From the NCBI GenBank assembly GCA_902519405.1, contig CABYJX010000012.1:1-40876 (forward strand): a DNA stretch of 40,876 bases. Reading direction: 5' to 3'. Below the pieces are notes generated by a model. That model was not told where the DNA came from, made no database searches, and worked only from the letters and a program-made list of their open reading frames with translations. Made by a program: the position numbers and the translations under genes. The DNA is from an uncultured Gammaproteobacteria bacterium (GTDB taxonomy: Bacteria > Pseudomonadota > Gammaproteobacteria > Pseudomonadales > Halieaceae). This document shows, piece by piece, positions 1 through 40,876 of the stretch. The stretch's first letter is position 1, and the number at the start of each line of letters is the position of its first letter.

Positions 1-194
1 TTCCTTTGCTAGTCAATTTTTGTAAACAAATCGGCTCAAAGCTACTACCTGACCTGCCACTTGCTTTCTAGCTCCTTCTGTAGATACTGTTGGAAGAACA
101 CTCAAAGGTAAGGTAGTCAATTTTGGTGAAAAGTGTTTAAACCATCTATTTTCAGCTTGCGATCTTACTGCAGACTCCTCTTGGTACCTAGCAC

Positions 195-1070
195 TTGAAG
201 TTTTGGCAGGCGATAACTTGGGCTGAAACTGATCAACTGGTTGAAATTGCTAAATTCGCGGAGGGGTGCGGTTTTGAGGGGCTGATGGGTGGAGATCACG
301 CGCTATGGCCAAAGGCCCTTAAACCAACTTATCCATATTCTGAATCAGGTTACCCCCCTCAAGATGAAGAAAGTGAATATCCCGATCCATGGGTGAGTAT
401 AGCGGCCATGGCGGCTTCTACCACTACTCTAAAATTTACTACGGGAGTGTACGTGCTACCCCTGCGAAATCCTATCGACGTTGCCAAAGCTACAGCCACT
501 TTATCGATAATTAGCGATGGAAGATTTATCTTGGGCGCAGGTGCCGGTTGGATGAAAGAAGAATTTGATGTATATGGAGTAGACTTCAGCACACGTGGTA
601 AACGTCTTGATGAATGTATAGAAGCTATCCAAATTCTCTGGAAAAATGCTTTAGTCGAATATCACGGACAGTTCGTAGATTTTCCCCTCATTAGATTGGT
701 GCCGTCTCCAAGTAAACCAATACCGATTTATATCGGAGGCGATAATGATCGAGCATTGAGAAGAGCGGCTAAGTATGGAGATGGGTGGATTGGTGCTGGC
801 AATACTCCTGATGCAGTTCCATCAATTCTAGAAAAAATAAATACTCTACGAACTGAATACGGGCGTGGTGAAAGTACCTTTGAGACGATAGTTGGACTTT
901 ATGCTGAGCAATCAGTAGAACTATTGAAATCGTTACAGGGGAAGGGGATGACCTCTACCGTAAATATGCCATTTGAGTATAGTCTAGGTAAAAATAGTAG
1001 TATTGATCAAAAGAAACGAGTCATGGAGCAGTATGCTAAAAACATCATTATTCCAATGAATATTATTTAA
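195..1070 (+). CDS. LLM-class flavin-dependent oxidoreductase (luciferase-like)
   Basis: A 291-residue protein of the luciferase-like monooxygenase superfamily, in the branch often called F420-dependent. Family features seen: an N-terminal strand followed by a GF(E/D)G..GGDH segment near residues 26-35, the central YVLPLRNP and GAGAGWMKEEFDVYGVDF stretches (about residues 87-131), and PIPIYIGGDNDRALRRAAKYGDGWI (about residues 174-198), which forms the cofactor-binding end of the barrel. It starts at TTG; the N-terminus matches the usual family start, although no strong ribosome site precedes it. A VOC-fold gene follows after 19 bp in the same direction, so the two are probably co-transcribed. 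Members use FMN or F420 to oxidise or reduce varied substrates; cofactor and substrate cannot be decided here. Family assignment is firm, function open. Confidence 0.85.
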   Translation: MKFWQAITWAETDQLVEIAKFAEGCGFEGLMGGDHALWPKALKPTYPYSESGYPPQDEESEYPDPWVSIAAMAASTTTLKFTTGVYVLPLRNPIDVAKATATLSIISDGRFILGAGAGWMKEEFDVYGVDFSTRGKRLDECIEAIQILWKNALVEYHGQFVDFPLIRLVPSPSKPIPIYIGGDNDRALRRAAKYGDGWIGAGNTPDAVPSILEKINTLRTEYGRGESTFETIVGLYAEQSVELLKSLQGKGMTSTVNMPFEYSLGKNSSIDQKKRVMEQYAKNIIIPMNII

Positions 1071-1089
1071 AAGTACTGTATATCAGGAT

Positions 1090-1533
1090 ATGTCAAACGA
1101 ATTGATACCGAACCTTCCTCCTATTGACCAAGTGGGTTTTGTGGTCGAGAACCTTCAACAATCAGTTAAAATGTATGAGGCACTTTTTGGGAAGTTTAGG
1201 GTTTGGGATCCCACTTCCATTGAAGAGGCCCAATATAGAGGCGAGCTGGCGAGCTGTACTTTGCATATAGCGACATCGCAGAACGGCAGTTTAGAGATTG
1301 AGCTAATACAGGCCGTTTCAGGTCGAAGTCCCCACATGGAAGCAGCGAAGCGAGACAAGTTTGGTATGCACCATGTTAGGTATAGGATTAAAGAGATAGA
1401 AGATTATATTCGTGCAGCAAAGTCCAGTGGTTACGAGGTTATTTGGTACAAGCAGTGGGATGAAGTTACCAAGTTTGGCTATCTAGAGCGTGCTGGAGAT
1501 CCGCTGATAATTGAGTTTCTAGAGATGCCCTAA
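1090..1533 (+). CDS. VOC / glyoxalase-fold protein (methylmalonyl-CoA epimerase-like)
   Basis: A 147-residue vicinal-oxygen-chelate protein made of two beta-alpha-beta-beta-beta units. The N-terminal unit begins IDQVGFVVENLQQSVKMYE and the C-terminal unit FGMHHVRYRIKEIEDYI, ending in LIIEFLEMP. His94/95 and a Glu near residue 142 fit the usual metal ligands, but the first ligand, normally His, appears to be Gln14. The size and the paired HH and E motifs resemble methylmalonyl-CoA epimerase, yet many VOC proteins of this length have other substrates. It lies 19 bp behind the LLM oxidoreductase gene and is probably in its operon. No specific reaction is assigned. Confidence 0.8.
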   Translation: MSNELIPNLPPIDQVGFVVENLQQSVKMYEALFGKFRVWDPTSIEEAQYRGELASCTLHIATSQNGSLEIELIQAVSGRSPHMEAAKRDKFGMHHVRYRIKEIEDYIRAAKSSGYEVIWYKQWDEVTKFGYLERAGDPLIIEFLEMP

Positions 1534-1827
1534 AAGCCTGCCTCGATGGAGTCTTGAAAATGAGAATTTTCCTTCTTCAACTGCGGCACTGAAGTATCCG
1601 AATTGAAGCTTGGCAAAGATAGTACTTAGATGCTCACCTCGCGATATCCTAGTTACCTATCTATTGAATGCCACAGATATACGGATTTAAGGATCTAGAT
1701 TTTCGGGGCATATGCTGAGCGTGCCACGGTTCTTACTTTTCTAAAAACAAGCTACAGGATTTTACTGCATATAAGATGTCTAAATTACTATTCAGTAGTG
1801 TCAGCGCTGAGGAGGAAAAGCTTGAAT

Positions 1828-2190
1828 TTAGGACTTAAAAAATTGATGAGCAGCCCGGCTAAAGACAGAGAGGATTATAGCACCTGCGAGCCCGCCAAAA
1901 CATTTAATAGCAAATATGAAAAGTTCGTTAGAATTTTTACTATCGAATGGATAGGCTTTACTTAATGCAACTTCCTTGAGCGATGAACTTTGATCTTTAT
2001 TAAAACTCTCCCAGCAACTGCTCCAATTCGACCCTTGGGCTTCGCAGACACTCATGAATGCAACTCTTTGTTCCTTGTACTCCTCCCATGCTGTTTCATA
2101 CTTTTTCTTACCATAATATAAACCACCGAGAGCGATAGTATTTATTGCAAGTAGCACTGCTAATAATTTGATCCAGTTTCTATAGTTCAC
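1828..2190 (-). CDS. Small membrane protein of unknown function
   Basis: A 120-residue protein not recognised as any family. It has one strong hydrophobic helix at about residues 8-25, a charged Lys/Glu-rich and Cys-containing middle (two Cys near residues 49 and 59, a third near 97), and a second hydrophobic stretch at about 92-110, so two membrane spans with an approximately 65-residue loop are likely. It starts at GTG with AGGG about 8 bases upstream. It follows the 62-residue membrane protein gene after only 10 bp on the same strand, so the two probably form one operon. The loop cysteines could form a disulfide if the loop is periplasmic (inference). Confidence 0.6.
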   Translation of the reverse strand: MNYRNWIKLLAVLLAINTIALGGLYYGKKKYETAWEEYKEQRVAFMSVCEAQGSNWSSCWESFNKDQSSSLKEVALSKAYPFDSKNSNELFIFAIKCFGGLAGAIILSVFSRAAHQFFKS

Positions 2191-2200
2191 TTGATTTGCC

Positions 2201-2389
2201 CTAAAAATAATCTAGGCCTATGAGCAGAAAAAGAAGTATTGCAAGACTCGCTGCTAAACCATAAGCCACTATAATAGACATCGAAATAAAGTCATAAAGT
2301 ATACTCGCGGTAGCATAAAGATTTATAGATCTTGAAGCGGTTATTTTGGCACCAAGCCACGACAAAAAAGTCATTGCTAGAACACCCAT
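2201..2389 (-). CDS. 62-residue membrane protein of unknown function
   Basis: A very small hydrophobic protein with a likely helix at about residues 2-14 and a long one at about 33-60. It is not recognised. The start is well supported: a strong GGGAGG ribosome site stands 7 bases before the ATG on the minus strand. It is the first gene of a two-gene minus-strand unit with the 120-residue membrane protein behind it. Together they look like a small two-component membrane module; nothing in the sequence shows what it does. Confidence 0.6.
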   Translation of the reverse strand: MGVLAMTFLSWLGAKITASRSINLYATASILYDFISMSIIVAYGLAASLAILLFLLIGLDYF

Positions 2390-2599
2390 TACTTCCTCCC
2401 CTCAAACCTTTAGGGTTACTTTAAGGTAGTTGTGTTGAAAAAAAAACTAACTTTTGTATTTTTTCTACTAAGGCTAATGATAGGCATCATATTAGGACTA
2501 ATCATGTTTAAAATTAATCTTATATCGATTACGCGTGGTGTCGATGCTAGTATTTGACGAAAATTATGGCGTTATCAGGCTTAATAAGGGAGCTAGTAA

Positions 2600-2875
2600 A
2601 TGATAGATATTCTAATTATGGTCCTTATATTTCTAGCTTGGTTCTCAATTAAGCGGATTTGCGGTGAAATCCAGCGACGTCTAGAGTTGTTAGAGGAAAG
2701 GCAAGAAAAAATAATGGCTGGTGTTTTTAAATTAACTGATGACACTAGGTCTATGGCTATTAATTTAACAGCTAACGAGAGTCGAGATGAGAAGTCTGGC
2801 ACTTATTATCGTTCCGATCCGCGTTTTGACAAGGACGACGGGCAAGCCGGATTTCATGCAGGATTGGACGATTAA
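2600..2875 (+). CDS. Small single-span membrane protein with coiled coil
   Basis: A 91-residue protein with an N-terminal transmembrane helix (about residues 2-17), then a charged stretch with Leu/Glu/Arg heptad character (about 22-42) that suggests a short coiled coil, and a hydrophilic acidic C-terminus rich in Asp and Gly. The start is supported by AAGGGAG about 7 bases upstream. It is divergent from the two small membrane genes at 1828-2389, with about 210 bp between them. No family was recognised; it is probably an anchored cytoplasmic or periplasmic helper. An overlapping minus-strand frame was judged a shadow. Confidence 0.55.
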   Translation: MIDILIMVLIFLAWFSIKRICGEIQRRLELLEERQEKIMAGVFKLTDDTRSMAINLTANESRDEKSGTYYRSDPRFDKDDGQAGFHAGLDD

Positions 2876-2908
2876 GTACTAATAATGAGTGAAGAGTAGC
2901 GATTTCTT

Positions 2909-3511
2909 TCACCATCGTATAATTGCGGGTACGACAGACATGACAAGCAGTGAAGCCATTGCGATATTGAAGATGGTCAGATGCTTTGAGTTTCGCAATA
3001 TGCCACTAAGTTTTACACCCATCAGAGTCCACGCGATGACACAAGGAAGGTTTACCGAGGCAAACGCGAAAGTAACAAGCATAATACCACGCAAGGAATT
3101 GACTACGGAATATAAAGTAAGTGCAGTAAGAGTTAGGGTCCAGGCCTTGGGGTTAATCCATTGAAAAGCCATTGCCTGGAAGAAGGATAATGGACCCCCC
3201 CTGACTGTATCAGTTGTTTCATCTCTAAAAGATGTGCTGAAAATCTTCCATGCCAAGAAAATAACGTATGTGACGCCAAGGATCTTTAAAGCAAGACGGA
3301 TTTGTGGGATAGCGTGCAAGATAGAGGAGACGCCCATTCCCAAGGCGATAGTCATTAGTGCATGACCGACGACCACCCCAACAAGATGAGGGAAAGTGGC
3401 GCGAAATCCGAAATTAACACCAGAGGCCATTAACATCAGATTGTTGGGCCCCGGGGTAATTGAGCTTACGAAAGCAAAGATCAATAAGCCCGAAAGTAGG
3501 CCACTATCCAT
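2909..3511 (-). CDS. LysE/RhtB-family amino-acid exporter
   Basis: A 200-residue inner-membrane protein of the LysE/RhtB/CadD superfamily, at the family's usual length. The signature SSITPGPNNLMLMASG near residues 16-31 follows the first helix, and WINPKAW near residues 114-120 is the second family motif. About six hydrophobic helices are visible. Members export amino acids such as lysine, threonine, homoserine or leucine; substrate cannot be told from sequence. An AGGA lies 4 bases before the ATG. The exported-protein gene at 3581 is just upstream on the same strand. Confidence 0.9.
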   Translation of the reverse strand: MDSGLLSGLLIFAFVSSITPGPNNLMLMASGVNFGFRATFPHLVGVVVGHALMTIALGMGVSSILHAIPQIRLALKILGVTYVIFLAWKIFSTSFRDETTDTVRGGPLSFFQAMAFQWINPKAWTLTLTALTLYSVVNSLRGIMLVTFAFASVNLPCVIAWTLMGVKLSGILRNSKHLTIFNIAMASLLVMSVVPAIIRW

Positions 3512-3580
3512 CGATCCTAGACCTAAAAATTACCAAAGTATCCGATAAGTTCTTTCCAAATCGACCCAAAAATATTGGGT

Positions 3581-4114
3581 TCAACGGGATAGTGGCATCA
3601 TGATGTGTTCATAATCAGTGTCTTTAAACATTACATATGGTAATCCTAGGTAAGGATCATTAGTAATACCTTTAGCGGATCCCTTTGGACCTACTATCAT
3701 TATATGAGGACCCTCTGCTATCCAATTCCCTTTCATGGGATCTGTCTCAAATGGGTCATCATTATTAATACTTCTATCTCCTTGAAGCATATAGGAGAAA
3801 CCAAGCCGATCTGTAGAAAAAGGTGTTTGTGATAAAATAGCTCCCATGAGAGCTGTCCAAATTTCGTCAGAGCAGTGGGGATCTTTAAAATCTTCTTGGC
3901 TCCCCGGGCTACATGTCCAGCCATTACTTCCCTTGACTAGAACAGTACCATCTATATCAACAATGGTGGCCTCTTTACTTACGAGCGTTGGCCCGGCGGA
4001 TCTCGCAATAGCAATTCGTTTGTCCCGATTTGATGACGTATCGTCAGCAAGTACAGAGTTTGCTAGTATGGAAGTGGTAAGCGTTAGTAAGGCTAAAATA
4101 AATTTTTTTTTCAT
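3581..4114 (-). CDS. Exported protein of unknown function
   Basis: A 177-residue protein with a clear signal peptide: MKKK, a hydrophobic core, and a probable cleavage after NSVLA near residue 23. The mature part includes a stretch with IDIDGTVLVKGSNGWTCSPG-like character and the two Cys of TCSPG and PHCSDE, which could pair. The C-terminus contains repeated Gly/Pro/Met loops (GPHIMIVGP, YLGLPYVMF). An upstream ATG would add 13 residues, but the MKKK start gives a normal signal peptide, so it was preferred. No enzyme family recognised; probably periplasmic. A short inverted repeat (ACCCAA...TTGGGT, 3564-3580) lies directly after the stop and could be a weak terminator. Confidence 0.6.
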   Translation of the reverse strand: MKKKFILALLTLTTSILANSVLADDTSSNRDKRIAIARSAGPTLVSKEATIVDIDGTVLVKGSNGWTCSPGSQEDFKDPHCSDEIWTALMGAILSQTPFSTDRLGFSYMLQGDRSINNDDPFETDPMKGNWIAEGPHIMIVGPKGSAKGITNDPYLGLPYVMFKDTDYEHIMMPLSR

Positions 4115-4233
4115 AGAAAGTGGCTCATTAGGCGGCAATTTGTTGTATAACATAACGCTCGCCGTGATGTATGTACAGGAAAAATAGATCTAGATTTTAA
4201 CTAGTCTTTAGCGTGTTTTTCTAAGGAATTCTC

Positions 4234-4689
4234 ATGAGGATACAAAATATGTTTTTTGCAATTTTGAATCCGATTATGCGAACCCTATTGAAGTCTCGTT
4301 TTCACAAATTGGCTAGCAAAGATATTGCTATCCTTTCTTATGCGGGGAGAAAAACAGGTCAATGGTACGAGACTCCGTTGAGCTATGTCCGACAAGGACA
4401 AAATATACTTCTTCTCTCCAGCCATAACACCAAATGGTGGCGGAATTTCACTAGCGAGCCTTACCCTGTTGAATTGCTGGTCAGGAGAAAGACTTTAACT
4501 GGTAATGCTATGCTGTACTCAGGTAGTACTGAATTTTTATCTTCGAATGTTACTTTTTTTCTCAAGCAATTACCTAGAGATGCCCCGATTTATGGAGTTA
4601 AACTAAATTCAGCGGGCGCGCCAACTGAAGCTACGATGGATAAAATTGGAGAGAGAGTTATTCTCGTAGTTGTTGAGCTAAAGGCTTAG
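4234..4689 (+). CDS. DUF385 nitroreductase / deazaflavin-dependent reductase family protein
   Basis: A 151-residue protein of the split-barrel family PF04075 (F420H2-dependent quinone reductase, Ddn-like). The signature is seen at about residues 33-70: an L-x-Y-x-GRKTGQWYETPLSY segment followed by ILLLSSHNTKWWRNF, matching the family's TxGRKSG..r.tPL and N.k.PaWyhNL pattern. AAGGA stands 6 bases before the ATG. Characterised actinobacterial members bind F420 and reduce quinones or nitro compounds; gammaproteobacterial members are uncommon and their cofactor is unsettled. A SnoaL-like gene follows 69 bp downstream on the same strand. Confidence 0.75.
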   Translation: MRIQNMFFAILNPIMRTLLKSRFHKLASKDIAILSYAGRKTGQWYETPLSYVRQGQNILLLSSHNTKWWRNFTSEPYPVELLVRRKTLTGNAMLYSGSTEFLSSNVTFFLKQLPRDAPIYGVKLNSAGAPTEATMDKIGERVILVVVELKA

Positions 4690-4758
4690 AGTACTGATTA
4701 GGTGTGCACTTTGCCCTAGTATTTGGGCAAAATTATTATTCTTAGTAGGATGTTTGTA

Positions 4759-5310
4759 ATGGATAAGGAAAATATAATTCGAAAGTTATTTGATCGGGAG
4801 GCGATTAGGAACTTGGTGAATTTATATTGCCGAGCAGCAGATCGACATGACCATGACTTGATGAGGAGTCTGTATCATGAGGATGCGATAGATGATCATG
4901 GATCTTTTTTTAAAGGGTTAGCAATGGATTTCATAGCGAAGCTTCCGGAGATACAGGCACCAATGAAGATTTTGCACCACAATGTAACCACTCATATTAT
5001 TGAATTGGATGAAGACGAGGCAGAAGGGGAGGTATACATACTTGCATTCCATCAAGTCGCAGATAAAGATACTTCCTATGATGTTTTAATTGGTGGACGT
5101 TATTTTGATCGCTATTCTAAGAGGGACGGAGTTTGGAAGTTTTCAGAGAGAGCTGTGGTGGCCGATTGGGCCACAGTAAAGGATCCCTCAATAGTTAATC
5201 TCGATCACCCGATGATAGAAGGTGCGCATTTAGGTTGCCCGGGGCCAAAGGATCCCTCATACGGCTTTTTCAATGGGTTTTCCCGTGGAATTAGAGCAAC
5301 TGATGATTGA
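4759..5310 (+). CDS. SnoaL-like / NTF2-fold protein
   Basis: A 183-residue protein of the SnoaL_4 type, a cone-shaped alpha+beta barrel. The family N-terminus IRKLFDREAIRNLVNLYCRAADRHDHDLMRSLYHEDAIDDHG is present, with the usual acidic and His positions lining the pocket, and a second half with ILHHNVTTHIIELDEDEAEGEVY and GGRYFDRYSKRDGVWKFSERAV. Members include limonene-epoxide-like hydrolases, steroid isomerases, dehydratases and non-enzymatic domains. The start chosen has TAGGA 8 bases upstream; a TTG 36 bases earlier is less likely. The role is unknown, but such proteins commonly sit in catabolic gene groups for terpenoid or steroid-like compounds. Confidence 0.75.
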   Translation: MDKENIIRKLFDREAIRNLVNLYCRAADRHDHDLMRSLYHEDAIDDHGSFFKGLAMDFIAKLPEIQAPMKILHHNVTTHIIELDEDEAEGEVYILAFHQVADKDTSYDVLIGGRYFDRYSKRDGVWKFSERAVVADWATVKDPSIVNLDHPMIEGAHLGCPGPKDPSYGFFNGFSRGIRATDD

Positions 5311-5352
5311 ATGATTTAAGCAAAAAGCGCTCAATAATTTTTGAAATCTTAT

Positions 5353-6132
5353 TTAGGGCGCCATATATTGTCCTCCATTCACATCTAAAGACCCTCCTGA
5401 GACAACTTTAGAATAGTCAGAAACAAAAAATAGCACAGCTTTGGCACAATCATTTTCAGGGGGAATTATACCAAGAGGAATCCGGTCTGTTATTTCGCCA
5501 ATAACTTCGTCTCTATTTCTACCTGCATCAACCATGCTATCAATATATCCAAAGACGGGTTTCCCACCAATCCACCCCATCCTCGCAGCATTAACTCGAA
5601 TATTAAATTGTCCATAATCTTTTGCCATATGGCGAGTCAAAACATTCAAGCCTCCCTTAGCTGCAGCGTAGGATGCTTCTCCCGGAAACGGATTCACTGT
5701 TGCCATAGTTGACACATTAACAATAGCACCACCCCCATTTTCTTTCATAGAGGACAAGCAAGCCTGCGCCATTCGAAGCGCTCCCAAACAGTTTACATTG
5801 TAAGGTTGTTGCCACCCCTCAGGATCAGCGAGATCGGTTGTGGCCCACTCCCCATGGTCATATGCACTATTAATTAATCCGTCAATATGTCCATACTCAG
5901 CCATCACCGTATTTGCCAGCACTTTGCATTGATCTGCACTAGTGACATCTGTTGATATAGCAATTGCTTCACCACCACCGCTGATTATTTCTTTATGTAC
6001 CGAGTTGAGGAATTCTTTATTTCGCGCCCCAAGACCGACTTTAGCGCCTTCCCTTGCGGCAATCTTGGCCATTGCTTGACCCATCCCTGGTCCTACTCCA
6101 CTTACAATTATGACTTTATCTTTTAATAACAT
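5353..6132 (-). CDS. Short-chain dehydrogenase/reductase
   Basis: A 259-residue classical SDR. The nucleotide-binding motif is SGVGPGMG at residues 11-18, the catalytic Ser is at about 141 (VNVSTMATV) and the YxxxK pair is Tyr155/Lys159. The usual NNAG is replaced by INSAYD at about 87-92, a minor change. An AGGAG ribosome site lies 6-7 bases before the ATG. It would oxidise or reduce an alcohol/ketone with NAD(P)H; the substrate is unknown. It is divergently placed from the amidohydrolase gene (222 bp apart), so they may share a regulatory region. Confidence 0.9.
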   Translation of the reverse strand: MLLKDKVIIVSGVGPGMGQAMAKIAAREGAKVGLGARNKEFLNSVHKEIISGGGEAIAISTDVTSADQCKVLANTVMAEYGHIDGLINSAYDHGEWATTDLADPEGWQQPYNVNCLGALRMAQACLSSMKENGGGAIVNVSTMATVNPFPGEASYAAAKGGLNVLTRHMAKDYGQFNIRVNAARMGWIGGKPVFGYIDSMVDAGRNRDEVIGEITDRIPLGIIPPENDCAKAVLFFVSDYSKVVSGGSLDVNGGQYMAP

Positions 6133-6353
6133 TTTCGCTCCTAGAAATTCTATCTGCTACATTTAGCACTTTTTAAAAAAGAACCACTCTCAAATCCATC
6201 AGCTCCAGGGTTAAGTATAATCAAATCTTTGCGGGATAGTGGATTTTAAGGTCAGGTCAGAATACGATATAGCGGGAAGGTAGTTTTCTTAATACCAAGG
6301 ATTATTTTACAACAGCTTGTTCAAGAGCAGGGGAAAACCGACTGGAGTTTGCG

Positions 6354-8069
6354 ATGGAAAATACTGGAAATATGATTATTGCTGGCGGTCAAATTGTTGA
6401 CGGTACTGGAGCTGAGCCAATAAAGGCTGACCTGCTTGTCCAAGGGGATCGTATTGTTGAGATTGGTACTTCGCTGCGATCAACACAGGCTAAAATAATA
6501 GATGCTAGTGGATGTTTTGTTTGTCCAGGCATAATTGAGAGTCATACGCATTTTGATGGGAGTATGTGGTGGCAGCCGGGTTTGGATCCACTACCGGGAT
6601 GTGGTATCACGACGATGATTATGGGCAACTGTGGTTTCTCTCTCGCTCCTTTAAGTGATAATGCAGCGGCTCGAGAAGAGGTAGTTAAAATATTTTCCTT
6701 TTTTGAGGATTTTCCAGAGGCACCTTTTTTTAGTGAGCTACCTTGGAACTGGAAGACTTGGTCGGAGTACAGTAGCTCTATGAATCATGGGACCAGCGTG
6801 CCTCTAAACTACGGTGCGTTTGTTGGTCACATCGCTCTGCGTCTCGCTGTAATGGGTACTGAGGCCTGGGAGCGGTCTGCGACATCCTCTGAGATTGAAC
6901 AAATAGTAGTTCTCTTAGAAGATGCTTTGAAGGCAGGAGCTTTAGGTATCTCTACTAATTTACTCGACCATGATGGAGAAGATAGACCCATACCTTCTTT
7001 AATGGCTGATGATAACGAGTTCTTGGCGATCTTTGAATGTGTTTCAAGATTTTCAGGTGCGACGGTTCAGGTTGTAATTGATAGTATCATGAGAATGACA
7101 GCCGTACCGGCCATGGAACGCATAGCCCGTTTAACAGATGGAATGCCTGTTAGGGTTCAGTGGGCGGGTATTCCCACGCTGGAGTGGCAAAAGACCTATG
7201 GACTCCAGCAGCCACTTGTCGAGCTCCATGAGAGATTTATCGAAGAGGGTCGAGATTTTTGGACTGGCTATGCACATGTGCCAGTTGTAGTCACAGCGAG
7301 CATTCAGCAATCGCTCTTATTTGCGCAGTCTAATGAGTACGTTTGGCACGAGGTTGTCTCAGCAGAGACTGATGATGAAAAGCGATCATTACTGAATGAC
7401 TCTGATTGGCGGGCGCGCGCAAGATATTCATGGGAGAATGATTCGTTGGAGACTTCTTTCTTCCGAGAACCTTCAGGGATGATGCTGGATAATTCAGAAA
7501 ATGATTCCGATCCGATAGTATCGCTTGGTGATTATGCGATGAAGCTGGGATTACATCCTTCTGATGCGCTGGCTGAGTGGTTCCTGCATAATGGATTATC
7601 ATCTACCGTGAGTATGCCTCCATGGGATCAGGATGATGATATGGTTATTCGATTAACGAGGGATCCCAATGCAGTTGGAAATATCAATGATAGTGGAGCT
7701 CATGGCCAAATGTTTTGCGGTAGCGGAGATAGTATTAGATTGTGGACCGACTATGTTTGTTCAGGAAAATTAAAAATAGAGGAAGCTATCCACAGCCAAA
7801 CTGGAAAACTAGCGAATCACTTTGGATTCTCTGATCGAGGTGAGATAGCAGTAGGAAAGCGGGCAGATATAACAGTTTTCGCATTAGAGGAGGTTGAGCA
7901 TCGCGCGAAGTATAAAGTTTACGATGTGCCTAATGACGACGGTGGTTTTACATGGAGATGGACTCGTGATCCAGCACCCGTGCGTCTAACACTTTGCAAT
8001 GGCATACCCACTTTTGATAAGGATGGTGTGACGGGAGCAATGCCGGGGGAGATGATTTCTCCGCGCTAG
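6354..8069 (+). CDS. Amidohydrolase family protein (N-acyl-D-amino-acid deacylase-like)
   Basis: A 571-residue metal-dependent hydrolase of the amidohydrolase-3 (D-aminoacylase) family. Seen: a beta-sandwich start with GGQIVDGTGAEPIKADLLV (about 11-29), the metal motif ESHTHFDGS with His64, His66 and Asp68, the Cys-containing GNCGFSLAP (Cys93) characteristic of D-aminoacylases, and a C-terminal NDSGAHGQMFCGSGD segment that carries the catalytic Asp region, then GKRADITVF. GGAG stands 7 bases before the ATG. Family members cleave N-acyl amino acids, dihydropyrimidines or other cyclic amides. Its neighbours suggest a catabolic role, but the amide or ester substrate is unknown. Confidence 0.85.
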   Translation: MENTGNMIIAGGQIVDGTGAEPIKADLLVQGDRIVEIGTSLRSTQAKIIDASGCFVCPGIIESHTHFDGSMWWQPGLDPLPGCGITTMIMGNCGFSLAPLSDNAAAREEVVKIFSFFEDFPEAPFFSELPWNWKTWSEYSSSMNHGTSVPLNYGAFVGHIALRLAVMGTEAWERSATSSEIEQIVVLLEDALKAGALGISTNLLDHDGEDRPIPSLMADDNEFLAIFECVSRFSGATVQVVIDSIMRMTAVPAMERIARLTDGMPVRVQWAGIPTLEWQKTYGLQQPLVELHERFIEEGRDFWTGYAHVPVVVTASIQQSLLFAQSNEYVWHEVVSAETDDEKRSLLNDSDWRARARYSWENDSLETSFFREPSGMMLDNSENDSDPIVSLGDYAMKLGLHPSDALAEWFLHNGLSSTVSMPPWDQDDDMVIRLTRDPNAVGNINDSGAHGQMFCGSGDSIRLWTDYVCSGKLKIEEAIHSQTGKLANHFGFSDRGEIAVGKRADITVFALEEVEHRAKYKVYDVPNDDGGFTWRWTRDPAPVRLTLCNGIPTFDKDGVTGAMPGEMISPR

Positions 8070-8096
8070 ATAAATAACTAGTTCAACATTTTGAGA

Positions 8097-9716
8097 TTAC
8101 TCAGCTTTTGTATCTGCAGCCAAAAGTTGGCTCGCATATTCCGAAATTTGCTTGTAATTAGCTTTTCCATTTGGAGCTCTAAAGGGGGGTCCTCCCCTAA
8201 AAATTGCCCTTGGTAATTTGTATCTGGCGAGAGTTTGGGAGGCAAAGGCTTTTAAGCGTTCTTCGTCTAAGGCTGATCCATGTTCTAGCTCTACTACCGC
8301 GACTACTATTTGACCCCAGCGAGAATCTGGCACTCCCACCACCAGTGCATCTTTAATTCCCCGGTACTTTTTAATGACTTCTTCCACCTCTTCGGGGTAA
8401 ATCTTTTCTCCTCCTGAATTTATGCACGCCGAACCGCGGCCTAGCAGCGTAAGGGTGCCGTTTTTGGTAACTTTACAGTAATCTCCAGGGATAGAGTAGC
8501 GATGACCATTTATTACTTTAAAAGTCTCGGAGGTCTTTATTTCGTCACCATAATAGCCTAGAGGTATTGGCCCTCCAAATGCGATGAAACCTGGCTTATC
8601 GCTTCCTCTTGGGATTTCGTTGTCATCTTCATCAAAAACTTTGCAGTAGTCGTTAGTCAAAAATTTTGCGGTAGAGGCGGAATGTTCATTACTCGTTATA
8701 GATGTGCCAAATCCTAAGGCTTCCGATGATCCAAAGGCATCTACTAGGGTTGCTTGGGGAATATAATTTAGCAACCGTTTCTTGCTTTCTTGAGACCACA
8801 TTACACCTGAGGAAATAACGCTCGCTACGCTCGTCAGATCATATGACTTTGGATGTGCATCCAACTCAGCGAGAATGGGTTGAGCAAAGGCATCACCAAC
8901 GATTGTAATCGAATTTACACTATGCTGCTGAATGGAACGTAAGATTTCAGTTGCATCCAGTGAAGCAGCTTCTAGTGTTACAACCGTCCCACCATTACAG
9001 ATTGCGTTTATTGCGGTTAGAAGGCCGGTGCCATGCATCAATGGACAGGCGGGTATCATGACTTCTCCTGGCCCGTCATGAAAGACTTTCTCCTTTAATT
9101 CTTCGATATTTTCAGGTACCGGACCAATGGCACGTGCGGCAAGCAAGAGTGCTTCGCGGAGATTGTGATGATCCCACATTACCGCCTTTGGTGGTCCTGT
9201 GGTGCCTCCCGTATAGATGAAGAGTTGATCACTGGGTGAGCGCTTAGTTGGCTTCCACCTGCCGTGAGAATTCTCCGCGAGAACTTCATATCCCGTTCTC
9301 ATTGTAGTAGAAGATTGATCTGCAATCTCGATCCATTGTTTTACATTAGGAAGTTGGTGTTGGATAGCGGTTATGGTTTTTCGAAATTCTTCGGCATAAA
9401 CGACCACATTGGCATCGGAGTTTTCGAAAATATATTTAATTTCTTCTGCTACGTATCGATAGTTAACGTTGACGTGAGTTAGGCGCCCTCGAAAACAAGC
9501 GATTAGCATTTCCATATATTCAGATCTGTTCCTCATATAAAAGCAGACGCGATCGCCTGCCTGCGCACCGTTTTCATACATGGATTGCACTAGATTATTT
9601 GATCTTCTGTCGAGATCACCCCAACTGATAGATCGATCTCCATGAATTAGGGCAGGGTGCTCTTTAGGTAACACCTCCACCAGCGCGTCGAAAATGTCGC
9701 CAAAGTTCCATATCAC
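8097..9716 (-). CDS. Acyl-CoA synthetase (AMP-forming), FadD-like
   Basis: A 539-residue adenylate-forming ligase that activates a carboxylic acid to its CoA thioester with ATP. The P-loop motif YTGGTTGPPKAVMW begins near residue 168, the A5 motif is DAFGSSEALGFG, the hinge region GRGSACINSGGEKIYPEEVEEV precedes the C-terminal domain, and the catalytic Lys is Lys518 (PNGKANY). The GTG start has AAGGA 7 bases upstream. It is clearly related to the ligase at 17228-18856 (shared N-terminal EY.EML.ACF and NVNYRYV..E..YIF motifs), so this locus carries two related ligases for probably different acids. It converges with the amidohydrolase gene, 27 bp away. Confidence 0.92.
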   Translation of the reverse strand: MIWNFGDIFDALVEVLPKEHPALIHGDRSISWGDLDRRSNNLVQSMYENGAQAGDRVCFYMRNRSEYMEMLIACFRGRLTHVNVNYRYVAEEIKYIFENSDANVVVYAEEFRKTITAIQHQLPNVKQWIEIADQSSTTMRTGYEVLAENSHGRWKPTKRSPSDQLFIYTGGTTGPPKAVMWDHHNLREALLLAARAIGPVPENIEELKEKVFHDGPGEVMIPACPLMHGTGLLTAINAICNGGTVVTLEAASLDATEILRSIQQHSVNSITIVGDAFAQPILAELDAHPKSYDLTSVASVISSGVMWSQESKKRLLNYIPQATLVDAFGSSEALGFGTSITSNEHSASTAKFLTNDYCKVFDEDDNEIPRGSDKPGFIAFGGPIPLGYYGDEIKTSETFKVINGHRYSIPGDYCKVTKNGTLTLLGRGSACINSGGEKIYPEEVEEVIKKYRGIKDALVVGVPDSRWGQIVVAVVELEHGSALDEERLKAFASQTLARYKLPRAIFRGGPPFRAPNGKANYKQISEYASQLLAADTKAE

Positions 9717-10243
9717 GAGTTTTTCCTTAATATTATTTTGCTAGGTTATTTTATGGTAGCTCATCTCAAGGTCAACTGATGGATACTACTCATGAATTGT
9801 CATCTGATTAAACGAAGCTTTGATGAGTATTATGAAAATAAATTATCGCCTAGTGAAGAGCAGTTAGAGTAAATTTTGGTAACTTTGAAATGAGATATTC
9901 CTATTTTCAATTTACTTAGAGTGTCTGAAAAAGAGGCCTATCCAGAGGACAAAGGTGGTACCTAGGTGTAGGAGAGGGTTATGACTTTTATAGTTCACAA
10001 GTGAGAATATAGTCCAGAAGCGAAAAAAGTTTCCCTAGCAAGGGTGGAGAAATATAAATTGCATCTGATATCTTTAGATAAATGCAAGGTGAGTTTTTGA
10101 GTTGTGACATTGAGTATTGCCGTATGAAGCAGTCCAAAAGAAGATACAAAGTGAAGCGAAATAATCAATATGCTAGCTAAGCGAATTTGTCCAAGTTATC
10201 AAGAAGCAAATTATAATGATTGATGATGTCTTTTTGCGAATTG
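9717..10243. other. 527-bp gap, possibly containing decayed coding sequence
   Basis: No full gene is seen between the ligase and the extradiol dioxygenase genes. On the plus strand three short protein-like, non-random-looking runs occur, each ended by a stop: a 26-residue frame at 9792-9872 beginning MNCHLIKRSFDEYYENKLSP and ending in EEQLE, a 14-residue frame starting at 9921 (GTG), and a Lys/Glu-rich run at about 10000-10105. The first resembles the N-terminal half of zf-HC2 anti-sigma proteins but lacks the HxxxC..C half. They could be remnants of a lost gene or purine-rich chance. No strong terminator or promoter was recognised. Confidence 0.3.
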
Positions 10244-11146
10244 TTATGAGGGCACATTGTACTCATGTCCCCATAAATCTCCGATTGTGCTGACAGTTGG
10301 TGTATAGTTATCCCAATCTACCAATAATCCATCGAATCCATATTCGATGGCAATCCCACCGGGAGCTACAACGTAGAAGCTGCACATGTTGTCATTAACG
10401 TGTCGGCCCAAAGTCGCCATGAGTGGCAAACCCGCGTTTTTTACGCGATCTAATGCGGATCCAACTTCGTCCAAAGAACTAACTTCAACCATTAGATGGA
10501 TTACGCCAGCGGGGTTTGGATGATTAAAGAGAGCAAGTGAATGTTGTCTAGGATTTTCTGCGTGCATAAAAATGACTCGCGCCGGAGGCGCACCCTCAGG
10601 CATCGGTGGTGTTAAATCATCACAAACCGGCATATGTAACAGATCTCTAAAAAAGCTCAATGTTTTTTCAGTTTCGGTGGTAGGTAGCACGGCGTGACCA
10701 AACCCTAGATCGGTCGATGAAGCATCTCGAGTGATGAATTGACTATTTGTAGCGGAGATCATTGGTTCTTTAGTTAGTTTTCTTCCATAATATAGCTCGA
10801 TAGTGTTTCCTGATGGATCCTGTCCCACAGCCAGTTCCGTTACCGCGCGATTAATTGTCTCCTCAGCAGAAGATTTTTTAAATGAATATCCGGCATCCGC
10901 AAGAACATCGATATTTGCTTGCCACTGGATCTGTGACCCGCAATCAAGGCCGCAGGCCAAAAGTCGATCATTTTCTCCTGCTTGAACCAAAAAACGAAAC
11001 GGGTGATCGTCCATACGTATCCTTAATAGATCCTGAGAATGGTTATTTCGTATTACCATCAAACCTAGGATTTCACTCGCGAAGTTTTGCCATGCATCCA
11101 AATCGGTGCTTTCAATCCTAGCGTAGCCAATACTTGATACGCTCAT
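10244..11146 (-). CDS. Type I extradiol dioxygenase (BphC/HsaC-like, two-domain VOC)
   Basis: A 300-residue, two-domain extradiol ring-cleaving dioxygenase, the usual length. The iron ligands are His151 (GFGHAVL), His217 (GVIHLMVEV) and Glu268 (GIAIEYG), all in the C-terminal catalytic domain. Second-sphere catalytic positions are also kept: His202 (QHSLALF), His249 with Asn251/Asp252 in GRHVNDNMCSFYV, and Tyr258. The C-terminal WGHEY tail is typical. It should open a catechol-type ring with O2. AGGAG lies 8 bases before the ATG. The ring hydroxylase, hydrolase and other ring-degradation genes expected beside it are absent from this window, so its pathway is unproved; steroid or aromatic catabolism is an inference. 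Confidence 0.88.
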   Translation of the reverse strand: MSVSSIGYARIESTDLDAWQNFASEILGLMVIRNNHSQDLLRIRMDDHPFRFLVQAGENDRLLACGLDCGSQIQWQANIDVLADAGYSFKKSSAEETINRAVTELAVGQDPSGNTIELYYGRKLTKEPMISATNSQFITRDASSTDLGFGHAVLPTTETEKTLSFFRDLLHMPVCDDLTPPMPEGAPPARVIFMHAENPRQHSLALFNHPNPAGVIHLMVEVSSLDEVGSALDRVKNAGLPLMATLGRHVNDNMCSFYVVAPGGIAIEYGFDGLLVDWDNYTPTVSTIGDLWGHEYNVPS

Positions 11147-11244
11147 CTGTTTACTCCTGTGCTTACCAAATTCCTATCCTAATTAACGCAGACTATATCA
11201 CGGGCTCACTTTTCAGAATAATTTGATTGGATCAAGACAGTTAG

Positions 11245-12939
11245 CTATCTTGTTATCGAGGAAATGCTTTCATCGTTTCTGTCAGGGATAATCTTCGCTA
11301 TACCTCTACCTCGATTATCAGCGGCTGCGCTTACTTTACCTGCTATGAGAGATGCAGCTTGAAGATCACCTAGATCCCCCCATGAGTTTTTTCTGAGTGT
11401 GTAACCCAAGTGAGTTAGCTCAGCTAATGTATCTTTGTTTACCTGTCTCTGATCGTGCCGGATAACATGGGTTTCAGGAAGTTGATGATGAAAGCGAGTG
11501 AAATTAATCGCTGCTTGCAGTGGTAGTCCAAAATCATAGATATTAATCATGGCCTGAAATATTGATGTAAAAATCGTCGATCCACCTGGACTTCCGATGA
11601 CCAAAGCTGGCTCATCATCCTTTAACAGTATCGTAGGTGTCATTGAAGAAAGCATACGTTTTCTCGGTTCTATTGCATTCTTTTCATTACCCACAACACC
11701 AAATTTATTTGGCACTCCAGGCTTTGCAGCAAAATCATCCATCTCATTGTTAAGTAGAAAACCAGCACCTTCAACGACCACTCCACTTCCAAAGTCCCAA
11801 TTAAGTGTATAGGTCACCGAAACTGCATTTCCCTGATGATCTATTATAGAAAAATGAGTAGTATCAATCGGTTCAAGCCCCGCTTGCGTGGTCGTCGACG
11901 GTGAAATTTTAGTTCGGCTGATTGAAGCAACTCTCTTAGTGAGGTAGTTGTCGTCTAGGAGTTCTGTTACTCGATTATCTACGAAATCTGGATCTCCTAA
12001 AAATTCTGCTCTATCTGCAAAAACGCGTTTTGAAATTTCTGCCATTAGGTGGATGTGTTCTGGACTGTTTAAAGGAGCTAATTCATTCTTATTTTTTGCC
12101 AAATCCCACATTTTCAGCAGCTGCACTAGTGCTATTCCCCCAGAGCTAGGTGGCGGTGCGGTCACTAGTAACATATCCCTCCATTTTATTTTGATAGGTT
12201 CTCTCCAAACAGCGCTATAGTTCGCCAAATCTTCCAGCGTTATAAGGCCGCCACTTCGGTTCATTTGAGAGACTATTTTTTCTGCAATAGAACCTTTATA
12301 AAAATCGTTTGGCCGTACCGCGATCTGTGACAATGTATTGGCGAGTTCAGGTTGTTTAAATAATATACCGGGCTGGGCATGCCCAAAATATTTTGAGAAA
12401 TTAGTCTCTCCCGCGATTATATCGGCTCGTCTTTTCACAAATTGTGCCAGCGATTTTTCCACGATAAACCCTTCTCGAGCGAGTCTGATCGCCGGCGACA
12501 GAATTCTGCTCCATGGCAAGATACCGTATTTCTGATGACTGGTGTGGAGCCCTTTCACAGTCCCCGGTACACCGCTTGCTAGGCCACCCACGAGCGAGCG
12601 CCTCTGCACGAAATTACCGTCATCATCCAAAAACATATTCCGAGTAGCTCCAGTAGGAGCTTGTTCCCTGAAATCGAGAAACGCAGCTTCCCCATTCATG
12701 AAGGTTGCCATAAATCCGCCACCGCCGATGTTACCAGCCTCCGGATATGTTACCGAGAGCGAGAATGCGACCGCTACTGCCACGTCCACAGCATTACCAC
12801 CATCTCTTAGAATGGTTGTGGCAACTTGAGCTGCATATTTGTCAGGAACTGCAATGGCGGCTGTACTAGCCAAAGTCTTTATCGGAAGAAAAGAGAGGAG
12901 GAAAAATATTCCGATGTTAAATCTTGTAAGCAAGAGCAA
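11245..12939 (-). CDS. ggt: Gamma-glutamyltransferase
   Basis: A 564-residue Ntn-hydrolase precursor, the normal size. A signal peptide covers about residues 1-25 (ending TLAST), so it acts in the periplasm. Self-cleavage should occur before Thr360 in DTTHFSIID, giving a large subunit of about 335 residues and a small catalytic subunit; the following GNAVSVTYTLN and NNEMDDF stretches and the GSPGGSTI motif further on match the family. It hydrolyses or transfers the gamma-glutamyl group of glutathione and conjugates. The start is a TTG with only a weak ribosome site, so the exact N-terminus is uncertain. Whether it serves the neighbouring catabolic genes or general sulfur/nitrogen scavenging is unclear. 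Confidence 0.9.
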   Translation of the reverse strand: MLLLTRFNIGIFFLLSFLPIKTLASTAAIAVPDKYAAQVATTILRDGGNAVDVAVAVAFSLSVTYPEAGNIGGGGFMATFMNGEAAFLDFREQAPTGATRNMFLDDDGNFVQRRSLVGGLASGVPGTVKGLHTSHQKYGILPWSRILSPAIRLAREGFIVEKSLAQFVKRRADIIAGETNFSKYFGHAQPGILFKQPELANTLSQIAVRPNDFYKGSIAEKIVSQMNRSGGLITLEDLANYSAVWREPIKIKWRDMLLVTAPPPSSGGIALVQLLKMWDLAKNKNELAPLNSPEHIHLMAEISKRVFADRAEFLGDPDFVDNRVTELLDDNYLTKRVASISRTKISPSTTTQAGLEPIDTTHFSIIDHQGNAVSVTYTLNWDFGSGVVVEGAGFLLNNEMDDFAAKPGVPNKFGVVGNEKNAIEPRKRMLSSMTPTILLKDDEPALVIGSPGGSTIFTSIFQAMINIYDFGLPLQAAINFTRFHHQLPETHVIRHDQRQVNKDTLAELTHLGYTLRKNSWGDLGDLQAASLIAGKVSAAADNRGRGIAKIIPDRNDESISSITR

Positions 12940-13067
12940 CCCAAAACTTTAACTTAAAGGTCAAGTATAAGCCTCGATCTTTTTCTCTGCAAAATCTTAC
13001 ATAAGCTAACTATCCAAATACATAAGCCAGCATGTATCATGACGAAGGATATATAGAGAAGCTTAAA

Positions 13068-13865
13068 ATGAGTGATTGGAAATATCTGACCTTAGAGCGA
13101 GAAAATCGAATTCTGGTGGTTTCTTTTGACTCCTTGAATCAGGTTAACAGCCTAAATATCCAGCTTATGAGGGAATTAACTGCTCTGGCAGTCGAGCTAC
13201 AGCAAGACAACGATTTGAGTGCCATTATTCTGCGTGGAAGGGACACCATGTTTACTGGGGGGATGGATCTTAAAGATGCTGAAATAGTAAGTACGCGTCA
13301 TGGTACGGTCGCAGAAGAACGTATCCTAGCGAAAGTTGGTCCTTCAATGTGTGCGGCTTGGGAAGCCCTTGAACCGGTCACTATAGTGGCAATTGAGGGC
13401 TGGTGTATCGGTGGAGGTGTCGCTCTTGCTGTGGCATGTGACTGGCGTGTCGCTGGTTCAGACTCAAAAATATATGTGCCCGAATTAAAGTTAGGGATGA
13501 ATATGAGTTGGCAGACCATTCCCCGCCTTATTAATTTAATAGGGCCTGCGAAAACCAAAGAATTACTGATCCTTGGAGAGCCTCAAGATGCCGGCTTGGC
13601 TAAGGAATGGGGGTTGGTTGATCACATTGCAGAGTCTGGTGAGGCCTTAAGTAAATCAAAAACTATAGCAAATCAGGTAGCGACGATGCCTCCTATCCCC
13701 GTGCGTATGACCAAGCGGGCTGCAACCGTGAGCGCAACTGCCCTAAATAATGCGACTAGTTTTATGGATATAGACCAGTTTATGCTGACTCAGCATACTT
13801 TGGACGCGAAGGAAGGTATTGCCGCATTTTTTGAAAAACGAAAGCCAAAGTTCGAAGGAAAGTAA
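13068..13865 (+). CDS. Enoyl-CoA hydratase/isomerase family protein (crotonase), one catalytic Glu replaced
   Basis: A 265-residue crotonase. Oxyanion-hole segments are MFTGGMDLKD (about 61-70) and WCIGGGVAL (about 112-120). Of the two catalytic acids of classical hydratases, Glu139 (YVPELKLG) is present but the first is Ala119 (GGGVALAVACDW), so a plain syn-hydration of a double bond is less likely than isomerase-type or other chemistry. The start at 13068 has a GAGAAG ribosome site; an upstream ATG at 13032 would add 12 residues. It is the first gene of an eight-gene plus-strand run reaching 20506 and is divergent from ggt. Confidence 0.85.
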   Translation: MSDWKYLTLERENRILVVSFDSLNQVNSLNIQLMRELTALAVELQQDNDLSAIILRGRDTMFTGGMDLKDAEIVSTRHGTVAEERILAKVGPSMCAAWEALEPVTIVAIEGWCIGGGVALAVACDWRVAGSDSKIYVPELKLGMNMSWQTIPRLINLIGPAKTKELLILGEPQDAGLAKEWGLVDHIAESGEALSKSKTIANQVATMPPIPVRMTKRAATVSATALNNATSFMDIDQFMLTQHTLDAKEGIAAFFEKRKPKFEGK

Positions 13866-13975
13866 TTTCTATTGATAATGGATTTGGTTCAAAACCTATA
13901 ATGCCTATTGATAATAATGTTTAGTGATAAGAAAATATGGGTTAGGTTTATTTAATTTCGAGGTAACAGGGGTGA

Positions 13976-14458
13976 TTGTCAATCCTTTTAGTTCAGTTTT
14001 TACGGGTTGAAGGTTTAGTGGAAGATTTATTTCTCCAAAAAGAATATGAACTCGGATTTACCTATACTCGGTCCACCGGTCCCGTCGTAGGTAAATTTCT
14101 CACTGGTTTAAAAAATAAGAAAATTTTTGGTAATCGGGGAAGCGATGGAAGGGTCATTGTCCCGCCCATGGAATATGATCCAGAGACTTTTCAACCTCTA
14201 AATGATTTTGTACAGGTTTCAGATGCTGGAATGATAGAGAGTTGGTGCTGGGTAGCTGAACCCCGTCCGGCTCATCCTAGCGCTGTTCCTTTTGCTTGGG
14301 TCATGATCAAGCTTGATGGCGCTGACATCTCTATGATTCATCATGTTGTTACAGACGAACCAAGCAGAGTTGTAACTGGTGCCCGCGTTAAGGCATCGTG
14401 GATAGATCAGCCAGTTGGATTGATTTCAGATATTCGATATTTTGTTTTGGAAAAATAA
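13976..14458 (+). CDS. DUF35 / OB-fold protein lacking the zinc-ribbon cysteines
   Basis: A 160-residue protein matching the DUF35 family in its C-terminal OB-fold (about residues 75-158: VQVSDAGMIESWCWV, VPFAWVMIKLDGADISMIHHVV, GARVKASWID, ISDIRYFVLE). In the normal zinc-ribbon region (about residues 48-67) the sequence reads GNRGSDGRVIVPPMEYDPET, so all four ribbon Cys are replaced. The start is a TTG with an AGGGG just upstream; a GTG 42 bases later is possible. The stop is 2 bp before the next DUF35 gene. In the known thiolase-DUF35 complexes a DUF35 subunit binds CoA or couples the active sites; a metal-free partner is plausible for this heteromer. Confidence 0.82.
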   Translation: MSILLVQFLRVEGLVEDLFLQKEYELGFTYTRSTGPVVGKFLTGLKNKKIFGNRGSDGRVIVPPMEYDPETFQPLNDFVQVSDAGMIESWCWVAEPRPAHPSAVPFAWVMIKLDGADISMIHHVVTDEPSRVVTGARVKASWIDQPVGLISDIRYFVLEK

Positions 14459-14460
14459 CA

Positions 14461-14979
14461 ATGGGTGACACAAATAAGGAAACTATTGACTCGATAGAGG
14501 CGCCTATCTATTTGAAATATAACTTCACGGCAGGACTTGCGCCGGCTCGATTTTTGTCTCATTTAAAGAAAGGGATATTGACGGGCCAACGCTGTCCAAA
14601 GTGTGATAATGTTTACGTTCCACCCAGAGGATCTTGTCCAGCTTGTGGCGTCGCCACCGAAACAGAAGTCGTGCTAGGCAACAAAGCGACAGTGCAGTCA
14701 TTTACTATTGTCTCGATACCAATTCCAGGTAATCCCATTGAACCCCCTTTCATAGTGGCAAATTTGGTGCCCGATGGAGCAAATACCTCTTTCATCCATT
14801 TAATGAGTGAGTGCGTGAACGAAGAAGTCAGAATTGGACAGCGAGTTACGGCTGTTTGGAAACCTGAAGAAGAATGGGGTTTTGCAATGGATAACATTCG
14901 ATATTTTAAGCCGCTTGATGAACCTGATATTCCAGTAGAGTTGATTGGACATTTGTCTGTTAACGGCGAAGAAGGATAA
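14461..14979 (+). CDS. DUF35 / OB-fold protein with intact zinc ribbon
   Basis: A 172-residue protein with the full DUF35 layout: an N-terminal helical region around FTAGLAPARFLSHLKKG, a four-cysteine zinc ribbon CPKC..VYVPPRGSCPAC near residues 45-65, then the OB-fold (TVQSFTIVSIPIPG, PPFIVANLVPDG, GQRVTAVWKP, IRYFKPLDE). The start at 14461 lies 2 bp after the previous stop; an upstream frame extension was rejected. It is known that such proteins bind acyl-CoA and partner thiolase-fold enzymes in steroid aldolases and in archaeal HMG-CoA synthase/thiolase complexes. Its thiolase-like partners are the next two genes. Confidence 0.9.
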   Translation: MGDTNKETIDSIEAPIYLKYNFTAGLAPARFLSHLKKGILTGQRCPKCDNVYVPPRGSCPACGVATETEVVLGNKATVQSFTIVSIPIPGNPIEPPFIVANLVPDGANTSFIHLMSECVNEEVRIGQRVTAVWKPEEEWGFAMDNIRYFKPLDEPDIPVELIGHLSVNGEEG

Positions 14980-14980
14980 C

Positions 14981-16042
14981 TTGGATATAGATATTTGTAT
15001 TGTTGCCTTTAGTCAATCTGCTTGCTTAGCTCAGGCGGGTGCAGCTAATGAGGTTGAACTGATCATGCCTGAGCTAGAGGCGGTATACCGCCAGGTTGGT
15101 ATTAGTAATGCGCAGGATGTTGATTTTGTTTGCTCTGGAAGTTGCGATTATTTACAAGGCGCTGCGTTTGCTTTTGTATCTGGTGTGGATGCCTTAGGCG
15201 CTGTGCCTCCAATTCAAGAATCTCATGTGGAGATGGATGCGGCGTGGGCCTTGTATGAGGCGGTTTTAAAAATCAGGATGGGTCATGCGGAATCAGCTCT
15301 GGTGTATGGCTTTAGCAAATCCTCACCCGGAGAGCTTCCAATCGTCTTATCGCAGCAGTTAGATCCCTATTATCTTGCACCTCAATGGATTGATTCGATC
15401 TCTTTGGCAGCATTGCAGGCAAGACTTATGCTGGACAGAGGGATAATAGAACTCAGCGATATGGCTGCGGTTGTAGCGTCCTCAAGACGGTGCGCGATCG
15501 AGAATAAAAAGGCGCAACTTTCAGGCCAGTTTTCTGTTAGTGACTTATTAAAAGAGCCTGAGTACGTATCTCCTCTTCGAAGGGCTGACTGCAGCCCCAT
15601 TAGTGATGGTGCATCTGCTATGATTATTTGTACGAAATCAAAGGCCGAAGAGTGGAACGTACCCTTCGCTCGACTAGTCGGAATTGATCACCGTATTGAA
15701 ACTCATAACTTGGGCATGCGTGATCTAACGACCTCACATTCTACTCGATTGGTAGCAGAGGCTCTGTCAATTCATAGTGATAGTCTTGATATTGCCGAAT
15801 TGTACGCGCCATTTAGTCACCAGCAGCTCATACTGGAAAAGTCACTTGAACTGCGTCCAGAGACAGATATAAATCCTAGCGGTGGTGTTTTAGCTGGTAA
15901 TTTGATGATGGCATCAGGTTTATCCCGCGTTGGCGAAGTCTTTGATCGGATAGTTGATGGTAAAGCGAGCCGGGGTTTAGCGCATGCTACATCTGGGCCT
16001 TGTTTACAACATAATCTTTTGGCGATACTGGAGAGAGGGTAA
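14981..16042 (+). CDS. Thiolase-fold protein with non-canonical active site (Ltp2-type)
   Basis: A 353-residue thiolase-superfamily protein of the SCP2/lipid-transfer branch, shorter than a regular thiolase. The expected nucleophile Cys position lies in the HVEMDAAWALYEA stretch (about residues 82-94), where there is no Cys. The HPxGASG motif is replaced by LAGNLMMASG (Asn307 for His), and the C-terminal CxGGG by HATSGPCLQ, where a Cys341 remains. Normal thiolysis looks impossible. Tyr275 in AELYAPFSH is a candidate acid/base by analogy with Ltp2-type aldolases, not proven. The start is a TTG at 14981 with AAGGA 4-5 bases upstream. It overlaps the next gene by 1 bp (TAATG), so the two are translationally linked. 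Confidence 0.85.
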   Translation: MDIDICIVAFSQSACLAQAGAANEVELIMPELEAVYRQVGISNAQDVDFVCSGSCDYLQGAAFAFVSGVDALGAVPPIQESHVEMDAAWALYEAVLKIRMGHAESALVYGFSKSSPGELPIVLSQQLDPYYLAPQWIDSISLAALQARLMLDRGIIELSDMAAVVASSRRCAIENKKAQLSGQFSVSDLLKEPEYVSPLRRADCSPISDGASAMIICTKSKAEEWNVPFARLVGIDHRIETHNLGMRDLTTSHSTRLVAEALSIHSDSLDIAELYAPFSHQQLILEKSLELRPETDINPSGGVLAGNLMMASGLSRVGEVFDRIVDGKASRGLAHATSGPCLQHNLLAILERG

Positions 16043-17205
16043 TGGGAGAGCTCGCTGCAGTCGTTGGAATAGGCCAAACAAAATATGCTAGTAGACGCGG
16101 GGATGTCTCTATTGCAGGTTTAGTTAGAGAAGCAGCAGGAAATGCCCTTGAAGATGCAGACCTTGGTTTTAAAGACATTGATGCAGTGGTAATAGGTAAG
16201 GCGCCTGATATGTTCGAGGGTGTTGTAATGCCGGAAATTTATCTGACCGATGCCCTTGGAGCTAATGGAAAACCCATGCTTCGAGTTCACACTGCTGGAT
16301 CGGTAGGGGGATCAACGGCACTAGTGGCGGCCTCGCATGTGCAAAGCGGTACCTTCAGGCGCGTCTTAACCGTCACCTTTGAAAAACAGTCAGAATCAAA
16401 TGCCATGTGGGCACTTTCTAGCCCACAACCGTTTTCAGTGCATTTGAATGCAGGTGCTGGCGGCTACTTCGCACCTATCATTAGAGAGTATATTCGGCGC
16501 TCCAATGCACCTTCCGACATTGGAATAATGGTTGCCGTAAAAGATCGCCTGCATGGCGCCCGTAACCCTTTATCACACTTAAATTTGCCAAATATTTCGC
16601 ATCAGGAAGTTGAAGATTCCATGATGTTATGGGACCCGATCAGATTTCTAGAAGCATGTCCTTCGTCAGATGGGGCGTGTGCGATGATCATCGCTAATGA
16701 GGAACTAGTGTCTGAAAGCCCCAAGCCGCCAGCATGGATTCTTGGGGGTGCGATGAGATCGGAGCCGACGATTTATGCGGGAAGAGATGAGGTTAATCCA
16801 AGGGCAGGTAGGGACTGTGCCAAGGAAGTGTACGCTCAGGCTGGAATTTCAAACCCGAGACGACAATTTGACTGCGCTGAGGTATATGTCCCCTTTAGCT
16901 GGTATGAACCCATGTGGTTGGAAAATCTAGGCTTTGCCGATCAAGGAGAGGGCTGGCGCCTAACTCTTGACGGAGCCACGTCGCTTGATGAAGGAGGGGA
17001 TATTCCTTGGAACTGTTCCGGTGGTGTTTTAAGTTCCAATCCAATTGGTGCTTCCGGTATGATTCGTTTTGCAGAGGCTGCGCGACAGGTCCGAGGAGAC
17101 GCAGATCAACATCAGGTGGAAAATGCGCAGCTCGCATTGGGACATGCATATGGTGGCGGAGCACAATTTTTTTCTATGTGGGTGGTGGGTGCGAGGAAGC
17201 CCTAA
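16042..17205 (+). CDS. Thiolase-fold protein, putative steroid-type side-chain aldolase (Ltp2-like)
   Basis: A 387-residue lipid-transfer/thiolase homologue. The nucleophile region reads LRVHTAGSVGGSTALVAA (residues 80-97) with no Cys, HP..GASG is SSNPIGASG (Asn333 for His), and the C-terminal loop is GHAYGGGAQFF (Tyr370 instead of Cys). Loss of all three thiolase residues with Tyr370 and Tyr282 (EVYVPFSWY) present fits the tyrosine-based retro-aldol mechanism proposed for Ltp2-DUF35, though residue equivalence needs an alignment. It would cut a beta-hydroxyacyl-CoA side chain into acyl-CoA plus ketone or aldehyde. It sits next to two DUF35 genes and another thiolase-like gene, which argues for a heteromeric complex. 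The CoA-ligase gene follows after 22 bp. Confidence 0.85.
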   Translation: MGELAAVVGIGQTKYASRRGDVSIAGLVREAAGNALEDADLGFKDIDAVVIGKAPDMFEGVVMPEIYLTDALGANGKPMLRVHTAGSVGGSTALVAASHVQSGTFRRVLTVTFEKQSESNAMWALSSPQPFSVHLNAGAGGYFAPIIREYIRRSNAPSDIGIMVAVKDRLHGARNPLSHLNLPNISHQEVEDSMMLWDPIRFLEACPSSDGACAMIIANEELVSESPKPPAWILGGAMRSEPTIYAGRDEVNPRAGRDCAKEVYAQAGISNPRRQFDCAEVYVPFSWYEPMWLENLGFADQGEGWRLTLDGATSLDEGGDIPWNCSGGVLSSNPIGASGMIRFAEAARQVRGDADQHQVENAQLALGHAYGGGAQFFSMWVVGARKP

Positions 17206-17227
17206 TTTGAACTTTTGGAAGTAGCAG

Positions 17228-18856
17228 ATGACAAAACATTTTAATCTTGCCGACCTCTTTGAAATGGTATCTGACGTAGTCCCACGAAGAGAGGCACTCG
17301 TTTGTGGTGAGCATAGAGCTACTTATGCACAACTAGAATCCAGAGCAAATCGGTTAGCAAATTATTTAATCAGCAGAGGGATAAAAAAGGGTCAGCATGT
17401 TGGTCTATATTTATATAACTGTAATGAATATATCGAGGCGATGCTGGCTTGCTTCAAGATTAGAGCGGTGCCCATTAATATCAATTATCGCTACGTTGAT
17501 TCTGAACTTGCATATATCTTTGATAACGCCGACCTAGTCGCTTGTGTCGCTCATCGCGAATTTCTTCCGCATATCAAGGCGATCCAAGCCGATTTTCCTG
17601 CGCTGAGAACATTGATTCACGTCGAAGATGAATCCTTGGCTGATACAGCGGATATAGAGTCCTCCGCCTATGAAAAAGCTCTAAGCGAATGCTCTGATAT
17701 TCGTAGTTTCCCTGAGCGAGCTGATGACGATCTCTTTATTTTGTATACGGGAGGTACAACCGGAATGCCAAAAGGAGTAATGTGGCCACAGAAAGCATTA
17801 TTCTTTGCGGCTATGGGCGGAGGAGGTTGGTTCCATCCAGATGGTGCGATAGATTTACCCGAGGAAATTTCTAGCCGCGTAACGGAGGCCGCTATCGTGG
17901 GTATGGCGTTAGCGCCGCTCATGCACGGTGCGTGTTGGTGGTATGCCTGTATACAATTGCTAGCAGGTAACACCCTAATATTAAACCCTTCACACTCTCT
18001 GTTAGGTGAGCAGGTATGGAGTATTGTTGAGAAAGAGAAAGTTAATGCTTTGACTATTGTCGGCGATGCAATGGCGTCTCCGCTTTTAGAAGCACTAATA
18101 AATAGCACCAATAGGTGGGACCTGAGTTCAATTTTTTCGATAGGGTCAGGTGGGGCGGTTTTTTCAGAAAGTAAGCAGGAGATGTTTAGAGAGTATTTCC
18201 CAAATGTTTTTATTACCAACTCCTTTGGTTCATCAGAAAGTGGGAATATGGGTTTTGACGGAGGTGGACGCAAAGGGAGTGGATTAGGGAACGTAGCTCA
18301 GAGTGAATTTATGTCAGTGATTAACTACGATGATTCTGGATTGGCGAAGCATGCCAGTCCAGGCGAAGAAGGCATATTTTCTCGAAGCGGCCATATTCCG
18401 ATAGGTTATTACAATGATAAAGAGAAGACTGCTAAAACAATCCTTGATATAGAGGGAAAAAACTGGCTACTGCTTGGTGATGAAGCTCGGCTAGAGGACG
18501 ATGGAACTATAACGGTTTTTGGTCGTGGCTCCAATTGCATTAATAGTGGAGGCGAGAAGATTTTTCCTGAAGAGGTGGAACAAGCACTCAAAATCAATCC
18601 AGATATCTATGATTGTCTTGTTGTTGGAATTCCTGATGATCGCTATGGGAATTTGGTGACGGCCGTAGTAGCGCCGAAGCCCGGGAGATCGCTGGACCTT
18701 AACTCATTACAACTGCATGTGAGAGCGCATATTGCGGGCTATAAGGTGCCACGTCAATTGCACTTAGTCGAAGATGTTCCCAGAACGCCTAGTGGAAAGC
18801 CGGACTACCCTAAGGCACTGCAGCTAGCGTTATCGAACGAGTTTGTAATCTCTTAA
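17228..18856 (+). CDS. Acyl-CoA synthetase (AMP-forming), FadD-like
   Basis: A 542-residue adenylate-forming CoA ligase. Motifs: YTGGTTGMPKGVMW starting near residue 173, NSFGSSESGNMG, GRGSNCINSGGEKIFPEEVEQA and PSGKPDY with catalytic Lys524. Its N-terminal part (FNLADLFEMVSDVVP, ALVCGEHRATYAQLE) resembles ligases of the actinobacterial FadD19/sterol side-chain type, from memory rather than a search. It should activate the pathway's carboxylic acid for the crotonases and thiolase-fold pair around it. GGAAG lies about 8 bases before the ATG. The crotonase gene follows after 14 bp. It is related to the 8097-9716 ligase but clearly diverged. Confidence 0.93.
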   Translation: MTKHFNLADLFEMVSDVVPRREALVCGEHRATYAQLESRANRLANYLISRGIKKGQHVGLYLYNCNEYIEAMLACFKIRAVPININYRYVDSELAYIFDNADLVACVAHREFLPHIKAIQADFPALRTLIHVEDESLADTADIESSAYEKALSECSDIRSFPERADDDLFILYTGGTTGMPKGVMWPQKALFFAAMGGGGWFHPDGAIDLPEEISSRVTEAAIVGMALAPLMHGACWWYACIQLLAGNTLILNPSHSLLGEQVWSIVEKEKVNALTIVGDAMASPLLEALINSTNRWDLSSIFSIGSGGAVFSESKQEMFREYFPNVFITNSFGSSESGNMGFDGGGRKGSGLGNVAQSEFMSVINYDDSGLAKHASPGEEGIFSRSGHIPIGYYNDKEKTAKTILDIEGKNWLLLGDEARLEDDGTITVFGRGSNCINSGGEKIFPEEVEQALKINPDIYDCLVVGIPDDRYGNLVTAVVAPKPGRSLDLNSLQLHVRAHIAGYKVPRQLHLVEDVPRTPSGKPDYPKALQLALSNEFVIS

Positions 18857-18870
18857 CGAGGTTTAGAATC

Positions 18871-19689
18871 TTGAAAGAACTATCAATAAGCACCAAAAAT
18901 TGTATTGTACAAAAAGATGATGCACTCCTCATAATTACCTTGAATCGACCCGAAGCAAAAAATGCATTCACGCCGGAGATGTTGCTTGGAATGTATAAGG
19001 CTTGGAGAATGTTAGATCAGGATGAAGAATTGCTCTGCGCAATTCTTACTGCTAACGGAGATACCTTTTGTGCGGGTATGGATTTGAAAGCAGGCGCCGA
19101 TGGTGATCAAAGATCCTCAGATGAGTTTCTATCTATAATGAAAGAGGTTCCAAATATTCACTGGCAAGCCCTGCTGAGGGATAATCGTCCTAATAAACCC
19201 TTGATATTGGCAGCGGAAGGATATGCTTTAGCAGGAGGCACCGAAATTCTGCAAGGCACAGATATTCGTATTGCTGCAGAGAATGCTGTTTTTGGTGTTA
19301 CAGAGGTGGCACGAGGACTTTATCCAATGTCTGGTTCAACGGTAAGATTACGTAGACAGATTCCATACTGTCTTGCTGCAGAAATGTTACTCTGCGGTGA
19401 TCACATATCTGCTCATCAAGCGCTACAATTCGGTCTAATTAATCGTGTGGTGCCCGATGGAACAACCCTAGTTGCAGCTAGAGAGTTTGCAGAAAAGATT
19501 TGTAGCTGTGGTCCGATGGCGGTTAACGCTGTGGTTCGGGCACTTCGAAGCCTGCAAGAAGACTTGAACGAGGAGGAGGCTATGGAGGTTTCAGATAAAC
19601 TCGCTGGACCAGTGTTCGCATCAGAAGATGCTAAAGAAGGTATGCGAGCTTTCAAGGAAAAACGGAATCCCATCTTTCGAGGGAAATAA
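18871..19689 (+). CDS. Enoyl-CoA hydratase
   Basis: A 272-residue crotonase with both catalytic acids of classical hydratases: Glu125 (GGTEILQGTDIR) and Glu145 (FGVTEVARGLYP). Oxyanion-hole segments are TFCAGMDLKAG and ALAGGTE. It should add water across a trans-2-enoyl-CoA to give a 3-hydroxyacyl-CoA, the substrate type a retro-aldolase or dehydrogenase would take. The start is a TTG with GAGG about 10 bases upstream. It lies 14 bp behind the CoA ligase gene and before another crotonase, so it is part of the same run. Confidence 0.88.
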   Translation: MKELSISTKNCIVQKDDALLIITLNRPEAKNAFTPEMLLGMYKAWRMLDQDEELLCAILTANGDTFCAGMDLKAGADGDQRSSDEFLSIMKEVPNIHWQALLRDNRPNKPLILAAEGYALAGGTEILQGTDIRIAAENAVFGVTEVARGLYPMSGSTVRLRRQIPYCLAAEMLLCGDHISAHQALQFGLINRVVPDGTTLVAAREFAEKICSCGPMAVNAVVRALRSLQEDLNEEEAMEVSDKLAGPVFASEDAKEGMRAFKEKRNPIFRGK

Positions 19690-19741
19690 ACTCCACGGGA
19701 ATGCATTAAAACTATTCAGATCAAATCAGTGTGTCTTACTT

Positions 19742-20506
19742 ATGACTAATTCATTAAAAATTGAGCGAGATGGTGCAATTTTACGTGTGGCCTTTAATCG
19801 ACCAGAGAAGAAGAATGCGATTGATAATGCGATGTGGATTGCTCTAAAGGAAATATTTTTAGAGTCTCGCGAGGATGACAAAGTTAGATGCGTGCTTCTA
19901 ACTGGAGTGGGTGAAAACTTTTCTGCAGGAGTAGATCTTGCTTCATTCGACCGGGCTTCTTCTGACGCTCAACACCCTTTTGAGTCTGCTGCTCGCGCGG
20001 TAGCTGACTTTAATAAACCACTAATTGCAGCTGTGAAGGGAGTGGCAGTTGGAGGTGGAGCAACGATTCTTTTTCATGCGGATATTGTGTACGTGAGTAA
20101 AAGTCTCAGAATGAGATTACCCTTTGCAAGTCTTGCACTCGCTCCAGAATGGGGCAGCAGCTATATGCTGCAAGCCAACATAGGCGCCCAGCGAGCGGCC
20201 GAATTGTTTTTTACAGCGCAGTGGATCGATTCAGACTTGGCAGTAAGTTATGGCTTAGCAGCAGGTGCCTTTGCTGATGATGAGTTGCTAGCAAAAGCTG
20301 ACGCTAAGGCATTAGAGATTTGTAGGTGGCCCGCTTCGGTACTTTGCGAGATAAAAGAGTGTCTAAGGGCACATCATAAACCGCATCTAGATCTAGCCTT
20401 TCAACTAGAGCGGGATGCTATGGCACGATTGGCCGGCTCTCCTGACAATATAGAAGCCATTTCGGCACTATTTGAAAAACGTGATCCAGATTTCAACAGA
20501 GGTTAA
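19742..20506 (+). CDS. Enoyl-CoA isomerase-like crotonase
   Basis: A 255-residue crotonase whose active site resembles delta3-delta2-enoyl-CoA isomerases: the first hydratase Glu is missing (GGGATILFHAD) while a Glu sits in the ALAPEWGSSYML segment (Glu136), like the PEaGSS motif of PECI/ECI-type isomerases. Oxyanion loops are NFSAGVDLASF and VAVGGGA. It should shift a double bond of an enoyl-CoA. The start at 19742 was chosen because the upstream frame overlaps the preceding gene and shows no family similarity. It is the last gene of the run and converges on the ribB-like gene only 4 bp away. Confidence 0.85.
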   Translation: MTNSLKIERDGAILRVAFNRPEKKNAIDNAMWIALKEIFLESREDDKVRCVLLTGVGENFSAGVDLASFDRASSDAQHPFESAARAVADFNKPLIAAVKGVAVGGGATILFHADIVYVSKSLRMRLPFASLALAPEWGSSYMLQANIGAQRAAELFFTAQWIDSDLAVSYGLAAGAFADDELLAKADAKALEICRWPASVLCEIKECLRAHHKPHLDLAFQLERDAMARLAGSPDNIEAISALFEKRDPDFNRG

Positions 20507-20510
20507 AGGT

Positions 20511-21614
20511 CTAACTTAATGAGTCGAACCCGGTTATCTCAAGATTAAAACCAGACAATGCATTGAAGCGTTTAGGTTCTGACAAGAGTCGCATTTTAGT
20601 TATTCCCAAACTTCGTAATATTTGTGCTCCTGTTCCTATAACCCGATAATTTTGCGCATCGGATGTTAACAGACCGGCCTCTGGGAAGTTTTCAACTGTA
20701 GCAAGTTCACTTTTTATATCGTAGGGTTGTCCAATCAAGACGACAGCACCACACCCATTTTTAGCGATATGCTCCATCGACTTTCTATAAGACCAGCCAG
20801 ACGACTCGTTGTCGATCAAGGTGCCGATGATATCTCGTAATGGATCTATGGTTTGGACTCTGACAAGTGGCTCAGCATTTTTGTCGATCTCACCTCGGAC
20901 CAGGACATAATGAAGACTTGTATCTATGAGATCATGGAATACGTGAAGTAAAAAGCCACCAAAATCAGTCTCTATGTTTTTGGTCATCAATAATTCAATA
21001 GATTGCTCATGCAAAGTACGATATTCTATAAGATCAGCAATAGTTCCCATCTTGAGCTGGTGCTGATTTGCAAAGATTTCTAGTTGCGGGCGTCTCGCCA
21101 TCGATCCATCTTCGTTCATGATCTCTACTATGAGTGCTGCTGGCTCAAAACCAGCCATTTTTGCCAGGTCCACTCCCGCTTCAGTATGACCAGCTCTCCT
21201 TAGTACACCCCCTGGCTTTGCTACTAATGGAAAGATATGTCCCGGTTGTTCTATATCGCTGGGTTTAGCGTTACTTTTTATAGCTTGAGCGACCGTATGA
21301 GCTCGTTGAATTGCACTTATACCTGGACCCACTTGCTCTGTGGCGTCAATCGAGACCGTAAAATTAGTTTCATGTTGCGATCGATTGTTGCTAGCCATCA
21401 TTGGCAACTTCAATTGTCTAGAGCGTTCCTCAGTAATAGGCATACAAATTAGGCCACATGCTTCATTAGAAAAAAAATTAATAACTTCGGGTGTTACCGC
21501 TTCTGCAGCTATTAACAAATCACCCTCGTTCTCACGGTCTTCATCATCCATTAAGATAATCATTCGATTGGACCGCAATTCATCTAGTAAATCTGGAATG
21601 CTGCTTAAGGCCAT
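20511..21614 (-). CDS. ribB: 3,4-dihydroxy-2-butanone-4-phosphate synthase with degenerate GTP cyclohydrolase II tail
   Basis: A 367-residue two-domain protein. Residues 1 to about 200 are a full RibB domain: acidic [11 protein letters not shown] (23-33) and [12 protein letters not shown] (140-151) carry the Mg2+ and substrate residues, so it makes the four-carbon riboflavin precursor from ribulose-5-phosphate. The C-terminal half has the GTP cyclohydrolase II fold outline but lacks the CxTGD..CDC zinc-site motifs and reads [16 protein letters not shown] instead, so that activity is probably lost, as in many proteobacterial RibBA-like proteins. It lies 22 bp behind the acetyl-CoA acetyltransferase gene and is probably its downstream partner. 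Riboflavin feeds flavoenzymes such as those around it. Confidence 0.9.
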
Positions 21615-21636
21615 GTCAAATTATCTCGTTTACTAA

Positions 21637-22827
21637 TTAAACAGAGCAAGATATTTCAACGGCGACGGCTGTAGCCTCACCCCCGCCAATACATAAGGCG
21701 GCTATGCCTCTGCTCTTGCCGAGTCGATGCAGAGCATTTACCAGCGTAACAATGATTCTGGATCCAGTTGAGCCGATTGGATGACCTTGCGCGCAGGCGC
21801 CCCCATATACATTCACTTTTGAATGATCAATATTTAATTCTTTCATCGCGAGAATCGTTACCATGGCAAAAGCTTCATTAATTTCAAAGAGATCTACGTC
21901 CTTAATATCCCATCCCACTTTCCTGCAAAGTTTTTTAACAGCACCTATGGGTGCCAGCGTAAAGTCGTTGGGTTTTAGGCTATGTCTAGCATGTCCGATC
22001 AAATAAGCGCCTGGGTTGATATTATTCTCCTCAGCATACTTTAGATCAGCTAGCACCATAGCACTGGCACCATCTGATATTGAGCTCGTATTAGCAGCGG
22101 TAACAGTCCCATCCTTAGCAAAGGCTGGCATTAAATTAGGAATTTTTTCCTTTACAGCTCGATGAGGCTGCTCGTCCCTCACAACTTCATGATTACCTTT
22201 TCGACCTTCAATCTTTACCGGAACAATCTCGTCTTTTTGTGCGCCACTCCTCTCAGCAGACAAGGCTCGCTCAAGTGAACTAATAGCAAAATCATCCATT
22301 TCATCTCGCGTCACTTCATATTTATCTGCTGTTTCCTGCGCAAAACTTCCCATCGCTCTTCCCGTATATGCATCCTCAAGACCATCTAAAAACATATGGT
22401 CCTTTAATACTTTATGTCCTGTTCGGAGGCCACCACGAGCACCGGCTACTAAGTGAGGAGCATTAGTCATACTCTCCATTCCTCCGGCAACCACTAATTT
22501 ATTAGTTCCGGAGATTATACTGTCATTCGCAAATATTGCAGATTGCATTCCACTACCACAAACTTTATTGATTGTAGCTGCGCCAGCTGCAACAGGGATT
22601 CCACTTCCTATGGCTGCTTGTCTGGCTGGACTTTGCTTTAATCCTGCTGACAGCACGCAACCCATGAAGACTTCATCAATATCTTCCGCTTTGATGGTGC
22701 TTTTTGATAACGCGCCTTTTATTGCAAAAGCGCCCAATTCAGTAGCACTCACTTCAGCGAGATCGCCTTGCAAACAGCCTGTAGGAGTTCGGGCACATCC
22801 TAATATAGCCACCTTTGGTTTTTGCAT
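21637..22827 (-). CDS. Acetyl-CoA acetyltransferase (thiolase)
   Basis: A 396-residue canonical degradative/biosynthetic thiolase. All catalytic motifs are intact: Cys90 in VCGSGMQSA, the His of ACAQGHPIGSTGSR, and the Cys of ALCIGGGEATA near the end. It reversibly converts two acetyl-CoA to acetoacetyl-CoA or cleaves 3-ketoacyl-CoA. AAGGA lies 9 bases before the ATG. This is a normal thiolase, in contrast to the two inactive-looking homologues at 14981-17205. It starts a two-gene minus-strand unit with ribB and is divergent from the fabY-like gene, with about 400 bp between. Confidence 0.93.
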   Translation of the reverse strand: MQKPKVAILGCARTPTGCLQGDLAEVSATELGAFAIKGALSKSTIKAEDIDEVFMGCVLSAGLKQSPARQAAIGSGIPVAAGAATINKVCGSGMQSAIFANDSIISGTNKLVVAGGMESMTNAPHLVAGARGGLRTGHKVLKDHMFLDGLEDAYTGRAMGSFAQETADKYEVTRDEMDDFAISSLERALSAERSGAQKDEIVPVKIEGRKGNHEVVRDEQPHRAVKEKIPNLMPAFAKDGTVTAANTSSISDGASAMVLADLKYAEENNINPGAYLIGHARHSLKPNDFTLAPIGAVKKLCRKVGWDIKDVDLFEINEAFAMVTILAMKELNIDHSKVNVYGGACAQGHPIGSTGSRIIVTLVNALHRLGKSRGIAALCIGGGEATAVAVEISCSV

Positions 22828-22988
22828 TTATGAAGTCCTTTCTCTGATTCTCTTAAGCTCGATTTTTATTCGCATCCCTCAATTATGTTTAAAGATACGA
22901 AGCAGTTCATTTAGCCACACAGTAAATATATCCTCAATAAGTTACTCAATATTTCAATACAAAATTGAGTATTCAAAAGGTATACAGT

Positions 22989-23041
22989 GCTCCCTAATCT
23001 AAAAAGGCATATGAGGTAAATGCCCTTCTGCACTAGGGAGC
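22989..23041. other. Nested hairpin in the 407-bp intergenic region upstream of fabY
   Basis: Between the thiolase (start 22827) and fabY-like (start 23235) genes, a perfect 8-bp inverted repeat GCTCCCTA (22989-22996) and TAGGGAGC (23034-23041) encloses a second stem, AAGGCAT (23004-23010) with ATGCCCTT (23020-23027), which pairs with one bulged C. It is a two-level stem-loop of about 53 bases. No T-run follows, so it is not a simple terminator. It may be a structured 5' leader or a protein operator; whether it is transcribed is not known. The rest of the region holds no gene that I can support. Confidence 0.4.
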
Positions 23042-23234
23042 CTATTTAGTCATCTTGATTCGGCATGAGACCGAATAGATTGAAACAGACCTTATTGGAT
23101 TATTTTTAGTGCGAAAAGGTGATCCATGCGCAGTAAAGTCGCCAAAGTACCACAATAAACTGCCAATTGGAGTGTAAAGAAAGTCTTAAGCAATCTAGAC
23201 TCTAAATTATGATACTAGCCTATTGAAGTTTGGT

Positions 23235-25094
23235 ATGAGTCAATCTAAGTTACCCGTGATTGTTGGTTTTGGAGGTATAAATACCGCGGGTCGTTCGTCG
23301 TGTCATCACGCATACTCTAGATTAGTTTTTGATGCTCTATCCGAAAAACATCAACGGCGTACTCTTGATTCTGTAGCACAGTTGATGAATATCGAAGATT
23401 CTTCAACACGAGAAAAATACATTCTGAATCATACTTTAGTGCGACGAATAGAAGTTCAGCACTTTGATCCAGACCGGGTCGAATGGAACAGAAGATTTCC
23501 CACTCAGAGTAATGGGCACCCAGTAAACTTCGATGTGAAAAGACAGAATTTACCAGATCAAATACCAAGAGATTGGTCTTTGACCCCTAGCTCTGTAACT
23601 CACGTCAATGTGCAAATAGTGGGGCAACAAGATTTTTTGCTCCCGACCGTTCGAGACTTCGAGGTGAAGGCGGCCGGCCAGTTACCAACGGGATTTGAGC
23701 CAGGAGATCTTTATCCCTCAAGAAACCATCCTCGGGGTCTTCAAATGACAATTTATGCAGCCTCAGATGCCCTAGGTTCGCTTGGGATTAGCTGGGACAG
23801 TATCCTTGATCGAGTACCCTCAGATCAAATTGCCGTATACGCCGGAAGCGCTATGGGGCAGTTAGATTCAGCTGGCACTGGTGGAATGATAAAATCTCGA
23901 TACGTCGGTCAAAGAGTAAGTTCAAAGTTTTGTGCCTTAGGTTTGGCAGAGATGCCATCGGATTTTATCAATGCCTATGTGCTTGGCAGTGTTGGATCAA
24001 CGGGTGCTAGTCTGGGGGCATGTGCATCCTTTCTTTACAATCTTCGTAACGGTATTCATGACATTCGTAGCGGGCGAGCAAGAGTTGTGCTAGTAGGTGC
24101 CGCTGAAGCGCCGATAACTCCTGAAGTGATGGAGGGATATGGAGCAATGGGAGCGCTGGCAACTGATAAGGGCTTGAGACAATTAGATGGAATCAGTGAA
24201 GATCAACAGCCTAATTATAGAAGAGCATGCCGGCCATTTTCGCAAAATTGCGGCTTCACTATATCCGAATCGTCTCAGATGCTCATTTTATTTGATGATG
24301 CGCTGGCAATGGAGCTTGGAGCAACAATGTATGGTGCGGCAGCAGACGTTTTTGTAAATGCAGATGGTTTTAAGAAATCTATCTCAGGTCCTGGTGTGGG
24401 AAACTATATAACTATGGCGAAGGCTTTGGCCTCCGTAAGAGCAACATGCGGAATAGATAAGCTTCGCGCCGGTGGATTTGTACAGGCGCATGGCACAGGC
24501 ACTCCTCAAAACCGGACGACAGAGTCTAAAATTCTCAGTAGAGTCGCCGGGCAATTTGGAATTTCTGAATGGCCAGTCGCTGCGTTAAAGAGTTATTTGG
24601 GACATTCTTTAAGTGCAGCTAGTGGTGATCAAATTAATGCTACTTTAGGTGTTTGGGATTACGGTATTCTACCTGGAATAAAGACGATCGATCATTTAGC
24701 CGATGATGTCATTTCTGACCATCTAGATTTTTCCATTGAGGACAAAGAGCTTGACTTAGACTCCCAGTATTATGCGATTATAAATTCCAAGGGCTTTGGA
24801 GGTAATAATGCGTCCGCAGCGCTCCTAAGCCCCTTGTCGACTAGAAAAATGCTTGAGCATCGTTATAAAAATAAAGATTGGAAAGTATGGGAAAAAAACA
24901 ATCAAGTCGTTCGTGACCGCGTCCAAGAGTGGGATGCCAGATCGATTGCTGGAAAGGAAAAAGTAACATATTGCTTTGATCATGATGTTATGACTGATAA
25001 AGATATAGAGCTGAGCTCTAACGAAATCAATTTATCGGGTAAAACCATTAAAATTGATATAGATCCACCTTATCCAGATTTAGTTCTTGACTAA
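23235..25094 (+). CDS. fabY: Long beta-ketoacyl synthase, FabY-like
   Basis: A 619-residue condensing enzyme, much longer than FabB/FabF (about 410) and close to Pseudomonas FabY (about 630). The N-terminus LPVIVGFGGINTAGRSS matches FabY. The active site is the full Cys-His-His triad: Cys263 (GASLGACASF), His419 (VQAHGTGTPQN) and His457 (KSYLGHSLSAASGDQ), with SKGFGGNNAS further on. In Pseudomonas aeruginosa FabY starts fatty-acid synthesis by condensing acetyl-CoA with malonyl-ACP. The start at 23235 was preferred over a TTG 12 bases earlier because it gives the FabY-like N-terminus. A SnoaL-like gene follows 87 bp later. Confidence 0.85.
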   Translation: MSQSKLPVIVGFGGINTAGRSSCHHAYSRLVFDALSEKHQRRTLDSVAQLMNIEDSSTREKYILNHTLVRRIEVQHFDPDRVEWNRRFPTQSNGHPVNFDVKRQNLPDQIPRDWSLTPSSVTHVNVQIVGQQDFLLPTVRDFEVKAAGQLPTGFEPGDLYPSRNHPRGLQMTIYAASDALGSLGISWDSILDRVPSDQIAVYAGSAMGQLDSAGTGGMIKSRYVGQRVSSKFCALGLAEMPSDFINAYVLGSVGSTGASLGACASFLYNLRNGIHDIRSGRARVVLVGAAEAPITPEVMEGYGAMGALATDKGLRQLDGISEDQQPNYRRACRPFSQNCGFTISESSQMLILFDDALAMELGATMYGAAADVFVNADGFKKSISGPGVGNYITMAKALASVRATCGIDKLRAGGFVQAHGTGTPQNRTTESKILSRVAGQFGISEWPVAALKSYLGHSLSAASGDQINATLGVWDYGILPGIKTIDHLADDVISDHLDFSIEDKELDLDSQYYAIINSKGFGGNNASAALLSPLSTRKMLEHRYKNKDWKVWEKNNQVVRDRVQEWDARSIAGKEKVTYCFDHDVMTDKDIELSSNEINLSGKTIKIDIDPPYPDLVLD

Positions 25095-25181
25095 TACGCA
25101 GGTGTGTTTGCCCACCTATGAGCACCGCAAGTGGGTAGATGGGAAAGCGGCTTTGTTATCTGCAGGATTTAATATTAATTT

Positions 25182-25598
25182 ATGAGTTTGGCGGTGACGA
25201 TCAAAAATCTTAAAGAAAAAGTGACTGATTTCTTTTTGGCACTTAATCAGTCAGATATTGAAGGCATATACGAATCCTATCACCCTTCGGGAGGTTGTTG
25301 GACTTCGGGAAATACGTTGATTTCTGGATTTTCTGGCCGCAACGAAATTAAATCTACAGCGACTGCGGTACTAGATTTGTTTCCCGATGGATTAGAATTT
25401 TCTATTGACGATATGATATGTGAGGGTAATAAAGTCGCCGTAGAGGCGGTGTCTCACGGTATACATGTCTCGGGAAAACGATACCATAACAAGTATCATT
25501 TTTTGTTTGAGTTTCGTGAAGGACTAATTTACCGACTTAGAGAATATATGGATACTGAGATAGTAACGGAAGTGATTTGCGATGGGCGTCGATCGTGA
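25182..25598 (+). CDS. SnoaL-like / NTF2-fold protein
   Basis: A 138-residue single-domain NTF2-like protein. An N-terminal helix (VTDFFLALNQSDIEGIYESYHPSGGCW) is followed by the curved beta-sheet pattern, ending LIYRLREYMDTEIVTEVI, typical of SnoaL/ketosteroid-isomerase-like proteins. No distinct catalytic residue set is recognised, and the fold is used for many substrates. It is not closely similar to the SnoaL_4 protein at 4759-5310. Located between fabY and an FkbM methyltransferase gene in the same direction; its role is unknown. Confidence 0.75.
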   Translation: MSLAVTIKNLKEKVTDFFLALNQSDIEGIYESYHPSGGCWTSGNTLISGFSGRNEIKSTATAVLDLFPDGLEFSIDDMICEGNKVAVEAVSHGIHVSGKRYHNKYHFLFEFREGLIYRLREYMDTEIVTEVICDGRRS

Positions 25599-25725
25599 GT
25601 TCTGGTCACTAAGGTTACCCATGTTTGACTATTTCCTAGTTTCCATTTCAACAGTTTACGTGAAGAGGTATAGATAGCGTAAACCCAGAGAAAGTCATAT
25701 TCCTATTGGAGTTATTTTAGTTTTT

Positions 25726-26535
25726 ATGTGCGCAAAAGAAAGGCTTGTCCAGCTCAACGTATCGAATATTAGAGATCTTTCTATGATAGTTCACGGGTAT
25801 GAAGATCGTATTGTTTCAGAGCGTATATTTAAAGACAAGTATTGGGAACCATTCGAAACTAAAATATTAGTATCCAGTTTGAAGAACGGCCATTCTTTTT
25901 TAGATATAGGGGCTAATATTGGATATTTCACTATTCTCGCTGCAAAAATTATAGGAGAACAAGGCTTTGTCTATTCTTTTGAACCAGAACCAATCAACTT
26001 TAGGTTGATGTTAAAAAGTTTGTCATATAATAAATTAAGTAATCGAGTAAAGGCGATGCGTATAGCGTTATCGAATAGAGATTCAGAGGGCAAACTCTAT
26101 TTGAGTACTGACAATTTTGGCGATCACCAGTTGCATCCAGACGATGGAGATAGAAATTCTATTTCAGTTACCTTACGACATGGAGCTGGATTACTGTTGG
26201 ACGATCTGCGTGGTATAAATTTTATTAAAATTGACACTCAGGGGAGTGAGTATGAAGTCCTTGATGGCTTGATGCCCACTCTATTAGGACTACCTGCACC
26301 TCCGAGAATGTTGATTGAGGTGACTCCCTATTCTCTCAGTGTTGCAGGGAGCTCGGGAGAGGATCTGATTAACCTGCTTCGAAAACTTAGAGCACGTTTA
26401 TCGATAGTAGATCATATCAATCACGAATTGATCCCTAGTTCGGCAGATCAACTCTGCACTTGGTGCGAAAATGTCACTAATACCCCAGGGGATAGAGGGT
26501 TCATTAATATATTTGTAGGTGAATCCCCTTTTTAA
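25726..26535 (+). CDS. FkbM-family methyltransferase
   Basis: A 269-residue SAM-dependent methyltransferase of the FkbM family. SAM motif I is FLDIGANIGYFTILAAKIIG (about 58-77), followed by VYSFEPEPINFRLM (about 84-97, the acidic loop) and FIKIDTQGSEYEVLDGL (about 165-181), the family's D-x-x-G-x-E signature. Members O-methylate hydroxyl groups of polyketides, glycans or lipids; the substrate is not deducible. GGAG lies about 13 bases before the ATG, so the start is moderately supported. Its base composition looks like its neighbours. Confidence 0.9.
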   Translation: MCAKERLVQLNVSNIRDLSMIVHGYEDRIVSERIFKDKYWEPFETKILVSSLKNGHSFLDIGANIGYFTILAAKIIGEQGFVYSFEPEPINFRLMLKSLSYNKLSNRVKAMRIALSNRDSEGKLYLSTDNFGDHQLHPDDGDRNSISVTLRHGAGLLLDDLRGINFIKIDTQGSEYEVLDGLMPTLLGLPAPPRMLIEVTPYSLSVAGSSGEDLINLLRKLRARLSIVDHINHELIPSSADQLCTWCENVTNTPGDRGFINIFVGESPF

Positions 26536-26636
26536 CGGCAAGCAGATGAAGGTTTACAAAATAATGCAGTAAAGGAAGCTTGTTATGCTTCCATTTATGA
26601 ACATAAAATGCTCCAAAAGGTTTAAGGTTTCAAAGA

Positions 26637-27194
26637 ATGAATGCACACATAGATTTTTTGCTTGAAAGAAATTCCGCACCGAGACTCACCGAACCGGCGC
26701 CAGACGCGAATGCATTGAATGTTATGCTGAAATCTGCGTTTCGAGTACCAGATCATGCTGGATTAAGACCTGTGAGGTTTATAAGTATTGAAAATCATCG
26801 GCTTGGGGCGCTCGGTGACGTATTTGAGCAAGCTTTGATTAACCGAAATCCCGAGGCAAGTGAATCTCAACGAGAGCGAGCTAGAAAATCTCCATTTAGA
26901 GCCCCCATGATCGTGGTAGTAGTGAGCAAAATTACTGAGCACCCTAAAGTCCCGGCAGAGGAGCAGCGTCTCTCTGCTGGATGTTCGGCATATGCGATGC
27001 TTCTTGCCGCGGAGGCATTAGGCTATGCAGGAATTTGGAGAACAGGAGATGCATCGAGAGATCCTTTCATAGCTAAAGCATTAGATATGAAGGAAAATGA
27101 GGAAGTTGTTGGATTTCTGTATATTGGGACCCGAACGGGTGAGCCAAAAGGGCTAGATAAAAAATTGCCGGAAGGCTGCTTAAATTGTTGGTAA
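26637..27194 (+). CDS. Nitroreductase family protein (YdjA-like)
   Basis: A 185-residue FMN-dependent nitroreductase of the short YdjA type. The N-terminus has the R(N)SAPRLTEPAP arrangement, then VPDHAGLRPVRFISIE (FMN contact, about 37-52), ARKSPFRAPMIVVVVSK, and AMLLAAEALGYAGIWRTGD (about 120-138) typical of the family. It should carry out NAD(P)H-dependent reduction of an unknown electron acceptor. The ATG at 26637 has no strong ribosome site. It lies upstream of the dienoyl-CoA isomerase gene in the same direction, 29 bp apart. Confidence 0.88.
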   Translation: MNAHIDFLLERNSAPRLTEPAPDANALNVMLKSAFRVPDHAGLRPVRFISIENHRLGALGDVFEQALINRNPEASESQRERARKSPFRAPMIVVVVSKITEHPKVPAEEQRLSAGCSAYAMLLAAEALGYAGIWRTGDASRDPFIAKALDMKENEEVVGFLYIGTRTGEPKGLDKKLPEGCLNCW

Positions 27195-27223
27195 AATCTT
27201 CAAGAAGGTAAGGGAACTTGCAA

Positions 27224-28036
27224 ATGATACCTAGTTTTGAAACTCTTGAGATAGAACTCGAAGGTCAGGTTGCTACGGTCATTTTGAATCGCCCTGATAA
27301 GGCTAATGCCATAAACCTTCCGATGTGGGTAGACATTCAGAATTGCTTTAATTGGTTAGATTCTGAGCTCTCTGTGCGCGCTGTAGTGCTCACGGGCGCG
27401 GGTAAAAACTTCTGCGCTGGTTTAGATCTAGATATGTTTCAAAATTTACATCATGGATCCTCCGATCCTGCTCGTCTGGCTGAAGCGCTTAGACAACGTA
27501 TATTGGAACTCCAACGTAATTTGACGTCGATAGAAGCCTGCCGAAAGCCGGTTCTCGCAGCCGTGCAGCGAGCATGTATTGGTGGGGGTGTTGACATGAT
27601 TTCGTGCTGTGATATGCGCTATGCATGTAAAGATACGTATTTCTCGATCAAGGAGATTGACATAGGTATGACCGCTGACGTAGGTACGCTTCAGAGGCTT
27701 CCAAAGTTGATACCAGACGGAGTGGCAAGAGAATTAGCCTATACAGGACGAAAGATGAGTGGCGAGGAAGCGAGAGAAGTTGGTTTTGTGAATGCTGTTT
27801 TCGATGACCAATCTTCTTTGCTCTCAGCAGTTCAAGATATCGCGGAAGAAATTGCCACCAAGTCACCTATCTCAATTCGTGGTACAAAGGAAATGCTTCT
27901 TTACACGCGAGATCACTCTGTCCAAGACGGGTTGAATTATATTGCTACTTGGAATGCAGGAATGATGAGTCAGAAAGACTTGATGGCAGGCATTACTGCG
28001 CAGGCGGAGAGTAAGGCTGCAGAGTACGAAGATTAA
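27224..28036 (+). CDS. Delta3,5-delta2,4-dienoyl-CoA isomerase (ECH1-like crotonase)
   Basis: A 270-residue crotonase whose active-site segment GGGVDMISCCDMRYACKD..FSIKEIDIGMTADVGTLQRLPK matches the dienoyl-CoA isomerase group almost position by position. The catalytic Asp124, Glu144 and Asp152 (equivalent to the Asp/Glu/Asp triad of the rat peroxisomal enzyme) are all present. It should isomerise 3,5-dienoyl-CoA to 2,4-dienoyl-CoA during breakdown of unsaturated fatty acids with odd-placed double bonds. The ATG at 27224 has AGGG 9 bases upstream, better placed than the earlier TTG at 27218. Confidence 0.92.
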   Translation: MIPSFETLEIELEGQVATVILNRPDKANAINLPMWVDIQNCFNWLDSELSVRAVVLTGAGKNFCAGLDLDMFQNLHHGSSDPARLAEALRQRILELQRNLTSIEACRKPVLAAVQRACIGGGVDMISCCDMRYACKDTYFSIKEIDIGMTADVGTLQRLPKLIPDGVARELAYTGRKMSGEEAREVGFVNAVFDDQSSLLSAVQDIAEEIATKSPISIRGTKEMLLYTRDHSVQDGLNYIATWNAGMMSQKDLMAGITAQAESKAAEYED

Positions 28037-28057
28037 GATTTTAGGATCTTGCCATTC

Positions 28058-29002
28058 ATGACATTCCTCGCAAAGCTACCTAGATTCTTTTCAAAACCTT
28101 GGCTACATTTTTTATTGCTAGGAATTGCTCTAAATGATATCTCAGGACGGCTCTTCCCCGATCCTCTCCCAGTGATTGGCCCACTATCTAACGAGCGAAT
28201 TAGTGTACTAAGACGTCAGTGGATGGATATGACCCGCACCGTTCCAAGCGCATCTCAACTAAAATCAATGATTAAATCGGAACTTGATCGCGATATGATG
28301 TTTCATTTTGCGCTATCTAGAGACCTACATCTCTACGATCCTGTCGTATTCCAAAGACTGCTGAGAAACATGTCCTTTCTGAAATTGTCGAAAGAGCGTA
28401 CGAATGAAGAAGTTTACAAAGAAGCAATCGATATGAGGATCCATCTTGGTGATGAAGTGATCAAGCGAAGAATGATTCAGGTCGTAGAACAGATCCTGAT
28501 CTCTAGGAATCCACCCGATTCGCCCAGTGAAGAAGAAATCAATCAGGCTTTTGAAAATCGAAAGCGAGAATTTCGTCGGCCTAACAGATATACACTGCAG
28601 CATCTATATTTTCCCGAAAGAAAAAATACAACAGTCCGTTCAGCCATGCAGGCTATTAGAAAAGACAATTTGACTCCAGAAGAAGCGCGAAAATTTAGTT
28701 CTCCTTTCCTACCAGGCTATAAATTTGTGCAGCAGTCAGGAGAACAACTATCTCGGCGTTTTGGGTTCGAATTTACAAATAATTTAGAGAGTTTAGAGCT
28801 TTCGGTAGAGAATTGGTTTGGACCGATTGGGTCAACATATGGACAGCACCTTGTTTGGATTGAAGACATTGAATTGGAGAGGGATGCAACGTTAGCTGAA
28901 GTTAGGAAAGAATTAATTAGAGAATTGGATAGAGCAGCTTATAAGGTTGCATTAGCTGCAGAGCTTGATCAGCTCCGAATGAGATATGAGTTCAGATTAT
29001 GA
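28058..29002 (+). CDS. PpiC-like peptidyl-prolyl isomerase family protein, N-terminal membrane anchor
   Basis: A protein of about 314 residues with a short hydrophobic segment near residues 16-28 (WLHFLLLGIAL) as anchor, a long helical SurA/PpiC-type chaperone part (residues 40-180), and a C-terminal parvulin-like unit (from YTLQHLYFPERKN to YGQHLVWIEDI). The GGDLG motif of active parvulins is not seen, so isomerase activity is doubtful and a chaperone role may be likelier. It overlaps the HupE/UreJ-like gene (ATGA), implying translational coupling and a shared job in folding or assembling that membrane protein. A TTG start 9 bases earlier is possible. Confidence 0.8.
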   Translation: MTFLAKLPRFFSKPWLHFLLLGIALNDISGRLFPDPLPVIGPLSNERISVLRRQWMDMTRTVPSASQLKSMIKSELDRDMMFHFALSRDLHLYDPVVFQRLLRNMSFLKLSKERTNEEVYKEAIDMRIHLGDEVIKRRMIQVVEQILISRNPPDSPSEEEINQAFENRKREFRRPNRYTLQHLYFPERKNTTVRSAMQAIRKDNLTPEEARKFSSPFLPGYKFVQQSGEQLSRRFGFEFTNNLESLELSVENWFGPIGSTYGQHLVWIEDIELERDATLAEVRKELIRELDRAAYKVALAAELDQLRMRYEFRL

Positions 29003-29994
29003 GGTCTCAATTAGTTAGAATTCTATTAGTGTTTTGTCTTCTATTTGCTATGCCTCTTTATGCACATAGATTCGCACCTTCTATTCTTAAGGTATCGCAA
29101 GTCGGAATCAATGATTTTAATATTGTCTGGAAAACACCTGCACAGAGCATGAGTAGTACTCCTCTCCGACCAATCTGGCCAAAAACTTGTGGAATTACCT
29201 CAGAGAGCCCATCACAGCTGGAGGGTACTGGTGTCGTGTCTCAGTGGCAGATTAATTGCAAATTTGATGTTGATGGAATTGTTGGTGAACGTCTATCGGT
29301 GGATGGTTTAGGGACCAATCAAGCTTCAGCAATTTTAATTATTTCTCTGTTAGATAATCGGGAGTACCAAGCAGTTTTAGACTCGGATTCGCCTTGGTTC
29401 GTGGTGCCGCGCGAGCCTGATATGACAGAGATAATGATTAGCTACCCTTTGCTTGGTGCCCAACATATTTTGGAAGGCATTGATCATCTACTATTCGTAT
29501 TTGGTCTTCTGCTGTTGGTGGGTGGAGGGAGTCGCCTTTTCTGGACGATTACAGCTTTTACGTTTGGTCACAGTATAACGCTTGCACTAGTGACGCTAAA
29601 TATTATCGCTTTTCCATCTGATTTAGCCGAATTTATAATAGCGGCAAGTATTTTACTTTTAGCGCTTGAGCTTGCTCGAAAGGAAGATCCGGGATTTCTT
29701 TGGAAAAATCCTTGGTGGTTAGCTGGAGGCTTTGGGTTGCTGCATGGTATGGGATTTGCGGGTGCTCTGGCGGAAACTGGATTACCACAGAATCAAGTAC
29801 CTCTGGCTCTCTTGTTTTTTAACTTAGGAATAGAGATAGGACAGCTAGTATTTATTGTTGCTGTATATTTCTTGTGGTTTATTTTTAGATCTATACTGTC
29901 CGACAGAATCTTAGTCAGAACAGTTCCCGTCTATATTTTGGGGGGGTTTTCCGCAATGTGGTGTATTCAAAGAGGAGTCGACCTCATCTACTGA
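28999..29994 (+). CDS. HupE/UreJ-family membrane protein with periplasmic N-terminal domain
   Basis: A 331-residue protein with a signal peptide (cleavage near residue 22, PLYA), an approximately 130-residue periplasmic beta-rich part, and a C-terminal HupE/UreJ_2 membrane domain. The membrane part opens with LGAQHILEGIDHLLFVFGLLLL (His/Asp-rich first helix), then FTFGHSITLAL and GGFGLLHGMGFAGAL, the family's metal-associated His motifs, and about six helices. HupE/UreJ proteins move nickel or cobalt; the role of this longer family is not firmly known. It overlaps the PpiC-like gene by 4 bp. Confidence 0.85.
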   Translation: MRSQLVRILLVFCLLFAMPLYAHRFAPSILKVSQVGINDFNIVWKTPAQSMSSTPLRPIWPKTCGITSESPSQLEGTGVVSQWQINCKFDVDGIVGERLSVDGLGTNQASAILIISLLDNREYQAVLDSDSPWFVVPREPDMTEIMISYPLLGAQHILEGIDHLLFVFGLLLLVGGGSRLFWTITAFTFGHSITLALVTLNIIAFPSDLAEFIIAASILLLALELARKEDPGFLWKNPWWLAGGFGLLHGMGFAGALAETGLPQNQVPLALLFFNLGIEIGQLVFIVAVYFLWFIFRSILSDRILVRTVPVYILGGFSAMWCIQRGVDLIY

Positions 29995-30006
29995 TCAGGT
30001 CATGCT

Positions 30007-30804
30007 TTAAGGATCTCCTGGCCAATTATCCATCATAATCAACGGGTGAAGCGCTAACATTATTCCCTCGGAAATGTGATTTTCATTCTCCAAAATATTT
30101 TTTCTTCTTACGAAACGTCCGGATGAGGATCTAGTGTCTATTGCATCTGTCGCATCTAAACCGCCTTGATTAATAAAGAGCGGCTGCAGGTCCATGTTAT
30201 AAATTGTGACTTGGAGAGAAGCGACCGATGCTAACATTGCCCAGTCAAAACCACTACTGACACCACTTCCCGGCCCCTGCAATGATGGCTTTCTGGTAAC
30301 CCCATCCCATCTTGCTAGGTGTTTCATTCCTCCACTGAAAGATACTTCCCTTTCGATCAGGTCAGTGAATATAAAAGCATCAAGTGCAGACTCTTCGCCA
30401 AGTTGATTTTTTACGCTGTGCATTATTCTGCTAAAAGTTTTCTTATTGACTCGTCCTGTAGTTCTATCAATAGGATTTCCAAATGCTCTGATACCATTAC
30501 TATAGTGCTTCTTAAATAATCTCTGAGGTAGTACCTTAAATCCGTTATCTTTTAAATAGCGAGCAACCTGCCCGTCGATCCTAGGAGAGACATTCTCTAG
30601 ATATTTTCTAGAGGGTGGTCCAAGATTTACATGGGGAATAATTACAGTTTTAATATTAGCCTGCTGTAGCAGCTCCTCATTTAACTCATAAGGATAAGTA
30701 GTAGGATTATATTGGGCGGTGGTACCGCAAGCCGATATAAATACTGCAATCGCGATAAAGCTTAACACTCTGAGAGGTTTTTTTAACAATATCATGTTAT
30801 TCAC
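30007..30804 (-). CDS. Outer-membrane-type lipoprotein of unknown function
   Basis: A 265-residue predicted lipoprotein: basic start LKKPLR, hydrophobic core, then lipobox FISAC with the lipidated Cys at about residue 26. The mature protein has a region resembling a stress- or envelope-associated beta protein, with repeated Asp/Gly/Arg-rich stretches, but no named family is recognised. The start is GTG at 30804, or ATG 9 bases downstream; both keep the lipobox. It is transcribed opposite to the HupE-like gene and divergently from ybfF. Likely envelope-located. Confidence 0.65.
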   Translation of the reverse strand: MNNMILLKKPLRVLSFIAIAVFISACGTTAQYNPTTYPYELNEELLQQANIKTVIIPHVNLGPPSRKYLENVSPRIDGQVARYLKDNGFKVLPQRLFKKHYSNGIRAFGNPIDRTTGRVNKKTFSRIMHSVKNQLGEESALDAFIFTDLIEREVSFSGGMKHLARWDGVTRKPSLQGPGSGVSSGFDWAMLASVASLQVTIYNMDLQPLFINQGGLDATDAIDTRSSSGRFVRRKNILENENHISEGIMLALHPLIMMDNWPGDP

Positions 30805-30862
30805 TATCCGTTCTCTTTCGTTGCTATGATAGCAAATTCCCTCGCCTATTTGGAAAGATAAG

Positions 30863-31642
30863 ATGGTAAGTTTTAGTAAGGCTGGTAATGGACCAAACGT
30901 CTTATTACTGCACGGATTATTTGGAATGGGGTCTAATTTAAAATCCGTTTCAAGAGCACTGTCGCCCTATTTTTCTGTCTACAACGTGGATCTACCTGAC
31001 CATGGTAAATCCTCTTGGTTATCTGAAAGAGATATTAGTATCTATGCAGAAACCCTTATCGAGTGGCTAGATGAATATGGCCTCAATAATTGTCATTTAG
31101 TTGGGCATTCTCTAGGCGGAAAGATTGCGATGAAAATGGCACTAAGTGAGTCGTTAAGATTTGACTCTATGCTTATTGTCGATATAGCTCCAGTAACCTA
31201 TGCGAATACGCAGCAACATATTTTTCACGCCATGGAAAAACTATTAGAGGCTAGTTGTACTTCTCGTAAAAATGCACAAATAATTTTAGGAAAGCACCTT
31301 GATGAGCTTGAAATAATTCAATTTCTATCTATGAGTCTAAGGAAGAATGAAGAAGGTATTTATAAGTGGATTCTTAACTACGAAGGATTGAAGCGCGATT
31401 ATCCTTTGTTATGCCTAGCGCCTGAAAGCGGAGGTGCTCAATATCATCGTCCGACTTTATTTGTTCGCGGAGAGAGATCAAACTTTATTTCTAGAGAAAA
31501 TGAATTTTCAATAAGTAAGTTATTTCCAAATTCAAAAATCTCGAATGTCTTAGGTGCTGGGCACTGGGTACATTATGATCAGTCTGATCAATTTAACGCT
31601 ATAGTTATAAAATTTTTATCCGAAAATTCAGATTTCGTATAG
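30863..31642 (+). CDS. ybfF: YbfF-like alpha/beta-hydrolase esterase
   Basis: A 259-residue alpha/beta-hydrolase. HGLFGMGSNLKSVS (about 17-30) is the YbfF oxyanion region, DLPDHGKS follows at about 43-50, the nucleophile is Ser83 in GHSLGGKIAM, an acid is likely in the IVDIAPVTY segment (about Asp107), and the catalytic His is in GAGHWVHYDQ near the end. E. coli YbfF cleaves short acyl esters and acyl-CoAs. GGAAAG precedes the ATG. It is the first of three plus-strand genes that end before the tRNA promoter region. Confidence 0.88.
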   Translation: MVSFSKAGNGPNVLLLHGLFGMGSNLKSVSRALSPYFSVYNVDLPDHGKSSWLSERDISIYAETLIEWLDEYGLNNCHLVGHSLGGKIAMKMALSESLRFDSMLIVDIAPVTYANTQQHIFHAMEKLLEASCTSRKNAQIILGKHLDELEIIQFLSMSLRKNEEGIYKWILNYEGLKRDYPLLCLAPESGGAQYHRPTLFVRGERSNFISRENEFSISKLFPNSKISNVLGAGHWVHYDQSDQFNAIVIKFLSENSDFV

Positions 31643-31705
31643 ACTAAACAGTAGTTTTAGAAACGTGGTAGATGTAATAGATATATGACATGGTAAAGGT
31701 CTACT

Positions 31706-32119
31706 ATGGAAGAATTGAAATCACCTCCAACCGGATTCTTACAGCTCAAGGGAGTTAGCCCAGCGGAGGATGAGATCGGACCTTTTTATTATCGTAAAAG
31801 TGAGTTGGGTCTAGAGTGTGGCTTCCGGGTGAAGCGAAAAAATTGTAATGGTCTCGGTACTGCTCACGGAGGAGTTCTCATGAGTTTTGCAGACTATTCC
31901 GCGACAATGGTTGCTCTTCAAGGTGTTAAAGAGAATTGTGCTACGGTCAGTTTCAATTGCCAATTCATTGCCTCAGCTCGGCTTGATGATTGGGTAGAAG
32001 CAGAGACAGAGGTGGTCAGAAGAACCCGTTCCATGTGCTTTTTAACAGGTAAGTTAGTTCTCGAAGACCGATCTATTTTAACCTTTCAAAGCGTCGTTAA
32101 GCGCTTGTCCAAATCGTAA
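31706..32119 (+). CDS. PaaI-type hotdog thioesterase
   Basis: A 137-residue hotdog-fold acyl-CoA thioesterase. The catalytic region GLGTAHGGVLMSFADYSATMVAL (about 50-72) contains the HGG motif and the Asp on the following helix that activates the thioester. The rest (TVSFNCQFIASARLDDWVEAETEVVRRTRSMCFL) is the typical beta-sheet. AAAGG lies 6 bases before the ATG. It releases a CoA-bound acid; the substrate is unknown. It is 12 bp upstream of a DUF3301 gene and downstream of ybfF, perhaps one unit. Confidence 0.88.
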   Translation: MEELKSPPTGFLQLKGVSPAEDEIGPFYYRKSELGLECGFRVKRKNCNGLGTAHGGVLMSFADYSATMVALQGVKENCATVSFNCQFIASARLDDWVEAETEVVRRTRSMCFLTGKLVLEDRSILTFQSVVKRLSKS

Positions 32120-32130
32120 AGGATCTTTAA

Positions 32131-32448
32131 ATGTCCCTTACTTTGGAAGGAGTGTTTGGTGTAGCTTTGTTTTGTGCGTTTGCGCTATATTTTCTGAATT
32201 CGACCAGAGTTCGCGAATTTGCTATCGCTGGAGTCGTTTTTGAAGCTAAGAAAGGTAGTTTTCAGCTCCTAGATCAGAGTGTGCATCTAAATAAACTTTC
32301 GTTAAGCCGAGATTTAAATGGAACGTGGAAGATATGGAGACAATACCGGTTTGATTACAGTCTGGATGGTGATGACAGACGACAAGGCTACGTCATCATG
32401 CTTGGTAGAGCGGTAGAGGCCATCATCTTTGCAGAGAGGGAACAGTAA
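32131..32448 (+). CDS. DUF3301 family protein
   Basis: A 105-residue protein with an N-terminal transmembrane helix (about 8-25) and the DUF3301 conserved stretch FQLLDQSVHLNKLSLSRDLNG..W..WRQYRFDYSLDGDDRRQGYVIMLGR. Its function is not known; it occurs almost only in Gammaproteobacteria, which supports the host assignment. AAGGA lies 7 bases before the ATG, 12 bp behind the thioesterase gene. Confidence 0.85.
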   Translation: MSLTLEGVFGVALFCAFALYFLNSTRVREFAIAGVVFEAKKGSFQLLDQSVHLNKLSLSRDLNGTWKIWRQYRFDYSLDGDDRRQGYVIMLGRAVEAIIFAEREQ

Positions 32449-32924
32449 TTTCTGAGAATCACTTAGGGATCTATTCTGGAGAAGAGGGAAAGGTGTAAAG
32501 TGACTAAATTTTTTTTCCACAGATTCTGTGGATAAATCCGTGGATAATTTGTTTTATATCTCCCGTGACATAGATTCTCTTTGATTAAGGGAAATATGGT
32601 TAAAAATTGTACAATATAAAAAAAACGATATAAATCATAATTTTATATAACTTTCATTACCTGCTTTAGTGATAGTTGCTGCTAAGGCACCGAATTATAA
32701 TTTTAGAAATGTGCTTGTGAATAACCAAGACAGTGTCGCTAGCACAGCTAGCAATAAGTGTCTATCTTTACCGCGTAAATTTCGAAAGAATTTGGACGAA
32801 AGTACCGATTTTTTTCATGTTCTATATCGTTAACAACTGTGTATACTCTCCTATGAACAATAAGTAAATGGCTTAACTCTTTGGTTCTGCTAGAGTGCCG
32901 TCGTATTAGGTTTTTGGTTCGTCA
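32449..32924. other. AT-rich intergenic region with DnaA-box matches
   Basis: No gene is seen between the DUF3301 gene and the tRNA promoter. The stretch contains matches to the DnaA-box consensus TTWTNCACA: TTTTCCACA (32513-32521, plus), TGTGGATAA (32527-32535, reverse), TGTGAATAA (32716-32724, reverse). One-mismatch matches are CGTGGATAA (32539-32547) and TGTGTATAC (32838-32846). A perfect inverted repeat CCACAGA-T-TCTGTGG overlaps the first two, and a very AT-rich run lies at about 32600-32660. It may be a DnaA-bound regulatory region or a replication origin; the usual dnaA/dnaN neighbours are absent. Confidence 0.35.
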
Positions 32925-32952
32925 TTGACAGTTGGAGTTGGCGATTTATAAT
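32925..32952 (+). promoter_or_regulatory. Sigma-70 promoter for tRNA-Val
   Basis: TTGACA at 32925-32930 and TATAAT at 32947-32952 are perfect consensus hexamers, with a 16-bp spacer. A GC-rich discriminator (GCCCGC) follows, typical of growth-rate- and stringent-controlled stable-RNA promoters. It lies 17 bp before the tRNA-Val gene and probably serves both tRNAs. Confidence 0.85.
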
Positions 32953-32969
32953 GCCCGCACTCATTTTTT

Positions 32970-33045
32970 GGGTGATTAGCTCAGCTGGGAGAGCATCTGC
33001 CTTACAAGCAGAGGGTCGGCGGTTCGATCCCGTCATCACCCACCA
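32970..33045 (+). tRNA. tRNA-Val (anticodon TAC)
   Basis: Cloverleaf of 76 bases. The acceptor stem GGGTGAT pairs with ATCACCC, followed by discriminator A and an encoded CCA (33043-33045). The D-arm contains TAGCTCAGCTGGGAGAGCA, the anticodon loop is CTTACAA with anticodon TAC (33003-33005), and the T-arm carries GGTTCGATCC. Reads valine codons GTA and GTG. Confidence 0.97.
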
Positions 33046-33068
33046 ACTCTATAGTGAGTTGCTGCCGT

Positions 33069-33145
33069 GGACCGGTAGTTCAGTTGGTTAGAATGCCGGC
33101 CTGTCACGCCGGAGGTCGCGGGTTCGAGTCCCGTCCGGTCCGCCA
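33069..33145 (+). tRNA. tRNA-Asp (anticodon GTC)
   Basis: Cloverleaf of 77 bases. The acceptor stem GGACCGG pairs with CCGGTCC, followed by discriminator G and an encoded CCA (33143-33145). The anticodon loop CTGTCAC carries GTC (33103-33105), and the T-arm contains GGTTCGAGTCC. It lies 23 bp behind tRNA-Val and 54 bp before lipA, with no terminator in between, so transcription may run into lipA. Confidence 0.97.
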
Positions 33146-33198
33146 CTTAACGCGTATAAGTCTCTATAAATCAAAGATAGATGTGGAGTAATAGCCAT

Positions 33199-34200
33199 AT
33201 GGCTCAAAATACTGATTCAGTATCCAACCTTATTCCCGCTGTGAATGTCCTCAGCGGTCAGAAAATGGTGACTGAGAAAGGATTTCATGCCATTAAGGAT
33301 GGTATAAAGGCAGGGGTTATCCAAGAAAGTAATCTGACCAGGCCGGCTTGGTTGCGTGTAAACGCATCAACGAGCGAAAACTTTTCGATAGTAAGACAAG
33401 CCGTTAGAACCAATAGTTTAGTTACCGTGTGTGAAGAGGCAAAATGTCCTAATGTGGGAGAATGCTGGAGCGCAGGTACAGCCACTTTGATGCTCATGGG
33501 TGAGATATGTACGAGAGCATGCAAGTTTTGCGCTGTAAATACAGGAAATCCTAGCGGTTGGCTTGATAGTAGTGAACCTCAGAATGCTGCTAGGGCTGTT
33601 CAGCTTATGAAGCTAAAGTATGTTGTTTTAACCTCCGTAAACAGAGATGATCTAGATGATGGAGGTGCGTCACACTATGCGGCATGTGTGGCAGAGGTTA
33701 AGCGAGTTAATCCAGATACATCGATAGAGGCCCTTACTCCTGATTTCAAGGCTGTAGCGAAGGATGTCTACTCAGTTGTTGACTCTGGAATTGATGTATT
33801 TGCACAGAATCTCGAGACAGTTGAAAGATTGACTCATCCTGTGAGAGATCCTAGAGCAGGCTACGACCAAACTCTCAATGTTTTGAGACTTGCTAAGGAG
33901 AGAAATCCCGCGGTGCTAACTAAGACAAGTCTGATGTTAGGACTTGGAGAGTCCGATGAGGAGATTTATACTGCTATGCGGGATATTTACGATGCCCAGG
34001 TAGATATCCTCACCTTAGGACAGTACCTGCAACCTACCAAATACCATTATCCTATTGAGAGATACGTCTCGCCCAAAGAGTTTCTCCAATATAGAGAGTG
34101 GGGCCTTGACAAAGGCTTCAGGGAAGTTGTGTCAGGGCCTCTTGTCAGATCAAGTTATCGAGCAGAGAGAGCTCTACAGAAAAATAATGTTGGCTTGTGA
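33199..34200 (+). CDS. lipA: Lipoyl synthase
   Basis: A 333-residue radical-SAM enzyme that inserts two sulfurs into protein-bound octanoyl groups to make lipoyl cofactor. Both iron-sulfur motifs are complete: the auxiliary cluster C78-E-E-A-K-C83-P-N-V-G-E-C89 and the radical-SAM C104-T-R-A-C108-K-F-C111. The C-terminal RSSYRAE (Ser near 318-319) supplies the auxiliary-cluster ligand. The ATG at 33199 has TGGAG 10 bases upstream; an earlier ATG at 33181 would add 6 residues with a poorer site. No lipB lies beside it. The stop overlaps the start of the DUF1080 gene (GTGA), so the two are coupled. Confidence 0.97.
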
Positions 34201-34958
34201 AAAACAAGACACCCCTATTTAAAATATTTGGCAGTGCAGCTATTTCAATTTCACTACTTATGAAGGGCTGCGCGAGTGATGTGGGTGTGAGACCCGAGGA
34301 ATGCGTTAACGAGCTTACCGCTAATGAATATAATGAGGGCTGGGAACTTTTGTTCGATGGTTTGTCACTTCGCCATTGGCGCAGTTTTGGTGAATCGGAG
34401 ACAAATTCAGGTTGGGGTATAGAGTCTGGCTGCCTGACCCGGCTCAGTTGGGGTGGAGACTTGATTACCAAAAAGGAATACAAAGATTTCGAGCTACGAT
34501 TAGACTGGAAAATTTCCGACGGAGGTAATAGCGGGATTTTTATTCGCGGAGATGAAGGAGGGAAGTCAATATCTCAGACAGCTCATGAAATGCAAGTTTT
34601 GGATAATTCTGGTCATTGGGATCGCCATGATCCAAAGCATAGAGCAGGGGCTTATTATGACATGATAGCGCCAGATCACGATACATCCAAGCCCGTGGGA
34701 TTTTGGAATAGTGTTTACATCATTGCTCATGAAGAGCACATAGAATTCTGGTTAAATGGAAAGAGAACAGCTAGCTTTGATCAGGGAAGTGATCATTGGA
34801 ACAGCTTATATCACAAAAGTAAATTTTCCAAGAGACCGCGTTATGGTTCTCTGTTATCTGGCTCGATCGGATTGCAAGATCACTGGGACAAAGTCTGGTA
34901 CCGAGCTTTGCGTATCAGAGTACTAGATAAGGGAATTTCGCCAATAGGGCCTCATTGA
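34197..34958 (+). CDS. DUF1080 (3-keto-disaccharide hydrolase-like) exported protein
   Basis: A 253-residue protein with a hydrophobic N-terminal segment ending at Cys25 (LLMKGCAS), suggesting a signal peptide or lipoprotein, though the lipobox has Lys and is poor. The mature part is a DUF1080 concanavalin-type beta-sandwich: [64 protein letters not shown], and [25 protein letters not shown]. Family members act on or bind sugars such as 3-keto-disaccharides. The GTG start overlaps the lipA stop; a sugar-related role cannot be confirmed. Confidence 0.88.
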
Positions 34959-34976
34959 AGACAGCCTAACAATAGC

Positions 34977-35405
34977 TTATTTCTTTTTTCGAGTTAGTTT
35001 TACCGTGGAATGGCCGGTAGCGGTGAGGTTTCCTGAAATATCATGAAGCCTCCCCTCTAAAAATGCAGTCCTATAAGTCTCACTTATCACTTGACCCTGA
35101 GCTAAAATCTTCCCAGCATGGGTAGGTGCCATATAGCGAGTACTCATTTCCATGGTAGAGACTCCTAAAATTTGCTCTGATATTGCATATGCGGCATGAC
35201 TCATGGCTGCGTCTAGCATGGCGGCGATAAAGCCTCCTTGCACTATGTCTATGGAGTGGCAATATTCCTTACCAATAAAAAATTCATAGCTGCAGCTAGG
35301 AGGAGTTAAGGAAACACTTCCTACGCTGCCTCCTAAGAGCTTTATAAAATCAGGTTTATGTTTATTAAACTTAGCGACCAATTCAATTTCTGTATTTGAT
35401 GTCAT
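34977..35405 (-). CDS. PaaI-type hotdog thioesterase
   Basis: A 142-residue hotdog thioesterase. The catalytic helix segment SIDIVQGGFIAAMLDAAMSHAAY (about 50-72) contains the GG turn and the Asp of the family, with TMEMSTRYMAPTHAGKILAQGQVISETYRTAFLEGRLHD following. It is not closely similar to the thioesterase at 31706. It converges on the DUF1080 gene, 18 bp apart. Substrate unknown. Confidence 0.85.
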   Translation of the reverse strand: MTSNTEIELVAKFNKHKPDFIKLLGGSVGSVSLTPPSCSYEFFIGKEYCHSIDIVQGGFIAAMLDAAMSHAAYAISEQILGVSTMEMSTRYMAPTHAGKILAQGQVISETYRTAFLEGRLHDISGNLTATGHSTVKLTRKKK

Positions 35406-35461
35406 GAGAAACTTACTCTGAAAAAATTAATTTCAACTTTCTAATTGAGGTAGGCGATGAC

Positions 35462-36895
35462 TCAATTGAGTTCTAAATAGCGAGCCATGAATTTAAAGAT
35501 ATCTGATTGTTGCATATATGTGGGGAGGTCTTCCGAAACGGCGACCTTATTTCCAAAAACTGGCACATTTGCTCCAGTATGTTCCTCAGCTTCGAAGTTA
35601 CTAGTCGCATAATTGATGGCCAGAATACCACCCTCCTTTGTATAGATCCGGGCAAGCCTACCCGGAGTATATACTGGCACCGGGTACTCCGAAAATAGGC
35701 TTTTATCGGGCACTATTTGGGCAGCATGAGTATGATCGGATGTTACTAGAATCAAAGTATCGGGGTTTTCCTCTGCATAGTTTAGTGCAACTGCTACTGC
35801 ATCAATAAGCTGAGCTAATTCTCCAATAGAGCCACATGGCTTTCTCTCATGAGATTGCTTGTCAATAGATGCTGATTCGATCATTAGGAAAAATCCCTTA
35901 TGGTTGTCATAGGTTAATTGTTTTATAGCCAATTGCGATATTTCTTTCAGAGTAGGGGTATTTAAAAAATTTGAATTTTTTACACAAGTCATTGGTGCTG
36001 GTAAAGTGACTTCTCCAAAATAATTATTAATATGATTTAGGAAACTTTTTTTTGGTAATTCAGCAGAACGATCTTGTTCTCCTCTCAATTTAACTGGAAG
36101 GTGCTCCTCACTAAAAAGCCCTAATACTCGATCGCTGGGATAAAGCTGATTACTCTCTTCCCATGAATGAATCACGGTAAATCCACTCTCCAAGGCTTGT
36201 TGAAGAGAAGTTTTCTGGCTCATTTCGCTGGTTACAGTGAAGTATTGACGTCCTCCACCTAAAAGTATGTGCGTATTGGATTTAGCTAGCTGCTCTGATA
36301 TTGATCCAAGACCACCATTTATTTTCAAATCGTTAACGCAGCTTCCTAAGTTAATTCCATATTTAACGATATCGATCATTGCAGCAGGGCTTTCACAATA
36401 CCGACTGCTCACGTGTGTGGCGAATGATGCCGGCGTTGCATCTGTAATGCTTGAGGTGGTCACTATGCCTGTTCTATATCCTTTCGCATTGGCGAGTTCT
36501 ACTATAGTTGGGAGGTCTTCATCTTTTCCAGCGGACGTCGCGATACGACCTCGGCTTGTTATTTGACCAGTGGCTAAGGCTGTCGCCGTATTAGCTGAGT
36601 CTGCGACATATATGGGTCTGCCAGAAATCTCATCTACAGTAAGCACCTGAGCGACTGCTCGAAAAGGCATTTTATCAAGAAGTAACTTTCCACGAGATCC
36701 TACTAGGTAGTTTCTCGCTATAGTAACTTGGTGATCATCCATACCATCACCGATTACCAAGATGACAGATTTTGAAGACTCTGCTAACGAGTGGTTAACC
36801 AGCAGCCATATGGCCATAGTGACGGCTAGGTTAAAACCTAAGTAGAAATTTCTACAAACTGCCATTAATCGACGCCCTTTCTTCTTAGAGATCAT
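35462..36895 (-). CDS. Alkaline phosphatase (PhoA superfamily), exported
   Basis: A 477-residue alkaline phosphatase. An N-terminal signal/anchor (about residues 18-38) is followed by VILVIGDGMDDHQ, where Asp50 is a metal ligand, and by VADSANTATALATG with the phosphorylated Ser100. Further metal motifs are TSDHTHA and EEHTGANVPVF near the C-terminus. It frees phosphate from organic esters in the periplasm. A second start 30 bases inside (36865) has a better ribosome site and also gives a signal peptide. No clear Pho box was found before it. It is divergent from amtB, so the 382-bp gap may regulate both. Confidence 0.93.
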   Translation of the reverse strand: MISKKKGRRLMAVCRNFYLGFNLAVTMAIWLLVNHSLAESSKSVILVIGDGMDDHQVTIARNYLVGSRGKLLLDKMPFRAVAQVLTVDEISGRPIYVADSANTATALATGQITSRGRIATSAGKDEDLPTIVELANAKGYRTGIVTTSSITDATPASFATHVSSRYCESPAAMIDIVKYGINLGSCVNDLKINGGLGSISEQLAKSNTHILLGGGRQYFTVTSEMSQKTSLQQALESGFTVIHSWEESNQLYPSDRVLGLFSEEHLPVKLRGEQDRSAELPKKSFLNHINNYFGEVTLPAPMTCVKNSNFLNTPTLKEISQLAIKQLTYDNHKGFFLMIESASIDKQSHERKPCGSIGELAQLIDAVAVALNYAEENPDTLILVTSDHTHAAQIVPDKSLFSEYPVPVYTPGRLARIYTKEGGILAINYATSNFEAEEHTGANVPVFGNKVAVSEDLPTYMQQSDIFKFMARYLELN

Positions 36896-36962
36896 TATAA
36901 ATCACTTTTGCATGCAATTTAGCGATTTTTAGGGCAGCTATTGACCTAAAATAGTGCTAATT

Positions 36963-36979
36963 CGCACTAAAGTAGTGCG
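36963..36979. promoter_or_regulatory. NtrC-like binding site upstream of amtB
   Basis: CGCACTAAAGTAGTGCG is a perfect inverted repeat, GCACT-N5-AGTGC, matching the NtrC consensus TGCACY-N5-RGTGCA except for the two outermost bases. It is centred about 107 bp before the inferred start of the sigma-54 promoter at 37050-37066, a typical enhancer distance. A further AGTGC at 36953-36957 overlaps as an alternative half-site. Confidence 0.75.
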
Positions 36980-37049
36980 AACAAAGGGACCTTTTAACCG
37001 CGCTTCTTGATAACAACTGGAAAAACAGTTGTTTAAGAAATAGATACTA

Positions 37050-37066
37050 TTGGCATAAGAATTGCT
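37050..37066 (+). promoter_or_regulatory. Sigma-54 promoter of amtB
   Basis: TTGGCATAAGAATTGCT matches the sigma-54 consensus YTGGCACGRNNNTTGCW at every fixed position except two (CG to TA). The GG and GC dinucleotides have the required spacing. It would give a leader of about 200 bases before amtB and, with the NtrC-like site, predicts nitrogen-limitation control. Confidence 0.8.
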
Positions 37067-37115
37067 CACTCCTTGTTTAGTAAAATAAAAAAAGTCCTTA
37101 GAGAGCGTCTATCCG

Positions 37116-37154
37116 GCTGATAACAATAAAAATCCAGCTGATAAAAATAAAAAT
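37116..37154 (+). repeat. Imperfect tandem repeat in the amtB leader
   Basis: Two copies of an 18-base unit, GCTGATAACAATAAAAAT at 37116-37133 and the same with one C-to-A change at 37137-37154, with a period of 21 bases. They lie inside the predicted leader of amtB between promoter and start codon. Function unknown. Confidence 0.7.
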
Positions 37155-37277
37155 TTCGTTCAATTCTATCATTGGTTTGGTGAGTGAGATAAGGCGCCTA
37201 GTTTACTGTTAACGAATTTAGTTATCGAAAAAGCAGTTTAACTATCAGGGCTCAGATAAACTGTCACGGGGAATAGC

Positions 37278-38579
37278 ATGATTAAAAATATTGGTACTAT
37301 AACGGTAACACTTTTCGTCGCCAGCTCCTCTGCGCTCGCGCAGGATGCAAATGCTGCAGACACTTCTTGGATTTTAACTTCTACGGCACTCGTTCTACTT
37401 ATGACTATACCAGGCCTATCTCTATTTTATGCTGGGTTAGTTCGCGCGAAAAACGTACTTTCTGTCCTTATGCAATGTTTTGCATTAACATGTTTGATGT
37501 CCTTGGTTTGGTTCGCAGTGGGATATACGATTGCCTTCGGCAGTGAGGGAGTAGAGCAAGGACCGTTAATTGGGGATTTTGGAAACATATTTCTTCACTC
37601 CATAACTATTGATTCAGTAAATGGATCTATACCAGCGAGTTTATTCGCTATTTTCCAGATGACATTCGCCATCATCACTCCGGCGTTAATTGTAGGGGGA
37701 TTTGCGGAGCGCATGCGCTTTTCTGCGATGCTTAGTTTTTGTACGCTTTGGTTGGTATTAGTTTACGCACCGATCTGCCATTGGGTTTGGGGAGGAGGTT
37801 GGCTAGGCTCAATGGGTCTTCAGGATTTCGCTGGCGGGACGGTGGTGCATATTACTGCTGGTGTTGCAGCGGTAGTCGCAGCCATAGTGATAGGGCCAAG
37901 GACAGGTTTTTCGGTGTCGCCGATGCCACCACATAATTTGACAATGACAGTCACTGGTGCCGGTATGTTATGGGTAGGCTGGTTTGGTTTTAATGCGGGT
38001 TCTGCTGTAGCCGCAGATTCTAGCGCCGCCATGGCTATGCTTGTCACCCATCTTTCTGCCGCTTGTGGTTCCTTAGCGTGGATGACCATGGAATGGTTAC
38101 GGCACGGTAAACCATCAGTTTTAGGGATAGTAACCGGAATGGTCGCGGGGTTGGGAACCATAACTCCCGCATCTGGATCGGTAGGACCAGCTGGTGCTGT
38201 TGTTATAGGTTTAAGTGCGGGTGTAGTTTGCTATTTCGCTACTAATTTTATTAAGCAGAAATTGAAAATTGACGATAGTTTGGATGTCTTTCCGGTGCAT
38301 GGAGTTGGTGGCGCACTAGGGACGATATTGGCAGGGGTATTCTGCTCTAAGCAACTTGGTATCTTTAGTGGCAACGGATTCTCTGATGGGATTACCTCAA
38401 TTGGATCTCAAGTCTCGGTGCAGATGACAGGAGTTCTCGTCACAGTAATTTACACTGCGGTGATGAGTTTTATTTTGTTTAAAGTAGTTGATTCCATGGT
38501 TGGTTTGAGGGTAGCCGAGGACGACGAAACTCAGGGGCTTGATTTGGTGCTTCACAACGAGAGAGGTTACGATTTGTAA
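37278..38579 (+). CDS. amtB: Ammonium transporter
   Basis: A 433-residue Amt/Rh-family transporter with a cleavable signal peptide (near residue 21, ALA|QDANA) and 11 transmembrane helices. The FYAGLVRAKNVLSVLMQ stretch (about 51-67), the pore His of APICHWVWGGG and the second pore His of DVFPVHGVGGALGT are all in place. It imports ammonium under nitrogen limitation, consistent with its NtrC/sigma-54-type promoter. No glnK lies upstream or downstream in this window, which is unusual for amtB. GGGGA precedes the ATG. It converges on ppx with only 7 bp between. Confidence 0.95.
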   Translation: MIKNIGTITVTLFVASSSALAQDANAADTSWILTSTALVLLMTIPGLSLFYAGLVRAKNVLSVLMQCFALTCLMSLVWFAVGYTIAFGSEGVEQGPLIGDFGNIFLHSITIDSVNGSIPASLFAIFQMTFAIITPALIVGGFAERMRFSAMLSFCTLWLVLVYAPICHWVWGGGWLGSMGLQDFAGGTVVHITAGVAAVVAAIVIGPRTGFSVSPMPPHNLTMTVTGAGMLWVGWFGFNAGSAVAADSSAAMAMLVTHLSAACGSLAWMTMEWLRHGKPSVLGIVTGMVAGLGTITPASGSVGPAGAVVIGLSAGVVCYFATNFIKQKLKIDDSLDVFPVHGVGGALGTILAGVFCSKQLGIFSGNGFSDGITSIGSQVSVQMTGVLVTVIYTAVMSFILFKVVDSMVGLRVAEDDETQGLDLVLHNERGYDL

Positions 38580-38586
38580 TTAAAAG

Positions 38587-40026
38587 TTATTTTTGCTCAT
38601 TCGTTTCTAATATTATTCCAAGCTCGGCTAGCGCTCCCTTTTCACACTTTAGAGCTTGCCGAGTTAAAGAATGATCGTTTAGCCAGGTCTCTTGCACATT
38701 TATTACCAACCTAGACTTGTCTGCGACCAGCTCTAACTTCTTTTTGTCTGGTGAATCTTCAGTGTATTTGAGGAGCACGGAGATTCTTGTTAAAGCTATC
38801 ATTCTAGATAGTCGTAACCGCTCTTTTTTTGAAAAATCCTCTAGTGAAGTCTTTTTAAGCTTACCTCGGTGAGCATTTGATAGAAGCGACAATTTTTCCT
38901 GCTCACCCTGAGAAAAACCCGGTAGATCTGAATTTCTAAGTAGATATGAAGAATGCCTGTTGTAGTGCTTATGTGAGATAAGCATACCAATCTCGTGGGT
39001 AAGCGACGCCCATTTTAGGATATCTCTATCATCAGCCGTTAAGTTCCATGCCTCCTGTACATCATCGAAAAACCTTTGAGCAATTTCTGCAACCAAAAAA
39101 GCCTCTGCTTCGTTTACTCCATATCTCTTTATGATGCCGATTATAGTTCTCTCTCTTACGTCCTCATGACTTAACCTTCCGAGCAGATCGTAAACAACTC
39201 CTTCACGAAGTGCCCCTTTAGCAACCCGCATTGAAGTTATGTTCAAAGAGGAAAATATAGCTAGGGTAATGGCTGCACCAGGGACAATGACGTTTCGTCG
39301 ATTCTCATTCAATCCATCAATTGCGACTTCATCAAAAGACTTAAATAGAAGAATATATTCCTTTAGTCGATAGAGCACCTCAAGATTAATACCAGAATCT
39401 ATCCAGCCATTTACAATGGCAACTGCCTCTATGGATTGAAGTGTACCGGATGATCCAACACAATCTGCCCATCCATTTGCCAGGAAATTACTGGAAATGT
39501 GCGAAATTTCTAGAGCAGCCATATCGTAAGCATTTTGAAAAGCTTTCTTAGTTATCTTTCCTTCCGGAAAATATTTTTCAGCGAATGAAACACAGCCAAT
39601 CTGCAGACTCTCCAAGATACGGGGTTCAAATTTATTACCTATGATAAATTCAGTACTGCCCCCTCCTATATCAATAACCAATCGAGAACTAGAATCGTCA
39701 GCGAGTGAATGTGCTACTCCAAGATATACCAGCCGGGCCTCTTCTCGACCGTAAATTACCTCTATGGGAACTCCCAGAATATCTTGAGCGGGCTCCAGAA
39801 ATTCTTGCCGATTTTTTGCTTTACGAAGGGCATTAGTACCGACTGCACGAATATTAGTATTACTAATTCCAGTTAGCAATTCCGCGATACGGGAGATACA
39901 GTCTAACCCTTTCTTTATGGATGAGGCTGATAGTTTTCCATTGCGAAGGCCGGCTCCAAGCTGGACTTTTTCAGAGAAAACATCTACCGGACGAAGTTCT
40001 CCGTGATCAATTTTTGTAATTAACAC
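38587..40026 (-). CDS. ppx: Ppx/GppA exopolyphosphatase family protein (5' end uncertain)
   Basis: A Ppx/GppA phosphatase with an HD-type C-terminal half; the frame from GTG at 40026 gives 479 residues. Seen: GTNALRKAKNRQEF (about 62-75), VIDIGGGSTEFIIG (phosphate-binding loop, about 117-130), and SHKHYNRHSSYLL in the HD-like domain. The GTG at 40026 leaves out the first conserved motif: the frame continues upstream without a stop to 40113 and encodes VAIDIGSNSFHVLI, but has no ATG, GTG or TTG there. A GGAG at about 40096-40099 precedes an ATA and an ATC codon, so the true protein may start at about 40089-40092 (roughly 500 residues). Cleaves polyphosphate or pppGpp. Confidence 0.88.
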   Translation of the reverse strand: MLITKIDHGELRPVDVFSEKVQLGAGLRNGKLSASSIKKGLDCISRIAELLTGISNTNIRAVGTNALRKAKNRQEFLEPAQDILGVPIEVIYGREEARLVYLGVAHSLADDSSSRLVIDIGGGSTEFIIGNKFEPRILESLQIGCVSFAEKYFPEGKITKKAFQNAYDMAALEISHISSNFLANGWADCVGSSGTLQSIEAVAIVNGWIDSGINLEVLYRLKEYILLFKSFDEVAIDGLNENRRNVIVPGAAITLAIFSSLNITSMRVAKGALREGVVYDLLGRLSHEDVRERTIIGIIKRYGVNEAEAFLVAEIAQRFFDDVQEAWNLTADDRDILKWASLTHEIGMLISHKHYNRHSSYLLRNSDLPGFSQGEQEKLSLLSNAHRGKLKKTSLEDFSKKERLRLSRMIALTRISVLLKYTEDSPDKKKLELVADKSRLVINVQETWLNDHSLTRQALKCEKGALAELGIILETNEQK

Positions 40027-40181
40027 ATGGAAGGAATTACTACCTATATCAATGGCTACCAGATTGGGTTTGCTTTCAGCCTTTTTGATTATTTTCTCCA
40101 GCTTTCTATTAGGCTACTTTGAGGATGAGGTATCTAATAGCAAAATCTTTGTCCGTTATCCGACTAGAAGTATTATAACAT

Positions 40182-40799
40182 TTAGGCAAATAGTTCCACT
40201 ACTTGAAACGCTACGATGCCGGAAAAGATAGCGATTACCAAGCTGGCGATAAGAATTTTGGGTGTAGTTTTTTCAAGTTCAGCGTAAGGATTTTTGCTGC
40301 TGAATGTTCTAAATAATACAGGCCATTCGATTACCGCGCCGAGAACAAATGCGGAAAATGCGGAAGCCAAAACCGTTTTGTTATACTTCATACTAAATTC
40401 TGGCAACATCCCATTTAGAAGAAAGATGGTCAATAGGCCACCTACACTTCCAGCCACACTCATTATGTAGAACTGTGCGATGCTATTTTTAGCAAAATTC
40501 CATTCGAAAATAAATACTCCAAGTTTTCTAGGAATGGTGTATGTAGCACCTCCAAGTTTTGCACCAATTAAATGAGACCATTCGTGAAAGATGGCTGTGC
40601 TCGCTGTACCTAGAAAAATCGCAGAGAATATTGCTAAGCCGTGCTTAACTCCGCGCGTATCCAGATTAAGGAGATGTGTAGTCACAAAAAAGAGGAAGAA
40701 GGCTGAAGCAACGACCACAGCGTGTAGCGTCGCATGTTTTAATAGCCTCCAAAGTCGCTCCTCATGGTTTTCTAAGAAACTTTTATAAAATTGTTCCAT
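40182..40799 (-). CDS. M50-like membrane zinc metalloprotease
   Basis: A 205-residue multi-spanning membrane protein with an HExxH zinc motif, HEWSH (His72, Glu73, His76), at the end of a helix, as in site-2 protease (M50) relatives. About five hydrophobic segments are visible (near 25-40, 54-70, 110-128, 142-158 and 182-203). A third metal ligand cannot be identified with certainty, and the length is short for a full S2P. It is either a compact intramembrane protease or a related membrane protein; the substrate is unknown. It precedes the ppx gene on the same strand. Confidence 0.7.
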   Translation of the reverse strand: MEQFYKSFLENHEERLWRLLKHATLHAVVVASAFFLFFVTTHLLNLDTRGVKHGLAIFSAIFLGTASTAIFHEWSHLIGAKLGGATYTIPRKLGVFIFEWNFAKNSIAQFYIMSVAGSVGGLLTIFLLNGMLPEFSMKYNKTVLASAFSAFVLGAVIEWPVLFRTFSSKNPYAELEKTTPKILIASLVIAIFSGIVAFQVVELFA

Positions 40800-40876
40800 T
40801 AGACCGGTCAGCTATTTAATTGCTGTAGGTTACGACATTTAGGATGCATCGGATTGCTTTCTCATTAAATCAGCCA

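Follow-up and report, generated by a model that had tools for sequence, protein, structure and literature searches.

In Rhodococcus, the genes ltp3 and ltp4 are required for the degradation of branched, not straight, sterol side chains, as stated in published work that cites Wilbrink 2012, and FadD19 is likewise tied to C24-branched chains. C24-branched plant and algal sterols are abundant, and the enzyme removing the branch is known from mutants: Ltp3 and Ltp4 as a heteromeric aldol-lyase for C24-branched sterol side chains is a proposal drawn from them, and the published scheme includes a C28 carboxylation. The published gene order is Rv3521-ltp4-ltp3, close to fadD19 and echA19, and a grouping of ltp3, ltp4, echA19 and fadD19 was described in a Mycobacterium and likewise in Saccharopolyspora. 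In the literature searched, with subscription journals mostly outside its scope, we found no report on the activity of purified Ltp3-Ltp4 and no description of a paired DUF35 make-up.

The window analyzed here is a stretch of 40,876 nucleotides from an uncultured marine bacterium of the Halieaceae. Two DUF35 genes and two thiolase-like genes are arrayed in it with gaps of 2 bp (DUF35a/DUF35b) and 1 bp (DUF35b/Ltp4) and an overlap of 1 bp (Ltp4/Ltp3), which bears out the packing of 1-2 bp gaps or overlaps described in an earlier sequence-only reading (Table 1). That reading had placed the DUF35a start at TTG 13976; GTG 14018 is most likely the start, since orthologues from sister genomes begin at the matching residue. 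The TTG start at 14981 yields the Asn307 numbering used earlier for the Ltp4 homologue. Promoter and terminator scans gave no signal above chance.

Table 1. Features of the window discussed in the text.
Feature	Position	Strand	Remarks
DUF35a	14018..14458	+	Pfam OB_ChsH2_C; AlphaFold2 model; OB fold and zinc-ribbon-shaped N-terminal part without zinc cysteines
DUF35b	14461..14979	+	ATG start; zinc ribbon (CxxC...CxxC) and OB fold; Pfam zf-ChsH2, OB_ChsH2_C
Ltp4 homologue (first thiolase-like protein)	14981..16042	+	TTG start, 353 aa; NCBIfam PRK07937
Ltp3 homologue (second thiolase-like protein)	16042..17205	+	ATG start; NCBIfam PRK08313
FadD19-like acyl-CoA ligase	17228..18856	+	PRK07798 643.5 bits, cut-off 543
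EchA19-like crotonase	18871..19689	+	PRK07799 332 bits, cut-off 316; EchA19 model 322, below cut-off 400
Second crotonase of the unit	19739..20506	+	Pfam ECH_1; retained in Halieaceae loci
Upstream crotonase	13032..13865	+	Pfam ECH_1; adjacency to the unit is confined to the window's genus (synteny)
HsaC/TesB-like extradiol dioxygenase (steroid ring A)	10244..11146	-	HsaC model 259 bits, below cut-off 450; BphC model 240
Second FadD19-family acyl-CoA ligase	8097..9716	-	PRK07798 631.6 bits, cut-off 543
Ordinary thiolase	21637..22827	-	retains CGSG, NEAFA, GHPIGSTG, CIGGG

The Ltp3 homologue matched PRK08313 over its full length (657.3 bits, cut-off 514), and the Ltp4 homologue matched PRK07937 over residues 16-363 of the long reading frame (450.4 bits, cut-off 419). 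Pfam gave matches for both DUF35 proteins and the Ltp3 homologue and none for the Ltp4 homologue, which NCBIfam places as a lipid-transfer protein and whose AlphaFold2 model displays a full thiolase fold (pLDDT 89, pTM 0.90; thiolase-fold matches with Z 36-46). The order DUF35-ltp4-ltp3 beside fadD19/echA19-like genes is present in the window, and the same order was found in loci of Tsukamurella, Nocardia and Streptomyces, there with DUF35a and DUF35b fused. The link to the published Ltp3/Ltp4 is drawn through family models and gene order, with Tsukamurella, Nocardia and Saccharopolyspora as the relatives used. From these sequence comparisons, the four-gene unit is probably the orthologue of the actinobacterial Rv3521-ltp4-ltp3 set, an aldol-lyase for C24-alkylated sterol side chains. 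The earlier proposal of a new C-C cleaving system with unknown substrate gives way to the Ltp3-Ltp4 set, whose link to C24-branched sterol side chains comes from published genetics; the kind of system is already known. A new C-C lyase acting on a non-steroid acid, branched or cyclic, as had been suggested, would agree with active-site residues unlike those of both solved steroid aldolases, and we nevertheless regard it as very improbable given the fit of curated families and gene order to Ltp3/Ltp4, the HsaC-like, FadD19-like and EchA19-like neighbours, and the nesting of Ltp4 among steroid-degrading genomes.

The FadD19-like gene lies 22 bp downstream of Ltp3 in the same transcription direction; it adjoins the unit in Halieaceae loci and is near by in actinobacterial loci. 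The HsaC/TesB-like gene is divergent to the unit and is a conserved neighbour of Ltp4 in many Halieaceae. In distant loci, the tally of flanking-frame families comprised acyl-CoA dehydrogenases, SDRs, ligases and crotonases, and biotin carboxylase was absent from the 25 commonest families, a tally in which single occurrences may be hidden. Against the assignment to C24-branched sterols stand the lack of a recognised carboxylase gene beside the operon, the scores of the NCBIfam EchA19 and HsaC models below cut-off, and the window's own genome (60% complete), in which KshA was not seen.

The four-gene arrangement is not due to chance: of 58 related genomes, 26 have it, and each of the 80 loci retrieved from named genomes keeps it where its contig is complete. 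The unit was found in marine Gammaproteobacteria, Sterolibacterium, Myxococcota, Deltaproteobacteria and Actinobacteria. Among the 58 related genomes, KshA_C is present in 26/27 Ltp4-positive genomes vs 8/31 others (p = 2e-8) and a CYP125-like protein in 26/27 vs 4/31 (p = 3e-11), and HsaC-like genes also track Ltp4 (p = 2e-8). For KshA_C and the CYP125-like protein, the co-occurrence with Ltp4 persists at one genome per genus. Alternatively, the unit might encode a steroid aldolase from this family that serves a different side-chain step, with the C27 cholesterol chain, the C5 chain of bile acids or the unsaturated chain of an algal sterol as substrate. Marine sterols are unlike plant sterols, Halieaceae isolates grow on cholesterol, and in SAR86 loci the ligase accompanying Ltp3/Ltp4 is CasG-like (548 bits, under the model's cut-off) rather than FadD19-like. 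However, the dispensability of ltp3/ltp4 for straight chains in Rhodococcus, the two FadD19-family ligases in the window and the presence of the C3-chain aldolase Ltp2 as a separate gene in 20 of the 27 Ltp4-positive genomes make this step assignment rather unlikely.

Both thiolase-fold proteins have lost the thiolase residues, as the sequence-only reading held, and the residues are missing in many phyla. In the Ltp3 homologue, three replacements are each invariant (47/47): the nucleophile position (HTAGSVGGS) is Gly86, the His of HPxGASG is Asn333, and Pro284 takes the place of the Cys in the HDCF motif of SCP2 thiolases. In the Ltp4 homologue, the nucleophile loop ESHVEMD is without Cys (53 sequences), the position of Asn307 is Asn in 48/53 and His in five, and His335 is found in 53/53. 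The losses are specific to these two homologues, as the ordinary thiolase of the window keeps its motifs. A search for intact Cys/His at shifted positions found none; each protein has a single invariant Cys, namely Cys51 in Ltp4, which lies away from the nucleophile loop, and Cys206 in Ltp3 (CPSSDGA), a position at which Ltp2 likewise has Cys. Tyr370, read earlier as standing for the C-terminal Cys, is present and invariant (47/47), but strict alignment puts Ala369 closer to that position.

Ordinary thiolase activity, either SCP2 or biosynthetic, was ruled out on residues, with neither the nucleophile Cys nor the second Cys/His found.

PhlABC-type and archaeal thiolase/HMG-CoA synthase enzymes are understood to require a nucleophilic Cys. 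A multi-component acyltransferase or synthase of these kinds would share the linking of two thiolase-fold proteins via DUF35, and 6esq, PhlABC and MucABC are among the closest folds to that of Ltp4; with the nucleophile-loop Cys absent in 47 Ltp3 and 53 Ltp4 sequences, this is the least probable of the explanations.

The Ltp3 Tyr282 is invariant and aligns with Tyr294 of TcLtp2 (hhalign to Ltp2, 99.8%), which supports the earlier view of a putative Ltp2-like retro-aldolase using Tyr. Asn333 stands at Tyr344 of TcLtp2, so the Tyr294/Tyr344 pair of the Ltp2 aldolase is incomplete, and PRK07855 gave 122 bits (cut-off 469). The Sal motif is YDCY with an essential Cys304 (PMC12329534); at the SCP2 HDCF site, YVPF is found in Ltp3 and mostly [HY]APF in Ltp4. 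Because Ltp3 keeps the Tyr of Ltp2 and Sal but has Asn333 for Tyr344, a third active-site version beside these two is likely, with invariant Tyr370 as candidate acid.

The ChsH2-type OB fold was found in the DUF35 proteins of the unit. DUF35b matches 3irb, 6esq_E and 6ok1_B by sequence, and the DUF35a model (pLDDT 92.8) has DUF35 partners of thiolase-fold enzymes as best matches (Z 9.4-12). DUF35a is without CxxC in 79/80 loci; by pattern search, DUF35b, which has the zinc ribbon cysteines in the window, is without them in 45/80. The two are one fused protein in Actinobacteria, Spongiibacteraceae and others. These fusions and the correlated evolution support the two-plus-two heteromeric make-up suggested earlier, and distance correlations hint that DUF35a pairs with Ltp4 and DUF35b with Ltp3.

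For the window organism, we infer subunit contacts, catalytic residues and substrate as follows. The heteromeric, non-thiolytic aldol-lyase would act on the side chain of C24-alkylated (plant, algal) sterols after its activation with CoA. FadD19-like ligases would give the C26-oyl-CoA, followed by desaturation, with C28 carboxylation per the published scheme, and a hydratase would place the hydroxyl at C24. A heterodimer of Ltp3 and Ltp4, with two flanking DUF35 subunits, would then cleave the C24-C25 bond to give a short acyl-CoA and a ketone. The proposed catalytic subunit is Ltp3, whose Tyr282 would deprotonate the hydroxyl. The acid protonating the enolate would be neither Tyr344 of Ltp2 nor the Cys of Sal, replaced here by Asn333 and Pro284; the best candidate for this role is the invariant Tyr370. 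Ltp4 has the thiolase fold without the Tyr; its most likely role is to complete the active site and the pocket for the substrate. More tentatively, and with some doubt, the unit may be an obligate four-part complex of DUF35a-Ltp4 and DUF35b-Ltp3 halves, whose third aldolase active site (Tyr282 and the new acid Tyr370) is completed by His82, Asp86 and His335 of Ltp4, and the main marine-gammaproteobacterial route, SAR86 included, for stripping C24-alkyl algal sterols.

The two-plus-two make-up and the altered active site are the points of interest within the known Ltp3-Ltp4 kind. The taxonomic spread, the split and fused DUF35 forms and the invariant residues offer ready constructs for stoichiometry and mechanism, and the unit may serve as a marker gene for the marine breakdown of C24-alkyl sterols.

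Among known systems, Ltp3-Ltp4 with Rv3521 of Rhodococcus and Mycobacterium is alike in family models, DUF35-ltp4-ltp3 order and FadD19/EchA19 neighbours, whereas two separate DUF35 genes, a gammaproteobacterial host and an adjacent HsaC-like gene distinguish the present locus. The Ltp2-ChsH2(DUF35) aldolase (PDB 6ok1) shares the thiolase fold with DUF35, the absence of the thiolase Cys pair and the catalytic Tyr of YDHF (Tyr282 here), but has one kind of thiolase-fold protein, and its acid Tyr344 and YDHF His correspond to Asn333 and Pro284. The bile-acid aldolase Sal-Shy(DUF35) (PDB 9myr) resembles the unit in the retro-aldol reaction, the DUF35 partner and the Tyr of YDCY; it differs in the essential Cys304, at the place of Pro284, and in the fusion of the Shy DUF35 to a MaoC hydratase. 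The benzoylsuccinyl-CoA thiolase BbsAB (7pxp) also combines thiolase fold and DUF35, but is thiolytic with one kind of thiolase subunit. In the PhlABC acyltransferase (5m3k), two different thiolase-superfamily proteins are joined by DUF35 as here, yet that enzyme has a Cys nucleophile and is not a lyase.

Family models and gene order place the four-gene unit with a known kind of sterol aldolase. Its reading frames are as the sequence-only reading gave them, except for the start of DUF35a, which was shifted to a GTG at 14018, most likely the true start since sister genomes begin at the matching residue. The two DUF35 proteins share OB_ChsH2_C and differ in zf-ChsH2, which is absent from DUF35a. 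The second thiolase-like protein matches Thiolase_C_1, and no Pfam match was obtained for the first.

Genes of the unit and their domain or family matches
Gene	Position	Strand	Match
DUF35a	14018 (GTG)-14458	+	OB_ChsH2_C (Pfam)
DUF35b	14461-14979	+	OB_ChsH2_C, zf-ChsH2 (Pfam)
First thiolase-like protein (Ltp4 homologue)	14981 (TTG)-16042	+	PRK07937 (NCBIfam)
Second thiolase-like protein (Ltp3 homologue)	16042-17205	+	Thiolase_C_1 (Pfam), PRK08313 (NCBIfam)

Against NCBIfam models the first thiolase-like protein scored 450.4 bits with PRK07937, a lipid-transfer protein (cut-off 419), and the second scored 657.3 bits with PRK08313 (cut-off 514). Next to the unit are a PRK07798 acyl-CoA synthetase gene and then a PRK07799 crotonase gene, both above cut-off. 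We took the PRK07937, PRK08313, PRK07798 and PRK07799 genes to be the Ltp4, Ltp3, FadD19 and EchA19 group, an assumption tested afterwards. Tsukamurella, Nocardia and Streptomyces plasmid loci display the order OB protein-Ltp4-Ltp3 beside AMP-binding and crotonase genes. In mycobacteria Rv3521, a conserved hypothetical gene, is followed by ltp4 (Rv3522) and ltp3 (Rv3523), with fadD19 (Rv3515c) and echA19 (Rv3516) (PMC6429209), and ltp4 adjoins ltp3 in Saccharopolyspora hirsuta (PMC8708139), in whose genus the four-gene unit was also found (loci L107 and L125). Judged by family models and gene order, the unit is a homologue, in a marine clade, of the genetically known sterol aldolase Ltp3/Ltp4. 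PMC6273163, citing Wilbrink 2012, states from Rhodococcus rhodochrous mutants that branched, not straight, sterol side chains need Ltp3 and Ltp4. A review describes the two as a heteromeric aldol-lyase, the C24-C25 cut following C28 carboxylation and hydration (PMC6678751), and phytosterol raises both ltp3 and ltp4 about 97-fold in a Mycobacterium (PMC6593523).

Ltp4 scored above cut-off in 26 of 58 related genomes and lies in two pieces in a 27th. Scanning a single genome from each species gave more than 585 relatives, from which 80 loci were kept; where the contig is not cut short, all of them have the order DUF35a-DUF35b-Ltp4-Ltp3. Among the hosts are Halieaceae, Spongiibacter, Zhongshania, Sterolibacterium, SAR86, Deltaproteobacteria, Myxococcota, Acidimicrobiia, Amycolatopsis and Streptomyces, and the nearest named relative is from an uncultured marine Halieaceae (L075, 91%). 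Sponge isolates of Halieaceae and Spongiibacteraceae grow on cholesterol (PMC5790920). The SAR86 loci L100, L103, L110 and L112 carry the unit; in those with enough flanking sequence, its neighbours are crotonases and a CasG-like ligase (548 bits in L100, below cut-off) in place of a FadD19-like ligase.

KshA_C and HsaC-like genes were each found in 26 of 27 Ltp4-positive versus 8 of 31 Ltp4-negative genomes (Fisher p = 2e-8 for each), and CYP125-like genes in 26 of 27 versus 4 of 31 (p = 3e-11). At one genome per genus all three associations give p <= ~5e-7, with kinship handled at genus level only and deeper shared ancestry uncorrected. Ltp4 is thus nested within steroid degraders, the pattern expected of an accessory branch. 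An HsaC-like gene directly adjoins the unit in many Halieaceae, including the window.

Other genes were noted as well. A crotonase upstream of the unit (13032-13865), limited to the window's own genus, could be its hydratase. The window, although from a Halieaceae genome, also encodes a luciferase-like monooxygenase (195-1070) and a relative of F420H2-dependent quinone reductases (4234-4689). A nitroreductase-family gene lies between the unit's crotonases in L044 (13777-14457) and L071 (11977-13807); in Zhongshania a family III CoA-transferase is placed there with it.

Of the solved steroid aldolases, TcLtp2 has Tyr294 for its base and Tyr344 for its acid, and CtSal uses Tyr302 and Cys304 (PMC12329534). 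Both TcLtp2 tyrosines were located in 6ok1 and Ltp3 was aligned to Ltp2 by profile (hhalign, 99.8%), which matches Tyr294 with Ltp3 Tyr282. On our reading, Asn333 would be the counterpart of Tyr344 when the GASG end is paired with the GMNG end, the hhalign gap lying one step off. Gly86, Tyr282, Pro284, Asn333 and Tyr370 of Ltp3 are each kept in 47/47 sequences, while Ltp4 varies at the catalytic-Tyr position (His 36, Tyr 12, Cys 3 and Ser 2, of 53); residue conservation thus makes Ltp3 the likelier of the two to be catalytic, with Tyr370 a candidate acid. Invariant residues of Ltp4 are Glu80, Ser81, His82, Asp86 and His335, and its model (pLDDT 89) has the whole thiolase fold, matching 6esq (Z 45.9), 9myr (Z 37.8) and 6ok1 (Z 36.6). 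A separate DUF35 and thiolase-fold pair in the window's genome (L037, contig C36, 6063-7707) keeps the nucleophile Cys (SYAACASGS) and carries YDLS at the position of the aldolase motif YDHF or YDCY.

DUF35a and DUF35b form a single protein of ~310-340 residues in Actinobacteria, and fusions also occur in Spongiibacter, Zhongshania and further hosts (~25 of 80 loci), with ~5 changes of state on the tree; because of this fusion, one complex is supported. The zinc cysteines are absent from DUF35a in 79/80 loci, and DUF35b is without the zinc-ribbon cysteine pattern in 45/80 (e.g. L062-L064, L076-L078 and L081-L088), the VPPRG core being mostly kept. The top structural matches of the DUF35a model (pLDDT 92.8) are all DUF35 proteins, 6htj and 3irb first, followed by the DUF35 portions of Ltp2-ChsH2, Sal-Shy, 6esq, BbsAB, PhlABC and MucABC (Z 9.4-12); following matches fall to 5.9. 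Distance matrices from 63 loci correlate for all protein pairs (0.71-0.91, reached by no permutation). Partial correlation links DUF35a with Ltp4 (0.56, versus -0.07 with Ltp3) and DUF35b with Ltp3 (0.61, versus -0.09 with Ltp4), a preference seen in every half-sample and, for DUF35b, ambiguous in gammaproteobacterial loci alone. As physical contacts, these covariation pairings are a lead, not proof.

The sequence-only reading correctly spotted the unit as odd. The unit is ordinary in kind; what would go beyond the known set is its putative four-part make-up and a likely third form of active site.
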